Origin: Geodermatophilus obscurus DSM 43160
GTDB taxonomy: Bacteria > Actinomycetota > Actinomycetes > Mycobacteriales > Geodermatophilaceae
Length of the DNA: 64,000 nucleotides
Direction of reading: 5' to 3'
Assembly (NCBI RefSeq): GCF_000025345.1
Contig: NC_013757.1
Span: 2,480,001-2,544,000 of the forward strand
A program made the position numbers and the translations under genes. The notes beneath the pieces were generated by a model. It searched no databases and was not told the DNA's origin. It was given only the letters and a program-made list of their open reading frames with translations. Below are positions 1 to 64,000 of the stretch, one piece after another; within the stretch, counting starts at the first letter, position 1; every line of letters starts with the position of its first letter.

Positions 1-98
1 AGGACCAGCCGCGCGTTGCGCCGGCCGGCCTCCTCGACGGCCGCGGTGAAGGCGGCGTCCCCCTCGGGGGTGGGGACGTAGGCGACGAGGACGGTCAC
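1..98 (-). CDS. Universal stress protein family, N-terminal fragment
   Basis: The first 32 codons of a gene continue past the window edge. The translation starts [20 protein letters not shown], the beta1 strand and ATP-loop entry typical of UspA-fold proteins. The GTG start at 98 overlaps the tctA stop codon by 4 bp (GTGA), so it is translationally coupled to the transporter. Usp genes often follow tctCBA clusters. The assignment rests on a short fragment plus context; the ATP-binding C-terminal motif is outside the window. Confidence 0.6.
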   Translation of the reverse strand, partial: MTVLVAYVPTPEGDAAFTAAVEEAGRRNARLV

Positions 99-1609
99 AC
101 GAGCTCCTTGGTGTCACGACGGGCGTCGGCCCGTCGGCGGGGGAGGGCGGCCCGGATCAGCGGGAGCAGCGCCACGAGGAGGAACAGGACGAGCAGTGTC
201 CCGGAGATGGGCCGGCTGAAGAAGCCGGTCGGGTCGCCGCCGAACAGCAGCAGCGAGCGGCGCAGCGACTCCTCGAGCAGCGCGCCCAGGACGAAGGCGA
301 GCACCAGCGGGCCTGGGTCGAAGCCGAGCTTCTTCATCAGGTAGCCGAGTGCACCGAAGGCGATCACGAGCACGATGTCGAAGACGTCGTTGTTGACCGT
401 GTAGACCCCGACCAGCGTGATGAGCACGGTGATCGGCGCGAGGATCGTCGCCCGCACCCGCAGGATCTTCACGAACAGACCGACCAGCGGGATGCTCATG
501 ATCAGCAGCAGGATGTTGCCGACGTACATGGAGTTGACGACGCCCCAGAACAGCTCGGGCTCCTGGTCGACCAGCTGCGGGCCGGGACGCACGCCCTGGA
601 TGAGCAGCGCGCCGTAGATGACGGCCATCGTGGCGTTGGCGGGGATGCCCAGGGTGAGCAGCGGGATGAAGGACGACGTGGCGGCCGCGTTGTTGGCCGA
701 CTCCGGTGCGGCGACGCCCTCGACGGCACCCCGGCCGAAGCGCTCGGGCGTCTTCGACCGGCGCTTCTCCAGCGCGTAGGAGGCCAGGGAGGCCAGGGTG
801 GCGCCGCCGCCGGGCAGGATGCCGAGGAAGAAGCCGAGGACCGAGCCGCGCCCGATGGCGCCCGAGGACTCCCGCAGGTCCTTCTTGGACGGCCACACGT
901 TGGCCACCGTCGCCGGCGCGTGCACCGCGCGGTGCCGCTCCTCCAGGTTGTAGAGGATCTCGCCCAGGCCGAACAGGCCCATCGCGATCGGCACGAAGTC
1001 CAGGCCGTCGGCGAGCGAGAGGCTGTCGAAGGTGAACCGCTCGGCGCCGGTGAACGTGTCGCGGCCGACGGTGGCCAGCAGCAGGCCGACGCAGGCGGCG
1101 ATCACGGCCTTGAGCCGGTCCCCGCTGCTGACGGTGGCGACCAGCAGGATGCCGAGCAGTGCCAGGGCCGTGTACTCCGGCGGGCCGAAGTCCAGGGCGA
1201 AGCCGGCCACCAGTGGGGCGACGAAGGAGAGCGCGACGATCGAGACGGTGCCGCCGATGAACGAGCCGACCGCGGCGATGCCCAGCGCGGTCCCGGCCCG
1301 GCCGTTGCGGGCCAGGGCGTGGCCGTCGAAGACGGTGACGACCGAGGAGGCCTCGCCGGGGAGCCGCAGCAGGACCGAGGTGATCGTGCCGCCGTACTGG
1401 GCGCCGTAGAAGATGCCGGCCAGCATGATGATCGCGGTCACCGGCTCGATGCCGATGGTGATCGGCAGCAGGATGGCGATGGTCGCCGCCGGCCCCAGGC
1501 CGGGCAGCACGCCGACCAGCATGCCGACGACCACGCCGATCAGGCAGTAGAGCAGGTTGGTCGGCTCGAGCACGACGCCGAAGCCGTCGAGCACCGGGGC
1601 GAGGTCCAC
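95..1609 (-). CDS. tctA: Tripartite tricarboxylate transporter, large permease TctA
   Basis: A 504-residue polytopic membrane protein of the usual TctA length (about 500). It has the two glycine/proline-rich signatures of the family: [15 protein letters not shown] near residue 40 and [17 protein letters not shown] near residue 265. It also has the conserved [16 protein letters not shown] segment near 320 and [13 protein letters not shown] near the C-terminus. TctA forms the main channel for carboxylate uptake with TctB and the periplasmic binder TctC. The gene follows tctB by 8 bases in the order C-B-A. The neighbouring hexarate genes suggest that the substrate is glucarate, galactarate or a related diacid; that is inference, since the protein sequence does not fix the ligand. 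Confidence 0.95.
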
Positions 1610-1617
1610 GGCGTCTC

Positions 1618-2232
1618 CTAGAACAGGTGCGGGATGGGGACCGAGAGGGCGGCCACGAAGATGAGGTAGAAGGCGACCACCATGGCGAGGCTCGCGACGA
1701 TGGACGTGCGCCAGCTCTCGCGCCCGAGGAAGCGGAGCCAGACGAAGGCGAGCAGCGCGGCGGGGATCTCGAAGCCGATGACCGAGATGACCGCGACGAA
1801 GACGACCATCGTGGCCAGACCCGCCAGCACCAGCCAGCTGGTGCGGCTGAAGCGCTCGGCGTCGGTGGTGCGCCGGGCGGTCGCGACGAGCGCCAGGCCG
1901 AGGACGAGGACCACGACGCTGACCAGGAGCGGCCAGGTGCCCGCCGCCGGGCTGCCGGCGCTGCCGACGTCGAGGGCCAGCGAGCCGGCGACCGCGGCGA
2001 CCCCGAGGACGACGACGGCGGCGGCGACGACCAGGTTGCCCAGCAGCCCGGCGGCCGGCGGGCGGCCCTCGTGCTCCTCGGCCTCCACCTGGTGGATGGC
2101 CTCCTCGAGGTCGAACTCCCCGGCGGCGGGCTCCACCGGCGGCACCCCCGGGTCGGCCGGGGGGGTGGCCCCGGCGGCCGTGGAGCCGCCGGGGCGCCCC
2201 GGGACGTGCGCCCCGCCTGCGGGAGAGGTCAC
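1618..2232 (-). CDS. tctB: Tripartite tricarboxylate transporter, small permease TctB
   Basis: A 204-residue protein with a proline-rich cytoplasmic N-terminus of about 60 residues, followed by four hydrophobic segments (LLGNLVVAAAVVVLGVAAVAG, a pair in the middle, and a C-terminal IVASLAMVVAFYLIFVAAL). This is the usual TctB topology with a longer than usual N-terminal tail. I chose GTG at 2232 because it overlaps the tctC stop (GTGA); an in-frame ATG 23 codons upstream would lie inside tctC. The stop codon is TAG, which shows that UAG still works as an ordinary terminator in this genome. Confidence 0.9.
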   Translation of the reverse strand: MTSPAGGAHVPGRPGGSTAAGATPPADPGVPPVEPAAGEFDLEEAIHQVEAEEHEGRPPAAGLLGNLVVAAAVVVLGVAAVAGSLALDVGSAGSPAAGTWPLLVSVVVLVLGLALVATARRTTDAERFSRTSWLVLAGLATMVVFVAVISVIGFEIPAALLAFVWLRFLGRESWRTSIVASLAMVVAFYLIFVAALSVPIPHLF

Positions 2233-3242
2233 GAGTCCCCGCCGAGGTCGATCGAGTACTGCTCGACGACGCCGCGGTACCGCTCCAGGTTCGAGGTCCA
2301 CGTCTCGCGGACCTCCTCGCCGTCGACCTCGTTCGGCGTCAGCTGGTTGTCCTCGTTGAACTGCTGGTAGGCCTCGGACCCGAACGCGGTCTGGAACGAC
2401 GCCTGCAGGGTCCCGAGGACGTCCTCCGGCGTGCCCTTCGGGGCGAAGACCGCGCGGGACTGCTGGACCGGCGCGTCGTAGCCCGCCTCGACGGCGGTCG
2501 GGGTGTCGGGCAGGTAGCTGACCCGCTCCTCGGCGAAGGTCACGATCGGGGTCAGCTCGCCGGCCTCGATCTGCTCGATGGCCTCGCCCAGCTGGATGGA
2601 GCCGACGTCGACCTGGCCGCCCAGCACGGCGGTGAGGGTCGGGGAGCCGCCGTCGAAGGGGACGGCGGTGGCCTCGATGCCGGCCTGCGCGAAGAGCAGC
2701 TCCTGGGACAGCTGGCTGCCGGTGCCCACGCCCGTCGTCCCGAACGTGATCGGGCGCCCGGCGGCGGCGAGGTCCTCCACGGTCGTGAAGCCGGAGGACG
2801 GCGCGGTCACCAGCACGTAGTCGTCCTGGCTGATGCCGGTGACGATCTCGTAGTCGGCGATGTCGGGCGCCTCGCCCTCGGCGACGGCCAGCGGCGTGAT
2901 GTAGGCCAGGCTGCCGTTGTAGACCATCAGGGTGTGACCGTCGGGCTCCGCGCCGGCCAGCTCCTGGGCGGCGAGCGCGCCGTTGGCGCCGGGCCGGTTC
3001 TCCACGGTGACGGGGACGCCGAGGTCGTCGGAGACCTCGTCGGCCAGCGCGCGGGCGATCAGGTCGGTGCTGCCGCCCGGGTCCTGGCCGACGAGCACGG
3101 TGATCGGGTCACCGCCCGGGAACTCCTCGCCTTCGGCGGACCCCCCACCGCCGACGTTGCCGCCACAGGCGGCCAGCGAGAGGGCGAGGGCGAAGCCGGT
3201 GCCGGCCGTCGCCCAGCGGCGCGCGCGGTTGTTCGTGGTCAT
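2229..3242 (-). CDS. tctC: Tripartite tricarboxylate transporter substrate-binding lipoprotein TctC
   Basis: 337 residues. The N-terminus has basic residues, a hydrophobic stretch and a lipobox LAAC followed by a glycine-rich linker, so it is an exported lipoprotein anchored by its cysteine. The rest matches the TctC/Bug fold: ITVLVGQDPGGSTDLIARALA, the VENRPGANGALAAQEL loop that contacts the carboxylate, and FGTTGVGTGSQLSQELLF. It captures the organic acid and delivers it to TctA/TctB. It is the first gene of the transporter operon and diverges from the LysR gene. Its promoter carries the same box and -35 spacing as the kdgD and mqo promoters. Confidence 0.93.
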   Translation of the reverse strand: MTTNNRARRWATAGTGFALALSLAACGGNVGGGGSAEGEEFPGGDPITVLVGQDPGGSTDLIARALADEVSDDLGVPVTVENRPGANGALAAQELAGAEPDGHTLMVYNGSLAYITPLAVAEGEAPDIADYEIVTGISQDDYVLVTAPSSGFTTVEDLAAAGRPITFGTTGVGTGSQLSQELLFAQAGIEATAVPFDGGSPTLTAVLGGQVDVGSIQLGEAIEQIEAGELTPIVTFAEERVSYLPDTPTAVEAGYDAPVQQSRAVFAPKGTPEDVLGTLQASFQTAFGSEAYQQFNEDNQLTPNEVDGEEVRETWTSNLERYRGVVEQYSIDLGGDS

Positions 3243-3319
3243 GAGAGTTCTCCTCGGAGAGCAGCCGTGGCCGGGCCGCGGGCGGTGTGAGTGGCGTCAC
3301 GGACGCCTGGTCGTCGGCG

Positions 3320-3375
3320 AGCCTAAGAAGCCTTCCTCATGCCTGTCCAAATCCATTGAGGCATCGATTGATACC
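3320..3375 (-). promoter_or_regulatory. LysR-type box plus promoter for tctC
   Basis: On the minus strand the order is a box GGTATCAATCGATGCC (3375-3360), nine bases, TTGGAC (3350-3345) as -35, and TAGGCT (3325-3320) as -10. Box sequence, the nine-base gap and TTGGAC recur at 4287-4342 and 13703-13757. TTGGAC is followed by AGGCAT, a second half-site as expected for LysR activation sites. The box ends 8 bases before the LysR start codon, which suggests autorepression. The sequence is seen directly; binding by the adjacent LysR is inferred. Confidence 0.7.
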
Positions 3376-3383
3376 TTGGCAGC

Positions 3384-4277
3384 ATGGCATTCACGCTCGA
3401 GCAACTCCGCGGGTTCGTGGCTGTGGCCGATGAGCTGCACTTCGGCCGGGCTGCGGCGCGGCTGAAGATGACCCAACCCCCGCTGAGCCGGCAGATCCAG
3501 AAGCTCGAGCGGGTCGTCGGCGCCCAGCTGCTCGAGCGGGACAACCGCCGGGTGACCCTGACCGCCGCGGGTCAGGTCTTCCTCGTCGAGGCGCGGCGGC
3601 TGCTCGGCCTGGCCGACTCCGCACCCGAGCTCGCCCGCAGGGTCTCCTCCGGGGCCAGCGGTGTGGTGCGCATCGGCTTCACCGCCGCCTCGACCTACGG
3701 CGTCCTCGGCCGGCTGCTCAACGACCTGGCGGCCGAGCTGCCCGACGTCGACGTCGACCTCAGCGAGATGGTCACCCGCGAGCAGGTCGCCGGGCTGCTC
3801 AACGAGGAGGTCGACCTGGGCCTGGGGCGTCCGCCCTTCGACGAGGAGGCGTTCGGCAACCGGCTCCTGCATCGCGAGGCGCTGCTCGTGGCCGCCCCGG
3901 TGGGCCACCGGCTGCTGGAGCTGGGCCGGCCCGTGACGGCCGCGGACCTGGCCTCGACGCCGGTGGTCATGCACTCGCCGACCCAGGCGAAGTACTTCTA
4001 CGACCTGGTCGCCCGCGTCGCGCCCGTCGCCGCCGAGAACACGGTGCACACGGTGAGCCAGGTGCTCACCATGCTCTGGCTGGTGGCGGCCGGTCGCGGG
4101 GTGGCGTTCGTCCCGGCGTCCGCCGCGCGGCTGCCGATCGAGGGCGTGGCCTTCGTCCGGCTGGAGACGTCGGTGCCCCAGCCGGTCGAGCTGCACCTGC
4201 TCTGGGCCAAGGACTCCAAGAACCCCGCGCTGTGGCGGACGCTCGCGGTGCTGGAGCGCCGGGCCGGGCGACTCTGA
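3384..4277 (+). CDS. LysR-family transcriptional regulator of the hexarate locus
   Basis: 297 residues, normal LysR length. The N-terminal winged helix-turn-helix (residues 1-60) reads FTLEQLRGFVAVADELHFGR, then AARLKMTQPPLSRQIQKLE and the wing ERDNRRVTLTAAG. The C-terminal co-inducer domain begins near residue 90 (VVRIGFTAASTYGVL). It is transcribed divergently from tctCBA and lies directly before the kdgD operon. Three matching boxes at the tctC, kdgD and mqo promoters make it the probable activator of all three. The inducer is likely a hexarate or a downstream keto acid; this is inferred from context only. Confidence 0.92.
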   Translation: MAFTLEQLRGFVAVADELHFGRAAARLKMTQPPLSRQIQKLERVVGAQLLERDNRRVTLTAAGQVFLVEARRLLGLADSAPELARRVSSGASGVVRIGFTAASTYGVLGRLLNDLAAELPDVDVDLSEMVTREQVAGLLNEEVDLGLGRPPFDEEAFGNRLLHREALLVAAPVGHRLLELGRPVTAADLASTPVVMHSPTQAKYFYDLVARVAPVAAENTVHTVSQVLTMLWLVAAGRGVAFVPASAARLPIEGVAFVRLETSVPQPVELHLLWAKDSKNPALWRTLAVLERRAGRL

Positions 4278-4286
4278 TACCGGCCA

Positions 4287-4342
4287 GGCATCGAGTGATG
4301 CCAAAGTGCACTTGGACGTGCATCGTCTGACCTTCCTACGGT
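4287..4342 (+). promoter_or_regulatory. LysR-type box plus promoter for the kdgD operon
   Basis: Box GGCATCGAGTGATGCC (4287-4302), nine bases, TTGGAC (4312-4317) followed by GTGCATCG, then TTCCTACGGT with the -10 TACGGT at 4337-4342. It has the same architecture as the tctC and mqo promoters. It lies between the LysR stop and the kdgD start, giving a leader of about 60 bases. Activation by the upstream LysR is inferred. Confidence 0.7.
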
Positions 4343-4412
4343 GGCCGCGACCACAGCCCGTGCCGCCGGAGGACCCCGGTGCGGACCCGTCGGACCCAAG
4401 GACACGATCTCC

Positions 4413-5327
4413 GTGACGCTGCTGCCCCCGGATGCCCTCGCTGACCGGCTCAAGTCCGGCCTGCTCTCCTTCCCGGTGACCCACTTCGACGCCGACCTGC
4501 AGTTCGACGAGGCCCGGTACCGCGAGCACCTGGCCTGGCAGGCGGGCTTCGACGTCGCCGGCCTGTTCGCGGCGGGCGGGACCGGCGAGGGCTTCTCGCT
4601 GACCCCGGAGGAGATCGACCGCGTCGTCCGCGTCGCCGTCGACGAGGTGGCCGACCGGGTGCCGGTCATCGCACCGGCCACCGGCGGGACCGCCGTCTCC
4701 GTCGCCCAGGCCCAGGCCGCCGAGGCCGCCGGCGCCTCCGGGCTGCTGCTCTTCCCGCCCTACCTCACCGAGGCCAGCCAGCGGGGGCTCGTCGAGCACA
4801 TCAGCGCCGTGTGCCGCGCCACCGACCTGGGCGTCATCGTCTACAGCCGCGCGAACGCCGTGCTGATCGACACCACCGTGGCCGAGGTCGCCGAGCGCAA
4901 CCCCAACCTGATCGGCCTCAAGGACGGGGTGGGTGACATCGAGCAGATGACCCGCACGTACGCCCGTGTCGGCGACCGGCTGATCTACGTCGGCGGGCTG
5001 CCCACGGCGGAGACCTTCGCCCTGCCGCTGCTGCAGCTGGGGGTGACCACGTACTCCTCGGCGCTCTACAACTTCCTGCCCGAGTTCGCGCTCCGCTTCT
5101 ACGCCGCGGTGCGCGCCCAGGACCGCACCGCCGTCTACCAGATGCTCAACGACTTCGTCCTGCCGTACCTGGACATCCGGGACCGGGCCAAGGGCTACGC
5201 GGTCTCCATCGTCAAGGCCGGCCTCACCGCGGTCGGCCGCGACGGCGGCCGGGTCCGCCCGCCGCTGGCGGACCTCACCGAGGCCGAGCTCGCCGAGCTC
5301 GCCGCCCTGGTCGACAAGGTCTCCTGA
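4413..5327 (+). CDS. kdgD: 5-dehydro-4-deoxyglucarate dehydratase
   Basis: 304 residues, DHDPS-like class I aldolase fold. The enzyme dehydrates and decarboxylates 5-dehydro-4-deoxyglucarate to 2,5-dioxopentanoate (ketoglutarate semialdehyde). It starts with the family N-terminus [16 protein letters not shown] and has the substrate loop [11 protein letters not shown]. The Schiff-base lysine is K170 in GLKDGVGD, and the tyrosine is in [11 protein letters not shown] start at GTG 4413, after AAGGAC, because it matches the family N-terminus; an earlier in-frame GTG at 4341 lies inside the proposed -10. It receives the product of the next two genes and passes its own product to the dehydrogenase at 7944. 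Confidence 0.93.
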
Positions 5328-5359
5328 ACCCACCCACCGAGAGGACGGCGAGGACTCCG

Positions 5360-6694
5360 ATGCCGACCGGCCGCACGCCCACCGTCGCCCGCGTCGAGGT
5401 GGTGCCCGTCGCCGGGCACGACAGCATGCTGCTCAACCTCAGCGGCGCGCACGGCCCCTTCTTCACCCGCAACATCGCGATCGTCACCGACAGCGAGGGC
5501 CGGACCGGCGTCGGTGAGGTCCCCGGTGGCGAGGCGATCCGCCGCACCGTCGAGGACGCCGGTGCGCTGCTCGCCGGGCAGCCGGTCGCCCAGTACGGCC
5601 GGCTGCTGCGGCAGGTGGCGGCCACCTTCGCCGACCGGGACGCCGGCGGCCGCGGCCTGCAGACCTTCGACCTGCGGACGACGATCCACGCGGTCACCGC
5701 GCTGGAGTCCGCCCTGCTCGACCTGCTCGGCCAGCACCTGGAGGTGCCGGTGGCCGAGCTGCTCGGCGAGGGCCAGCAGCGCGACAGCGTGCCGATGCTG
5801 GGCTACCTCTTCTACGTCGGCGACCGGTCGGCCACCGACCTGCCCTACCTGGCCGAGCCCGACCCGGCCGACGACTGGGAGCGGCTGCGCCGCGAGCCGG
5901 CGCTGACCCCGGAGGCCGTCGTCGCGCTCGCCGAGGCCGCGCAGGCCCGCTACGGGTTCTCCGACTTCAAGCTCAAGGGCGGGGTGCTCGCCGGGAGTGA
6001 GGAGGTCGCCGCCGTCCGGGCGCTGGCGCAGCGGTTCCCCGACGCCCGGGTCACCCTGGACCCCAACGGCGGCTGGCTGCTGGCCGAGGCGATCGAGCTC
6101 TGCCGCGACCTGCACGGGGTGCTGGCCTACGCGGAGGACCCGGTGGGCGCCGAGGGCGGCTACTCGGGCCGGGAGACCATGGCGGAGTTCCGCCGGGCGA
6201 CCGGCCTGCCCACCGCGACCAACATGGTCGCCACCGACTGGCGGCAGATGGCCCACGCCGTCCGCGCGGGCGCGGTCGACATCCCGCTGGCCGACCCGCA
6301 CTTCTGGACCATGCGCGGCTCGGTCCGCGTCGCCCAGCTCTGCTCGGACTTCGGCCTGACCTGGGGCTCGCACTCCAACAACCACTTCGATGTGTCGCTG
6401 GCGATGTTCACCCACGTCGGCGCCGCCGCCCCGGGGCAGATCACCGCCCTGGACACGCACTGGATCTGGCAGGACGGGCAGGCGTTGACCCGCGAGCCCC
6501 TGCAGATCCGCGACGGCGCGATCGCCGTCCCCACCGCACCGGGGCTGGGCGTCGAGCTCGACCGCGACGCCCTCGCCGCCGCGCACGAGCTGTACCTCGA
6601 GCACGGTCTCGGCGCGCGGGACGACGCCGTGGCGATGCAGTACCTCGTCCCCGGCTGGGCGTTCGACCCCAAGCGCCCCTGCCTCGTCCGTTGA
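5360..6694 (+). CDS. gudD: Glucarate dehydratase
   Basis: 444 residues, enolase superfamily, glucarate dehydratase subgroup. It converts D-glucarate (or L-idarate) to 5-dehydro-4-deoxyglucarate. Visible active-site elements are the KxK pair K204/K206 in FKLKGG, the metal ligands in LDPNGG and [29 protein letters not shown], and the catalytic H338 in [10 protein letters not shown]. The spacing almost matches the E. coli enzyme. ATG 5360 follows GAGAGGACGGCGAGG. It is the second gene of the operon, 32 bases after kdgD. The stop codon lies in a 14-bp tandem repeat. Confidence 0.95.
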
Positions 6695-6722
6695 GCCTCG
6701 TCCGTTGAGCCTCGTCCGCCGA
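6681..6722 (+). repeat. 14-bp tandem repeat spanning the gudD stop codon
   Basis: The unit GCCTCGTCCGTTGA occurs at 6681-6694 and 6695-6708, and as a diverged copy GCCTCGTCCGCCGA at 6709-6722. The first copy supplies the last four codons and the TGA of gudD, so the duplication is untranslated and lengthens the gap to the next gene. It probably arose by replication slippage; I see no sign of a regulatory role. Confidence 0.85.
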
Positions 6723-6742
6723 CCCACGTCTGGAGATCCGAG

Positions 6743-7915
6743 ATGACGACGACCGTGCCCGCCCCGCCGCGGTCCACCGCCCCGGCGGTGCTCGACCGGA
6801 TCGAGTCGGTGACCCTGTCCTCGGTCACCCTGCCGCTGCCCAACCCGATCAGCGACGCCAAGGTCTTCACCGGCCGGCAGCGCCCGATGACCGAGGTCGC
6901 CTTCCTGTTCGCCGAGGTCACCACCGAGGAGGGGCACGAGGGCGTCGGGTTCAGCTACTCCAAGCGGGCCGGCGGCCCGGCCCAGTTCGCGCACGCCCGC
7001 GAGGTCGCCCCCGACCTGATCGGCGAGGACCCCAGCGACGTCGGCCGGCTGTGGACCAAGCTCGTCTGGGCCGGCGCGTCGGTGGGCCGCAGCGGCGCCT
7101 CGACCCAGGCGATCGCCGCGATCGACGTGGCGCTGTGGGACCTCAAGGCCAAGCGGGCCGGCCTGCCGCTGGCCAAGCTGCTGGGTGCGCACCGCGACTC
7201 GGTGCGCTGCTACAACACCTCCGGCGGCTTCCTGCACGAGTCGGTCGAGCAGGTCAGGGACAACGCCACCCGGACCCTCGAACAGGGCATCGGCGGCATC
7301 AAGATCAAGGTCGGGCTGCCCGACTCGGCCGAGGACCTGCGCCGGGTCCGCGCCGTCCGTGAGCACCTCGGCGACGGCGTTCCGCTGATGGTCGACGCCA
7401 ACCAGCAGTGGGACCGGCCGACGGCCATGCGGGTCAGCCGCCGGCTGGAGGAGTTCGACCTGGTGTGGATCGAGGAGCCGCTGGACGCCTACGACGCCGA
7501 GGGCCACGCCCAGCTCGCCCGCTCGCTGGACACCGCCATCGCCACCGGGGAGATGCTCACCAGCGTCGCCGAGCACGCCGAGCTGATCCGGCACGGCGCG
7601 GTGGACGTGCTCCAGCCCGACGCCCCGCGCATCGGCGGCATCACCCAGTTCCTGAAGCTGGCCACCCTCGCCGACGTCGCCAACCTGCAGCTGGCCCCGC
7701 ACTTCGCGATGGAGATCCACGCCCACCTGGCGGCGGCCTACCCTCGCGAGCCGTGGGTGGAGCACTTCGACTGGCTGTACCCGCTGTTCAACGAGCGTCT
7801 GGAGACCCGCGACGGGCGCATGTACATCTCCGACCGGCCGGGCCTGGGCATCACGCTCAGCGAGCAGGCCCGCGCCTGGACGGTCGACCGCGTCACCGTC
7901 GGCGCGGTCCGCTGA
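6743..7915 (+). CDS. L-talarate/galactarate dehydratase (enolase superfamily)
   Basis: 390 residues, mandelate-racemase-type enolase fold. The sequence follows the talarate/galactarate dehydratase group closely: the KxK pair K187/K189 in KIKVG, DANQQWD, WIEEPLDAYDAEGHA, GEMLTS, PDAPRIGGITQF, the general acid/base H320 in LAPHFAMEIH, and the C-terminal PLFNERLETRDGRM. The expected reaction is dehydration of galactarate or L-talarate to 5-dehydro-4-deoxy-hexarate, feeding kdgD. A second dehydratase beside gudD lets one operon handle both epimeric hexarates. The exact epimer preference cannot be read from sequence. Confidence 0.85.
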   Translation: MTTTVPAPPRSTAPAVLDRIESVTLSSVTLPLPNPISDAKVFTGRQRPMTEVAFLFAEVTTEEGHEGVGFSYSKRAGGPAQFAHAREVAPDLIGEDPSDVGRLWTKLVWAGASVGRSGASTQAIAAIDVALWDLKAKRAGLPLAKLLGAHRDSVRCYNTSGGFLHESVEQVRDNATRTLEQGIGGIKIKVGLPDSAEDLRRVRAVREHLGDGVPLMVDANQQWDRPTAMRVSRRLEEFDLVWIEEPLDAYDAEGHAQLARSLDTAIATGEMLTSVAEHAELIRHGAVDVLQPDAPRIGGITQFLKLATLADVANLQLAPHFAMEIHAHLAAAYPREPWVEHFDWLYPLFNERLETRDGRMYISDRPGLGITLSEQARAWTVDRVTVGAVR

Positions 7916-7943
7916 CTCCCCGTACCGCAGCACTGGAGGCACC

Positions 7944-9458
7944 GTGTCCGACATCGTGAGCACCGATCCCCGCACCGGCGAGACCGTCGAGGTGGTCGCC
8001 CAGGAGACCACCACCGAGGAGGTGGACCGGCTCTGCACGGCCGCGCTCGCCGCGGCCCCCGGCCTGGACGCCCTCGGCCGTGCCGGGCGGGCGGCGCTGC
8101 TGCGCGCCCTCGCCGACGCGCTGGAGGCCCGGCGGGACGACGTGGTCGCCGTCGCCGACCGGGAGACCGCCCTCGGCCCGACCCGGCTGAACGGCGAGCT
8201 CACCCGCACCTGCTACCAGCTGCGGCTGTTCGCCGAGGTGCTCGACGAGGGCAGCTACCTCGAGGCCGCGATCGACCACGCGGGGGACACCCCGATGGGC
8301 CCGCGCCCCGACCTGCGCCGGATGCTGGTGCCGATCGGCCCGGTGGCGGTGTTCGGGGCCAGCAACTTCCCGCTGGCGTTCTCGGTGCCCGGCGGCGACA
8401 CCGCCTCGGCGCTGGCCGCCGGCTGCCCCGTCGTCGTCAAGGCGCACGGCTCGCACCCGGCGACCTCGCAGCTGGTCTTCGACGTCCTGGACGCCGCGGC
8501 CCGCAAGGCCGGCGCGCCCGACGGCACGCTGGGCATCGTGCACGGCCTGCAGGGCGGCGCCGACCTGGTCGCCCACCCGGCGATCCGCGCCGTCGGCTTC
8601 ACCGGCTCGGTGAACGGCGGCCGCGCCCTGCTGGAGATCATCGAGCGACGCCCCGACCCGGTGCCCTTCTTCGGCGAGCTGTCCAGCCTCAACCCGGTGG
8701 TCGTCACGCCGCAGGCCGCCGCCGAGCGCGGGACGACGATCGGCACCGAGCTGGTCGGTTCGTTCACCCTCGGGGGCGGTCAGTTCTGCACCAAGCCCGG
8801 CCTGGCGTTCGTGCCGGCGGGGCCCGAGGGCGACGCCGTCGTCGACGCGATGGCCGAGGCGGTGCGCGGCGCCGCTGCTCCGGTGCTGCTCAACGAGGGC
8901 ATCGCCGCCTCCTACGGCCGCATCTCCGACGGCCTGGCCGGGGCGCCGGGCGTCGAGGAGATCGCCCGCGGCGGGGACCCGTCCGGCCGCGGGTTCGAGG
9001 CCGTGCCCCGGCTGCTGCAGACGACGGCCGCCGGGCTGCCGGAGCAGGTGACCGAGGAGTGCTTCGGGCCGGTCTCGGTGGTCGCCCGGTACGACGGCGA
9101 GGCCGAGCTGTTCGCGGCGCTGGACCAGATGCCGTCGTCGCTGACCGCCACCGTGCTGCGCGGCGCGGGGGAGACCGAGCTGCCGCTGGCGGTCTCGCAG
9201 GAGCTGCGCACGCGCGCGGGGCGGCTGGTCTACGACGCCTACCCCACCGGCGTGGCCGTCTCGTGGGCCCAGCACCACGGCGGTCCGTGGCCGTCCACCA
9301 ACTCCCAGCACACCTCGGTGGGGACGACGGCGATCCGGCGGTTCCTGCGCCCGGTGACCTGGCAGGGCGCGCCGCAGGAGGTGCTCCCGGCCGAGCTCAC
9401 CGACGACTTCCGGGGCATCCCGCGGCGGATCGACGGCGTGCTGGAGCTGCCCCGGTGA
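7944..9458 (+). CDS. 2,5-dioxovalerate (ketoglutarate semialdehyde) dehydrogenase
   Basis: 504 residues, NAD(P)+-dependent aldehyde dehydrogenase of the class used in hexarate and pentose oxidation. Key segments are FGASNFPLAFSVPGGDTAS, VVKAHGSHPATS, GFTGSVNGG, the general base E245 in FFGELSSLNPV and the nucleophile C282 in GGQFCTKPG. It oxidises the kdgD product to 2-oxoglutarate, which enters the TCA cycle. The start is GTG 7944. Its stop overlaps the next gene by 4 bp, so coupling continues downstream. Confidence 0.92.
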   Translation: MSDIVSTDPRTGETVEVVAQETTTEEVDRLCTAALAAAPGLDALGRAGRAALLRALADALEARRDDVVAVADRETALGPTRLNGELTRTCYQLRLFAEVLDEGSYLEAAIDHAGDTPMGPRPDLRRMLVPIGPVAVFGASNFPLAFSVPGGDTASALAAGCPVVVKAHGSHPATSQLVFDVLDAAARKAGAPDGTLGIVHGLQGGADLVAHPAIRAVGFTGSVNGGRALLEIIERRPDPVPFFGELSSLNPVVVTPQAAAERGTTIGTELVGSFTLGGGQFCTKPGLAFVPAGPEGDAVVDAMAEAVRGAAAPVLLNEGIAASYGRISDGLAGAPGVEEIARGGDPSGRGFEAVPRLLQTTAAGLPEQVTEECFGPVSVVARYDGEAELFAALDQMPSSLTATVLRGAGETELPLAVSQELRTRAGRLVYDAYPTGVAVSWAQHHGGPWPSTNSQHTSVGTTAIRRFLRPVTWQGAPQEVLPAELTDDFRGIPRRIDGVLELPR

Positions 9459-10321
9459 CTTCGCGGGTCGCCCTCGTCAGCTCGGAGCGCGGCCTGCGCG
9501 TCGACCCGGACCTCCCGCTCGCCGCCCCGGCGCTGCGGGAGGCCGGGTTCGCCGTGGACTGCGTCCGCTGGGACGACCCCGCGGTGGACTGGGCCGGCCA
9601 CGACCTGGCCGTCGTCCGGTCCTGCTGGGACTACGCCTGGCGGCGGGCCGAGTTCCTGGCCTGGGCCGACGCCGTACCCCGGCTGCGCAACGACGCCGGC
9701 GTGCTGCGCTGGAACACCGACAAGACCCACCTGCGCGACGTCGCGGCCGCCGGGCTGCCCGTCGTCCCCACCGTCTGGGACCCCGCGAGCACCGCCGACC
9801 TGCCGGACGCGGAGGAGTGGGTTGTCAAGCCGTCGGTGTCCGCGGGTTCCCGGGACACCGCCCGCTGGACCGACCCCGGCGACGTCATGGCGCACGTCGC
9901 GCAGCTGACCGCGGCCGGCCGGACGGCGATGGTGCAGCCGTACCAGGCCAGCGTGGACGACGCGGGGGAGGCGGCCCTGCTGTTCCTCGGCGGGCGGTTC
10001 TCGCACGCCGCGCGCAAGCCCCCGATGCTCGGCCGCGGCGAGGGCGTGCGCCAGGACCGCAACGGTCGCCGGGGCGTGCGGCCGGCTCCCGCGACGCCGG
10101 AGCAGCGGGAGCTGGCGCAGGCGGTGGTCGACGCCGTCCCCTCCTTGCTGCGCGGTGCCGCGCCGCTGCTGTACGCGCGGATCGACCTGGTCGCCGACGC
10201 CGCCGGCCGGCCGGTGGTGCTCGAGGTCGAGCTCACCGAGCCGAACCTGTTCCTCCCGCAGGCCCCGCCGGAGGCGCTGTCCCGGCTGGTCCGCGCGGTC
10301 GGGGACGCGATCGCCGCGTGA
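9455..10321 (+). CDS. ATP-grasp domain protein of unknown substrate
   Basis: 288 residues. The N-terminal third looks like the Rossmann-type pre-ATP-grasp domain (RVALVSSERGLRVDPDLPLA, then HDLAVVRSCWDYAWR). The ATP-grasp core has WNTDKTHLRDVAAAGLPVVPT, the lysine strand EEWVVKPSVSAGSRDTARW and the metal-binding strand VLEVELTEPNLFL. Such proteins ligate carboxylates to amines or thiols through an acyl phosphate. GTG 9455 overlaps the dehydrogenase stop (GTGA), and the gene overlaps the transporter after it. Its role in a hexarate operon is unknown; modification of a carboxylic acid is possible but speculative. Confidence 0.75.
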   Translation: MTSRVALVSSERGLRVDPDLPLAAPALREAGFAVDCVRWDDPAVDWAGHDLAVVRSCWDYAWRRAEFLAWADAVPRLRNDAGVLRWNTDKTHLRDVAAAGLPVVPTVWDPASTADLPDAEEWVVKPSVSAGSRDTARWTDPGDVMAHVAQLTAAGRTAMVQPYQASVDDAGEAALLFLGGRFSHAARKPPMLGRGEGVRQDRNGRRGVRPAPATPEQRELAQAVVDAVPSLLRGAAPLLYARIDLVADAAGRPVVLEVELTEPNLFLPQAPPEALSRLVRAVGDAIAA

Positions 10322-11244
10322 ACGGGGTGGTGGGGGGCTTCGCCGCCCTCACCGCGGTCATCGCCGTCGGCTGGCTGGTCGCCCGCACCGGCACCGTCGG
10401 ACAGGACGCCGCGGCCGTGCTGTCCCGGCTGTCCTACGTCGTGGCGACGCCGGCGCTGCTGCTGCTCACCCTCGCCGACGCCGACCCCGGGGTGCTGCTC
10501 TCGCCCGCCCTGGTCGCCACGGCGGGCAGCGCGGTGCTGGCCGCGCTGCTGTTCGCCGGGCTGGCGCGGTGGCGCTGGGGGCTGCGACCGGCCGAGCTGA
10601 CCGCCGGCGGACTGGCCTCCTCCTACGTCAACGCCGGCAACCTCGGCGTCCCGATCTCGGTCCACGTGCTGGACGACGCCTCCTTCGTCGCCCCCGTCCT
10701 GCTGTTCCAGGTGCTGGTGATGGCGCCGGTGGGCCTGGCCGTGCTGGCAGGCTCGCGCACCCCGGCCGGGGCCCGGCCGCGCTGGCAGGTGGTGCTGCAG
10801 CCGCTGGCGACGCCGGTCGTCGTTGGCTGCGGCCTCGGCGTGCTGGTGGCCGCGACCGGTGTGCAGCTGCCGGCGCTGGTCCTGGCGCCGGTGGAGCTCA
10901 CCGCCGGGCTGGCGGTGCCCGCCGCGCTGCTGGCCTACGGGATGAGCCTGCACGGCGCGCCGCGGCCGGCGTCGGGGGAGGAGGCCGGTCAGGTGTGGCT
11001 GGGGGTGGCGCTCAAGACGCTCGGGCAGCCCGCGCTGGCCTACGCCCTCGGCCGCTGGGTGGCCGGACTCGACGAGGTGGCGCTGCTGGCGGTCACGGTG
11101 ACCTCCGCGCTGCCGACGGCGCAGAACGTCTTCGTGTACGCCGCCACCTACGACCGGGGCACGCTGCTCGTGCGGGACGTCGTCCTGCTGAGCACCGTCC
11201 TGTCGGTCCCGGTGCTCGTCGGCATCGCGCTGCTGCTCGGCTGA
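10318..11244 (+). CDS. AEC-family (auxin efflux carrier) transporter
   Basis: 308 residues with about ten hydrophobic segments and no signal peptide. The halves show the AEC/bile-acid-type pattern, including SYVNAGNLGVPISVHVL near residue 105 and TSALPTAQNVFVYAATY near residue 270, where the crossed helices are expected. Relatives in bacteria move malate, malonate and related acids. GTG 10318 overlaps the ATP-grasp gene by 4 bp, making it the last gene of the kdgD operon. A second in-frame GTG three codons later could also be the start. Its substrate is inferred to be an organic acid. Confidence 0.85.
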   Translation: MNGVVGGFAALTAVIAVGWLVARTGTVGQDAAAVLSRLSYVVATPALLLLTLADADPGVLLSPALVATAGSAVLAALLFAGLARWRWGLRPAELTAGGLASSYVNAGNLGVPISVHVLDDASFVAPVLLFQVLVMAPVGLAVLAGSRTPAGARPRWQVVLQPLATPVVVGCGLGVLVAATGVQLPALVLAPVELTAGLAVPAALLAYGMSLHGAPRPASGEEAGQVWLGVALKTLGQPALAYALGRWVAGLDEVALLAVTVTSALPTAQNVFVYAATYDRGTLLVRDVVLLSTVLSVPVLVGIALLLG

Positions 11245-11313
11245 TGGCCGGCTCCCCCTCACGGCGGGAGTGTGGTGCACGCACCGTCGGTTCCGCGTGG
11301 AGCCCTCCACACC

Positions 11314-11338
11314 CGGTCGGTGGTCCGGGTGCCGACCG
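11314..11338. terminator. Possible hairpin between convergent genes
   Basis: CGGTCGG (11314-11320) pairs with CCGACCG (11332-11338) across an 11-base loop. It lies between the convergent AEC transporter and flavin oxidase genes. There is no T-tract, as is usual in high-GC actinobacteria. The stem is short, so this is weak. Confidence 0.3.
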
Positions 11339-11406
11339 CACCGGGCAGTCCGACCTGGTGTCCGATGAGGCGCCGGCGCTGAACGGCGTGCTCGGCGACT
11401 GGTGGA

Positions 11407-12792
11407 TCAAGGCACGAAGGCGGTGTCCGGACGGGCGGGTGCGATGTTGTGGTTGAGCCGGAAGAGGTTGGTGGGGTCGTAGACCCGCTTCAGTTCGGCC
11501 AACCGCGGGAGGTTGGCGCCGTAGGCGGCGCGAACCCGGTCCGGGCCCTCGCTGCCGAGGTTGTTGACGTACACGGCGTCCTGCAGATGTGGTCGCAGGG
11601 ACTCGAAGAGGTCGCGTGTCCAGGCGACGTTGCGCTCGGTGTCCTGCGGATCAGCCCACTGGGAGAGGAGCTGCAGGTCGTACTGGTCGGCCCGGTGCGG
11701 GAATGCGGTCGCCGTGGCCGGTATTCGCCCGGCCGCGCCGTGCATGTGCTGGGCGCCGATCCCGCTGAGCGCCGAGGGCATCTGCGGCAGGTGCTCGAGC
11801 AGCACCTCCACCGCACCGACGGTCAGGCGGGGCAGGAAACCGGCCTTCCAGTAGTGGCGGCGACCGCGCGGGAAACCGGCGTCCCCGGCGCTCTGCAGGT
11901 CGACGTAGGGCATCACGCCGATGGAGTCGGCCAGCGGCGGGCCCATCGCGCGCAGCGGCCGCAGTGTCCGCTCGCCGTCGTCGACCGGGCCGCACCAGCA
12001 GACGGTCACGGACAGCACCGGGCGCCCACCGTCGAGCCCGAAGGAGACGGCTGCGGACAGCTCATCGGGTGCCGCCGCCATGAACTCGTCGAAGTGGCGC
12101 AGCACCCGCCCGGCCGTGTCGGCCGGAAACGTCAGGCTGCCCGCGAGGACCGGGCCGACCGGGTGCAGGCGGTAGGTGAACCGGGTGACGACACCGAAGT
12201 TGCCGCCTCCGCCGCGGATCGCCCAGAACAGGTCGGGGTGCTCCTCGGCATCGACCCGCACGAGGGCGCCGTCGGCGGTCACGACGTCTGCGGCGACGAC
12301 GTTGTCGCAGGCCAGTCCGTACCGGCCGTTGAGCCAGCCCAACCCGCCGCCGAGGGTCAGGCCGGCGATACCGGTCATCGACACGGCGCCCGAGGGGGTG
12401 GCCAGGCCGTGCTGCTGGGTTCCGCGGTCCAGCTCGCCGAGGGTCAGACCCGAGCCGGCGAGGGCGAGGCGACAGCCCGGATCGACGTGCAAGGTCTTCA
12501 TGCCGGACAGATCCAGCACGAGTCCACCGTCGCAGACCGCATTGCCGGCGACGCTGTGGCCGCCGCCGCGGACCGAAAGGGGCAGACCGTGGTCGCGGGC
12601 GAAGTCGATGCCGTGGGCGACATCGGAGGCGTCCCGGCAGCGGGCGATCGCGGCCGGCTTCCGGTCGATCAGTGCGTTGAACACGGCGCGCACGTCGTCG
12701 TAGTCCACATCGCCCGGGCGGACCAGCCGTCCCCTCAGCCTCGCCGCCAGGCCGTCGAGGACCCCGGCGGTCAGTGCGACGTGGGTGGCCAT
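11407..12792 (-). CDS. FAD-binding oxidase of the berberine-bridge-enzyme type
   Basis: 461 residues, PCMH-type FAD domain followed by a substrate domain and a C-terminal BBE tail (YGANLPRLAELKRVYDPTNLF). The histidine in SVRGGGHSVAGNA is the usual 8-alpha-histidyl FAD attachment. The segment where double-linked enzymes have a cysteine reads SMTGIAGLTLGGGLG, so only the single His link is expected. Members oxidise alcohols, sugars or alkaloid-like compounds with O2. ATG 12792 is preferred over the one 11 codons earlier because AAGGACC sits 8 bases before it. It appears to be a single-gene unit; the substrate is unknown. Confidence 0.85.
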   Translation of the reverse strand: MATHVALTAGVLDGLAARLRGRLVRPGDVDYDDVRAVFNALIDRKPAAIARCRDASDVAHGIDFARDHGLPLSVRGGGHSVAGNAVCDGGLVLDLSGMKTLHVDPGCRLALAGSGLTLGELDRGTQQHGLATPSGAVSMTGIAGLTLGGGLGWLNGRYGLACDNVVAADVVTADGALVRVDAEEHPDLFWAIRGGGGNFGVVTRFTYRLHPVGPVLAGSLTFPADTAGRVLRHFDEFMAAAPDELSAAVSFGLDGGRPVLSVTVCWCGPVDDGERTLRPLRAMGPPLADSIGVMPYVDLQSAGDAGFPRGRRHYWKAGFLPRLTVGAVEVLLEHLPQMPSALSGIGAQHMHGAAGRIPATATAFPHRADQYDLQLLSQWADPQDTERNVAWTRDLFESLRPHLQDAVYVNNLGSEGPDRVRAAYGANLPRLAELKRVYDPTNLFRLNHNIAPARPDTAFVP

Positions 12793-12952
12793 CACCTGGT
12801 CCTTCCGCCGAACCACGCGACGCACCGAGTCTCGTCCTCGGCGGCACTGTTGGCCAGGGAGTCCCGACGGGGAGTTGCCCCTTCCTCCGAGGACGGCTGC
12901 GGTCAGGCCGGGCCGCTGCCCACCACACGGCTGCCGTCAGGGGACCGCCGGC

Positions 12953-13597
12953 TCAGGTCGCGGCGGACCGCAGCCGCGCACGTGCCTCGGGGACGCCCTC
13001 GCCGGTGAGGTCGTCGAGGGCCGCCGGCCGGCCGGCGAGCGTGGTCAGCAGGGCGGTGGCCGGACCGGAGACCGGGAGGCCCGTCCCGTACCGCCAGGTG
13101 GTGTCGGTGGCGGTGAAGGCCAGCCCGTCGAGGAGGCCGGGGGCGAGGGACCGGCGGCCGGTCAGCTGGTCGAGTGCGATCCGGGCGTCGTCCGGATCGG
13201 TCGGCGAGGGCACGCCGAGCGGCCGGTAGACGTCCTGGGCGTGGATCACGAGGTGGCTCAGCGGAGCCTCCGGCGGCGCACCAGGCCCGGCCTGGAAGGT
13301 GCGGTGCTCGGTGTCGCGCAGGGCCGCGACGACCTCCGCCGGCGAGCGCCGATCGGTCCGGGCCCAGCGGTCCGCCGTCCGGTCGAAGGAGAACCGGGAG
13401 CGCGCCAGCAGGGCCAGGAACCGGGGCATGGACAGCTCGTAGGGCATAAGCAGGTGGACGGCGAGGTCCCGTACCGACCAGCCCGCGCACAGGCTCGGCG
13501 TCCGCCACCCGGCGTCGTCCAGCCCCTCGAGCACCGAGAACAGCCGTGCCCGCTCCCGTTCCACCCGCACGTCCACGTCGTCCCTGGTTCCCGTCAC
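12953..13597 (-). CDS. Mycothiol-dependent maleylpyruvate isomerase family protein
   Basis: 214 residues with the DinB/MDMPI four-helix N-terminal domain: ERARLFSVLEGLDDAGWRT, then SLCAGWSVRDLAVHLL, whose histidine is one of the expected metal ligands, and LSHLVIHAQDVYRPLG carrying another. A smaller C-terminal domain follows. The family uses mycothiol, the actinobacterial thiol, for isomerisations and conjugations. GTG 13597 has AGAGAGG 9 bases upstream; an earlier in-frame ATG at 13669 lacks such a site. The physiological substrate cannot be told from sequence. Confidence 0.75.
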   Translation of the reverse strand: MTGTRDDVDVRVERERARLFSVLEGLDDAGWRTPSLCAGWSVRDLAVHLLMPYELSMPRFLALLARSRFSFDRTADRWARTDRRSPAEVVAALRDTEHRTFQAGPGAPPEAPLSHLVIHAQDVYRPLGVPSPTDPDDARIALDQLTGRRSLAPGLLDGLAFTATDTTWRYGTGLPVSGPATALLTTLAGRPAALDDLTGEGVPEARARLRSAAT

Positions 13598-13702
13598 CCG
13601 GATGCCTCTCTCGCCGGTCCGCTCGCTGCGGACGCCGTCTCCTGCCGTCGGAGCAGTGACACCCGGCACCCGGCGAACTCATCGGTGGCCCCATGCCTCC
13701 CG

Positions 13703-13757
13703 GGCATCGCGCGATGCCGCAGCGGTCTTGGACAGGCATCGGCGCCGTTCCTAGCGT
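13703..13757 (+). promoter_or_regulatory. LysR-type box plus promoter for mqo
   Basis: The box GGCATCGCGCGATGCC (13703-13718) is a perfect 16-bp palindrome. It is followed by nine bases, TTGGAC (13728-13733), AGGCATCG and the -10 TAGCGT (13752-13757). This is the third copy of the layout found before tctC and kdgD. The -10 sits 7 bases before GTG 13765, so transcription should begin at or next to the start codon, giving a leaderless message. Confidence 0.7.
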
Positions 13758-13764
13758 GAGCGCC

Positions 13765-15225
13765 GTGCCGGTCGAGCAGTGGGACGCCGTCCTCGTGGGC
13801 GGCGGGGTGATGAGCGCGACGCTGGGCGTGCTGCTGGCCGAGGCGCGACCGGACTGGCGGATCGCCGTCGTCGAGCGGCTCGACGAGGCCGGGCTGGAGA
13901 GCTCCAGCGCCTGGAACAACGCCGGCACCGGGCACGCCGGGCTGTGCGAGTTCAACTACACGCCGCGGCGGCCCGACGGCACGGTCGACCCGGCCGGCGC
14001 GGTGCGCATCGGCGAGCAGTTCGCCGCCTCCCTGGCCCTCTGGGCACGGCTGGTCGAGCGGGGCGAGCTGGGCCCGCCTGAGGCGTTCGTCCGGTCGGTC
14101 CCGCACCTGGGCCTCGGCCGCGGCGCGGACGGCGTGGCCTACCTGCGGGCCCGGTACGAGGCGCTGCGCGACTCCCCGCTCTTCGCCGACCTGGAGTACA
14201 GCGACGACCCCGATGTCCTCGTCTCCTGGCTGCCGCTCGTCTTCGACGGACGCACCGGCGACGAGCCGATCGCGGCCACCCGGGCGGCGCAGGGCACCGA
14301 CGTCGACTTCGGCGTCCTCACCCGGCAGCTGCTGGAGGTCCTGATCCGGCGGGGCGGGCAGGTGCGGCTGCGCACCGAGGTCACGTCGCTGCGGCGGCGG
14401 GCCGGGGGTTGGGAGCTGGCGGTGCGCGACCGGGCGACGGGGGAGCGCCGGCAGCTGCGGGCGCCGTGGGTCTTCGTCGGTGCGGGCGGCGGGACGCTGC
14501 CGCTGCTGCAGTCGGCGCGGATGCCGGAGGTCCGGCGCTACGGCGCCTTCCCCATCAGCGGCCGGTTCCTGCGCACCGACCGCCCCGAGCTGGTGGCCGC
14601 GCACCGCGGCAAGGTCTACGGCCACGCCGAGCCCGGCGCCCCGGCGATCTCCGTCCCGCACCTGGACCTGCGGGTCGTCGACGGGCGCGAGTCGCTGCTG
14701 TTCGGCCCGTTCGCCGCGTTCTCCCCGCGGTTCCTCACCCGGGGCCGGCGGGGCGACCTGCTCCGCTCGGTCCGGCCGGGGAACCTGCCCGTGCTGCTCG
14801 CCTCCGCGCGCGACAACCGGTCCCTGGTCGCGTACCTGGTCCGCCAGGTCACCGCGTCGCCGTCGTCCCGGATGGCGGCGCTGCGCCGGTTCGTCCCGAC
14901 GGCCCGGGAGGAGGACTGGCGGCTGGTGAGCGCCGGTCAGCGGGTGCAGGTGCTCAAGGAGACCGACGGCCGGGGCACGCTGGTCGGCTTCGGCACGGAG
15001 GTCGTCACCTCGGCGGGCGGGTCGCTGGCCGCCCTGCTCGGCGCCTCACCCGGTGCCTCGACCGCCGTGGCGACGGCGCTCGACGTGCTCGCGGCCTGCT
15101 TCCCTGCGGAGGCCCCGCACCTGGAGGCGCTCGCACCCCGGCCGACGGCGGAGGAGCTGGCGCGGGCCCGCAGGGTGCTGGGCCTCCCCCCGGTGCACGC
15201 CGTCCGGCCCGAGGTCGCCCCGTGA
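13765..15225 (+). CDS. mqo: Malate:quinone oxidoreductase
   Basis: 486 residues, FAD-dependent membrane-associated enzyme that oxidises malate to oxaloacetate and reduces quinone. Signatures are the FAD dinucleotide fold AVLVGGGVMSATLG at residues 8-21, LESSSAWNNAGTGHAGLCEF, NYTPRRPDG, and SVPHLDLRVVDGRESLLFGP. I chose GTG 13765 (VPVEQWDAV) because the promoter -10 ends 8 bases before it; GTG 13756 overlaps that -10. The shared LysR box ties it to the hexarate operon, which makes 2-oxoglutarate and hence malate. Its stop overlaps the next gene. Confidence 0.93.
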   Translation: MPVEQWDAVLVGGGVMSATLGVLLAEARPDWRIAVVERLDEAGLESSSAWNNAGTGHAGLCEFNYTPRRPDGTVDPAGAVRIGEQFAASLALWARLVERGELGPPEAFVRSVPHLGLGRGADGVAYLRARYEALRDSPLFADLEYSDDPDVLVSWLPLVFDGRTGDEPIAATRAAQGTDVDFGVLTRQLLEVLIRRGGQVRLRTEVTSLRRRAGGWELAVRDRATGERRQLRAPWVFVGAGGGTLPLLQSARMPEVRRYGAFPISGRFLRTDRPELVAAHRGKVYGHAEPGAPAISVPHLDLRVVDGRESLLFGPFAAFSPRFLTRGRRGDLLRSVRPGNLPVLLASARDNRSLVAYLVRQVTASPSSRMAALRRFVPTAREEDWRLVSAGQRVQVLKETDGRGTLVGFGTEVVTSAGGSLAALLGASPGASTAVATALDVLAACFPAEAPHLEALAPRPTAEELARARRVLGLPPVHAVRPEVAP

Positions 15226-16628
15226 CCGCCGACCTCACCGCGCGGCTGCGGGACGTCGTCGGGCCGGCCGGGGTGGTCGAGGACCCTGCCGGGTTCCTCA
15301 CCGACTGGCGGGGCGCTTACTCCGGCACGGCGGCGGCCGTCGTCCGTCCCGGCAGCACCGAGGAGGTCGCGGCCGTTGTCGCGCTGTGCCGGGACCTCGG
15401 CGTCGCCGTCGTCCCGCAGGGCGGCAACACCGGGCTGTGCGGCGGCGCGGTGCCCGACGCCTCCGGCCGGCAGGTGGTGCTCTCGCTGACCCGCATGCGG
15501 CGGATCCGGGACCTCGACGTGGCGAACTCGACGATCACCGTGGAGGCCGGGGTGGTGCTGCAGACGGTGCAGGAGGCCGCCGCGGCCGCGGGCCGGCTGT
15601 TCCCGCTGTCCCTGGGCGCCGAGGGCAGCTGCACGATCGGCGGCAACCTGGCCACCAACGCCGGCGGCACCGGCGTGCTCCGCTACGGCACGATGCGCGA
15701 CCTCACCCTCGGCCTGGAGGTCGTGCTGCCCGACGGGCGGGTGTGGCACGGGCTGCGCGGCCTGCGCAAGGACAACACCGGCTACGACCTCAAGCAGCTG
15801 TTCGTCGGCGCCGAGGGGACGCTCGGCGTGATCACCGCCGCCGTGCTCGAACTGTTCCCGGCCGTCCGCAGCACGGCGACGGCGTGGGTGGCGCTGCCGG
15901 ACCCGCAGGCGGCGGTGGACCTCGTCGGCGTGGTCCGCGGGTCGGCCGGCGACCGGCTGACCGCCTTCGAGCTCATGTCCCGGCAGAGCGTGGACTTCGT
16001 GCTGCGGCACGGAGCGGGGGTGCGCGACCCGATCGCCGACGTCCACCCCTGGTACGCGCTGGTCGAGCTGAGCGACACGCTGCCCGACGCCGGCCTCGAG
16101 GCGGTGGTCGAGGCGGCGCTGGGGGAGTCGGTCGAGCGGGGCGTGGTCACCGACGCCGTGGTCGCCTCCGGGTCGGCGCAGGTGGCCGCGCTGTGGGCGC
16201 TGCGCGAGGGGATCTCCGAGGCTCAGAACTCCGAGGGCCCGAGCCTCAAGCACGACGTCACCGTGCCGATCAGCGCCATCCCGGCGTTCGTGGCCGCCAC
16301 CGACCGGGCGCTGGCCGGGGCGCTGCCCGGCGTCCGGGTCGTGGCCTACGGGCACGTCGGCGACGGCAACCTGCACTACAACCTGAGCGGGCCGCAGCCG
16401 AGGGACGACGGGGCCTTCCGCGCGCGGGCCGGCGAGCTGAGCCGGATCGTGCACGACTCGGCGGCCGCCTTCGACGGCAGCATCAGTGCCGAGCACGGGC
16501 TGGGGCAGGCCAAGCGCGACGTGATCGCCGACTACAAGAGCCCGCTGGAGCTGGAGCTGATGCGCGGGGTCAAGCAGCTGCTCGACCCGGCCGGGCTGAT
16601 GAACCCCGGCAAGGTGCTGCCCGGTTGA
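15222..16628 (+). CDS. FAD-linked D-2-hydroxyacid dehydrogenase (GlcD/D-LDH family)
   Basis: 468 residues. The N-terminal PCMH FAD domain contains VVPQGGNTGLCGGAVPDASG and GGNLATNAGGTGVLRYGTMR. The C-terminal domain has AYGHVGDGNLHYNLSGPQP and SAEHGLGQAKRD, which supply the metal and substrate ligands. The family includes glycolate oxidase GlcD, D-lactate and D-2-hydroxyglutarate dehydrogenases. No glcE/glcF partners are present, so a stand-alone D-lactate or D-2-hydroxyglutarate type enzyme is more likely. GTG 15222 overlaps mqo by 4 bp, placing it under the same LysR-type promoter. Confidence 0.88.
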   Translation: MTADLTARLRDVVGPAGVVEDPAGFLTDWRGAYSGTAAAVVRPGSTEEVAAVVALCRDLGVAVVPQGGNTGLCGGAVPDASGRQVVLSLTRMRRIRDLDVANSTITVEAGVVLQTVQEAAAAAGRLFPLSLGAEGSCTIGGNLATNAGGTGVLRYGTMRDLTLGLEVVLPDGRVWHGLRGLRKDNTGYDLKQLFVGAEGTLGVITAAVLELFPAVRSTATAWVALPDPQAAVDLVGVVRGSAGDRLTAFELMSRQSVDFVLRHGAGVRDPIADVHPWYALVELSDTLPDAGLEAVVEAALGESVERGVVTDAVVASGSAQVAALWALREGISEAQNSEGPSLKHDVTVPISAIPAFVAATDRALAGALPGVRVVAYGHVGDGNLHYNLSGPQPRDDGAFRARAGELSRIVHDSAAAFDGSISAEHGLGQAKRDVIADYKSPLELELMRGVKQLLDPAGLMNPGKVLPG

Positions 16629-16987
16629 CCGGGCGGGGCCGGCGGTGCTCCCGTGCGGGCCGGGGGCACCGGCCGGTCACCAGCGGAGGGGGTCGACGAG
16701 CCGGGACTGCGCCGTGCGGCAGGCCCGGCAGTTGCCCCACGAGACGATGGCCAGCGGCGTCGTCGGCGCACCGCACTCCGGGCAGTCGACGACCTCGCCC
16801 GACCGGCCGCGGGCCTCGGTGATCTCGCGGGACCGTTGTTCGTGGATCGTCTCGTCGCCCCGGCAGGGGCATCCGAGATGGGCTTCGGCGCAGCGTCCAC
16901 GGTGGGTGGCGATGGGGCCTCCTCGTCTCCGGGCCGACGCTACCGCCGGCGTGTCGCGCCTCGGGCCGCCGCCGCGCCAGGCGCCGG
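16629..16987. other. Interval between convergent genes
   Basis: About 360 bases separate the hydroxyacid dehydrogenase stop and the stop of the 113-residue ORF. The zinc-ribbon frame at 16677-16840 is the only structure I can support here. I see no promoter, repeat or strong hairpin. Confidence 0.5.
16677..16840 (-). CDS. Cysteine-rich zinc-ribbon fragment, start unresolved
   Basis: The reading frame ending at 16677 encodes CPECGAPTTPLAIVSWGNC then RACRTAQSRLVDPLRW, a clean CxxC...CxxC zinc ribbon. An upstream CPC adds further cysteines. No ATG, GTG or TTG lies in frame near the conserved part; the first ATG is at 17474, which would run across the 113-residue gene at 16988. The upper coordinate given is only the extent of the convincing part. 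It may be a real small protein with an unusual start or the remnant of a decayed gene. Confidence 0.3.
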
Positions 16988-17329
16988 TCAGCGGTTGCGG
17001 CGGCTGACCCGCAGGACCATGCCGTCGGCGCCTGCGAGGACGACCAGCGAGCCGCGGCGGAAGCGGGTCCGCGCCGGGGTGTCGGGGTGCGGCGAGACGT
17101 CGTCGGGCGCGTCGAGGCAGCGCTGGATGTCGGCGTCGGCGATCCCCATGCCGGTCGCGGCCTCGCGGGCTCCGCGGGTCATCCGCAGGACCGGGGCCTG
17201 ACGATCCCGCAGCGGGGGTCCGGCCGGGCGGGTCGGGGCGGTGGAGGAGGACCAGACGTCCGTGGCGCTGTCGTCGTGGTCGTACCCCGTGGGCGGGGGA
17301 GCGAGGAAGGTCAGAGCGGGTGCGCTCAT
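16988..17329 (-). CDS. Hypothetical 113-residue protein, DUF4258-like tail
   Basis: A short basic protein. The N-terminal half is proline-rich and low complexity. The C-terminal half (LRMTRGAREAATGMGIADADIQRCLDA, then TRFRRGSLVVLAGADGMVLRVSRR) resembles DUF4258-type domains, where a helical pair precedes a short beta-sheet. There are no membrane segments or signal peptide. It stands alone with no operon partner. The function is unknown, and the family resemblance is by eye only. Confidence 0.55.
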   Translation of the reverse strand: MSAPALTFLAPPPTGYDHDDSATDVWSSSTAPTRPAGPPLRDRQAPVLRMTRGAREAATGMGIADADIQRCLDAPDDVSPHPDTPARTRFRRGSLVVLAGADGMVLRVSRRNR

Positions 17330-17574
17330 GCAGGGTCCAGACTGGAACGGGCGGGGACCGGAGGTCGCTCCGCGGTGGTGGGCGCCGGTCGGCGCCGGGA
17401 GCCCGGGCGCGGAACGCGCTGGTCACCGGGCGGTGGTCGACGGTGCGGGCACCGAGCGGGCTCGCGATTTCCACGCTACGCGTCCGGCGGGGCCGCCGCT
17501 CCGGGCGGGACCCGCCGCGGCACCGCGCCGGCTCGCGCCCGGCAGGTCCACCACGGGTCGGGACCAGCGAGCGG

Positions 17575-17907
17575 TCAGGCGCTGAGGTCGGTGCGCTGGC
17601 GCAGCCGGATCCGGCGACGCTCGCGCTCGGAGAGGCCGCCCCAGATGCCGAAGCGCTCGTCGTTGGCCAGCGCGAACTCCAGGCACTCGGCCCGCACGGT
17701 GCACCCGCCGCACACCCGCTTGGCGTCGCGGGTCGAGCCGCCCTTCTCCGGGAAGAACGCCTCGGGGTCGGTCTCCGCGCACAGCGCGTCGAGCCGCCAC
17801 GACGCGTCCCCGACGGGGGCCAGGTCGGTCCACGGCGAGGCCTCGCGCGCAGGGGCCGGGGCGTCGTCGGTGAGCAGGGTCAGGTGCGGGCGGGAGAACG
17901 CGGTCAC
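17575..17907 (-). CDS. WhiB-family iron-sulfur transcriptional regulator
   Basis: 110 residues. The four cysteines that hold the [4Fe-4S] cluster are C43, C66, C69 and C75 (C-x22-C-x2-C-x5-C). They are followed by the hallmark FGIWGGLSERERRRIRLRQR turn and basic tail. WhiB proteins bind the sigma factor and sense redox state or nitric oxide to control development and stress genes. GTG 17907 has GAGGAGCC just upstream. It is a single-gene unit with a long upstream region. Which WhiB subgroup it belongs to is not clear by eye. Confidence 0.92.
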   Translation of the reverse strand: MTAFSRPHLTLLTDDAPAPAREASPWTDLAPVGDASWRLDALCAETDPEAFFPEKGGSTRDAKRVCGGCTVRAECLEFALANDERFGIWGGLSERERRRIRLRQRTDLSA

Positions 17908-18251
17908 GGGGGGCTCCTCGGGGAAGGTGGAATCGTGCGGATGGGTGACGGACCGGTACGGCCTCGTTGCTTTACGTGACGTTACGGAACGGTCGGCCCG
18001 GCTCGCACTGGCAGAACGTGGACGAAAGCGGCGCCAGGTTCTGTCGCGATCTGTGGTTCCCCCGTCATCCGGCGCGTCGTGGTGCCGGGGACCGAGCGTC
18101 AGGTCACCGGCGCGGTGCGTGACCGGCTCGCCCGTCCACGGCCGCCGCCACCCAGTGGATTGACACCGGCCGGGGGACCTCACAGCATTCCGGTCCCGAG
18201 GCACCTCACTCCCGCGTACCACGTCCGTCAGGTGCCCGAGGGGGTGCTCCA
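17908..18251. other. Divergent intergenic region upstream of whiB
   Basis: About 344 bases. An imperfect palindrome TTACGTGACGTTACGG lies at 17972-17987, about 65 bases before the whiB start, and could be an operator. The remainder shows no ORF I would support. It must also contain the promoter for the coupled small ORF and BTAD regulator starting at 18252. Confidence 0.4.
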
Positions 18252-18401
18252 GTGGCCGTCGCGCCGGACGTCCGGACCAGGTTGCTCGACGGGTCCTCGC
18301 TGCACCTCGGGAGCCCGGCGTCCTCCCGTCCCCCCGAGTTCCCGCCGCACGGCGTCCGGGTCGACGTGCACCGGCTCGGCGTCCGGACAGCCCGCGCATG
18401 A
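18252..18401 (+). CDS. Small 49-residue ORF coupled to the BTAD regulator
   Basis: It starts with GTG (VAVAPDVRTRLLDGSSLHLG) after a GAGGGGG ribosome site and ends with a TGA that overlaps the regulator ATG (ATGA, 18398-18401). Codon third positions are strongly G/C, like real genes here. The product ends VDVHRLGVRTARA and has no recognisable domain. It could be a genuine peptide, or a leader whose translation sets expression of the 1025-residue regulator. Its reality rests on coupling, ribosome site and codon use. Confidence 0.5.
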   Translation: MAVAPDVRTRLLDGSSLHLGSPASSRPPEFPPHGVRVDVHRLGVRTARA

Positions 18402-21400
18402 GCCGGGCGCTCCGGTACGCACCACCGCTCGCCGACCGCGGGCTCATCGTCCGGCCCCGGCTGCTGCACCGGCTGCACTCCCGGTTCGAGCGGCGCCTGA
18501 CCGCCGTCGTGGCGCCGGCCGGGTTCGGCAAGACGACGCTGCTGGCCCAGGCGGTCCAGGAGAACACGCTGTCCCCGCTGGGGGAGGACCGCTGGCTGAC
18601 CTGCCAGCGGGACGACACGTCGCTGTCGTTCCTGGCCGCGGGCGCGTTCGCCGCCGTGGGCCTCACCGCGCCGGTCCCGCAGGACCCGCGGGAGGCCGCG
18701 GTCACCGTCGCCGAGGCCATCTGGAGCGCCGCGCCGCGGCACCTCGCGCTGATCCTCGACGACGTCCACCTGGTGCGACCGGGCTCGCCCGGCGGCCACT
18801 TCGTGGCCGAGCTGGTCGAGGAGCTGCCGCGCAACGGTCACGTCGTCCTGGCGTCCCGCCCGCCGCTGCCGCTGCGCGCCTCGCGGCTGCTCGCCAGCGG
18901 CGAGGCGGTCGTCCTCGGCGAGACCGAGCTCCACTTCGCGCGCGAGGAGATGGCGGCGTTCGCGGCGTCCCGGCAGGTGCCGCCAGACCTGCTGCGGGAC
19001 GTCGGCGGCTGGCCGGCACTGGCCGAGCTGACCGCCACCGCCGGCCCGGACGCCGTCAGCGGCTACGTGTGGGAGGAGCTGCTCAGCCGGCTGTCGCCGG
19101 AGCGCCGGCGGGCGCTCAGCGTGCTGGTCGCCGTCGGTGGCGCCGACGACGAGCTGGCCGCGGCCCTGCTCGGGCCGGACGTGCGGCTGGAGGAGCTGCT
19201 GGAGGGCCTGCCGCTGGTGGTCCGCGGTCCCTCGGGCTGGTGGTCGCTGCACGGGCTGTGGTCGGCGATCCTGGCGCACCGCCTGGACCCCGGGCAGCTG
19301 GCGCAGGCCCGCCGCACCGCCGGCCTGGTCCTGGCCCGTCGCGGGCGCTACCACGACGCCATGGAGCTGCTGGCCGACGCCGGGGCGTGGGACGACGTCC
19401 GCCGTCTCGTCGTCGAGGTGTGCGAGGTCGGCACGCCGCTGGTCCCGCCGGACGTGCTCGAGGTGTGGCTGCACCGGCTGCCCCCGGACGTGCAGGAGGG
19501 GCCCGAGGGGCTGCTGCTGGCCGCGAACGTCGCCGAGCCGACCAGCCTGGCCAGCGCCGAGGCGTTGCTGGAGCGCGCCTTCGCGCTGGCTCCCGACGTG
19601 GCACCGGTGCGCTTCGCCTGCCTCAACGCCCTGGTCGAGGTCGGGCTGCGCCGGTCCGACCGCCGGGAGATGGAGCTGCACATCGAGCGGCTGACCGGGC
19701 TGGCGGCCCGCGGCCACGAGCGCGCCGCCGGGTGGATCGCGCTGTTCCGGGGTCTGCTGGCACGCACGCCCGCGGAGGTGCGCGCGCAGCTGGCCACGCC
19801 GGCGCTGGTGGCGGGGACCGGGCTCAGCCCGGTGCAGCAGTGGCTGCGCGCCCACCTGATGCTACTCAAGCTGGGCGACGCCGAGGGCGCCGAGCGCGTC
19901 GTCCGCCGGGCCCTCGCCTCGGCCGGCCCCAACATGGCGGTGCTCTTCCGGAGCCAGCTGGTCGAGTCGCTGCGGATGCGCGGGCGGCTCGACGAGGCCG
20001 AGGCGCTGCTGCCCGACCTGCTCGCCGGGATCGACCCCGCCAAGGTCCTGACCTCCCCGGAGACCGTCACCTGCGCCGTCGTCCTGCTCGGTCTCCTCGG
20101 CCGCGACGACCAGGCCGGGGAGCTGCTGGGGGCGCACCGGCAGGCCGTCGCCGATTCGTCGGTCGCCTGGGCGCCGGTCGCCGGGGCCGTGGCGGAGGCG
20201 GCCCACCGGGTGTCGCTCGGTCAGGAGGCCGCGGCCGCCGAGGCCCTGCGCGCGGTGCTGCGGCTGGACGTGGCCCGCAGCCGGGCGGTGCGTCAGGTGT
20301 CCGCCGCGGCGCTGCCGCTGCAGTACGTCCTGCTCCCCGAGGTGCGGCCGCGGTGGGACGCCGCGGCCCCGCCGGGGTGCTTCCGGCCGGCGCTGCAGCT
20401 GGCCCGGGCGTTGGTCGCGATCCGGGAGGAGGGGTCGTTGGAGCAGGTGGCCGGGCTGCCGGCCGAGGCCCGCGCGGTCATGCGTGCCGTCCTGCCGGTG
20501 CCGTGGACGGCGGAGCTCGCTCTCGGCATGGTCGCCTCGGGCCTCCAGGAGGGGCACGCCCTGGTCGAGGAGCTCGGGCCGCGCGCCCGGCCCACCCTGC
20601 GGGCGCTCAGCAGCGGAGGCCCCGCGCCGGTCGCCGCCACCGCCCGCCGGCTGCTGCGTGAGCTGCCGGCCGCGCCGCCCGCCCGGCTGGAGCTGCGGGT
20701 CCTGGGGCCGATGCAGCTGCGCCGGAACGGGGTCGTCGTGGTCGCCCGCGAGCTGCGCCGCGAGCGGGTGCGCCAGCTGCTCGGGTACCTGCTCGCCCAC
20801 GACGGTCCCTCCCGGGCGGCGGTCACGGCCGACCTGTGGCCCGACCTCGACGAGGCGGCCGCGGCTCGCAACCTGCGGGTCACCCTCGCCTACCTGCAGG
20901 ACCTGCTCGAACCCGACCGCGGCGAGTCCGACGCGCCGTACTTCGTCCGCAGCGGGGGGCCGGTCCTGCACCTCCTCGTCGGTGAGGCGCTGCAGGTGGA
21001 CGCCGTGGACTTCGAGCGTTCCCTCGACGAGGCGGCGCGGCTCGAGCGCCAGGGTGCGCCGTCGGCCGCCCTGGCCGCCTACGAGCAAGCGCTGCGGCTC
21101 TGGGACACCGACTACCTGCCCGACGTGAGCGGCGGCGACTGGCTGGAGTGGGAGCGCGACCGGATGCGGGGGCGGTTCGTGGCGGCCGCCGTCCGGGCCG
21201 GGGAACTCCTGCTGGCCCGGGGGGACGCCGGCGCCGCCCGGACGCTGGGCGAACGGGCGCTGCGGGTCGACGCCTGGTCCGAGGAGGCCCACCAGCTGCT
21301 GGTCGCCGCGCTGCTGGAGGCCGGGGACGCAGCCGACGCCCGCCGGGCGCTGCGGCGCTGCCTGCAGGCGCTCGACGACCTCGGCGTCCCGGCGCAGCCG

Positions 21401-21475
21401 CGCACCCTCGCCCTGGCCCGGCGTCTCGAGGTGCACGCCCCCGCGCGGCGGGACCGGCCGCGGGCTCGCGGCTGA
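18398..21475 (+). CDS. Large ATPase-BTAD (MalT/SARP-like) transcriptional regulator
   Basis: 1025 residues. An N-terminal STAND/AAA ATPase has Walker A VAPAGFGKTTLL near residue 40 and Walker B ALILDDVH near residue 120. A long helical repeat region covers roughly residues 300-750. The C-terminal part carries a winged helix (LRVLGPMQLRRNGVVV, ~770-850) and a BTAD domain (VDFERSLDEAARLERQ through ARRALRRCLQALDDLG). In usual SARPs the DNA-binding domain is N-terminal; here the order is reversed, as in MalT-like proteins. Heptamer repeats at 11-bp steps, the type of site SARPs bind, follow the gene and precede an ECF sigma gene. Confidence 0.88.
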   Translation: MSRALRYAPPLADRGLIVRPRLLHRLHSRFERRLTAVVAPAGFGKTTLLAQAVQENTLSPLGEDRWLTCQRDDTSLSFLAAGAFAAVGLTAPVPQDPREAAVTVAEAIWSAAPRHLALILDDVHLVRPGSPGGHFVAELVEELPRNGHVVLASRPPLPLRASRLLASGEAVVLGETELHFAREEMAAFAASRQVPPDLLRDVGGWPALAELTATAGPDAVSGYVWEELLSRLSPERRRALSVLVAVGGADDELAAALLGPDVRLEELLEGLPLVVRGPSGWWSLHGLWSAILAHRLDPGQLAQARRTAGLVLARRGRYHDAMELLADAGAWDDVRRLVVEVCEVGTPLVPPDVLEVWLHRLPPDVQEGPEGLLLAANVAEPTSLASAEALLERAFALAPDVAPVRFACLNALVEVGLRRSDRREMELHIERLTGLAARGHERAAGWIALFRGLLARTPAEVRAQLATPALVAGTGLSPVQQWLRAHLMLLKLGDAEGAERVVRRALASAGPNMAVLFRSQLVESLRMRGRLDEAEALLPDLLAGIDPAKVLTSPETVTCAVVLLGLLGRDDQAGELLGAHRQAVADSSVAWAPVAGAVAEAAHRVSLGQEAAAAEALRAVLRLDVARSRAVRQVSAAALPLQYVLLPEVRPRWDAAAPPGCFRPALQLARALVAIREEGSLEQVAGLPAEARAVMRAVLPVPWTAELALGMVASGLQEGHALVEELGPRARPTLRALSSGGPAPVAATARRLLRELPAAPPARLELRVLGPMQLRRNGVVVVARELRRERVRQLLGYLLAHDGPSRAAVTADLWPDLDEAAAARNLRVTLAYLQDLLEPDRGESDAPYFVRSGGPVLHLLVGEALQVDAVDFERSLDEAARLERQGAPSAALAAYEQALRLWDTDYLPDVSGGDWLEWERDRMRGRFVAAAVRAGELLLARGDAGAARTLGERALRVDAWSEEAHQLLVAALLEAGDAADARRALRRCLQALDDLGVPAQPRTLALARRLEVHAPARRDRPRARG

Positions 21476-21542
21476 CGCCTGGCTGACGCCCGGCTGACGT
21501 CCGGCTGACGCGGCCTCGTGTTCCGGCTGACGCCCGGCTGAC
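21470..21542 (+). repeat. Six GGCTGAC heptamers phased at 11 bp
   Basis: GGCTGAC starts at 21470, 21481, 21492, 21503, 21525 and 21536, so steps are 11, 11, 11, 22 and 11 bp. Heptamers separated by four bases, one helical turn apart, are the known DNA target layout of SARP/BTAD regulators. The array begins at the stop codon of such a regulator and ends 59 bases before the sigma factor start. A slippage-generated repeat of the gene end is the main alternative. Confidence 0.7.
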
Positions 21543-21601
21543 AGGGCCCGCCCACGCTCCGGGACGACGGCGATGCCGCCGTCCCGGACCGGGGAGTCGC
21601 C

Positions 21602-22186
21602 ATGGACGCCGCAGCAGTGACCGACCTGGTGCGCCGCGCCGCGCGGGGGGACCAGCGGGCGTGGCGGGGGATCGTCGACGAGTACGGCGTCCTGGTGTGG
21701 TCGGTGGCGCGGGGCTTCCGGCTCGACGAGGCGCAGACCGCCGATGCCGTCCAGACGACCTGGCTGCGGCTGGTGGAGCACCTGGCCGACATCCGCGACC
21801 CGGAGCGGCTGCCCGGCTGGCTGCGGACCACGACCCGGCGGGCCTGCCTGGCCGTGGCCCGCGACCACTGCCGCGAGCAGGTGACCGACGACCTCGAGCA
21901 GGTCCCCGCCGTCCACCGGGACGGCCCGACCGACGACGCCGGGCCGGAGACGAGCGCCGTGCGGCACGAGCAGCAGATGCTCGTCCGCCGCGCGGTGGCC
22001 GCACTGCCCGCGCAGCAGCAGGCGCTCCTGGGCCTGCTCGTCGCCTCCCCGGCGCCGAGCTACGCGCAGATCAGCGCGCGGCTCGGGATGCCCGTGGGCA
22101 GCATCGGCCCGACGCGGGCACGGATCCTGGCCCGGCTGCGGACGACGCTGGAGACGGCCGGGGTGTACGACGCGGTCCCGGCCTGA
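21602..22186 (+). CDS. ECF-type RNA polymerase sigma factor
   Basis: 194 residues with sigma-70 region 2 (DLVRRAARGDQRAWRGIVDEY, then DAVQTTWLRLVEHL, with WLRTTTRRACLAVAR) and region 4 (VAALPAQQQALLGLL, then SYAQISARLGMPVGSIGPTRARILARLR). The layout matches SigE-type ECF factors found in Streptomyces and relatives. ATG 21602 follows GGGGAG. There is no adjacent anti-sigma gene. Upstream heptamer repeats suggest control by the BTAD regulator just before it. Targets are unknown. Confidence 0.9.
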   Translation: MDAAAVTDLVRRAARGDQRAWRGIVDEYGVLVWSVARGFRLDEAQTADAVQTTWLRLVEHLADIRDPERLPGWLRTTTRRACLAVARDHCREQVTDDLEQVPAVHRDGPTDDAGPETSAVRHEQQMLVRRAVAALPAQQQALLGLLVASPAPSYAQISARLGMPVGSIGPTRARILARLRTTLETAGVYDAVPA

Positions 22187-22257
22187 GGTGCCCGGCCGAG
22201 GTGGCCCCGGGTGAGGGGTGCTCGGCACCACCCCGGTGAGGCCCGGGAGCAGCGCGC

Positions 22258-23574
22258 TCAGGTCCCGGCGAGGTGGCGGATCCCGGTCACGCTCGGGAGG
22301 AAGACGTACGCGCCGCCCCGGGTGGTGACCAGGCGGGGCAGGCCGGTCAGCTCGGCCCGGCCGGCGGCCGTCCGGAAGCGGAAGGCGCGGCCGGCGCCGG
22401 TGCCGTCCCCGGTGCCGAGGAAGGGGTCCTGGGTGCGGCCCAGCCCCGGTGCGAAGAGCCCGTCGAGCGCCCACTCGGCCATGAGGAACTCGAACTGGTC
22501 CCGGAGGCTGGCACCGATGAACAGGCCGACGACCCCGCGCTCCTGCCCGTCGTCGGGCCGGGCCGGGTCGTACGGCGGGCCGTAGGTCAGCCCGCGCCGC
22601 ACGACGCGGTGCTTGGCGCCCCCGCCTCCGGCGACGGGGGAGTCGCGCGGGTGCATCCGCCGGACGTGCGCGCCGATCGGGCAGCGCTCGCCGCGCTCGT
22701 CACCGGAGTAGTCGAAGTCGTTGAGGGCCTCGGGTGGCAGCCGGGCATCGGTGTCCGGGGAGAGGACCAGCGGCGTCCCGCTGCGCCACCGACCGCACAG
22801 CCGGGCGGCGACCAGCTCCGCCGACGTGCCGGTGCGCTGCGCCTGCTCGGCCAGCAGGGCGCAGAAGGCGGCGACGTCCTGGGCCATCACCCGGAACGCC
22901 GCGAAGCTGCCGTTGCGGCCGAGGGCGGGCGGGTCGGGCACGGGGTAGCTGTGGCCGGTGAACTGGCTGGGGTACCCGAGCAGGAAGGCACCGGTCGGCT
23001 GGACGGGCAGCCGGTCGGGCGGGCCGGGGGGCGGGGCGGGGTCGACGGTCGGCTGGGAGATCCCGTCCACGTAGCCGAAGTGGTCGACCCGGCCGGGCAG
23101 CAGGTCGCCGTCCAGGCGGTCGAGCTCGGTCAGCCCCGGTGCGGTGCCGGCCAGGACGGCCTCAGTGGCCCGGTCCCGCGCCGCCGGGGAGACGGCCGCC
23201 AAAGACAGCAGCAGGTGGAACCCCGGGTCGGTGAACGCCGGGCGCCAGTGCACCGGGTCGCTGGGCCCGGTGTCCCCGACGAGCGCGGCCCGGGCGACGG
23301 CGCCCGCGGTGAACTCGGCGGGGAAGCCGGCCGGCGGCACCCCCAGCGCCTGCAGCCCGGCCGCGGTGACCGCCACGTTGAGGCAGGACTCCGGCTTCTC
23401 GGTCCACGGGGTCGCCGTGGTGACCTGCGGCCGGCCCGGGGTACCGTCGACCAGCGAGCCGAGCAGCGCGCGGGCGGCCGGAGCGGAGTCCACGCGCAGC
23501 AGCAGGTGCCGCGCCGTGGGCATCGTGTAGCCGCGGACGACCAGACCCTGGACGTCGGAGAGGTCGAGCACCAC
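22258..23574 (-). CDS. DyP-type heme peroxidase
   Basis: 438 residues, no Tat signal, so probably cytoplasmic. It has the GxxDG motif in DHFGYVDGISQPTVDP (distal Asp), the arginine/phenylalanine segment RNGSFAAFRVMAQDV, and the heme-ligand region CPIGAHVRRMHPRDSP. The C-terminal GLFIGASLRDQFEFLMAEW is typical of the long DyP classes. Such enzymes oxidise dyes, phenolics or iron with peroxide. The 157-residue gene follows 22 bases upstream on the same strand. GTG/ATG choice at 23574 fits the family N-terminus; the natural substrate is unknown. Confidence 0.9.
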   Translation of the reverse strand: MVLDLSDVQGLVVRGYTMPTARHLLLRVDSAPAARALLGSLVDGTPGRPQVTTATPWTEKPESCLNVAVTAAGLQALGVPPAGFPAEFTAGAVARAALVGDTGPSDPVHWRPAFTDPGFHLLLSLAAVSPAARDRATEAVLAGTAPGLTELDRLDGDLLPGRVDHFGYVDGISQPTVDPAPPPGPPDRLPVQPTGAFLLGYPSQFTGHSYPVPDPPALGRNGSFAAFRVMAQDVAAFCALLAEQAQRTGTSAELVAARLCGRWRSGTPLVLSPDTDARLPPEALNDFDYSGDERGERCPIGAHVRRMHPRDSPVAGGGGAKHRVVRRGLTYGPPYDPARPDDGQERGVVGLFIGASLRDQFEFLMAEWALDGLFAPGLGRTQDPFLGTGDGTGAGRAFRFRTAAGRAELTGLPRLVTTRGGAYVFLPSVTGIRHLAGT

Positions 23575-23596
23575 CTGAGCCCCCGTTCCGCCGGGC

Positions 23597-24070
23597 TCAG
23601 CCGGCGTCGTCGGCGCGGATGTCGATCACCGGCCGGGTGGGATAGGCGCTGTAGAAGGGCCCGACGCACCCCAGGTCGTGCCGGCGGACGTAGGCGAGGA
23701 ACTCCTCGGGGTGCTGCTGCACCGGGAGCGGCGGCGGGTCGACCATGTGCCTCAGCAGCATGTCGAACACCGGCCCGATGTGGTCGACGAAGTCCATGAT
23801 GTAGCGCTCGAAGTCCCCGTCGTACGTGGTGATCACGGCCAGCCGCGCATCGTCGTCGAGGAAGACGAACCGGGCGAAGTGCACCGTGCCGATCGCGTCC
23901 AGGGCGGTGATGACCGGGTTCCGGTCGCGAGGCAGGGCCTGCAGCTGCTCGACCTCCGCCCGCAGCGCCGCGCGCGCATCGGGGCGGACCGGCATGACGA
24001 GCGTCAGCGGGCTCTGCACCGTCGTCCCGGTCGTGGTCCCGCTGGTCGCGTCCGTGGTCACACCGGTCAT
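23597..24070 (-). CDS. Conserved hypothetical protein upstream of the DyP peroxidase
   Basis: 157 residues. After a Ser/Thr-rich N-terminus it reads TLVMPVRPDARAALRAEVEQL, then TVHFARFVFLDDDARLAVIT and YDGDFERYIMDFVDHIGPVFD. This alternation of strands and helices suggests a ferredoxin-like, dimeric alpha/beta barrel fold similar to the halves of DyP peroxidases. No heme or metal motif is evident. It precedes the DyP gene by 22 bases on the same strand, so the two are probably co-transcribed. The function is unknown. Confidence 0.7.
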   Translation of the reverse strand: MTGVTTDATSGTTTGTTVQSPLTLVMPVRPDARAALRAEVEQLQALPRDRNPVITALDAIGTVHFARFVFLDDDARLAVITTYDGDFERYIMDFVDHIGPVFDMLLRHMVDPPPLPVQQHPEEFLAYVRRHDLGCVGPFYSAYPTRPVIDIRADDAG

Positions 24071-24169
24071 GCCCGACCTCCTCGTCCTGCGGACGACGGC
24101 AGCCGCCCGGGTCCGCGACGATCCGGCGCGGGCGTCACCGCGCCGTCACCGCCGTGTCACCTCGCCCCG

Positions 24170-24179
24170 GTGTATCAGG
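24170..24179 (+). promoter_or_regulatory. GTGTATCAGG motif upstream of the BTAD gene
   Basis: This decamer lies 51 bases before the GTG 24230 start. An identical copy at 24980-24989 lies 56 bases before the next gene. TATCAG could be a -10 element, or the decamer an operator. It is supported only by recurrence and similar placement. Confidence 0.4.
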
Positions 24180-24229
24180 ACCGGCCGCGCCCGCCTCTGC
24201 CGGTCGTGCAGCACCGGGGAGCGGACGCC

Positions 24230-24964
24230 GTGGACGTGCGGGCGACGACGTTGCGGGTGGGCCTGCTGGGCGGCTCCACCCTCGGCGCCGCCGGCGTCCC
24301 GGCAGGGCCGGACGCCGTCCCCCGCAGCGTGCAGCGCCTGGTGGCGTACGTCTGCCTCTCCGGTCGGCCGGCCCGGTCGGCGGTCGCCGGCCAGCTGTGG
24401 GGCGGGGTCCCCGAGGAGCAGGCGCACGCGAGCCTGCGGTCGGCGCTGTGGCGGCTGCACCGGCTGGCACCGGGGCTGCTGGACACCTCCGGAGGCGCGC
24501 TCACCGTGGCCCCGGGCGTGCACGTCGACGTCCGGGAGCTGTGCGCCTGGTCGGCCCGGGTCCGGGACCGGCGCACCGGTGTGGAGGACCTGCGCCTCCC
24601 GCTCCCGGAGCTCCACGGCGACCTGCTGCCCGGCTGGTGCGACGACTGGGTCCTCGTCGAGCGGGAGCGGTTGCGGCAGCTGCGGCTGTACGCGCTGGAG
24701 ACCCTCGCCGCGCGGTTGGCCGACGCGGGGCGGCCGGGCGACGCGGTCGAGGCGGCCTCCCTCGCCGTCCGGGGGGAGCCGCTGCGCGAGAGCGCGTACC
24801 GGGTCCTGGTGCGGATCCACCTCGCCGAGGGCGACGTGGCCGCTGCCGTCCGTTCCTACCGGCAGTTCCGGGCGAGGGTCCGCGACCAGCTCGGGCTGGA
24901 CCCGACCGACCGGCTCACCCGGCTGGTCGCGCACCTGGGTGAGGGACGGCGGGTGGCCTCCTGA
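24230..24964 (+). CDS. Short BTAD-domain (SARP-like) regulator
   Basis: 244 residues. The N-terminal ~95 residues form a reduced winged helix (LRVGLLGGSTLGAAG, SVQRLVAYVCLSGRPARSAV, ASLRSALWRLHRLAPGLLDT). The BTAD helical repeats follow (CDDWVLVERERLRQLRLYAL, then EPLRESAYRVLVRIHLAEG and SYRQFRARVRDQLGLDPTDR). It resembles small SARPs that activate neighbouring clusters by binding heptamer repeats. GTG 24230 has GGGGAG 9 bases upstream; GTG 24206 is an alternative. It diverges from the DyP pair and is followed by a strong hairpin. The target genes are not evident. Confidence 0.8.
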   Translation: MDVRATTLRVGLLGGSTLGAAGVPAGPDAVPRSVQRLVAYVCLSGRPARSAVAGQLWGGVPEEQAHASLRSALWRLHRLAPGLLDTSGGALTVAPGVHVDVRELCAWSARVRDRRTGVEDLRLPLPELHGDLLPGWCDDWVLVERERLRQLRLYALETLAARLADAGRPGDAVEAASLAVRGEPLRESAYRVLVRIHLAEGDVAAAVRSYRQFRARVRDQLGLDPTDRLTRLVAHLGEGRRVAS

Positions 24965-25002
24965 GGACCTCCGCCGGCCGTGTATCAGGCCGGCGGTGGT
25001 CC
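24965..25002 (+). terminator. Strong hairpin directly after the BTAD gene
   Basis: GGACC-T-CCGCCGGCC pairs with GGCCGGCGG-T-GGTCC around the loop GTGTATCA, giving 14 pairs with one T/T mismatch. It starts one base after the TGA stop. It has no T-tract but is one of the most stable hairpins seen in the window. Its loop contains the recurrent GTGTATCAGG decamer, so termination and promoter roles may overlap. Confidence 0.6.
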
Positions 25003-25044
25003 GCCTCCGTCCGGTGTACCGGACACCCACCCGGGAGGTCAGGG

Positions 25045-25479
25045 ATGGACCCGCAGGCGCCCGCTCCGCCGGATCCGTGGGGCGACGTCTCCTACCGGCA
25101 GCTGCTCACCGGCCTGCGCGAGTTCCTCCGCACCGACGGACAGCGCCACCTGGACGACCCGAACGTCGCCTCGATCGGCCTGGGCTACAAGGTCACCGGG
25201 GGGCGGCCGACCGCGGAGCTGTCGGTGCAGTTCACGGTCGAGGAGAAGCGCGTCGGTCCGGAGGCGCTGGCCGCCCTGGGGACGCACCCGGTCCCGGAGG
25301 CCGTCACGGTCGCCGGCGTCCGGGTGCCGACCGACGTGCTCGAGCGCCGCTCCCAGCCGGCCCTGGCCGGCGGCCGCAGCAGCCGCACCCCCGTGGCCTC
25401 CGTCCCCCGAGGCGGCGACGCCGACCCGACGGCACGCCGTCGTCCCGAGCGGGGCACCAGTGCCGGTCGTCCCTTGTGA
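25045..25479 (+). CDS. Truncated protease-like N-terminal domain protein
   Basis: 144 residues. The core PNVASIGLGYKVTGGRPTAE, LSVQFTVEEKRV and VPEAVTVAGVRVPTDVLER is the N-terminal module found before trypsin-like domains in a family of bacterial proteins of about 300 residues or more. Here the frame ends in a low-complexity Arg/Pro/Gly tail soon after that module, and no catalytic His/Asp/Ser part follows in any nearby frame. ATG 25045 has a GGGAGG site. It is therefore either a stand-alone module or a remnant. The family recognition is from memory and by eye. Confidence 0.5.
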   Translation: MDPQAPAPPDPWGDVSYRQLLTGLREFLRTDGQRHLDDPNVASIGLGYKVTGGRPTAELSVQFTVEEKRVGPEALAALGTHPVPEAVTVAGVRVPTDVLERRSQPALAGGRSSRTPVASVPRGGDADPTARRRPERGTSAGRPL

Positions 25480-25584
25480 GCACCCGGCGGCGGCAGGACC
25501 ATCGCCTCCACGGGCCCGGTGACGGCGAGCCGCCCCAGCGGAGCGGCGGTCGCCGCCGGTCGGGCACCCGGGAGGGAGGCTCCC

Positions 25585-26133
25585 GTGCGACGAGCCGTCA
25601 CCGGCCTGCTGGGCTGGTTCGCGGTCTTCGGCCTGGGCGTCGGCGGGTGGCAGGCGCTCGCCCCGGCGTCGTTCTACGAGGACTTCCCGGGTCTGGGCCG
25701 GCACTGGGTGAGCGTCGACGGTCCCTACAACGAGCACCTGCTCCGGGACGTCGGGCAGGGCAACCTGGCCATCGGCGTCGTGGCCCTCGTCGCGCTGCTG
25801 ACCGGCGGGGTCTGGCTCGCCCGGGCCACGGGCCTGGCCGCGGTCGTGGCCTACCTGCCCCACCAGCTGTACCACCAGCGGACCCTGCACCTGCTCCACA
25901 CGACCAGCGACGAGGTCCTGCAGACGGTGACCCTGACCCTGGTGTCGGTCGCCGCGATGCTGCTGACCGCGATGGCGTTCCGGTTGCCGGCCGAGCCCGC
26001 CGGCCGTCCCGCACCCGGTACGGCCGGGCGCACCGGCCGGTCCCGCGCCGCGTTCCTCCCCGGACCGGGGACGCGGCCGCCCAGTCCGAGGGGAGCGAGC
26101 CCGCATGACGACCACCCGACCGACGTTCGATGA
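25585..26133 (+). CDS. Four-helix integral membrane protein, function unknown
   Basis: 182 residues. It has hydrophobic segments at VTGLLGWFAVFGLGVGGWQA, LAIGVVALVALLTGGVWLA, AVVAYLPHQLYHQ and LTLVSVAAMLLTAMAF, then a polar Pro/Arg-rich tail. The second loop contains FPGLGRHWVSVDGPYNEHLLRDVGQGNLA, a pattern seen in small DoxX-like or DUF4345-like proteins. GTG 25585 follows GGGAGGGAGG, so it is preferred over the upstream ATG 25519. The tail overlaps the P450 start by 29 bp, so the genes are coupled. Confidence 0.7.
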   Translation: MRRAVTGLLGWFAVFGLGVGGWQALAPASFYEDFPGLGRHWVSVDGPYNEHLLRDVGQGNLAIGVVALVALLTGGVWLARATGLAAVVAYLPHQLYHQRTLHLLHTTSDEVLQTVTLTLVSVAAMLLTAMAFRLPAEPAGRPAPGTAGRTGRSRAAFLPGPGTRPPSPRGASPHDDHPTDVR

Positions 26134-27292
26134 CTTCCTCGCGTGGCTGGAGGCCGGGCGGGAACACGGGCAGGTCCACTTCGACGACCGGCAGCAGTGC
26201 TGGCAGGTGCTGGGCCACCCGGAGGCCGGCATCGTGCTGTCCGACCCGGTCGTCTTCTCCTCCGACCTCACGGCGCTGCAACCCGCGCAGGACGACCTCG
26301 CGCTCTTCCAGCGCGGCAACCTCGTCCGGATGGACCCGCCGCGCCACCGGGTGCTGCGGTCCCTGGTCAACCAGGCGTTCACCCCGCGGGTCGTGGCGGG
26401 CCTCGAGCCGCGGATCGCCGAGCTCACCACCGAGCTGCTCGACCGGGCGGGGGAGCGGTTCGACCTGGTCGACGCGCTGGCCTATCCGCTGCCGGTGATC
26501 GTGATCGCCGACCTGCTGGGCGTCCCGACGTCCGACCGGGGGCTGTTCCGCCGGTGGGCCGACGTGCTGCTCGGCCAGGAGATCGACCCCGACCAGGGGC
26601 TGGTGGAAGCCGGCGAGCAGGCGGTGAGCGCCGTGGCGCCGACCGTCCGGGAGATGAACGCCTACTTCCTGGAGCACATCAGGTCCCGGCGGACGCACCC
26701 GGGCGACGACCTGACCAGCCGGCTCATCCAGGCCGAGGTGGACGGCCGGCGGCTGGCGTACGAGGAGATCGTCGGCTTCGTCGGGCTGCTGCTGGTCGCC
26801 GGGCACGTCACCACGACCGCGACGCTGGGCAACAGCATCGTCGCCTTCTCCGACGCCCCGGACGCCGCGGCCGAGGTCCGGGCCGATCCGGACCTGCTCC
26901 CGGCAGCGATCGAGGAGGTGCTGCGGATGCGGACGCCGTTCCCGCGGCTGGCCCGGATCACCACGGCCGACGCCGAGGTCGGCGGCGTGCACATCCCGGC
27001 CGGGCAGGTGGTGCTGCCCTGGCTGGCCGCCGCCAACCGCGACGCGCGGGTGTTCGCCGAGCCGCAGCGCTTCCACCTGCACCGCCGGCCCAACCCGCAC
27101 CTGACCTTCGGGCACGGCGTGCACTTCTGCCTCGGCGCGCCGCTGGCCCGGCTGGAGGCCCGGGTCGCGCTGCGGCTGCTGCTGGAGCGCTACCGGGACA
27201 TCGAGGTGGCCGCCGACGAACCGGTCGAGCACCGCAATCCGTGGACGATGGTCGCCGTCTCGAGGCTGCCGCTCGTCGTCCGTCCCGCCTGA
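26105..27292 (+). CDS. Cytochrome P450
   Basis: 395 residues, typical for a soluble bacterial P450. It has the ExxR of helix K in AIEEVLRMRTPFPRLAR and the heme loop FGHGVHFCLGAPLAR with C342 as thiolate ligand. The I-helix reads LLLVAGHVTTTAT: the acid of the usual AG-x-(E/D)-T motif is replaced by valine, which may alter proton delivery. Such P450s hydroxylate small molecules using ferredoxin partners; none is encoded nearby. The next gene is an NAD-dependent epimerase/reductase-like protein 13 bases on, suggesting a shared modification step. The substrate is unknown. Confidence 0.93.
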   Translation: MTTTRPTFDDFLAWLEAGREHGQVHFDDRQQCWQVLGHPEAGIVLSDPVVFSSDLTALQPAQDDLALFQRGNLVRMDPPRHRVLRSLVNQAFTPRVVAGLEPRIAELTTELLDRAGERFDLVDALAYPLPVIVIADLLGVPTSDRGLFRRWADVLLGQEIDPDQGLVEAGEQAVSAVAPTVREMNAYFLEHIRSRRTHPGDDLTSRLIQAEVDGRRLAYEEIVGFVGLLLVAGHVTTTATLGNSIVAFSDAPDAAAEVRADPDLLPAAIEEVLRMRTPFPRLARITTADAEVGGVHIPAGQVVLPWLAAANRDARVFAEPQRFHLHRRPNPHLTFGHGVHFCLGAPLARLEARVALRLLLERYRDIEVAADEPVEHRNPWTMVAVSRLPLVVRPA

Positions 27293-27305
27293 CCGCGAGG
27301 CCGCC

Positions 27306-28347
27306 GTGACCGACGTGCGCCAGACGCCCCTGCGCCCCGCGCCGCCGGAGGACGGTCCGTCCGGCGTGCACGTCGTGGTGGGGGCCGGGGGCGCGGTCGG
27401 CCGGCTCGTCGTCGGTCACCTGCACGCGGCGGGGGTCAGGGTCCGCGCGGTGACCCGGGACGGCCGGGACGTCGGCACCCCGGGTGTCGAGGCCGTGGCG
27501 GCCGACGCCCGGGACGGCGCCGCGCTGGCCGCCGTCAGCCGCGGGGCGGTCGCCGTCCACCACTGCGTCATGCCGGAGTTCAGCCGGTGGACCGAGGAGT
27601 TCCCGGTGGTGACCGACGCCCTCGTGCACGCCGCCCGGGCGGTCGGCGCCCGGCTGGTCTACGCCGACGACACCTGGATGTACGGCCGGGTCGACGGGGC
27701 CATGACCGAGGACACCCCCTGGCGGCCGGTCAGCGCCAGGGGCGTCCTCCGCGCCTGGCTCGCCGAGCGGCTGCTGCACGCTGCCGCTGACGGGGGGCTG
27801 CGCGTCAGCATCGCCCGCGCCGGGGAGCTGTACGGCCCCGGCGTGCGCTCGGTGATCGCGGGCAACGTGTTCGGCGCCGCGCGCCGCGGCCGGCCGGTGC
27901 ACTGGCTCGGTGATCCGGACCAGCCGCTGACCCCGACCTTCGTCGACGACTTCGCCCGGACGGTCGCCGTCCTCGGCATGCGGGACACGTCGGACGCGGC
28001 GGTCTGGCACGTGCCGCACCCCCGGCCGACCAGCGGGCGGGCCCTCGCCGCGGAGGCCTGCCGGCAGGCCGGGACGCGGCTCCTGCTGCTCCGGTACAGC
28101 GCCGTCCAGCTGCGGGTGCTCGGCCGGCTGGTGCCCGCTGGCCCGGGAGGGAGCCGAGCTGGTCTACCAGTTCGAGCAGCCCTTCGAGGTGGACGGCGGC
28201 CGGGCGGCGCGGGCCTTCGGGCTCCCCGCGACCCCGTACGAGGACGGCGTGCGCCGCACGCTGGCCGCGCTGTCGGCTGCGGCAGCCGGGCGCCGCCCCG
28301 CCCGGCGACGGGTCCCCGCCCCGCTGGTCCCGCCGCCCGGCGGGTGA
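27306..28347 (+). pseudogene. NAD-dependent epimerase/dehydratase, frameshifted near the 3' end
   Basis: The frame from GTG 27306 encodes an extended-SDR start (VHVVVGAGGAVGRLVVGHLH) and carries YADDTWMYG and YGPGVRS up to about codon 276. The match then breaks at 28131-28137, where one extra base in CCCG shifts the frame. Reading on from CTG 28138 restores a natural C-terminus (LAREGAELVYQFEQPFEVDG, GLPATPYEDGVRRTLAAL) with a stop at 28345. The whole protein would be about 346 residues, the family's size. It may be a sequencing error, a recent mutation or recoding; the original frame instead yields a long Arg/Pro-rich tail. Confidence 0.75.
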
Positions 28348-28361
28348 GGCCCCCGGGCCCC

Positions 28362-29420
28362 TCAGCCGCCGGCTGCGCTGCCGAGGGGGGCCGGCCGGAC
28401 GGCGAGCAGGCCGGCGCGGTCGAGCAGGTCGGCGAGCGCCCGGCCGTCGCCGGCACGGACGACGGGGACGGCGCCCGCCCGCTCCTCGGTCTCCGGCGGC
28501 TCCGTGCCGATCGGGGCGACGGTGCGCAGCGCGATCGCCGCGACCCGGTCCGGGTGCGCGCGGGCGAAGTCGCGGTAGATCTCGGGGTCGTGCTCGCCGT
28601 CGTCGCCGACCAGGACCCACCGCACGCCGGGCAGGTCGGCGGTCAGCCGCTCCAGGGACGCCCGCTTGTGCGCCCGGCCGCTGCGGAACCACGCGCGCGG
28701 GCTGATCCCCCAGTCGGTGAGCAGCAGGGCACCGGCCGGGAAGCGGTGCCGCTCGAGGAAGGCGGTGATCGGCCCGGCCAGGTTCCACGGCCCGTTGCTC
28801 ACGTAGACGACCGGTGCGTGCGGGGTGCCCTCGACGAGCCGGACCAGCAGCGCCGCCATGCCGGCCACCGGGCGGCGGGTGGAGCCGTTGCCCGCGAAGG
28901 TGCGCCACGCGGCGCGCAGGGGGTGCCGGATCCCGGTGATCCACACCGTGTCGTCGATGTCGCAGACGACGCCGCGGCGCGCGTCGGGGGAGGCGACGTG
29001 CAGCGGCGCCGGCACCGGCGGGCGGCCCTCCGGGTGCAGCAGGGCCGTGGCCGGACCAGGGGGCAGCTCGGCGGCCACGGTGAGGTCGATCAGGCCCGCG
29101 TCGTCGGCACGCGCCCGGACCCGTACTGCGCCCAGGGTGACGTCGATCTCGCCGTGCGGCTGCTCGAGGGTCAGCAGCCGGCGCCAGCCGGGGATGTCGA
29201 GGCGGGCGTTCGGGTCGGTGCCCGCGGGGGCCAGCAGCAGCCGTCCCCGCACCCGCGCCCGGCCTTGCGCGGCGTACCCGGGGTAGCCGAGGGCAGCGGT
29301 CGTCCAGCCACGGCGACGGGCGCGGGCGGAGAGTGCCCGGTCCAGCCGGACCTTGGCGCGGTACGCGGCCTCGATCGCCCGCAGCGACCAGGTCGCGGGG
29401 TCGGCGGGCTGGTCGGGCAC
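28362..29420 (-). CDS. App1-type phosphatase domain protein (DUF2183)
   Basis: About 352 residues. The HAD-like App1 core begins GVVCDIDDTVWITG (DxDxT/V nucleophile motif) near the middle. It continues with VVYVSNGPWNLAGPITAFL, TDWGISPRAWFRSGRAHKRA and VLVGDDGEHDPEIYRDFA, the last holding the metal-binding aspartates. The N-terminal part has beta-strands of a small accessory domain. Yeast App1 is a phosphatidate phosphatase; bacterial relatives are untested. I place the start at GTG 29420 with GGAGG upstream, since the in-frame ATG at 29516 lies inside the csp terminator hairpin. Confidence 0.85.
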   Translation of the reverse strand: MPDQPADPATWSLRAIEAAYRAKVRLDRALSARARRRGWTTAALGYPGYAAQGRARVRGRLLLAPAGTDPNARLDIPGWRRLLTLEQPHGEIDVTLGAVRVRARADDAGLIDLTVAAELPPGPATALLHPEGRPPVPAPLHVASPDARRGVVCDIDDTVWITGIRHPLRAAWRTFAGNGSTRRPVAGMAALLVRLVEGTPHAPVVYVSNGPWNLAGPITAFLERHRFPAGALLLTDWGISPRAWFRSGRAHKRASLERLTADLPGVRWVLVGDDGEHDPEIYRDFARAHPDRVAAIALRTVAPIGTEPPETEERAGAVPVVRAGDGRALADLLDRAGLLAVRPAPLGSAAGG

Positions 29421-29504
29421 GAGCGCCTCCGCGGGGACCGGTGGTCCGCAGACCGTACCGGCCCGACCGCGGTGCCCCGGGTCCGGCACGGGCCCCGGGA
29501 ACGA

Positions 29505-29540
29505 CCGGACCCCCACGGCAGGAGAGCCGTGGGGGTCCGG
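29505..29540 (-). terminator. Rho-independent-like terminator of the cold-shock gene
   Basis: CCGGACCCCCACGGC (29505-29519) and GCCGTGGGGGTCCGG (29526-29540) form a perfect 15-bp stem with the six-base loop AGGAGA. It begins 20 bases after the csp stop on the minus strand and separates that gene from the App1 gene. No T-run follows, as is usual in this GC range. Confidence 0.8.
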
Positions 29541-29559
29541 TGCCGTGTGCCGGCGTCGC

Positions 29560-29763
29560 TCAGATCGCGCGGACGTTCTCCGCCTGCGGGCCCTTCTGGC
29601 CCTGGGTGACGTCGAACTCGACGCGCTGCGCCTCGTCCAGCGACCGGTAGCCGCTCCCGCTGATCGCCGAGAAGTGGCAGAAGACGTCGGGGCCGCCGCC
29701 GTCCTGCTCGATGAAGCCGAAGCCCTTCTCGGCGTTGAACCACTTCACAGTGCCCTGGGTCAT
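29560..29763 (-). CDS. Cold-shock protein (CspA family)
   Basis: 67 residues, single cold-shock domain. RNP1 is KGFGFIEQ and RNP2 reads DVFCHFSAI; the usual VFVHFS has cysteine in place of the second valine. It starts [17 protein letters not shown], as in actinobacterial CspA. It binds single-stranded RNA/DNA and melts structure in mRNA. ATG 29763 has AGAGGG upstream, and the gap to the next gene leaves room for the long leader typical of csp genes. It is a single-gene unit closed by a perfect hairpin. Confidence 0.95.
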
Positions 29764-30021
29764 GTCGTTTCCCTCTTCCGTGCTGTCGCATCAGGACAGA
29801 CGGTTGCCGGTCCTGGGTCGCCGCACCGACCGGCAGGACCGAGAGGAACGTCAGGCAGAGACGACTGTCGACGTTCGGGAACGAAGCAGAGGCACAACAG
29901 CGACCGGACGCCACGATACGCGATCACCCGCCACCCTGGGGACGCGCCACCGCGACCGGGCGGACCTCGTCCGGGGACGCTCCCGGCCAGGACCCCCGTC
30001 CGTGCCCGCCAAGGAGTCCCG

Positions 30022-30273
30022 ATGGACATCACCACCGTCAACGACCGGCACCTGTACCAGGGGCGGGTCGTGGTGCAGGACCCGGCGGACCCGTCCCGTT
30101 CGATCGAGATGCCGCGCAGGATCGTCCGGTTCGGGCCTGCCGGCTGGCTGACCGTGATGGCGGCCCTGACCGAGGACGCCGAGATCGAGCTGTACCCGGC
30201 CGCCCGCGTCCTGGCGGTCACCGATCTCCGTGAGGTCGGCGTGCCCGGTCACCCGCCCGGTGCCGGCGCGTGA
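30022..30273 (+). CDS. Hypothetical 83-residue protein
   Basis: It starts MDITTVNDRHLYQGRVVVQD at an ATG with AAGGAG 6 bases upstream. The product continues SIEMPRRIVRFGPAGWLTVM and EIELYPAARVLAVTDLREVG, alternating beta-strands like a small beta-sheet or PilZ/SH3-like fold. It has no membrane segment, signal peptide or cysteine. The codon use is that of a real gene. I do not recognise a family. It is separated from the next genes by a 15-bp tandem repeat region. Confidence 0.6.
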   Translation: MDITTVNDRHLYQGRVVVQDPADPSRSIEMPRRIVRFGPAGWLTVMAALTEDAEIELYPAARVLAVTDLREVGVPGHPPGAGA

Positions 30274-30326
30274 CGGCGACCCCAGCAGCGGGCAGCGGGC
30301 GGTCGCACGGTCGTCGGCGGCGCAGG

Positions 30327-30360
30327 GTCCCCGTGGACGTCGTCCCCGTGGACGTCGTCC
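30327..30360 (+). repeat. 15-bp tandem repeat
   Basis: GTCCCCGTGGACGTC occurs at 30327-30341 and 30342-30356, followed by GTCC, and a related GGTCCCCGTGG appears near 30386. It lies in the gap before the selenoprotein operon. Each unit holds the palindrome GACGTC. It may be slippage or tandem operators; nothing distinguishes these by eye. Confidence 0.7.
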
Positions 30361-30412
30361 TCCGCGCCGCGACCGGGGTTCCGCGGTCCCCGTGGGGGGA
30401 ACACCGTGCCGT

Positions 30413-30565
30413 GTGACCGATCCGGACGGGACACCCGAGGTGGAGCAGCGGCTGGCGGAGGACCTGGACCCGGAGCGGCACCGGGCTCCGTCGGAGGGCA
30501 TCCCGCAGGAGCTGTCCGACGACGCGGGCGGGGAGGATCCCCCACCATCGGGAAGCGGCCGGTGA
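30413..30565 (+). CDS. Small acidic protein, first ORF of the selenoprotein operon
   Basis: 50 residues, very acidic: VTDPDGTPEVEQRLAEDLDP, then GIPQELSDDAGGEDPPPSGS. The start is GTG 30413 downstream of GGGGGGAACACC. The TGA overlaps the GTG of the thioredoxin-fused gene (GTGA at 30562-30565), so it is coupled to it. There is no recognised domain; it is probably disordered. A longer frame from 30230 exists but its extra part is arginine-rich low complexity across the tandem repeats. The coupling is the main reason to accept it. Confidence 0.45.
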   Translation: MTDPDGTPEVEQRLAEDLDPERHRAPSEGIPQELSDDAGGEDPPPSGSGR

Positions 30566-32046
30566 GCGCGGTGCCGCCGCGCACACCGGGGAGCACCCGC
30601 TCCGGCACGGACGGGCGCGGTGTAGGAGCGCCGGGCCCGGGCGGCGCCGGGCAGCTGCCCGACGGGTTGGTCGCCGTGGTCAAGCACGACTGCCCGACCT
30701 GCGTCCTGGTCGAGCCGGTGCTGCGCGGCCTCGGTGCCGCGGTGTGGTGCCAGGACGACCCCACCTGGTTCGACCACGACGACACCGCCCTGGAGCTGTC
30801 CTACCGCCTGGGTGTGGAGACGGTCCCGACCCTGCTGCGCATCGAGCACGGGGTGGAGACCGCGCGGACGGTCGGCTGGAGCCGCGAGCAGTGGGAGGCG
30901 CTGACCGGCGTCCCCGGGCTGGGGGAGGGCCTGCCCGAGCACCGGCCGGGCTGTGGGTCGCTGTCGGTCGACCCGTTCCGGATCGACGCGCTGGAGGCGC
31001 GGTACGGCGGCAGCCGGCTGGTCAGCCGCCGGATCGAGCTGGCCGACCTCGAGGACGAGCACGAGGCGCTGTTCGACCGGGGTTTCACCGACGGGTTGCC
31101 GGTCGTCCCGCCCACCCCCGAGCGGGTGCTCCGGATGCTGCGCGGCACGACTCGCGACCCCGGTGAGGTGGTCGCCGTCGTCCCGCCGGACCTCGTGCCC
31201 TGCACCGTCGAGAAGGTCGCGGTCAACGCGGTGCTGGCCGGCTGCCTGCCCGAATACCTGCCGGTCGTCCTGGCGGCGCTGGAGGCGGCGTGCGCGGAGG
31301 AGTTCGCCCTGCACGGCGTGCTGGCCACGACCCACTTCGCCGGTCCGGTCGTCGTCGTCAACGGGCCGGTCGCCGCCCGGATCGGGATGAACAGCGGGGT
31401 CAACGCCCTCGGCCAGGGCAACCGCGCGAACGCCACGATCGGCCGGGCGCTGCAGCTGGTGGTGCGCAACGTCGGGGGCGGCCGTCCCGGTGAGGTGGAC
31501 CGGGCGACCCTGGGCAACCCGGGCAAGACCGGCTTCTGCTTCGCCGAGCGCGAGCAGGGCAGCCCCTTCGCCCCGCTGGCCGCCGACCGCGGGGTGCCCG
31601 GGAACGCGGTAACGGTCTTCGCGGGGTCGGGTGTGCAGCCGGTGGTCGACCAGCTCAGCCGGGAACCCGAGTCGCTGGCCCGGTCGTTCGCGGCCTGCCT
31701 GCGCGTCAACGCCCACCCCAAGCTGCCGATGGCCTTCGACGCGATGCTCGTCGTCTCCCCGGAGCACGGCCGGGTCCTCCGCGAGGCCGGCTGGGACCGC
31801 GCCCGCCTGCTGGCCGAGCTGGACGGGCTGCTGAGGCTCCCGCCCGGTGAGCTGGTACGCGGCGCCGGCGGGATGGCCGAGGGCCTGCCGCCCGGGGTCG
31901 CCGCCGACGACGTGCCGAAGTTCCGGCCCGGCGGTCTGCTGGTGGCCCACGCCGGCGGGGACGCCGGGTTGTTCAGTGCGATCATCGGCGGCTGGGTCGG
32001 CGGCGAGACGGGGAGCACCCCGGTGACGCGGGAGGTACGGGCATGA
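30562..32046 (+). CDS. Thioredoxin-like domain fused to a UGSC-associated domain
   Basis: 494 residues. Residues ~32-115 look like a thioredoxin fold with a C44-PT-C47 active site (VAVVKHDCPTCVLVEPVL) and the cis-proline strand VETVPTLLRIEHG. A separate domain of ~330 residues follows: DRGFTDGLPVVPPTPERVL, PCTVEKVAVNAVLAGCLPEY, INS-type MNSGVNALGQGNRANATIGR and LGNPGKTGFCFAE. I know this second part only as an uncharacterised protein found next to UGSC proteins. It overlaps the selenoprotein start (ATGA), so both are made together. The CPTC site could reduce the selenenyl-sulfide of its partner. Confidence 0.75.
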   Translation: MSAVPPRTPGSTRSGTDGRGVGAPGPGGAGQLPDGLVAVVKHDCPTCVLVEPVLRGLGAAVWCQDDPTWFDHDDTALELSYRLGVETVPTLLRIEHGVETARTVGWSREQWEALTGVPGLGEGLPEHRPGCGSLSVDPFRIDALEARYGGSRLVSRRIELADLEDEHEALFDRGFTDGLPVVPPTPERVLRMLRGTTRDPGEVVAVVPPDLVPCTVEKVAVNAVLAGCLPEYLPVVLAALEAACAEEFALHGVLATTHFAGPVVVVNGPVAARIGMNSGVNALGQGNRANATIGRALQLVVRNVGGGRPGEVDRATLGNPGKTGFCFAEREQGSPFAPLAADRGVPGNAVTVFAGSGVQPVVDQLSREPESLARSFAACLRVNAHPKLPMAFDAMLVVSPEHGRVLREAGWDRARLLAELDGLLRLPPGELVRGAGGMAEGLPPGVAADDVPKFRPGGLLVAHAGGDAGLFSAIIGGWVGGETGSTPVTREVRA

Positions 32047-32585
32047 GGACGGTCCTCGACCCCACGGGCGAGCGCCGGGCGCCGGAGCGGGCCCTGCTGC
32101 CTCGCCCGGCCTCGCTGCAGGGCCGGACGGTGGGTCTGCTGGACATCAGCAAGGCCCGCGGCGACGTCGTCCTGGACCGTCTCGAGGAGCTGCTGCGCGA
32201 GCACGGCGCCACGGTGCGCCGGTACCGCAAACCCACGTTCGCCCGCGTCGCCCCGGTGGACCTGCGGCAGGAGATCACCGAGCACTGCGAGGTGGTGGTC
32301 GAGGCACTGGCCGACTAGGGCTCGTGCACGTCGTGCAGTGTGCACGACATCGCCGACCTGGAGCGCCGGGGCGTGGTGGGGGTCTTCCTCGCCAGCGAGG
32401 CCTTCGCCGACGCCGCGCGGCTGCAGGGCGCGGCGCTGGGCTTCCCGGTGCCCTGCGTGCTCGTGCCCCATCCGGTGCAGGACCGCACGGACGCCGAGCT
32501 GCGCGCGGTCGCTGAGGAGGTCTGTCCGGCGGTGGTGGCCGCCGTGACCTCGGGCACCGCGTCGCCGCGGAGCCCGTCGGTCTGA
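32043..32585 (+). CDS. UGSC-motif selenoprotein with UAG-coded selenocysteine
   Basis: Read through the TAG at 32316-32318, this gives one 180-residue protein. The first 91 residues (RTVLDPTGERRAPERALLP, QGRTVGLLDISKARGDVVLD, RYRKPTFARVAP, CEVVVEALAD) and the residues after (GSCTSCSVHDIADLERRGVV, ALGFPVPCVLVPHPVQ) are the two halves of the UGSC family. TAG falls exactly where relatives have Sec (UGA) or Cys. Residue 92 is thus predicted Sec in U-GSCTSC. A GC-rich hairpin follows at once. Ordinary gene calling would split it at 32318 and restart near 32340. The real stop is TGA 32583-32585. The family is redox-like but its reaction is unknown. Confidence 0.92.
32319..32348 (+). promoter_or_regulatory. 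Putative bacterial SECIS hairpin after the UAG codon
   Basis: Two mutually exclusive 8-bp perfect stems can form inside the coding sequence. Fold A pairs TCGTGCAC (32322-32329) with GTGCACGA (32340-32347), loop of 10. Fold B pairs GTCGTGCA (32330-32337) with TGCACGAC (32341-32348), loop GTG, putting the loop 19 bases after TAG with a leading G. Fold B fits my recollection of bacterial SECIS rules (loop about 16-37 bases after the codon, G at the loop start). Binding by SelB is inferred. Confidence 0.65.
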
Positions 32586-32682
32586 CGCAGCCACCCCCTC
32601 CGTCCCCGGCTCCGCCGGCGCCCCCGTGCCGGTCGGGGCGCGGAGACCGCACCGACTGCTCGGTGGGGTCGCCGCGGTCCGG

Positions 32683-33231
32683 TCAGGCCGGCGTGGGAGT
32701 CTCGCCGAACAGCCGGCAGTCCCCGCCGAGCTCGTCCCACCGCGGCACGACCGCCCAGCCGGGACCGGCGTTCTGGACCACGTTGTGCACCCCGGTGATC
32801 TCGTACATGCAGGACGAGTCCGGATCGCTGCCGACCCACAGGTCGATGGTGTACTCCGCCGCGCCCGTGGGGTCCGAGCAGGCGCCGCAGCGGTCCTCCA
32901 CCACGAAGTACGCGCGGACCAGCGGGACGTAGAAGACGGCCCCGACCGGGAACTCGTCGCCGCCCTCGTAACCCACCGCGAGCGTGATCGGGTCGTCGAA
33001 GGTCCCCGTGCCGCCGGCCTTGCGACCGGAGGAGGTGGTACGGGTCCCGGCGGGCGAGTTGTCCTCCAGGCTGTACCCGGTCAGCCACGCTGTGTCGACC
33101 CACCCGTGCGGTTCAGGCCCGGGGTGGGCGGCGGCCTGCGGGGCGGCGACCGTCGGCACCAGGACGGCGGCGCACAGGCCGGTCAGCCCTGCGGCGGCGG
33201 TGGTCACGGTGCGGCGGGTCGGTGTCCTCAT
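32683..33231 (-). CDS. Secreted protein with a double-psi beta-barrel-like (3D/RlpA) domain
   Basis: 182 residues. The N-terminus MRTPTRRTVTTAAAGLTGLC ending in AAPQAAAHP is a signal peptide with a twin arginine, so Tat or Sec export. The mature part has TGYSLEDNSPAGTRT, GTGTFDDPITLAVGYEGGDE, FYVPLVRAYFVVEDRCGAC and YTIDLWVGSDP. The strand order and the D/C placement resemble 3D-domain or barwin-like barrels that act on or bind cell-wall sugars. ATG 33231 has AGGAA upstream. It is convergent with the selenoprotein operon and seems monocistronic. No catalytic residue can be asserted. Confidence 0.7.
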   Translation of the reverse strand: MRTPTRRTVTTAAAGLTGLCAAVLVPTVAAPQAAAHPGPEPHGWVDTAWLTGYSLEDNSPAGTRTTSSGRKAGGTGTFDDPITLAVGYEGGDEFPVGAVFYVPLVRAYFVVEDRCGACSDPTGAAEYTIDLWVGSDPDSSCMYEITGVHNVVQNAGPGWAVVPRWDELGGDCRLFGETPTPA

Positions 33232-33565
33232 GGCGTTCCTGTCCGTGGGTGGGCGGGAGCGCGGGCCACTCTCCCGGCCTCGCTGTCGGCCCACGACCCG
33301 GGGGCCGGTACGACGGCGAGTCGGCAACAGGGCGTACCGGACACGCCCACGGGTGTCGCGACCGCCGGCGGGCTGTCGCGGGCCGGGCCGGGCCTCCACC
33401 GGCCCCCTGTGCGGGGCATCAGCGGACGTAGTCGTTCCCTGTCTTGCCGTGCCGTCCCGTCGGCACCATGCTGCCGGTACTCGAAACCGAAGGCGTGGTC
33501 TGGCGCACAGACCCGGCTCCGGTCCAGGCACGAGACGCGTGCACCCAAGTGCTCAGGAGGAGCCG
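33232..33565. other. Divergent intergenic region before the PhaB-carboxylase operon
   Basis: About 330 bases between the secreted-protein start and the reductase start. It must hold promoters for both directions. I see no convincing -35/-10 pair, no long repeat and no ORF to support. The last 20 bases contain AGGAGG for the reductase. Confidence 0.4.
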
Positions 33566-34381
33566 GTGACAGCGACCCAGGAACGGACCAGCAGGACCGG
33601 TGAGAAGCTCTCCGGCCGGGTGGCCTTCGTCACCGGCGGGACCCGGGGGATCGGGGCGGCGATCTCCCGCAGCTTGGCCGCCCAGGGCGCCGACGTCGCC
33701 GCCGGCTACAGCGGCAACGACGAGGCCGCCGAGCGCTTCCGCAAGCAGTTCTGCGACGACTTCCCCGACCAGGGCTTCTCCGTGCACAAGGGCGACATCG
33801 CCAACCCCGATGACTGCCGGCGCACCGTCGCCGAGGTCATCGAGAAGCACGGCCGGCTCGACATCCTGGTCAACAACGCCGGCATCACCGCCGACCGCAC
33901 TGTGCTGAAGATGACCGACGACGACTGGCGCCGGGTCATCGACGTCAACCTGTCCGGCGCCTTCTACCTGTCCCAGGCCGCGCTCAGGCACATGCTGGAG
34001 CGCGGCACCGGGCGGATCGTGATGATCTCCTCGGTCATCGGCGAGATGGGCGGCATCGGCCAGTCGAACTACGCCTCGGCCAAGGCCGGGCTGCTGGGCC
34101 TGACCAAGACGCTGGCCCGCGAGGCCGCGCACCAGGTGCAACGCTCCGGCAAGGCCGACGGCCTGGGCATCACCGTCAACGCCGTCACGCCCGGCTACAC
34201 CGCGACCGAGATGCTCGGGACGGTGCCGGACAAGGTCATCGATCAGCTCAAGGCCAAGACCCCGATCGGCCGGCTGGGTGAGCCGGAGGAGGTGGCCCGC
34301 GTCGTGCACTTCCTCGCGGCCGACGCCTCCGGCTACATCACCGGGCAGGTCTGGGGAGTCAACGGCGGCCTCGACATGTAA
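33566..34381 (+). CDS. phaB: Acetoacetyl-CoA reductase / FabG-like SDR
   Basis: 271 residues, classical SDR. It has VAFVTGGTRGIGAAISRSLA (cofactor loop), VNNAGITAD, the catalytic Ser in MISSVIGEMGG, and Tyr/Lys in NYASAKAG. The Asn is in VIDVNLSGAFYLSQ, and the tail is ADASGYITGQVWGVNGGLDM. A GYSGNDEAAERF segment after beta2 matches PhaB-type enzymes that favour NADPH and CoA substrates. There is an extra ~10-residue stretch (HQVQRSGKADGLG) after the catalytic helix. GTG 33566 follows AGGAGG. Next to a carboxylase and a ketoacyl synthase, it most likely makes (R)-3-hydroxyacyl-CoA; FabG activity on ACP substrates is the alternative. Confidence 0.82.
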   Translation: MTATQERTSRTGEKLSGRVAFVTGGTRGIGAAISRSLAAQGADVAAGYSGNDEAAERFRKQFCDDFPDQGFSVHKGDIANPDDCRRTVAEVIEKHGRLDILVNNAGITADRTVLKMTDDDWRRVIDVNLSGAFYLSQAALRHMLERGTGRIVMISSVIGEMGGIGQSNYASAKAGLLGLTKTLAREAAHQVQRSGKADGLGITVNAVTPGYTATEMLGTVPDKVIDQLKAKTPIGRLGEPEEVARVVHFLAADASGYITGQVWGVNGGLDM

Positions 34382-34430
34382 CCGTCGAGCAACGTCCCCG
34401 CAGGTCCCAGCCAGAGGAAGAGGTGTACGG

Positions 34431-39962
<5,532 letters not shown>

Positions 39963-39984
39963 CCAGCCCACAGAGAGGACTCTC

Positions 39985-41949
39985 GTGAACGCGTTCGTCC
40001 TGAACCAGCACGGCCGCATGGTGTTCCCCTCGAACATCATGCCCGAGCTGGACTTCTCCACCATGGAGACGCTCGAACAGCTCGACAGCGTCATCCGCCG
40101 GGACTTCGAGACCAAGGCCCCCAGTGGCACCGAGATCCTCGAGCGGGTGCGCACCGGGGCCTACGCCACCCGCTACGACCTGATGCGGGACCTCGCCCTG
40201 AACCTATTCTGGGCCAACCGCTTCTCGATCACCATGTACGACAAGCGGCCGACCCGCTGGGCCGACCTCCCGCGGACGCGGTCCGACGTCTTCCTGCCCG
40301 TCCTGGAGCCCTGGGAGGAGGGCGAGGCCAAGGTCACCGGGGTCCAGGAGGCCTATCCGCAGCTGCCGTCGAAGTGGAACGAGGGCTGCGAGGACCGCAT
40401 CTTCGACATCCTCTTCGACGTCTTCGCCAACCGCCGGCACCACGCGTCCACGCTGCCGGCGGTCAAGCCCACGGTCGCGGAGTTCCTCGAGCAGCCGGGC
40501 AACCTCACCTTCCGGCTGCCGCACTACGACCCGGACTACCCGGTCTACGACTACACCGACATCCTCGACGTCTCCGAGGACGTCCCCGAGCTCGAGGCGC
40601 TGCACCGCTGGGCGATGGTGCTGCACAACCAGTACCCGTGGGAGCGGTCGCAGGTGGAACTGGCCTCGGTCGACCAGCTCCGGGACGACGACTGGGTGGT
40701 CGCCTTCCACCCGCGGGACAAGGAGGTGCGCGCCTTCCTGCGCCGGCTGCGCGCCGGCACCGGGCCCCGGCACGTCGCCGGGCCCCGCGAGTCCCGGCCG
40801 CCGGTGCGGCCCTACCCCGAGCTCGACGTGCGGCAGCGGTTCTCGGTGCAGCCGCGGATCGAGGCGCTGGCCGCGGTGCACGGTGACCAGGTCTGCAGCA
40901 ACGACGACCTGATCCGCAACACCGCTTACAACTGGTCGCCGATGAGCGCCGACGAGATCTCCTCCAAGACCGGCATCGAGCAGCGCGAGTACAGCTCGCT
41001 GCCACTGGAGGAGCTGGCCCTGCAGGCCGCCGAGGCAGCGCTGGACAAGGCCGGGCGGCAGCCGGAGGAGATCGGCGGCGTCCTGGTCTGCACCTGCACC
41101 AGCTCCCGGCTGATCCCGTCGCTGGCCACCTACCTGTGCGGGCAGCTCGGGATGCACCAGGTGTACGCGGCCTACGACATCATCGCCGCCTGCGCCGGGA
41201 TGCCCTACGGCGTCGCCGACGCCGTCCGGATGCTGCAGGAGGTCGAGCGGCCGGTCCTCGTCGTCTGCGTCGAGAAGTTCTCCGACAAGATCGGCAACGT
41301 CCGCACCTCGCGGATGATCTTCGGCGACGGGGCGGCCGCGCTGGTGGTGGGGCCGGCACCCGAGGGCACCGACGGCGACATCGACTACATGAAGACCTAC
41401 GCCAGCGGCCCGGCCAGCGAGGTCAACTCGATCCTCTGGCCGAACCCCGAGTTCGACAACAACATCACCGTGTTCGGCCCGCAGGTGAAGGCGCTGGCCG
41501 GCCGCTACCTCTCGCAGATGATCGACGAGCTGGGCAAGCTGCCGGCACCCGACGGCCGGGACGGGTCGCTGATGGACGCCATCGACCTGATCGTGCCGCA
41601 CCAGGCGAACAAGACGATGGTGATCGGGCTGGCCGAGCGCGCCGGGCTGACCGCCGACCAGCTGTACTTCAACATCGAGCAGGTCGGCAACACCTCGTCG
41701 GCCAGCATCCCGCTGGCCATCCACGACGCGGTGCGCGACGGGGTGATCACCGAGCCGGTGCGGGTCTTCGCGCCCGGGTTCGGTGCGGGCGCCGTGGCGG
41801 GGTACGCGGTGATGCGGGTCGACCCGGCGGTGGTCGCCGTCCAGACGACGTCCCAGCCGCACGAGCACGGCGAGATGCCCGCCCCGGCGCCGGCCGACGA
41901 GACGCCGTCCGAGTCGGCCTCGGAGGGGATGCGGGAGGCCTTTACCTGA
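39985..41949 (+). CDS. KAS III-type ketoacyl synthase with ~290-residue N-terminal extension
   Basis: 654 residues. The C-terminal ~360 residues are a KAS III: catalytic C403 in AAYDIIAACAGMPYG, H539 in IVPHQANKTM and N569 in VGNTSSASIP, plus MIFGDGAAALVVG. KAS III couples an acyl-CoA with malonyl-ACP or malonyl-CoA. The first ~290 residues (VLNQHGRMVFPSNIMPELDF, YDLMRDLALNLFWANRFS, WNEGCEDRIFDILFDVFANR) are unlike any domain I know and end in a Pro/Arg linker. The start is GTG 39985, 22 bases after the carboxylase. A role as an acetoacetyl-CoA synthase (NphT7-like) is inferred from the operon. Confidence 0.85.
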   Translation: MNAFVLNQHGRMVFPSNIMPELDFSTMETLEQLDSVIRRDFETKAPSGTEILERVRTGAYATRYDLMRDLALNLFWANRFSITMYDKRPTRWADLPRTRSDVFLPVLEPWEEGEAKVTGVQEAYPQLPSKWNEGCEDRIFDILFDVFANRRHHASTLPAVKPTVAEFLEQPGNLTFRLPHYDPDYPVYDYTDILDVSEDVPELEALHRWAMVLHNQYPWERSQVELASVDQLRDDDWVVAFHPRDKEVRAFLRRLRAGTGPRHVAGPRESRPPVRPYPELDVRQRFSVQPRIEALAAVHGDQVCSNDDLIRNTAYNWSPMSADEISSKTGIEQREYSSLPLEELALQAAEAALDKAGRQPEEIGGVLVCTCTSSRLIPSLATYLCGQLGMHQVYAAYDIIAACAGMPYGVADAVRMLQEVERPVLVVCVEKFSDKIGNVRTSRMIFGDGAAALVVGPAPEGTDGDIDYMKTYASGPASEVNSILWPNPEFDNNITVFGPQVKALAGRYLSQMIDELGKLPAPDGRDGSLMDAIDLIVPHQANKTMVIGLAERAGLTADQLYFNIEQVGNTSSASIPLAIHDAVRDGVITEPVRVFAPGFGAGAVAGYAVMRVDPAVVAVQTTSQPHEHGEMPAPAPADETPSESASEGMREAFT

Positions 41950-42818
41950 GCACCCGCACGGTCCGCGGCGCGGACGGAACGCGGCTGCGCGCCTGGAGCA
42001 ACGACGGGGACGGCGACCCGGTGCTGCTCTGCAACGGGCTCGGGGCGCCGACCGCGGCCTGGCCGCTCATCACCGGCCGGGACAGCGGGTTCCGGGTGGT
42101 CTCCTGGGCCCACCGCGGCCTGGCCGGCTCCGAGCGGCCGGCCGACCGGAGCCGGGTGCGCGTCGAGGACCACGCGGACGACGCCCGCGCGGTCCTCGAC
42201 GCCTACGGCATGCCTTCGGCGACGGTCATCGGCTGGTCGCTGGGGGTCAACGTGGCCTTCGAGCTCGCGCTCGAGCAGTCCTCCCGCGTCCGGTCGCTGC
42301 TCGCCGTCGCCGGCGTGCCCGGCGGGAGCTTCTCCGCGATGTTCGCCCCCTTCGGCGTGCCGCGGCGGCTCCGGACCCCCGCGGGTCGGCTGAGCAGCCG
42401 GCTGCTGCCGGTCGTCGGCCCGCTGCTGCCGGTCCTCGTGGCCAGCCTGCCGCCGTTGCACGAGCTGCTGACGGCAGAGGGGGTCCGCGGCCCGGCGCGG
42501 GAGGCCGCCCACCCGGCCGCGCTGTACGCGGTGCTGCACGAGTTCTCCCGCCACGACTGGCGCTGGTACCGGCACCTGGCCCTGGCCGTCGCGGAGCACG
42601 CGCCGCTGGACGTCGCGCCGGTGCGCTGCCCGGTCGCCTTCGTGGCCGGCCGGTACGACACGCTCGTCGACCTGGCCGACGTGCGGGCGGCGGCACGGAC
42701 GGTGCCGGACGCCCGGCTGCGCACGCTCGCCGGCACCCACTTCGTGCCGCTGCAGTACCCCGAGGTGATGGTCGAGGAGCTGCGGGCGCTCGTCGCGCGG
42801 GAGCCCGGCGGCCCCTAG
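41946..42818 (+). CDS. Alpha/beta hydrolase, probable CTG start
   Basis: 290 residues. The fold has VLLCNGLGAPTAAW (oxyanion strand), the nucleophile elbow VIGWSLGVNVAFELAL, the acid in FVAGRYDTLVDLADV and the histidine in LAGTHFVPLQYP. It is probably an esterase or thioesterase. No ATG, GTG or TTG opens the frame near the domain; CTG 41946 is preceded by GGGAGG 7 bases away and overlaps the KAS stop as CTGA. That is the likely start. It is the last gene of the reductase-carboxylase-KAS operon. It might release an acyl-CoA product or recycle polymer; both are speculation. It stops at TAG. Confidence 0.82.
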   Translation: MSTRTVRGADGTRLRAWSNDGDGDPVLLCNGLGAPTAAWPLITGRDSGFRVVSWAHRGLAGSERPADRSRVRVEDHADDARAVLDAYGMPSATVIGWSLGVNVAFELALEQSSRVRSLLAVAGVPGGSFSAMFAPFGVPRRLRTPAGRLSSRLLPVVGPLLPVLVASLPPLHELLTAEGVRGPAREAAHPAALYAVLHEFSRHDWRWYRHLALAVAEHAPLDVAPVRCPVAFVAGRYDTLVDLADVRAAARTVPDARLRTLAGTHFVPLQYPEVMVEELRALVAREPGGP

Positions 42819-42959
42819 TGTCCTGTCGGGTCGGAGCGCTCGCCGGCTGTGGAGGGAGCGGCAGCAGCCGGCGGGTCGGTCGAGGCTCCGGAGGGTCGGG
42901 GGTCGTCGCTCCCATGGCCGGCATCGTCGAGACCCCCGAGTCGAGGAGGCGCCGTCCCC

Positions 42960-44024
42960 GTGGGTAGGGCCCGCACGCTCGCCCAGGTGTATCGGCACTT
43001 CGGTGAGGTCGACGCCGCCGGGACCTCGCCGCTGTACGAGCGCGTCGCCGTCGCCCTGAGTGAGTCCGACGAGGCGCTGCGCGCCATCGAGGCGGCGCCG
43101 GCGCGCAAGCGGCACCCTCCGGTGGTCCTCGCCGCGCTGCACGACCTCGCCCTCGCCGGACGCGTCCCGGCGCTCGCCGCGGCCTACGCCGCTGCGGACG
43201 GCGACGCTGCCGCCCACGCGGCGATCGACACGCTGCTGCGGATGACCGACTCGGTCGTGGCCATCGCCGTGCGCCGGCAGCCGCAGACCTTCGATACCGG
43301 ACGCTGCGCCGTGCTGTACCCGGCCGTCGCCGAGGCGGCGCGCCGGGTGGGCGCGGATGCGGTCGGGTTGATCGACGTGGGCTGTTCGGCCGGGCTCGAC
43401 CTCCACGTCGATCGCGTCGGCATCACGTACAGCAACGGACAGCACCTGGGCGACCCGTCCTCTCCCGTGCAGCTGTCGTCCTCGATCGTCGGAGGCCGGC
43501 CCGTCCCGACGCGGGCGGTACCCGAGGTCGTCGCCCGCGTCGGCGTCGACCCCGATCCGGTCGACGTGACCGACACCGATGACGCCCGGTGGTTGCGCGC
43601 CTGCGTGTGGCCGGGTCTACCGGAGCGGCTCGCGAGTCTGGACGCGGCGATGGCGCTGGCGGCGACGGCCCCTCCGCTGCTGCTGCGAGGGGACGCCGTC
43701 GACGTCCTGCCCGACGCCTTCGCGCGTGTGCCCGCGGACGCCCTGCCCGTCGTCACCACGACGTGGGCGCTGTCGCACCTCCCGCTCGAGAGCCGCCTGC
43801 GCTTCCTGCACCGCGTCGGCGACGCGGCGGCCGGCCGGGTGGTGGCGTGGGTGTCGGCGGAGGGAGTCGGAGTCGCGCCGGCGATCCCGACGCTCGGTGA
43901 CCGCCGCGCCTCCGGCCACAGCACCATCGGCCTGGCGGTGCTCGACCGGTCGGCGCTGCACGCCGAGGCCATCGGCCGCTGCTGGTCGCGGGGCCGCTTG
44001 CTGGCGTGGCTCGCAGATCCCTAG
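42960..44024 (+). CDS. DUF2332 family protein
   Basis: 354 residues. The sequence follows the DUF2332 pattern: VYRHFGEVDAAGTSPLYERV, then KRHPPVVLAALHDLALAG, VGLIDVGCSAGLDLHVDRVG, ARWLRACVWPGLPERLASLD and VTTTWALSHLPLESRLRFL. DVGCSAGLDL looks like a methyltransferase-type SAM loop, so a SAM-binding role is possible. GTG 42960 follows GAGGAGG; an ATG at 42849 is also in frame. Short similar stretches follow its own stop and that of the previous gene, CCCTAG then TGTCC-GTC-GGTCG. The function is unknown. Confidence 0.78.
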   Translation: MGRARTLAQVYRHFGEVDAAGTSPLYERVAVALSESDEALRAIEAAPARKRHPPVVLAALHDLALAGRVPALAAAYAAADGDAAAHAAIDTLLRMTDSVVAIAVRRQPQTFDTGRCAVLYPAVAEAARRVGADAVGLIDVGCSAGLDLHVDRVGITYSNGQHLGDPSSPVQLSSSIVGGRPVPTRAVPEVVARVGVDPDPVDVTDTDDARWLRACVWPGLPERLASLDAAMALAATAPPLLLRGDAVDVLPDAFARVPADALPVVTTTWALSHLPLESRLRFLHRVGDAAAGRVVAWVSAEGVGVAPAIPTLGDRRASGHSTIGLAVLDRSALHAEAIGRCWSRGRLLAWLADP

Positions 44025-44032
44025 GTGTCCGG

Positions 44033-45190
44033 TCAGGTCGATCCGTCGACGACTCCTCCCTGCCTCAGTCGTGCGGCCTGCCGGGTGAGGTGGTCGCGCT
44101 CGGCCAGGTTCGACGCGGCCCGCGCCGCCGCGACGTAGAGGTCCGCCGCCTCCGCGAGCCGACCGGCCTTCTCGTGCAGGTACGCCGAGGCCGCGGTGTG
44201 GCGGGGCAGGCTCGGGTCGACCTCGGTCAGGGCGGCGAGCCCCGCCGGCGCGCCGTCCGCCTCCCCGACCGCCACGGAGCGGTTGAGCCGGGCCACGGCG
44301 GAGCCGGTGAGGGCCACCAGCTCGTCGTACCACTCCACGATCTGCACCCAGTCCGTCTCCTCGAACCGCCGCGCGTCGGCGTGCAGGGCGGCGATCGCCG
44401 CCTGGGCCTGGTACTCGCCGAGCCGGTCCCGGGCGAGCGCGGCCTGCAGGACCTGCACGCCCTCGGCGATCAGCGCGGTGTCCCACCGGGACCGGTCCTG
44501 CTCGGCGAGCGGGACCAGCCGGCCGGCGGAGTCGGTGCGCGCGGCGCGGCGCGCGTGGTGCACCAGCATCAGCGCGAGCAGGCCGGCGACCTCGGGGTCG
44601 TCGGCCGCCGAAGCCAGCTGCCGGGTCGCCCGGACCGCCTCGGTGGCGAGGTCGACCTCGCCGGAGTGGCCCTCGTTGTAGATCAGGTAGAGCACCCGCA
44701 GCACCGTCGGCAGATCGCCCGGCCGGTCCAGCGACACCTCCGCGACGCGCCGCTTGGCCCGGCTGATCCGCTGGGCCATCGTCGGCTCGGGCACGAGGTA
44801 GGCCTCGGCGATCTGCCGGGTGGTGAGCCCGCCGACGGCGCGCAGCGTGAGCGCCACTGCCGAGCTCGGCGTCAACGACGGGTGCGCGCACAGGAAGTAC
44901 AGGCGCAGGGTGTCGTCGACCTCGGTCACGGGTCCCTGCGGCGGCTCCAGGTCGACGGCGACCTCGCGACCGTGGCGGGCGTGCTCGGACCGGCACAGGT
45001 CGAGGTACTTGCGCCACGACACCGTGACCAGCCATCCCTTGGCGTCCCGCGGTGGGTCCCTCGGCCACGTCGCGATGGCCTTGACGAGCGCGTCCTGGAC
45101 GGCGTCCTCGGCCGACGCAAAGTCCGCTCCGCGCCGGCCGAGGACGCCGATCACCTCGGGGATCAGCTCCCGCAGCCTCGCCTCGTCCAC
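44033..45190 (-). CDS. ECF42-like RNA polymerase sigma factor with C-terminal helical extension
   Basis: 385 residues. Region 2 is FASAEDAVQDALVKAIATWP and WLVTVSWRKYLDLCRSE; region 4 is LTLRAVGGLTTRQIAEAYLV and TMAQRISRAKRRV. An additional ~200-residue helical, TPR-like C-terminus follows (VLYLIYNEGHSG, LALMLVHHARRAAR, YQAQAAIAALHADA, TASAYLHEKAGRLAEAADLY). This layout defines ECF42, whose extension is needed for activity and which is paired with a YCII/DGPF protein instead of an anti-sigma. The DGPF gene lies 22 bases upstream, as expected. GTG 45190 is the start. Confidence 0.9.
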   Translation of the reverse strand: MDEARLRELIPEVIGVLGRRGADFASAEDAVQDALVKAIATWPRDPPRDAKGWLVTVSWRKYLDLCRSEHARHGREVAVDLEPPQGPVTEVDDTLRLYFLCAHPSLTPSSAVALTLRAVGGLTTRQIAEAYLVPEPTMAQRISRAKRRVAEVSLDRPGDLPTVLRVLYLIYNEGHSGEVDLATEAVRATRQLASAADDPEVAGLLALMLVHHARRAARTDSAGRLVPLAEQDRSRWDTALIAEGVQVLQAALARDRLGEYQAQAAIAALHADARRFEETDWVQIVEWYDELVALTGSAVARLNRSVAVGEADGAPAGLAALTEVDPSLPRHTAASAYLHEKAGRLAEAADLYVAAARAASNLAERDHLTRQAARLRQGGVVDGST

Positions 45191-45212
45191 ACCGGCGCCC
45201 CGGCCCGGCCGG

Positions 45213-45620
45213 TCACTTGGTGTCGCTGGGCGGGAAGCTGAGGAAGGGCCGGACCTCGAGCCACTCGTGGATCGGCTCCCCGCCGGCTCCGGGAGCGGCA
45301 GACAGCTCCCCGGCCAGCTCGACGGCGCGGTCCCAGGAGTCGACGTCGATGGCGTACCAGCCGGCGATCAGGTCCTTGGTCTCCGGGAACGGACCGTCGG
45401 TGACCGGCGGCCGCCCCTCGCCGTCGAACCGGACGAACGCACCCTCGGGCGCGAGCGCCTGTCCGTCGACGAACTCGCCGGATTCGCTCAGCCGCTCCGC
45501 GAAGTCCTGCATGTACGCCATGTGGGCGTCGATCTCCGCCGGCGTCCACCGGTCCATCGGCACGTCGTTCACCGCCGCCGGTGCGCCCCGGTAGTGCTTG
45601 AGCAGCAGGTACCTGGCCAT
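45213..45620 (-). CDS. YCII-related DGPF-domain protein
   Basis: 135 residues with the naming motif VTDGPFPETKDLIAGWYAID and the YCII strands MARYLLLKHYRGAPA, MQDFAERLSESGEFVDGQAL and VELAGELSAAPGAGGEPIHE. DGPF proteins form dimeric alpha/beta barrels and accompany ECF42 sigma factors as target or partner. ATG 45620 follows GGGAG. It is the first gene of the pair and probably carries the promoter recognised by its sigma factor. The biochemical activity is unknown. Confidence 0.88.
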   Translation of the reverse strand: MARYLLLKHYRGAPAAVNDVPMDRWTPAEIDAHMAYMQDFAERLSESGEFVDGQALAPEGAFVRFDGEGRPPVTDGPFPETKDLIAGWYAIDVDSWDRAVELAGELSAAPGAGGEPIHEWLEVRPFLSFPPSDTK

Positions 45621-45822
45621 GGGATCTCCCTCGTACGGTGCGGCCCGTCTCGGCCGCCTCACACCAGGGACGGAGCCGACGAGGCCTTCTCGACACCACC
45701 GGACGCCGGGCCGTTCCGCCGGGCGACCCGCGCCGCCGGGAGGCGCCCGACGGGCAGGCGCGGAGCACACCGATGAGGGCGCCGACGGGGCGTTCGGCGT
45801 GCGCCGCCGGGCGGGAGTCGTC

Positions 45823-47574
45823 CTAGGCCGGGGCGGGGACGCGGTCCCGGACGTAGGAGCCGGGGGCCGGTTCCAGCACCGGGTGCTGCGCGCTGCCCGG
45901 CGACTCCGGTGCGGGCACCTCGTCGCCGGAGCGCTCGATCGCCCACTCCGACCACGGCTCCCACCAGCTGCCGGTGTGCTCCTCGGCCGCCGCGCGCCAG
46001 GCGTGCGGGTCCGGACCGGGTTCCCCGCCGGTCCAGTACTTCGCGCGGGGGTTGCCCGGGGGGTTGACCAGGCTCTGGATGTGGCCGCTGTGGCTGAGCA
46101 CGAAGGTGCTCGGCCCCGACAGCAGCTGGGTGGTCCGGTAGCAGCCGTGCCACGGGGTGATGTGGTCGGTGAGCGCACCGGTGACGAACGTGGGGAGGGT
46201 GATCCGGCTCAGGTGGACCGGCGTCCCCAGCACTCGCAGCGCCCCCGGCTTGACCAGAGCGTTGTTCCCGAAGATGTCGAGGAACTGCTCGTGCAACCGG
46301 GCGGGCAGGTTCGTCCCGTCCGCGTTCCAGGCGAGGATGTCGAACGCGGGCGGGTCCTCGCCCATCAGCCACTGCTGCACCAGGTAGTTGAAGATCAGGT
46401 CGTCCGGGCGCATCCAGGTGAACATCGACCCCATCTGCCGGGCGCTGATGACGCCGCGCCGGCGGGAGTTGCGCCGGGCGACCTCCAGCATCCGCGGCCC
46501 GGAGAAGGCGCCGAGCGGGGCCTGGCTGGAGAAGTCGAGCAGGGTCACCGCGTAGCCCGCGGCGTGCACCCGGTCGTCGCCGGTCGCGGCCAGGTGGTTC
46601 AGCGCCGTCGTCATGATCTGGCCGCCGGCGCACAGGCCCAGGGTGGTGACGTCGGGGGAGCCGGTGACCTCGCGCGCCACGTCGACGGCGGTGACGACGC
46701 CCTGCGCGTACTCGTCGAGGCCCCACTCGGACTGCTCCCGCGTGGGGTTGCGCCAGCTGATCATGAAGACCTGCAGGCCCCGGCTGACCGCGTACTCGAC
46801 GAGGCTGCGACCCGGGCGCAGGTCGAGGAAGTAGAAGCGCCCGATGGGCGGGGGCACGATGACCAGGGGCCGCTGCCGGACGCGCGGCGTCGACGGGGCG
46901 TACTGGATGACCTCGATGACCTCGTCCCGGTGCACGACGGCGCCAGGGGTGATGCCGAGGTCCTCGCCCACGGTGAAGGCGCTGCGATCCACCTGGCGGG
47001 GCAGCCCGCCGTTGCGCACGAGGTCGTGGAGCGCGTTCCGGAGCCCGCGGACGACGCTGACGCCGGCGGTGTCGAACGCCCGCTTGAGCGCGGCCGGGTT
47101 GCCCAGCAGGGTGTTCGTGGGCGCCGCAGCGCTGGTGAGCGCGTTGAGCACGAAGCGCACCTGCTCGACCTCGCGCCAGTCGGCGCCGCCGGCCTCGAAG
47201 TCCGCCACCAGGCGGTCGAGGGACGCCGCTGCCGCGACGTAGGACTGGGCGAGCCGGCGGTAGCCCGGGTGCAGCGTCCAGGCCGGGTCGGCGAACCGCT
47301 TGTCCTTCGGCGCGGGCGCGATCTCGTCGGTGCCGCGGACGATGCGCAGGGTGTCCCGCGCGAGCCGGACGGCCTCCCGCGCCACCGGCCCGGGCTGGGT
47401 GAAGGTCGCGACCAGCCCCTGGGCCATGCCCCGCGGGGAGGGGAGCCCGACCGGCTCACCACCCTCGACGGGAGTCGGCGCTCCGGGTTCCTCCGGCGCG
47501 GGCCGGACGTGGGCTGTGGGGCGGGGCCGGCCGGATGAGCGCGGGCGGGGCGGGGTCGTCGGCTGGGTCGTCAC
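45823..47574 (-). CDS. phaC: Polyhydroxyalkanoate synthase
   Basis: 583 residues. After a Pro-rich tail and an N-terminal helical domain, the alpha/beta catalytic domain has PLVIVPPPIGRFYFLDL and the lipase-like box GLCAGGQIM with the acylated C315. The catalytic Asp is in GALTDHITPWHGCY and the His in VLSHSGHIQSLVNPP. Its length matches class I or II enzymes that act without PhaE/PhaR. It polymerises 3-hydroxyacyl-CoA at granule surfaces. No phasin, phaA or depolymerase is adjacent. The PhaB-carboxylase-KAS operon 4 kb away may supply the monomer. The stop is TAG, again used as a terminator. Confidence 0.93.
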   Translation of the reverse strand: MTTQPTTPPRPRSSGRPRPTAHVRPAPEEPGAPTPVEGGEPVGLPSPRGMAQGLVATFTQPGPVAREAVRLARDTLRIVRGTDEIAPAPKDKRFADPAWTLHPGYRRLAQSYVAAAASLDRLVADFEAGGADWREVEQVRFVLNALTSAAAPTNTLLGNPAALKRAFDTAGVSVVRGLRNALHDLVRNGGLPRQVDRSAFTVGEDLGITPGAVVHRDEVIEVIQYAPSTPRVRQRPLVIVPPPIGRFYFLDLRPGRSLVEYAVSRGLQVFMISWRNPTREQSEWGLDEYAQGVVTAVDVAREVTGSPDVTTLGLCAGGQIMTTALNHLAATGDDRVHAAGYAVTLLDFSSQAPLGAFSGPRMLEVARRNSRRRGVISARQMGSMFTWMRPDDLIFNYLVQQWLMGEDPPAFDILAWNADGTNLPARLHEQFLDIFGNNALVKPGALRVLGTPVHLSRITLPTFVTGALTDHITPWHGCYRTTQLLSGPSTFVLSHSGHIQSLVNPPGNPRAKYWTGGEPGPDPHAWRAAAEEHTGSWWEPWSEWAIERSGDEVPAPESPGSAQHPVLEPAPGSYVRDRVPAPA

Positions 47575-47759
47575 GGTGCCTCCGTTGTGAGCTCGGTCAC
47601 ACGTTCATCGACCGTAGCCCCCGATCCCGCGAGTCGGGTAGCTCCGCGACCGTCACCACTGGGCGGTCGCCTGCTCCGTGGTCGCTCCCGATCCGCGCCG
47701 GACCTGCGGCCGCCGTCCGCGGGCCCTAGGCTGCGGCCGTCGGCCGGGCTGGAGGACTC

Positions 47760-48170
47760 GTGCGTACGCTGCTCACCAACTTCCGCAACTTCGCCTTCTC
47801 GGGCAGCCTCGTCGACCTGGCCGTCGGTCTGGCGATCGGAGCCGCCTTCGCGGCGGTGGTCGAGTCGCTGGTCGGCGACGTCATCCTGCCGCTGGTGGCG
47901 GCGATCTTCGGGGCGCCGAACTTCGACGTCCTGGTACTGACGGTGAACGGCGCGCAGATCCGCTACGGCTCCTTCCTGACCGCGCTGGTCTCCTTCCTGC
48001 TCCTGGCGCTGACGATCATGTTGCTCGTGCAGGCGATCCGCCGGGCGACCGGCCGGGAGACGGCCGGTGCCCAGGGCAGCAGGGAGTGCGACCACTGCAG
48101 GAGCTTCATCCCGGTGGACGCCTCGGTCTGCATGTTCTGCACCCGAGACGTCCAGCCCCTCGCTTCCTGA
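47760..48170 (+). CDS. mscL: Large-conductance mechanosensitive channel with zinc-ribbon tail
   Basis: 136 residues. TM1 and the pore helix read NFRNFAFSGSLVDLAVGLAI, GAAFAAVVESLVGDVILPLV, and TM2 is SFLTALVSFLLLALTIMLLV, as in MscL. Instead of the short amphipathic C-terminal helix, the tail ends ECDHCRSFIPVDASVCMFC, a CxxC...CxxC zinc-ribbon. The channel opens under membrane tension to release solutes; a metal or redox switch on the cytoplasmic side is possible but inferred. GTG 47760 follows GGAGG. It appears monocistronic. Confidence 0.92.
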   Translation: MRTLLTNFRNFAFSGSLVDLAVGLAIGAAFAAVVESLVGDVILPLVAAIFGAPNFDVLVLTVNGAQIRYGSFLTALVSFLLLALTIMLLVQAIRRATGRETAGAQGSRECDHCRSFIPVDASVCMFCTRDVQPLAS

Positions 48171-48312
48171 CCTGCTGGGGGCCGACCGTCCCGGCCACCG
48201 GGCCTCGTGCCCTGGGGTGGGGGCGGCAGGCGATCGGCCGACCACTGGTCCTGGTCCCTCGGGCCCGCAGGCTCCCTCGCACGAGCGCGGACGCGGCGGT
48301 AGCGTCGCCGGG

Positions 48313-49158
48313 GTGACGGCCCTGCGGAAGCTGGAGGCGCCCACGGGGTTGCGCCCCGGCGACCACGTCTGCTGGACGTTCGCCGACGCAGCGGACTTCT
48401 CGGCCGCCGTCCTGCCCTTCCTCGACGAGGGGCGACGGCGCGGCGAGCAGCTGCTGCTCATCGGGTCGTCGCAACCGGAGCTGCTGCGGATCCTCGCGCC
48501 GCTGCCGGGACGGGACGACCTGCTCGCCAGCGGGCAGCTGAAGGTGCAGAGCACTGCCGGGGTGTACGCCTCCGGCGGCACGCTCCTCCCGACCGAGCAG
48601 GTGGCGGCCTACCGGAGCCTGGTCGGGAAGGCCCTGGAGCGCGGCCGCACCGGCCTCCGGGTCGCCGCCGACGTCACCCCGCTGGCCCGCCCGGAGCCCG
48701 ACGCGCGGCGCCAGCTGCACGTCTACGAGCAGCTGGCCGACGCCATGATGGGCGCCGTCCCGATGACCGCGCTGTGCCTCTACGACGCGTCGCTGGGGGC
48801 GGAGGTCCTCGGCCCGGTCGCCCTGCTGCACCCCGACCAGCACTCCGGTGAGCAGGAGCCCCTCGCCCACCTGTCCGGGCGGAGCCCGTCGCTGTCGCTG
48901 CACGGCGAGGTCGACGTCACCCAGGCCGGCGGCCTGTTCCGTGCACTGGTCGACGTCGCCGGCGGCACCCCCGGGGAGGTCGTGCTCGACCTCTCGGACC
49001 TCCGGTTCCTCGACGTGGCGGGCGCCCGCGCCCTGGCCCGGGCTGCCGACGTGCTGCGCGGATCGGGCGTGCAGCTGCGGCTGGTGCGGGTCCCGCGGGT
49101 GGCCGCCCGCTGTCTGGGACTGTTCGGCTTGAGCGGTGGGGGCACGGTGCCGGCGTGA
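48313..49158 (+). CDS. MEDS-domain sensor fused to a STAS domain
   Basis: 281 residues. The N-terminal ~180 residues are a MEDS sensor domain (RPGDHVCWTFADAADFSAAV, LPFLDEGRRRGEQLLLIG, RVAADVTPLARPEPDARRQL). The C-terminal ~90 are STAS: LHGEVDVTQAGGLFRALVDV, VVLDLSDLRFLDVAGARALA, with the phosphorylatable Ser position of anti-anti-sigmas occupied by D-V-A. The GTG 48313 start has no ribosome site; TAGCGT at 48300-48305 would give a leaderless message. It overlaps the next gene, a MEDS-ATPase. Together they look like a signal-coupled partner switch. Confidence 0.82.
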   Translation: MTALRKLEAPTGLRPGDHVCWTFADAADFSAAVLPFLDEGRRRGEQLLLIGSSQPELLRILAPLPGRDDLLASGQLKVQSTAGVYASGGTLLPTEQVAAYRSLVGKALERGRTGLRVAADVTPLARPEPDARRQLHVYEQLADAMMGAVPMTALCLYDASLGAEVLGPVALLHPDQHSGEQEPLAHLSGRSPSLSLHGEVDVTQAGGLFRALVDVAGGTPGEVVLDLSDLRFLDVAGARALARAADVLRGSGVQLRLVRVPRVAARCLGLFGLSGGGTVPA

Positions 49159-50093
49159 GCGGAGTCCGCGCGACCGGCGACTGGGACGGCACGGGCCTCG
49201 CCCACGAGGGCTTCGCGTTCGGCACCGACCAGGAGCTCGTCGAGCGGGTGGTCCCGTTCGCGGTGGAGGGGCTGTCCCGCGGGGAGCCGGTGCTCGTGGT
49301 CGCCGGCGAGCGGGTCCGGACGCTGCTCGCGCAGGAGCTGGGCCGGGACGTGGGTCGGCTGGCGGCGTTCACCGCCGCGGACACCTGGTGGCAGGGCGGG
49401 CACCGCACGCTGCACGCCTACGACCGGGACCTCCGGGCCCTGCACGCCGTGGCGCCCCACTGGCGGCTCGCCGCCGAGCCGACCTGGCTGGCCCGCGACG
49501 ACGGGCAGGAGTGGAGCCGGTTCGAGGCCGTCGCCAACCGCTGCTACGCCTCCCTGCCGTACTACAGCCTGTGCCTGCACGACCGGCGCCGGCTGCCGGC
49601 GTCGGTCCTCGACGCGGTGGCGCGCACGCACCCGCTGACCTGGGGTGGCTCCGCACCGGTCCCGGAGCCGGCGTACGAGGACCCGGAGCGGTTCCTCCGG
49701 TCGGTTCACCCGGCCTGGTCCCCGCGGCCGGCGCGGGCCACCGTCGCGGCGCTGACCACGCCGCGGGAGGCGCGCCGGGCCGTGTCCGCGGCGGCGCTCG
49801 ACTGGTGGCCGGCGCGCGCGGGCGAGGTCGTCCAGGCCGCCCACGAGCTGGTGGTCAACGCGCTGCGCGTGGCCGCCTTCGCCGAGGTGTCGTCCTGGAC
49901 CGACGGGGACCGGCTCGTCGTCGAGGTCGCCGATTCCGGACCCGGCCTCCCCGACGAGACCCTCGGCTACGTCCCGCCTCCCGACGGACCCGACGGCGCC
50001 CGGGGGATGTGGCTGGCGTGGAGCCTGGCCGACGACGCGGCGGTCGACTCCCACCCCGCGGGCACCGCCATCAGGCTGTTCTTCCACCGCTGA
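49155..50093 (+). CDS. MEDS-domain sensor fused to a GHKL ATPase (RsbW-like)
   Basis: 312 residues. The N-terminal ~190 residues are a MEDS domain (GFAFGTDQELVERVVPFAVE, DTWWQGGHRTLHAYDRDLRA, VANRCYASLPYYSLCLHDRR). The C-terminal part is a histidine-kinase-like ATPase: N-box AAHELVVNALRVAAF, G1 EVADSGPGLPDE, G2 DGARGMWLAWSLADD. Similar ATPases act as anti-sigma kinases. GTG 49155 overlaps the MEDS-STAS stop by 4 bp. A sigma factor partner is not in the operon; the closest is the ECF42 factor 4 kb away. Confidence 0.88.
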   Translation: MSGVRATGDWDGTGLAHEGFAFGTDQELVERVVPFAVEGLSRGEPVLVVAGERVRTLLAQELGRDVGRLAAFTAADTWWQGGHRTLHAYDRDLRALHAVAPHWRLAAEPTWLARDDGQEWSRFEAVANRCYASLPYYSLCLHDRRRLPASVLDAVARTHPLTWGGSAPVPEPAYEDPERFLRSVHPAWSPRPARATVAALTTPREARRAVSAAALDWWPARAGEVVQAAHELVVNALRVAAFAEVSSWTDGDRLVVEVADSGPGLPDETLGYVPPPDGPDGARGMWLAWSLADDAAVDSHPAGTAIRLFFHR

Positions 50094-50218
50094 GCGCAGC
50101 AGCAGGTCGGGGGCTGTCCCGTGACGGTCGGCAGGGACCGTGGACCGAGGGCGGCGACGTCGGGGACCTGGCGGCTCGGGCCCGCTGACGGGGAGGCCGC
50201 GGAGGCGGCTGCCGGGGG

Positions 50219-50728
50219 TCAGACGAGGACGCGGCGTCCGGAACGGGTGTCGGCGGCCTCGGCGGCGAGCAGGATCCGGCGGGCCGGGCGGTAGCGGCCC
50301 TCGCGCAGGCTGCGTGCCTTCTCGGGGGCGACCCGGGCCAGCTCGGCGCTGGCGGCGAGGTGGTGCGCGTTGTCGGCCAGCATCACCAGGCGGCCCAGCG
50401 GGTGGGCGGCGCACCGGCGGATCAGGCCGGCGATGTAGGGCTCGCCCGGGCGCCGGGTGACCGCGTCGACCGCCTCGACGACGACCTCGGGGACGCCGAG
50501 GGCGCGGAGCCGGTCGAGGTCGTAGCGGCGGGTGGGGTCGGGGTGGTCGCGGGTGTCCTCGACGACGTCCCGGAGGGCGCCGGCCATCTCCGCGTCCGGG
50601 CCGTAGCGGCGCAGGGCCTCGGCGACCGGCCGCAGCTGCGCGAGGTAGTGGTCACGGCCCCGCTCGTCGACCTGCCCCTGGTGTGCGTGCAGGGCGAGCA
50701 GGTGCGCGTCGGGAACGGTGAACCCCAC
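50219..50728 (-). CDS. HD-domain-like phosphohydrolase with altered HD motif
   Basis: 169 residues, like small RelA/SpoT-type hydrolases. It has LLALHAHQGQVDERGRDHYL, then AGALRDVVEDTRDHPDPTRR where active enzymes read L-H-D-x-V-E-D-T, and VMLADNAHHLAASAELARVA. The histidine of the HD pair is replaced by arginine, so metal binding there may be lost or shifted. Other ligands (the N-terminal His, the AD in MLADN) remain. ATG 50728 is the start. It is monocistronic. It may bind rather than cleave a nucleotide; that is inference. Confidence 0.7.
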   Translation of the reverse strand: MGFTVPDAHLLALHAHQGQVDERGRDHYLAQLRPVAEALRRYGPDAEMAGALRDVVEDTRDHPDPTRRYDLDRLRALGVPEVVVEAVDAVTRRPGEPYIAGLIRRCAAHPLGRLVMLADNAHHLAASAELARVAPEKARSLREGRYRPARRILLAAEAADTRSGRRVLV

Positions 50729-50783
50729 GCGCCCGAGGCTAGGCCGTGGGGGAGCCGCGAGCGCAGACCCGGTCGGGAGCGGC

Positions 50784-51551
50784 TCAGGACGTCGCCAGCG
50801 ACCGCGCGCAGTGCAGCAGCGCGGGCACGTGGCCCAGCAGCCGCTCGCGGTCGGTGAGGAAGGTGACCGTCGAGATGCTCACCGCGCGCAGCGGGTGCCC
50901 GAGGGTCTCCGGCACCACCGCGGCCAGGCAGCGGATGTGCTCCTCGTTCTCCTCGTCGTCGACCGCGTACCCGCGCTCCCGGATCAGGCGCAGCTCGGCC
51001 CGGAGGGCCGCGGGCTCGGTGAGGGTCCCCGGCGTCCGGCGCGGCAGTCCCGCCGCCAGGACCGCCGTCACCTGGGCGTCGGGCAGGTGCGCCAACAGCG
51101 CCTTGCCCATGCCCGTGCAGTGCAGCGGGGCCGTCGCGCCGACCCGTGACCGCATGACGAACTGGTCGTGGCCGTCGAGCTTGTGGGTGTAGACGACGTG
51201 GTCCTCGACGAGGACGCCGGCGTGCACGGTGTGCCCCACCGCGTTCCGGAGCCTGGTGAGGGAGTGCTCCACGGAGGTGCCGGGCGACGCCATCGCGGCG
51301 AAGGCGTGCGCCTGCGGCCCGAGGGAGTAGCGCCCGCCCTCGTGGGCGCGGACCCAGGCCAGCGCACGCAGCCCGGCGAGGACCCGGTGCGCCGTCGGCT
51401 TGGAGATGCCGCAGCGACGGGCCAGCTCGGCCAGTTGTACTGCGCCGCCGTCCTCGGCGAGGGCCTGCAGGACGACGAGCGCCTTCGCGGTGCTCCCCGG
51501 GGCCGGGCTGCTGGCCGCCGTCCCGGACTCGGTGGCTGACGGCTCGGGCAT
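50784..51551 (-). CDS. IclR-family regulator of the KDPG-aldolase locus
   Basis: 255 residues. The winged helix (residues ~20-85) includes KALVVLQALAEDGGAVQLAE, LARRCGISKPTAHRVLAGLR, and the effector domain has TVHAGVLVEDHVVYTHKLDG, LHCTGMGKALLAHLPDAQ and RERGYAVDDEENEEHIRCLA. It diverges from the eda-lldD-nramp-kinase-aldolase-dehydrogenase operon. A GGAAC-N3-GTTTC/TTCCGGAAC site lies in the gap downstream of a plausible promoter for that operon, so repression relieved by a sugar-acid intermediate is expected. ATG 51551 fits the family start. Confidence 0.92.
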   Translation of the reverse strand: MPEPSATESGTAASSPAPGSTAKALVVLQALAEDGGAVQLAELARRCGISKPTAHRVLAGLRALAWVRAHEGGRYSLGPQAHAFAAMASPGTSVEHSLTRLRNAVGHTVHAGVLVEDHVVYTHKLDGHDQFVMRSRVGATAPLHCTGMGKALLAHLPDAQVTAVLAAGLPRRTPGTLTEPAALRAELRLIRERGYAVDDEENEEHIRCLAAVVPETLGHPLRAVSISTVTFLTDRERLLGHVPALLHCARSLATS

Positions 51552-51610
51552 CGCGCTCCCGTCCTGCCGGGGTGGGCGTCCGGAGCAGGGGACCGAGGGG
51601 CAACCGGTGC

Positions 51611-51677
51611 TTGACGGTCCGGTGTGACGCCGCTTACCCTGCTCACTCAGTCGGAACAGCGTTTCGTATTCCGGAAC
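51611..51677 (+). promoter_or_regulatory. Promoter and IclR-type operator for the eda operon
   Basis: TTGACG (51611-51616) and TACCCT (51635-51640) are spaced 18 bases apart, a reasonable -35/-10 pair reading toward eda. Just after it are GGAACAGCGTTTC (51653-51665) and TTCCGGAAC (51669-51677), imperfect inverted repeats of the IclR type. The position downstream of -10 suits a repressor. The leader to GTG 51778 would be about 130 bases. Confidence 0.55.
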
Positions 51678-51777
51678 GTAGCGCCGCTCGAACGGGCCGT
51701 CAAGGTCGACACCGGCAGTCGTCGTCCGGCACGCGGCGAGCGACTCCACGACCGCCCGTCCGTCGCCAGGGGGGACA

Positions 51778-52449
51778 GTGAGCAGCTCGGCACCCGACGA
51801 CGGCCCACGGGTCGCCCTCGAGCGGGCCCGCCTCGTCCCGGTCGTGGTCCTGGACGACGCGGCCGACGCCGGACCGCTGGCCGACGCGCTCGTGGCCGGA
51901 GGGCTGCCGGTCGCCGAGGTCACCTTCCGCACCCCGGCGGCGGCTGACGCGATCCGGGCGATGGCCGACCGGGGGGACCTCCTGCTCGGTGCCGGCACCG
52001 TCCTCACTCCGGCCCAGGTCGACCAGGCCGTCGCCGCCGGAGCCGGGTACGTCGTCTCCCCGGGTCTGAGCCGGGCCGTGGTCGAACGGTGCGCCGAGCG
52101 CGGCGTGCTCGCGCTGCCCGGCGCCGTCACGGCGACCGAGGTCCAGGCGGCCCTGGAGCTCGGCCTCACGGCGGTGAAGTTCTTCCCGGCCGGCACGTCG
52201 GGCGGCGCGCGGGCCATCGCCGCGCTGGCGGCACCGTTCGCCGGCGTGCGGTTCGTCCCGACGGGCGGGATCGGGCCGGCGGACCTGGCCGACTACCTGT
52301 GCACCGACGCGGTCGTCGCGGTCGGCGGCTCCTGGATGGTGCCCCGCGACCGGATCAGGTCCGGGGACTTCGCGACCGTCCGCCGGCTGACCGCCGAGGC
52401 GGTGGCCTTGGTGCGGCCGGACCCGGGCCGGGCGGCCGGCGCTCGATGA
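51778..52449 (+). CDS. eda: 2-keto-3-deoxy-6-phosphogluconate/-galactonate aldolase
   Basis: 223 residues, class I KDPG aldolase barrel. The catalytic E47 is in PVAEVTFRTP and the Schiff-base lysine K134 is in LTAVKFFPAGTSGG. The phosphate loop is FVPTGGIGPADLADYL, and the end is VGGSWMVPRD. It cleaves KDPG or KDPGal to pyruvate and glyceraldehyde-3-phosphate. With the kinase at 55273, it completes a phosphorylative Entner-Doudoroff-type branch for a 2-keto-3-deoxy sugar acid. GTG 51778 is the start. The stop lies 11 bases before the next gene's ATG. Confidence 0.92.
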   Translation: MSSSAPDDGPRVALERARLVPVVVLDDAADAGPLADALVAGGLPVAEVTFRTPAAADAIRAMADRGDLLLGAGTVLTPAQVDQAVAAGAGYVVSPGLSRAVVERCAERGVLALPGAVTATEVQAALELGLTAVKFFPAGTSGGARAIAALAAPFAGVRFVPTGGIGPADLADYLCTDAVVAVGGSWMVPRDRIRSGDFATVRRLTAEAVALVRPDPGRAAGAR

Positions 52450-52460
52450 GAGGGGAGAGC

Positions 52461-53744
52461 ATGACGGACAGGGCACCGCTCCCGCCGGTCCCGACCACGC
52501 GCCAGGTGCCGAGGTGGTCGGAGCTCCGCGAGGTCGTGCAGTTCAGGAGGCCACGACTGGGCCGCATAGCGCGACGGCTGGAGAACGCGCTGTCGGTCCG
52601 CGACCTGCGCGAGGCGGCCCGCCGCACGACTCCCCGGGCGGTCTTCGACTACGTCGACGGCGCGGCCGAGGAGGAGATCACGGCGGCGCGGAACTCCGCC
52701 GCCTACCGCCGGGTCACCTTCCGACCGGACGCGCTGCGGTCGGTGGCCGAGCCCGACACGAGCGTCGAGCTCCTGGGCCGGCGCATCGCCATGCCCCTGG
52801 TCTTCGCGCCCACCGGCTACACGCGGATGATGCACCACCACGGCGAGGCCGCCGTCGCCACCGTGGCCCAGCACGTCGGCGTGCCGTACGCGCTGTCGAC
52901 GGTGGGCTCCACCTCGATCGAGGACGTGCGGGCCGCATCTCCCGACGGCGACCTGTGGTTCCAGCTGTACTACACCGCCGACCCCGAGGTGAACGAGGAC
53001 CTGCTGGCGCGCGCCGAGGCGGCCGGCTACTCCACGATCCTGCTCACCGTCGACACCACGGTTTCCGGGATGCGGCTGCGCGACGTCGTCAACGGCCTCA
53101 CGATCCCGCCGACGCTGACCGCGCGCACCGTGCTCAACATGTCGAAGTTCCCGGTGTGGTGGTTCAACAAGCTGACCACCGGCGGGATGACGTTCGCCTC
53201 GCTCTCCGGGGTCCCGGGCAACCCGACCCCGGCCGAGGTCGCCAGCATGATGTTCGACCCCGGCCTGGACCTGGGATCGCTGGACCGGCTGCGGAAGCGG
53301 TGGCGCGGCGACCTGCTCGTCAAGGGCATCACCACTCCCGCCTCGGCCCGCGAGGTCATGGAGCACGGGGCCGACGGCGTGGTGGTCTCCAACCACGGCG
53401 GGCGCCAGCTCGACCGCTCGGCGGCGACGCTCGACGTGCTGCCCGCCATCCGGTCGGCCGTCGGGCAGCAGGCTCCGGTGCTCATCGACGGTGGCGTCCT
53501 GCACGGTCAGGACGTCGTGGCCGCCCGGGCCCTGGGCGCGGACGCGGTCATGATCGGCCGGGCCTACCTGTACGGGCTCATGGCCGGCGGCCAGGACGGC
53601 GTGCTGCGCGCCTACGAGATCCTCGCCGAGGAGTACCAGCGGTCGATACAGCTGCTGGGTGTGCGACGCAGCGAGGACCTCTCCGACCGGCACGTCGCCT
53701 TCACGGCGCACGCCTCGGGCGACTACCCCAACGTCTCCGTCTGA
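52461..53744 (+). CDS. FMN-dependent L-2-hydroxyacid oxidase/dehydrogenase (LldD family)
   Basis: 427 residues. The FMN barrel has PLVFAPTGYTRMMHHHGEAA, YALSTVGSTSIEDV, WFQLYYT and LLTVDTTVSGMRLRDVVNG. The catalytic His/Arg pair is in VVVSNHGGRQLDRS, and the phosphate loop is DGGVLHGQDVVAARALGAD and MIGRAYLYG. It oxidises L-lactate, glycolate or a longer L-2-hydroxy acid. ATG 52461 with AGGGGAGA is preferred over ATG 52446. In this operon it may oxidise a lactate-type product or a hydroxyacid from the dehydrogenase; the precise substrate is unknown. Confidence 0.9.
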   Translation: MTDRAPLPPVPTTRQVPRWSELREVVQFRRPRLGRIARRLENALSVRDLREAARRTTPRAVFDYVDGAAEEEITAARNSAAYRRVTFRPDALRSVAEPDTSVELLGRRIAMPLVFAPTGYTRMMHHHGEAAVATVAQHVGVPYALSTVGSTSIEDVRAASPDGDLWFQLYYTADPEVNEDLLARAEAAGYSTILLTVDTTVSGMRLRDVVNGLTIPPTLTARTVLNMSKFPVWWFNKLTTGGMTFASLSGVPGNPTPAEVASMMFDPGLDLGSLDRLRKRWRGDLLVKGITTPASAREVMEHGADGVVVSNHGGRQLDRSAATLDVLPAIRSAVGQQAPVLIDGGVLHGQDVVAARALGADAVMIGRAYLYGLMAGGQDGVLRAYEILAEEYQRSIQLLGVRRSEDLSDRHVAFTAHASGDYPNVSV

Positions 53745-53834
53745 CCGGCCGACCGGTCGTCCCGCCGGTCGGCCGGGACCGCGCGCAACCCCGTACCGCC
53801 CACCCGACAGGAACGTCGAACAGAAGGAGGCACG

Positions 53835-55280
53835 ATGGTCAGCACCCGTGAACCGGGAGGCGCGGGGTCCTCGGTGGTGGACCTCTTCCCGACCAAGCAC
53901 CTGGCAGCACCGAAGCTGCGGGACATGCCCGACGCGCCGGCGAACTTCCGGCACGTCATCGGGCCGGGGATCGTCGCCGCCGGCGTCGGCATGGCCAGCG
54001 GCGAGTTCATCCTCTACCCCTACATCGCGTCCCAGGTCGGGCTGGTCTTCGTCTGGGCCGCCTTCGTGGGTCTGGCCACCCAGTACTTCCTCAACATGGA
54101 GATCGAGCGGTACACGCTCGCCACGGGGGAGACCGCGCTCACCGGGTTCAGCCGGTACTGGCGGCACTGGGGTCTCGTCTTCGCGATCCTCGCCTACTTC
54201 GCCAACATCTGGCCGGGCTGGGCGACGAGCTCGGCGACCCTGATCACCTACCTCGTCGGCGGCAGCGTGGCGCCGATCGCGATCGGCATCCTGTTGCTGA
54301 TCGGCGTCATCCTGACCATGGCGCCGGTCGTCTACCAGGCCCTCGAGAAGATCGAGATGGTCAAGGTCGCCGCCGTCCTGCTGCTGATCGTGGTCGCCTC
54401 GGTCGCCGCGATCGGGGCGTCGACCTGGGCCGACACCCCGCAGATCATCACCAACGCCGGGCTGCCCTACCAGGAGCTCGGGTTCGCGCTGCTGATGGGC
54501 GCGCTGGCGTTCGCCGGCGCCGGCGGCGGCCAGAACCTGTGCCAGAGCAACTGGATCCGCGACAAGCGGTTCGGCATGGGTGCCTACGTGCCGCGGATCG
54601 TCAGCCCGGTGACCGGCCACCCGGAGGCCGCGCCGTCCACCGGCTTCGTCTTCGCGCCCACCCCGGAGAACCTGGGCCGGTGGCGGCGCTGGTGGAAGCT
54701 CGCCAACTACGAGCAGCTGAGCACCTTCGTGGCGATCAGCTTCCTCACCATCCTGTTCACCTCGCTGCTGGCCTACGCCACCGTGTTCGGTCAGGAGGGG
54801 CTGGCCAGCGACATCTCCTTCCTGAAGGCGGAGGGGGACGCGCTCAACGCGACCGTCGGCGGCTGGTTCGGCACCTTCTTCTGGATCATCGGCGCCTTCT
54901 CGCTGTTCGCGGCGGCGCTGGGGATCGTCGACTACACCAGCCGGCTCGGCGCCGACGTGCTGAAGACCGCCTACGTCAAGGACGCGAACGAGAGCAAGAT
55001 CTACTTCGGGCTGGTCTGGGGCCTGGTCGTGATCGGCGTCGTCGTGATCCTGTCCGGCCTCAGCCAGCCGCTGGTCCTGCTGGTCATCTCGGCGGTCACC
55101 GGCGGGCTGATGATGTTCATCTACTCGGCGCTGCTGCTCCTGGTGAACCGGCGGACGCTGCCGAAGGAGATCCGTCCGGGCGCCGGCCGGGTCGCCGCCC
55201 TGGTCTGGGCCTTCCTGCTGTTCGGCTTCCTGTCCGTGCTCACCTTCAACCAGCAGCTGCAGAACCTCTTCGGTGGCTGA
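53835..55280 (+). CDS. Nramp-superfamily transporter without the metal-binding motif
   Basis: 481 residues, about eleven transmembrane segments. It has the Nramp-like FRHVIGPGIVAAGVGMASGE and QYFLNMEIERYTLATGETAL. In metal-transporting members the first helix has D-P-G-N; here it reads ASGE, and helix 6 has FAGAGGGQNLCQSNWIRDKR instead of the M-P-H metal motif. It is therefore probably not a manganese or iron transporter. Its place between an oxidase and a sugar-acid kinase suggests uptake of an organic or sugar acid. ATG 53835 follows AGAAGGAGG. The substrate is inferred. Confidence 0.82.
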   Translation: MVSTREPGGAGSSVVDLFPTKHLAAPKLRDMPDAPANFRHVIGPGIVAAGVGMASGEFILYPYIASQVGLVFVWAAFVGLATQYFLNMEIERYTLATGETALTGFSRYWRHWGLVFAILAYFANIWPGWATSSATLITYLVGGSVAPIAIGILLLIGVILTMAPVVYQALEKIEMVKVAAVLLLIVVASVAAIGASTWADTPQIITNAGLPYQELGFALLMGALAFAGAGGGQNLCQSNWIRDKRFGMGAYVPRIVSPVTGHPEAAPSTGFVFAPTPENLGRWRRWWKLANYEQLSTFVAISFLTILFTSLLAYATVFGQEGLASDISFLKAEGDALNATVGGWFGTFFWIIGAFSLFAAALGIVDYTSRLGADVLKTAYVKDANESKIYFGLVWGLVVIGVVVILSGLSQPLVLLVISAVTGGLMMFIYSALLLLVNRRTLPKEIRPGAGRVAALVWAFLLFGFLSVLTFNQQLQNLFGG

Positions 55281-56244
55281 GCCGGGGGAGGCCCCCGCCT
55301 CCGTGCCTCGGGTGGTCACCGCCGGGGAGACGATGGTGCTCGTCGTCCCCCCGGCGCCGGGCCGGCTGCGGCACGCCACCTCGGTGACGCTGTCGATCGG
55401 CGGGGCGGAGAGCAACGTGGCGATCGGGCTGTCGCGGCTCGGCGTCCCGGCCAGCTGGGTCAGCGCCCTGGGGCAGGACGAGCTCGGCGAGCTGGTCCTG
55501 CACCGGGTGCGCGCCGAGGGGGTGGACACCACCGCCGTGCGCCGGGTCCCGGACCGGCCGACGGGCCTCTACCTGCGGGAGGAGGTGGCCGGCGCGCTGC
55601 GGGTCTACTACTACCGCAGCGGGTCGGCGGCCTCGACGCTGGCGCCGGGCGCCTTCGACCCCGCGGTGCTCGACGGCGCGGCGTTCCTGCACCTCACCGG
55701 GATCACCGGGGCGCTCTCCCCGGAGTCGGCCGAGTTCCTGACCTGGGCGGCGCGGACCGCCCGGGCGGCCGGCGTCCGGGTCAGCTACGACGTCAACTAC
55801 CGCAGCCGGCTGTGGGAGCCGGCGGCGGCCCGCGCCGCCAGCGAGGCGCTGCTGCCGCACGTCGACGTCCTGCTCGTCGGGGACGAGGAGGCGCGCGCGC
55901 TGTGGGACTGGGACGACGACACCTGCCTGGACCGCCTCGCCGACGCCGGCCCGGGCGAGGTCGTGCTCAAGCTCGGCGCGCGCGGCTGCGCGGCGGTGGT
56001 GGACGGCGAGCGGCTGGCCTCGCCGGGGTTCCCGGCCCGCCAGGTGGACCCGATCGGGGCGGGGGACGCGTTCGCCGCGGGCTACCTCGCCGCGACCCTG
56101 GACGGGCTCGACCCGGCGGGCCGCCTGCGCACGGCCAACGCCATGGGCGCGTTCTGCGTGCAGAACCTCGGCGACTACGAGGGCCTGCCCAGCCGCGCCG
56201 AGCTCACCGCGTTCCTGGACCGGACCGTCGACCTCGGGAGATGA
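55273..56244 (+). CDS. PfkB-family 2-keto-3-deoxygluconate-type kinase
   Basis: 323 residues, ribokinase fold. It starts VVTAGETMVLVVPP and has SIGGAESNVAIGLSRLGVPA, GLYLREEVAGALRVYYYRSG (substrate lid), YDVNYRSRLW and the anion hole/catalytic D265 in DPIGAGDAFAAG. The GxYxR and YYYRS segments are typical of KDG kinases. It phosphorylates a 2-keto-3-deoxy sugar acid, passing it to Eda at 51778. The start is GTG 55273, overlapping the transporter by 8 bp. The stop overlaps the next gene (ATGA). Confidence 0.9.
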   Translation: MAEPGEAPASVPRVVTAGETMVLVVPPAPGRLRHATSVTLSIGGAESNVAIGLSRLGVPASWVSALGQDELGELVLHRVRAEGVDTTAVRRVPDRPTGLYLREEVAGALRVYYYRSGSAASTLAPGAFDPAVLDGAAFLHLTGITGALSPESAEFLTWAARTARAAGVRVSYDVNYRSRLWEPAAARAASEALLPHVDVLLVGDEEARALWDWDDDTCLDRLADAGPGEVVLKLGARGCAAVVDGERLASPGFPARQVDPIGAGDAFAAGYLAATLDGLDPAGRLRTANAMGAFCVQNLGDYEGLPSRAELTAFLDRTVDLGR

Positions 56245-57131
56245 CGATGCAGCAGCAGGACCCGGCCGGCGTCCTCGAGGGCGTCTACGTCGCCAACGTG
56301 ACGCCGTTCCGCGACGACGAGCGCTACAGCGTCGACGTGGACGCCTACCTCGCGCACGTGGGGTGGCTGGCTGGGCAGGGGGTCACCGGCGTCATCCCGT
56401 TCGGCACCAACGGTGAGGGCCCCTCGGTCGCAACCCGGGAGAAGCAGGCCGTGCTCGACGCGCTGGTCCCCGTGGCCGGCTCGCTGCACGTCGTCGCCAC
56501 GGTCGCCGAGGGCAACCTGCCGGACACCCTCGACCTGCTGGCCCACCTGGACGACCTGCCGGTCCGGGCGGTCATGGTGCTGCCGCCGTACTACTTCAAG
56601 CCGGTGTCGACCGACGGGTTGCGGCGGTTCTACGACCGGGTGCTGGCCGCCACGCGGCACCCGGTGGTGCTCTACCACATCCCCAAGTACTCGGTGCCCC
56701 TGCCGCCGGACCTGGTGACCGGCCTGCCGGTGTGGGGCGTGAAGGACTCCGGGGGAGCGCCCGGCTACGCCGAGGAGGTCCACGCGGCCGGGAAGGGCGT
56801 CCTGGTCGGCACGGAGGACGACCTGCCCGGACGGCTCGGGACGGCGCACGGCTCGATCTCCGCGCTGGCCAACATCGTCCCCGAGCAGGTCGTCGCCCTC
56901 TACCGGCACGTCCGCGACGGGCGGTCCGCCGAGGCGGCGGCGCTGTCCGCCCACCTCCAGCAGGTCCGCGCGATGACCAAGCAGCACGACTCCGCCGGGG
57001 TGCTCAAGAAGGTCGCCGAGCAGCGGCACGGGCACCCGATGGGCACCGTGCGGCCCCCGCTGAGCCCCGTCCCGCCGACGTTCGACGCCGCGGCCGCGGC
57101 CGAGCGCGCCGTGGCCGGCCCGGTCCGGTGA
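56241..57131 (+). CDS. DHDPS-family aldolase for 2-keto-3-deoxy acids
   Basis: 296 residues. It has NVTPFRDDERYSVDVDAYLA, the loop IPFGTNGEGPSVATREK, the tyrosine in VVLYHIPKYSVPLP and the Schiff-base lysine K168 in VWGVKDSGG. It is not DapA itself (the T-T-G-E loop is altered to T-N-G-E). KDG aldolases and other keto-sugar-acid aldolases share these features. It would cleave or dehydrate a keto-deoxy acid, giving a non-phosphorylative route beside kinase plus Eda. ATG 56241 overlaps the kinase stop. The exact substrate is not determined. Confidence 0.82.
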   Translation: MTMQQQDPAGVLEGVYVANVTPFRDDERYSVDVDAYLAHVGWLAGQGVTGVIPFGTNGEGPSVATREKQAVLDALVPVAGSLHVVATVAEGNLPDTLDLLAHLDDLPVRAVMVLPPYYFKPVSTDGLRRFYDRVLAATRHPVVLYHIPKYSVPLPPDLVTGLPVWGVKDSGGAPGYAEEVHAAGKGVLVGTEDDLPGRLGTAHGSISALANIVPEQVVALYRHVRDGRSAEAAALSAHLQQVRAMTKQHDSAGVLKKVAEQRHGHPMGTVRPPLSPVPPTFDAAAAAERAVAGPVR

Positions 57132-58096
57132 GCGGGCCCGGGCTGCGGGTGCTGGTCACCGACGCGGACTACGGGGTCCTGGACATCGAGGAGCAGGTGC
57201 TGGCCGCCGCGGGGCACGAGCTGCGCACCGCCCGGTGCCGGACGCCGGCCGAGGTCATCGACGCCGCCCGGGACGCGGACGCCGTCCTCGTGCAGTACGC
57301 CCCGATCACCGCCGAGGTGCTCGACGCGCTGCCCCGGCTGCGGCTGGTGAGCCGGTACGGCGTGGGGGTGGACGTCGTGGACACCGACGCCGCCCGCGCC
57401 CGGGGCGTCTGGGTGTGCAACGTGCCCGACTACGGGACCACCGAGGTCGCCCTGCACGCCGTGGCGGTGCTGCTGGCCCTGCTGCGCAACCTCCCCGAGC
57501 ACGACCGGCAGGTCCACGCCGGCCGCTGGGACCACCGGCTCGGCGGCCGGCTGCGGCGGCCCGACGGCCTGACCCTCGGGGTGGTCGGCCTCGGCCGGAT
57601 CGGGCGGACGACCATGGCGGGCGCGGCGCCGTGGTTCGGCGCGGTCGTGGGCCACGACCCGCACCTGCCCGACGACGCCTGGCCCGCCGGGGTGGAGCGG
57701 CTCGGCCTGGCGGAGCTCTTCGCCCGCAGCGACGCGGTGACGCTGCACCTGCCGCTGACCGCCGACACCCGGGGCCTGGTGGGTGCGGACCTGCTGGGGC
57801 GGATGCCCGCGGGGTCCTACCTGGTCAACACCGCCCGGGGCGGCCTGGTGCAGCTCGACGCCGTCCTGCAGGCGCTGGAGGACGGCCGGCTCGCCGGTGT
57901 GGGCCTCGACGTGTTCCCCACGGAACCCCCGCCGGCCGGCTCCCCGCTGCTCGCCCACCCGCGGGCGCTGCTCACGCCGCACGTCGCCTGGTACTCCGAG
58001 GAGGCGGAGGTGGAGCTGCGGCGCAAGGCGGCGGGCAACGTCGTCAGCTGGGCGCGGACCGGGCGCCCGGACCACGTGGTCGTCGAGGGCCGCTGA
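57128..58096 (+). CDS. D-isomer-specific 2-hydroxyacid dehydrogenase
   Basis: 322 residues. It has the PGDH-like N-terminus VLVTDADYGVLDIEEQVLAA, the NAD loop LGVVGLGRIGRTTMAG, and the catalytic Arg in LVNTARGGLVQ, Glu in GLDVFPTEPPPA and His in LLTPHVAWYSEEAE. It reduces 2-keto acids or oxidises D-2-hydroxyacids. GTG 57128 overlaps the aldolase stop (GTGA), and it is the last gene of the eda operon. The likely role is reduction of an aldolase product such as a hydroxypyruvate or glyoxylate-type acid, by analogy. Confidence 0.88.
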   Translation: MSGPGLRVLVTDADYGVLDIEEQVLAAAGHELRTARCRTPAEVIDAARDADAVLVQYAPITAEVLDALPRLRLVSRYGVGVDVVDTDAARARGVWVCNVPDYGTTEVALHAVAVLLALLRNLPEHDRQVHAGRWDHRLGGRLRRPDGLTLGVVGLGRIGRTTMAGAAPWFGAVVGHDPHLPDDAWPAGVERLGLAELFARSDAVTLHLPLTADTRGLVGADLLGRMPAGSYLVNTARGGLVQLDAVLQALEDGRLAGVGLDVFPTEPPPAGSPLLAHPRALLTPHVAWYSEEAEVELRRKAAGNVVSWARTGRPDHVVVEGR

Positions 58097-58116
58097 TCCT
58101 GCGGGTGCCGGCCGGG

Positions 58117-58797
58117 TCAGTAGGTGGCGCGGCCGCCGCTGATGTCGTAGACGGCGCCGGTGGAGAAGCTGACCCGGTCGGAGCACAGGAAGGCGACCAG
58201 CTCGGCGACCTCCTCGGGCCGGCCCACCCGCTTCATCGGGATGAGGCCGGTGATGTGCGCCAGCACCTCGGGCGCGGTCGCCGCGTTCATCGGCGTGGCG
58301 ATGACCGCCGGGGCGATCACGTTGACCAGCACGCCGGTGGTCGCCAGCTCCTTGCCCGCGGACTTGGTCAGCGCGATGACCGCAGCTTTGGCGGCCGAGT
58401 AGGCCGCGAGGCCGGGGTTGCCGTCCTTGCCGGCCATGCTGGCGACGTTGACGACGCGCCCCCAGCCGCGCTCGGCCATCCCGGGCACGAAGGCCCGCAG
58501 GGTGTTCACCGTCCCGACGACGTTGACGTCGAGGACGCGGCGCCACTCGTCGGCGGTGGTCTGCACCAGCGGCCGGTTCGGCCCGACGATGCCCGCGGAG
58601 TTCACCAGCACGTCGACCGGTCCCACCTCGCCGGCCACCTGCCGCAGCGCCTCCTCGTCGGTGACGTCGGCGGACACGTCGGCCCCGCCGAGGTCGAGGG
58701 TCACCACCTCGAGCCCGTCGGCGCGGAGCCGCTCGGCGGTGGCCGCGCCGATGCCGCTGGCGCCGCCGGTCACCAGGGCGGTCCGGGTCGTCGTCAC
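58117..58797 (-). CDS. Short-chain dehydrogenase/reductase
   Basis: 226 residues, classical SDR. It has ALVTGGASGIGAATAERL, a short LDLGGADVSADVTDEEAL, VLVNSAGIVGPNRPLV, the Asn in RVLDVNVVGTVNTLRAF, Ser in VVNVASMAGKDG and Tyr/Lys in AYSAAKAAVIALTKS. It ends TGAVYDISGGRATY. GTG 58797 is the start, 22 bases after the dehydratase stop, so both share a message. It probably oxidises a sugar or aldonate. It converges on the eda operon. Confidence 0.88.
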   Translation of the reverse strand: MTTTRTALVTGGASGIGAATAERLRADGLEVVTLDLGGADVSADVTDEEALRQVAGEVGPVDVLVNSAGIVGPNRPLVQTTADEWRRVLDVNVVGTVNTLRAFVPGMAERGWGRVVNVASMAGKDGNPGLAAYSAAKAAVIALTKSAGKELATTGVLVNVIAPAVIATPMNAATAPEVLAHITGLIPMKRVGRPEEVAELVAFLCSDRVSFSTGAVYDISGGRATY

Positions 58798-58819
58798 GTC
58801 CGCGTGCCGGGTGGCGGGG

Positions 58820-60529
58820 TCAGTGCGACTCGCGGCTGACGGCCGAGCCGCTGGAGCCGAGCAGGAAGTCGAGGTCGGCGCCGGTGTCGGCCTGCAGCAC
58901 GTGGTCGACGTAGAGGCGCTCCCACCCGCGTCGCGGGTCGGCGAAGGCGGCCACGGTGGCCGCGTCCGGTGCGCGCCGGGCCAGCTCGTCGTCCGGCACC
59001 TCGACGTCGATGCGGCGGGCCGCGACGTCGAGGCTGACCACGTCACCGGTCCGGACCAGGGCCAGCGGGCCGCCGGCGGCGGCCTCGGGGGTGACGTGCA
59101 GGACGACGGTGCCGTAGGCGGTGCCGCTCATCCGCCCGTCGCAGACCCGGACCATGTCCCGGACGCCCTGCTGCAGCAGCTTCTTCGGCAGCGGCATGTT
59201 CGACACCTCGGGCATGCCGGGGTAGCCCCTCGGGCCGCAGCCGCGGAGCACGAGGACGGAGTCGGCGTCGACGTCGAGGTCGGGGTCGTCGATGCGGGCG
59301 TGGAAGTCCTCGATCGAGTCGAACACCACCGCCCGGCCCCGGTGCCGCAGCAGGTGCGGCGAGGCGGCGGCCGGCTTGATCACCGCACCGGTCGGGGCGA
59401 GGTTGCCGCGCAGCACGGCGATGCCGCCCTCGGCGACCAGGGGTTCGGCACGGGTGCGGATGACCTCGGGATCCCAGATCGGCGCGTCCTCCAGGGAGTC
59501 GACGAGCGGCTTGCCGGTGACGGTGAGCGCGGTCGGGTCGAGCAGGTCGCGCACCTCGCGCAGGACCGCGAGCAGGCCGCCGGCCCGGTGGAAGTCCTCC
59601 ATGAGGAAGCGGCCGGCGGGCTGCAGGTCGACCAGCACGGGCACGGACGAGCCGATCCGGTCGAAGTCGTCGAGCGTGAGGTCGATGCCGAGCCGGCCGG
59701 CGATGGCCAGCAGGTGGACGACGGCGTTGGTCGACCCGCCGATGGCGGCGAGTGCGACGATCGCGTTGGTGAAGGAGGCCCTGGTGAGGAAGGTGCTCGG
59801 CCGCCGGTCGGCGGTGATCATCTCCACGGCCAGCCGGCCGGTGCCGTGCGCGGCCTCCAGCAGCCGGCTGTCGGGAGCAGGCGTGCCGGCGACGCCCGGG
59901 ACGACGGTGCCCAGCGCCTCGGCGACCAGCGCCATGGTCGAGGCGGTGCCCATCGTGTTGCAGTGCCCCCGGCTGCGGATCATCGACGACTCCGACCGGG
60001 TGAACGCCTCCTGCGAGAGGGTGCCGGCGCGGACCTCCTCGCTCAGCCGCCACACGTCGGTGCCGCAGCCCAGCGGTACGCCGCGGAAGGTGCCGGTCAG
60101 CATCGGCCCACCGGGGACGACGACGGCGGGCAGGTCCACCGAGGCCGCGGCCATGAGCAGCGACGGGATGGTCTTGTCGCAGCCGCCGAGCAGCACGACG
60201 CCGTCGACCGGGTTGGCCCGGAGCATCTCCTCGGTGGCCATCGCGGCCATGTTGCGCCAGAGCATCGCCGTGGGCCGGACCTGCGTCTCACCGAGGGACA
60301 CCACGGGCAGCTCCAGCGGGACGCCGCCGGCCTCGAGGACGCCGTTGCGCACGGACGCCGCGACCTCGGTGAGGTGCGCGTTGCACGGCGTCAGGTCCGA
60401 GGCGGTGTTGGCGATCGCGATCTGCGGCCGGTCGAAGGCGTCGCCCGGCACGCCGCGGCGCATCCAGGCCCGGTGGATGTAGGCGTTGCGGGCGTCCCCC
60501 GCGTACCACTGCGCGCTCCGGAGCGTCAC
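58820..60529 (-). CDS. IlvD/Edd-family sugar-acid dehydratase
   Basis: 569 residues. The iron-sulfur ligands are the cysteines of TPCNAHL, VLLGGCDKTIPSLLMAAASV and SRGHCNTMGTASTMALVAEA. The C-terminal part has GRMSGTAYGTVVLHVTPEAA. It starts SAQWYAGDARNAYIHRAWMR, like arabonate/xylonate/gluconate dehydratases rather than valine-pathway IlvD. It dehydrates an aldonic acid to the 2-keto-3-deoxy acid used by the kinase and aldolase genes nearby. GTG 60529 has only a weak ribosome site. It diverges from the second IclR gene. Which aldonate it uses is not clear. Confidence 0.9.
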   Translation of the reverse strand: MTLRSAQWYAGDARNAYIHRAWMRRGVPGDAFDRPQIAIANTASDLTPCNAHLTEVAASVRNGVLEAGGVPLELPVVSLGETQVRPTAMLWRNMAAMATEEMLRANPVDGVVLLGGCDKTIPSLLMAAASVDLPAVVVPGGPMLTGTFRGVPLGCGTDVWRLSEEVRAGTLSQEAFTRSESSMIRSRGHCNTMGTASTMALVAEALGTVVPGVAGTPAPDSRLLEAAHGTGRLAVEMITADRRPSTFLTRASFTNAIVALAAIGGSTNAVVHLLAIAGRLGIDLTLDDFDRIGSSVPVLVDLQPAGRFLMEDFHRAGGLLAVLREVRDLLDPTALTVTGKPLVDSLEDAPIWDPEVIRTRAEPLVAEGGIAVLRGNLAPTGAVIKPAAASPHLLRHRGRAVVFDSIEDFHARIDDPDLDVDADSVLVLRGCGPRGYPGMPEVSNMPLPKKLLQQGVRDMVRVCDGRMSGTAYGTVVLHVTPEAAAGGPLALVRTGDVVSLDVAARRIDVEVPDDELARRAPDAATVAAFADPRRGWERLYVDHVLQADTGADLDFLLGSSGSAVSRESH

Positions 60530-60541
60530 GAGAAGCTGCCT

Positions 60542-60576
60542 TTCCAACAGTCGAGACGATGGTCTAGCTTCTGGAA
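60542..60576. promoter_or_regulatory. IclR-type inverted repeat between the dehydratase and IclR genes
   Basis: TTCCAACAG (60542-60550) and CTTCTGGAA (60568-60576) form an imperfect inverted repeat, 7 of 9 positions matching, 17 bases apart. It lies in the short 51-base gap between the two divergent starts, so one bound dimer could control both. Recognition by the neighbouring IclR protein is inferred. Confidence 0.5.
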
Positions 60577-60580
60577 CGCG

Positions 60581-61402
60581 ATGGAGGCTACGCACACATC
60601 CGGCGGAGCGACAGCACCCGGAGGGGACGGTGTGAGCCGGCTCGACGAGAGCCGGCTCGTCGGCTCCGACCGGGTGCTCGCCGTGCTCAAGGAGCTGGCC
60701 CGCCACGCCGACGGCGCCGGCCTGGAGGAGCTGACCCGGGCGATCGGCAGCCCCAAACCGACCGTGCACCGCGCGCTCGGCTCGCTGCGGCGCGCCGGCC
60801 TCGCCGACCAGGACGCCCGGGGCCACTACGTGCTCGGCGACGAGTTCCTCCGGATGGCGTTCGCCCACCACGAGGCCCGGCCGGAGCACGTCCGCGTGCG
60901 CCCGGTGCTGGAGAGCCTGGCCGCCCACTTCGGGGAGACCTCCCACTACGCGGTCCTCGACGGCCGCGAGGTGGTCTACCGCGCGAAGGTCGACCCGCCG
61001 ACCGGGGCCGTGCGGCTGACCTCGACGATCGGCGGGCGCAACCCGGCCCACGCCACGGCCGTCGGCAAGCTCCTGCTGGCGCACCGGCTGACCACCCGCG
61101 AGGACGTGGCGGCCTGGGCTGGGACGGCGGAGCTCGTACGGCGCACGCCGCGGACCCGCTGCACGGTCGAGGACCTGCACCGCGACCTGGCGCGGACACG
61201 GGAGCAGGGGTACGCCACCGACCACCAGGAGAACGAGACCGGCGTCAACTGCCTGGCGCTGCCGGTCTTCCTCACCTCGCCGAGCGCGCCGTCGGGTGCG
61301 CTGAGCATCAGCGCGCTCGCCTACCGGACACCGCTGTCCGCCCTGGTCGAGGCCCTCGGCGTGGTCCGGGGGCTGCTGGGGCCGATGGGAGAGGCCCGGT
61401 GA
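60581..61402 (+). CDS. IclR-family regulator of the dehydratase branch
   Basis: 273 residues. Winged helix: SDRVLAVLKELARHADGAGL, ELTRAIGSPKPTVHRALGSL, RRAGLADQDARGHYVLGDEF. Effector domain: ETSHYAVLDGREVVYRAKVD, NPAHATAVGKLLLAHRLTTR, REQGYATDHQENETGVNCLA. It diverges from the dehydratase-SDR pair and precedes the FAH-ADH-SDR genes, so it could control both arms. ATG 60581 starts 5 bases after an inverted repeat, suggesting autoregulation. It differs clearly from the first IclR protein, so it probably responds to another intermediate. Confidence 0.92.
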   Translation: MEATHTSGGATAPGGDGVSRLDESRLVGSDRVLAVLKELARHADGAGLEELTRAIGSPKPTVHRALGSLRRAGLADQDARGHYVLGDEFLRMAFAHHEARPEHVRVRPVLESLAAHFGETSHYAVLDGREVVYRAKVDPPTGAVRLTSTIGGRNPAHATAVGKLLLAHRLTTREDVAAWAGTAELVRRTPRTRCTVEDLHRDLARTREQGYATDHQENETGVNCLALPVFLTSPSAPSGALSISALAYRTPLSALVEALGVVRGLLGPMGEAR

Positions 61403-61475
61403 CGCGGACCGTCGCGCCCGTGCTCGAGCTCTGCCCGGCACCGGCCTGCCCGCACCCGACCCTGGAGACAGTCCC

Positions 61476-62336
61476 GTGTACCTGATGCGCATCGGCGCGC
61501 CCGGCGCCGAGAAGCCCGTCGTCCGCCTGGACGAGGAGACCTACGTCGACGTCTCCGACGTCGCCCCCGACTTCGACGAGACCTTCTTCGGCAGCGGAGG
61601 CCCCGAGCTCCTCCGCCCGGTGGTGGCCGAGCGCGCGGCCAACGGGCAGGTCGGCCGCTTCGCCGGGGAGCGGATCGGTGCGCCGATCGCGCGGCCGCAC
61701 CAGATCCTGTGCATCGGCCTCAACTACCGCGACCACGCCGCCGAGACCGGCCAGCCGGTGCCTGCCGAACCGATCCTGTTCACCAAGTCGCCCAACACGC
61801 TCGTCGGCCCGGACGACGACGTGCGCATCCCGCGCGGGTCAACCAAGCCCGACTGGGAGGTCGAGCTGGGCCTGGTCATCGGCCGGCGCACCAGCTACCT
61901 GGACTCGGTCGAGGAGGCCCGCGACGCGATCGCCGGCTACCTGGTCGTCAACGACGTCAGCGAGCGGGCGTTCCAGATGGAGCGCGGCGGCCAGTGGTCC
62001 AAGGGCAAGTCCGCCGAGACGTTCAACCCGGCCGGCCCCTGGTTGGTCACCCCGGACGAGATCGACGACGTCCTGGCCCTGGACATGTGGCTGGACGTCA
62101 ACGGGGTGCGCCGGCAGACCGGCAACACCGAGACGATGGTCTTCGACCCGTACGTGATCGTGCACCACCTGAGCCAGTTCATGGTCCTGGAGCCCGGTGA
62201 CCTGATCAACACCGGTACCCCGCCCGGTGTCGGCATGGGGTTCCGGCCGCCCGTGTGGCTGCAGCCCGGTGACGTCGTGGAGCTCGGCATCGACAGGCTG
62301 GGGTCGCAGCGGCAGCACGTGCTCGGACCGCGGTGA
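61476..62336 (+). CDS. Fumarylacetoacetate hydrolase family protein
   Basis: 286 residues. The FAH core has ILCIGLNYRDHAAETGQPVP, EPILFTKSPNTLVGPDDDV, the metal ligands in DWEVELGLVIGRRTSYLDS and YLVVNDVSERAFQMERGGQW, and DLINTGTPPGVGMGF. It resembles enzymes that hydrolyse 2,4-diketo-3-deoxy acids in the fucose/rhamnose/xylose pathways. With an ADH and SDRs in the same message, the expected route is oxidation of a 2-keto-3-deoxy acid and hydrolytic cleavage to pyruvate or another acid. The start is GTG 61476 after CTGGAGAC. Confidence 0.88.
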   Translation: MYLMRIGAPGAEKPVVRLDEETYVDVSDVAPDFDETFFGSGGPELLRPVVAERAANGQVGRFAGERIGAPIARPHQILCIGLNYRDHAAETGQPVPAEPILFTKSPNTLVGPDDDVRIPRGSTKPDWEVELGLVIGRRTSYLDSVEEARDAIAGYLVVNDVSERAFQMERGGQWSKGKSAETFNPAGPWLVTPDEIDDVLALDMWLDVNGVRRQTGNTETMVFDPYVIVHHLSQFMVLEPGDLINTGTPPGVGMGFRPPVWLQPGDVVELGIDRLGSQRQHVLGPR

Positions 62337-63364
62337 GCACACCCACCGTGCGGGCGTTCGTGCTGACCGCGCCGGGGGAGGCGTCGGTGCAGGAGGTGCC
62401 CGCGCCCGTGGCCGTCCCCGGCGAGGTCGTCGTCGACGTCGAGCGGGTGGGCGTCTGCGGCACCGACGTCGAGTTCTTCACCGGCGAGATGACCTACCTG
62501 CACGAGGGGCACTCCGCCTACCCCATGCGGCTGGGCCACGAGTGGGCGGGCACCGTCTCCGCCGTCGGGGACGGCGTCGACCCCGCCTGGCTCGGCCGCC
62601 GCGTCATGGGCGACACCATGCTGGGCGACCGGACCTGCCGCGCCTGCCGGAGGGGCGCCCAGCACGTCTGCGCGCGCCGCCAGGAGGTCGGCATCCGCGG
62701 CGGCCGTCCCGGTGCGCTGGCCGAGCAGCTCGCCGTCCCCGCGTGGTCGCTGCACGCGCTGCCGGATCGCGTCGACGCCGTCCTCGGCGCGCTCGTCGAG
62801 CCCGGCGGCAACGCGCTGCGCGCGGCGCAGGCCGCCGGCGTGGGCCCCGGCGACCGGGCCCTGGTGCTCGGCCCGGGGACCATCGGGCTGCTGACGGCGA
62901 TGTTCCTGCGCGCCGCCGGCGCCGAGGTGCACCTGATGGGTCTCGGCGAGGAGTCGCTGGCCTTCGCCCGCAGCCTCGGCTTCGCGCACGCCTGGACCGA
63001 GGCGACGCTGCCGGACGAGCCGTTCGACGCGGTCGTCGACGCCTCCAACGCCGTCCACCTCCCGGCCCTGGCCCTCGACGTGGTGCAACCGGCCGGACGG
63101 GTGGTCTACATCGGCATCTCCGGCGACCCCAGCACGATCGACACCCGGACCCTGCTGCTCAAGGACGTCACCGCGGTGGGCGTGCTGTCGGCCTCGCCGG
63201 CGCTGGAGGACACCATCGCCGCCTACGCCGGCGGCGCGGTCGACCCGCGGCCGCTCGTCGCGGCGACCGTCGGTCTCGACCGGGTCGGTGCCGTGCTGGC
63301 CGGCGAGCGCATCGAGGGAGCCGGCCCCGGCCCCAAGACCCACGTCGACCCGAGGGGTGTCTGA
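62333..63364 (+). CDS. Zinc-dependent alcohol dehydrogenase
   Basis: 343 residues, MDR family. Catalytic zinc site: VGVCGTDVEFFTGEM and RLGHEWAGTV, with EPGGNALRA in place of the usual EP-x-A loop. The structural zinc loop is DRTCRACRRGAQHVCARR, showing three cysteines rather than four. Rossmann motif: ALVLGPGTIGLLTAMFLRAA. It probably oxidises a hydroxyl of a sugar acid. GTG 62333 overlaps the FAH stop by 4 bp, so both are coupled. The specific substrate is unknown. Confidence 0.88.
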   Translation: MSTPTVRAFVLTAPGEASVQEVPAPVAVPGEVVVDVERVGVCGTDVEFFTGEMTYLHEGHSAYPMRLGHEWAGTVSAVGDGVDPAWLGRRVMGDTMLGDRTCRACRRGAQHVCARRQEVGIRGGRPGALAEQLAVPAWSLHALPDRVDAVLGALVEPGGNALRAAQAAGVGPGDRALVLGPGTIGLLTAMFLRAAGAEVHLMGLGEESLAFARSLGFAHAWTEATLPDEPFDAVVDASNAVHLPALALDVVQPAGRVVYIGISGDPSTIDTRTLLLKDVTAVGVLSASPALEDTIAAYAGGAVDPRPLVAATVGLDRVGAVLAGERIEGAGPGPKTHVDPRGV

Positions 63365-63365
63365 C

Positions 63366-64000
63366 ATGACCGAGTTCGACGGGCTGGTCGCCGTGGTGAC
63401 CGGCGGCGCCAGCGGCATCGGCGCGGCCACCGCCCGCCTGCTCCAGGAGCGCGGCGCGCGCGTCGCCGTGCTGGACCGCGGGACCGACGGCGCCCCGGAC
63501 GGCGTCCTGGCGCTGCGCTGCGACGTCACGGACGCCGCGGCCGTCGACGCGGCCGTCGGGACGGTCGTCGAGCGGCTGGGCGGCCTCGACGTGCTGGTCA
63601 ACAACGCCGGCGTCGGCGCGACCGGGCACGTGGGGGAGAACGACGACGCGGAGTGGGCCCGGGTCCTCGACGTGAACGTCACCGGCATGGCCCGGGTGGC
63701 CCGGGCGGCGTTGCCGCACCTGCGCCGGTCCGCGCACGCGGCCGTGGTGAACACCTGCTCGGCGGTGGCGTTCGTCGGCGTCCGCCAGCGGGCGCTCTAC
63801 AGCGCGAGCAAGGGGGCGGTGCTCGCCCTGACCCTGGCCATGGCCGCCGACCACGTCCGGGAGGGCATCCGGGTCAACGCCGTGGCCCCCGGGACGGCGG
63901 AGACGCCGTGGGTCGGCCGGCTCCTCGGTGCCGCCGAGGACCCGGCCGCAGCGGCCGAGGCACTGCGGCAGCGCCAGCCGCTGGGCCGGCTGGTGACCGC
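63366..64000 (+). CDS. SDR oxidoreductase, cut by the window end
   Basis: The first 211 codons are seen. They contain LVAVVTGGASGIGAATARLL, a short LDRGTDGAPDGVLALRCDVT, VLVNNAGVGATGHVGENDDA, the Ser in VVNTCSAVAFVGV and Tyr/Lys in LYSASKGAVLALT. The substrate loop APGTAETPWVGRLLG matches SDRs that oxidise deoxy-sugar acids or 2-keto-3-deoxyfuconate. ATG 63366 is 1 base after the ADH stop. It is the third gene of the FAH-ADH-SDR operon. The C-terminus is missing. Confidence 0.88.
   Translation, partial: MTEFDGLVAVVTGGASGIGAATARLLQERGARVAVLDRGTDGAPDGVLALRCDVTDAAAVDAAVGTVVERLGGLDVLVNNAGVGATGHVGENDDAEWARVLDVNVTGMARVARAALPHLRRSAHAAVVNTCSAVAFVGVRQRALYSASKGAVLALTLAMAADHVREGIRVNAVAPGTAETPWVGRLLGAAEDPAAAAEALRQRQPLGRLVT

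Follow-up and report, generated by a model that had tools for sequence, protein, structure and literature searches.

The UGSC gene and its in-frame TAG

The window analysed here is a stretch of 64,000 nucleotides from Geodermatophilus obscurus DSM 43160, a member of the Geodermatophilaceae. Near its middle, a gene of the UGSC family is interrupted by a single in-frame TAG, which we read as a codon for selenocysteine (Sec). The features are listed below in window positions.

30406..32046, + strand: partner gene of the UGSC gene (true start uncertain), with a thioredoxin-like stretch carrying CPTC near the N-terminus, followed by a conserved uncharacterised domain
32030..32036, + strand: GGGAGGT, a likely ribosome-binding site ahead of the UGSC gene (by eye)
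32043..32585, + strand: predicted UGSC-family selenoprotein gene, type 1, of 180 residues with Sec as residue 92 (from translation, Pfam and NCBIfam)
32316..32318, + strand: in-frame UAG, read as Sec (from profile position, alignment column and matching tRNA-Sec(CUA))
32330..32348, + strand: SECIS-like hairpin with an 8-pair stem; its loop, G-U-G, lies at 32338-32340 (positions 23-25 if the U of UAG is position 1)

The ATG of the UGSC gene overlaps the stop of the preceding gene (ATGA). In translation it is followed by 90 codons, the TAG (codon 92), a further 88 codons and a terminal TGA at 32583-32585. The two halves match the Pfam family PF24696 (UGSC, cut-off 25 bits) independently, the N-terminal half at profile positions 1-92 of 172 (E 5.3e-17, 62.9 bits) and the C-terminal half at 94-171 (E 1.2e-17, 65 bits). 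The single profile position between them is occupied by the TAG, followed by GSC, and the gene translated across the TAG reaches 141.8 bits. In the NCBIfam family NF041046, 'UGSC family (seleno)protein', the halves occupy positions 1-68 and 70-146 of 147, with scores per half (54.7 and 68.2 bits) that both lie below the cut-off of 125. The initial annotation had placed the TAG at the Sec/Cys position of the family, between flanks belonging to one continuous protein, and the profile matches bear out both statements.

Searching 112 Geodermatophilaceae genomes gave 95 UGSC matches in 54 of them, 72 with TAG and none with TGA. Extraction and alignment covered 84 of the matches; the remaining 11 are listed without an inner stop. 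As the initial annotation had anticipated for an alignment with homologues, the column of the TAG is a Sec/Cys column in every aligned gene, holding TAG in 72, TGC in 11 and TGT in one, with no TGA or TAA. Judged from this alignment, the recurrence of TAG at a shared column is far beyond chance. The G. obscurus genome contains a second UGSC gene with one TAG (contig C1:3951125-3951628, minus strand), and a third, weak match without a stop (E 0.23) was set aside.

Elsewhere in the window, a single frame of 1894 residues spans positions 34278-39962; it has matches to biotin carboxylase and to biotin carrier and appears to encode a long fused carboxylase.

A conserved hairpin behind the codon

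The UAG is followed by a conserved hairpin with partial covariation, a putative SelB site. Its six core pairs and the AGT at codon +7, which provides G23-U24, are kept in all 72 TAG genes (33 distinct sequences); among the 12 Cys-form genes none has AGT at +7 and one has all six core pairs. Across these distinct sequences, pairing holds in 92.4% of cells and both sides have changed in 29 cells, values reached by none of 500 shuffles, and controls slid along the alignment are 21.6-52.7% paired. Two of the five covariation measures stay at the level of the shuffles (3 versus 2.9 for the number of pairs with changes on both sides; 4 versus 3.9 for further pair types), and in 10 of the 33 sequences the two outer pairs do not hold. 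Folding the single sequence gives a score that is unexceptional for such GC-rich DNA (z -0.67; 47 of 200 shuffles equal or beat it).

The hairpin overlaps codons whose residues are themselves conserved, and conservation was also followed at synonymous sites. In the two largest subfamilies, which comprise 55 of the 72 TAG genes, Ser at +7 is written AGT in 36/36 and 19/19 cases, while AGT accounts for 3 of the 262 Ser codons elsewhere in TAG genes. Over codons +4 to +11, which were picked with the hairpin in view, synonymous entropy is 0.05 versus 0.59 in one of these subfamilies and 0.04 versus 0.46 in the other (permutation 0.0005 and 0.0017). Among UGA-coded UGSC genes, all 11 viewed have a hairpin at the same place, 8 of them with the exact stem of the window; the single Cys form viewed beside them is without it. 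In the SECIS of E. coli fdhF, bases G23 and U24 are important. Like the hairpin here, that element lies in frame immediately after the Sec codon and has G23-U24, but its codon is UGA and its stem and loop differ; the sequence used for this comparison was confirmed as fdhF.

Of the 35 window genes in a rough GC3-based set, 31 end in TGA, three in TAG and one in TAA. UAG therefore still serves as an ordinary stop. The initial annotation had argued from four TAG-ended genes that recoding must be local, and the use of UAG as an ordinary stop stands with three TAG ends recovered, not four. The hairpin should mark a recoded UAG off from these ordinary stops.

Selenocysteine machinery and codon use across genomes

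The genome encodes a tRNA-Sec of 92 bases with the anticodon CUA at C1:1689368-1689459, which scores 65.1 bits against the Rfam tRNA-Sec model (cut-off 47); the six other matches of the same search are Ser, Gly, Leu and Met tRNAs. SelA, SelB and SelD surround it in one locus, with matches to TIGR00474, TIGR00475 and TIGR00476 that each exceed the NCBIfam cut-off, and SelD appears by eye to be a Cys form. The four genes that the initial annotation proposed to look for, tRNA-Sec(CUA), selA, selB and selD, are all present and stand together; its refuting condition, absence of any tRNA-Sec(CUA) or SelB, does not apply.

Of the 112 Geodermatophilaceae genomes, 108 yielded a tRNA-Sec, and the other four are drafts that are 72-82% complete. 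Of 110 matches 109 were read, leaving out a second copy in one genome (G037), and the anticodon is CUA in 101 and UCA in 8. Counted by genome, CUA occurs in 101 of 108, and UCA alone in seven, which represent three genera and are all drafts. All 72 TAG-coded UGSC genes sit in CUA genomes. The UCA tRNAs of the seven sister-genus genomes are identical to the CUA tRNA of G. obscurus at 80-85 of 92 bases, and differ from it in the anticodon loop (CTTCAAA versus CTCTAAA) and in one pair of the anticodon stem. A sample of 396 genomes from the phylum, G. obscurus included, gave 46 UGSC matches. Two are its own TAG genes; the other 44, in 28 genomes outside the Geodermatophilaceae, comprise 34 with TGA, none with TAG and 10 without a stop, several of these ten being partial and two below the family cut-off. 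The code boundary within the Geodermatophilaceae is apparently new.

One of the 101 CUA genomes (G058) has two tRNA-Sec genes, one CUA and one divergent UCA; the two loci are L085:1173-1263 (G058:C17) and G058:C11 (in L134). Frames that look transposase-like by eye lie some kilobases away from the UCA gene, which is possibly an acquired second Sec tRNA or contamination.

A further Sec site of G. obscurus lies in a formate dehydrogenase (FDH) with TAG in the context QARI-U-HSATV (L235:1723-1725, near C1 365116), the one TAG-bearing gene among four PF00384 matches in the genome. FDHs of two UCA genomes have TGA at the Sec site. A TIGR01591 search of 14 genomes gave 14 matches, none above the cut-off, with inner stops (TGA) in two UCA genomes only. 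The flanking residues indicate that the TAG-coded FDH is of a different type from those of the UCA genomes, so that the comparison is one of Sec sites and not of one orthologue. Among the five PF00578 (AhpC) matches in G. obscurus, none has an inner stop.

How the UAG is read

The existence of Cys forms, 12 among the 84 aligned genes, gives some room to the idea that the TAG arose by sequencing error or nonsense mutation, in a pseudogene or at what should be a Cys codon. Yet 72 genes of the family share TAG at the same column with open flanks, synonymous sites behind it are almost frozen and a matching tRNA exists, all of which make this reading extremely improbable. Pyrrolysine, or an ordinary amber suppressor tRNA, is suggested by ARAGORN, which labels the CUA tRNA 'tRNA-Pyl'. 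Against that label stand the score of this tRNA against the Rfam tRNA-Sec model, its close identity to the UCA tRNA-Sec of the seven sister genomes, its position beside selD, selA and selB and the alternation of the residue with Cys across the aligned genes; decoding of this kind is hardly credible.

Two separate proteins, a 91-residue N-terminal part and a C-terminal part started at the GTG at 32340, would make use of open frames that both halves do possess. Each half, however, covers just half of the family profile, the GTG start overlaps the hairpin and would leave GSC out of the product, and the family reads through the column as TAG or Cys. Such a split is very unlikely, if slightly less far-fetched than the two readings above.

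We are highly confident that the UGSC gene instead encodes one full-length selenoprotein, with SelB, the hairpin and tRNA-Sec(CUA) together recoding UAG to Sec. Sequence comparison establishes the position of the codon, the tRNA, the Sel genes, the conservation of the hairpin and the way in which codon and anticodon vary together. With the hairpin at 32330-32348 as its guide, SelB would bring Sec-tRNA(Sec) with its CUA anticodon to the UAG at 32316, and in this strain Sec would be inserted at residue 92 in presumed competition with release factor 1. A UAG without such a hairpin would remain a normal gene end. In most Geodermatophilaceae, the Sec codon would have changed from UGA to UAG in step with the anticodon of the tRNA, a direction that we infer, and the form of the UGSC SECIS hairpin would have been retained through the change.

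A candidate Sec-type solute-binding protein

Between tRNA-Sec and selA, from C1:1689651 onward (L009:6652 onward), lies a gene for a family-5 solute-binding protein with an in-frame TAG after GEGHW, assigned to PF00496 via intact relatives. The motif is GEGHWU-V/A/I-ID, and by eye no signal peptide is evident. The gene adjoins tRNA-Sec in G. obscurus and in five of the seven loci of named records. Downstream of the TAG, the G. obscurus copy has a one-base frameshift (L009 downstream of 7317), unlike its relative in L073, an intact gene of 566 residues; the shift is owed either to decay or to an assembly error.

Within the Geodermatophilaceae, 17 matches were found in 14 of the 112 genomes (E <= 1e-40), and all have a stop at the GEGHW site: 15 TAG, one TGA in a UCA genome (G073) and one TAA in a UCA draft (G074). 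The gene with TAA (L084, G074:C70) also has a frameshift upstream. In the phylum sample (E <= 1e-25), all 25 matches other than that of G. obscurus, from 23 genomes of one other actinobacterial family, have one TGA, whose position was checked in 11. The seven loci of named records, partly from the same genomes, comprise five with TAG and two with TGA, one of the latter in a Pseudonocardiaceae draft. Over all these searches, the genes lie in L009, L072-L083, L237-L243 and L244-L254. No Cys form was found at E <= 1e-40 in the family or E <= 1e-25 in the phylum sample. Behind the presumed Sec codon, a hairpin with the loop GUG occurs in 15 of the 17 family copies and in all 11 viewed outside it; the copies of G. 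obscurus and G073 have CUG instead. A structure model built from six sequences was set aside (pLDDT 40.9).

Sec in an ABC substrate-binding protein is likewise described for SaoX and SaoB (PMC13188914); compared with that account, the family here is PF00496 and its motif GEGHWU. Two of the solute-binding proteins were tested against the NCBIfam SaoX and SaoB models, with no match at E <= 0.01. The term PF00496 is absent from the accessible portion of a 2026 review of prokaryotic selenoproteins. A literature search that lay mostly outside subscription journals found no paper on a Sec-type PF00496 family, and the family is apparently new. These TAG- and TGA-bearing genes probably make up a selenoprotein family not described before, in which a natural change of Sec codon is recorded. 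Taken with UGSC, FDH and the anticodons, they would place the switch from UGA to UAG inside the Geodermatophilaceae, apart from the three UCA genera.

The partner gene and a likely redox role

Against Thioredoxin_2, the partner gene scores 17.1 bits (E 0.0071), below the cut-off of 27. A homologue lies near the UGSC gene in 41 of 42 other loci examined, which include TAG, TGA and Cys forms, and the one miss (L023) is at a contig end; in 19 of the 42, the thioredoxin-like part was picked up as well. In 30 Geodermatophilaceae loci, the partner stands before UGSC in 15 and after it in 14, always on the same strand, and is absent from one. The second UGSC gene of G. obscurus (L011) has a thioredoxin-reductase-like frame before it (by eye) and a partner homologue after it.

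A Trx-like fold has been proposed for UGSC (PMC2398784). The single-sequence model of the protein has a pLDDT of 51.7, and its top fold matches in the PDB are WrbA and SsuE, with TM about 0.3; from this low-confidence model no PDB match arises at E <= 0.001, and a sequence search at E <= 10 returned no relatives in the PDB. The neighbouring genes make a redox role for UGSC likely. The Sec and Cys of the UGSC motif probably act as a redox pair, which the partner may serve through its thioredoxin-like part.

Relation to known systems

Mukai 2016 is said to be the first report of UAG-programmed Sec in the Geodermatophilaceae, and reportedly showed the presence of Sec in protein for relatives. The initial annotation had credited that work with UAG-programmed Sec in Geodermatophilus and Blastococcus, which is right in substance, according to PMC5330540; Mukai 2016 is among the references of PMC8124441. 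PMC5330540 describes three Geodermatophilaceae genomes whose tRNA-Sec has the anticodon CUA, a UAG-coded AhpC in Blastococcus, and FDH and UGSC-motif selenoproteins reported in its reference 56. UAG-coded UGSC selenoproteins in the Geodermatophilaceae are already published, so the core finding confirms one more case of a known variant, and the description of the locus as an instance of a rare code variant was accurate in that sense.

The present case shares with the published one, as described in PMC5330540, the bacterial family, the codon, the tRNA-Sec(CUA) and the protein families (UGSC-motif and FDH). Beyond it go the family-wide survey, the conservation of the hairpin, the UCA sister genera and the further Sec-type protein family. 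Known UGA-coded UGSC selenoproteins (PMC2398784; PF24696, NF041046) have the same family and Sec position, but their codon is UGA, whereas that of the window gene is UAG.

Significance

Standard annotation would cut UAG-coded Sec genes in two, and such splitting may have let an entire protein family escape notice. Since the Geodermatophilaceae include both UCA and CUA genera, the switch can be traced gene by gene. The meaning of a codon would appear to change cheaply here: the form of the UGSC hairpin is kept, the tRNA anticodon and the codons are switched together, and UAG remains a stop elsewhere.
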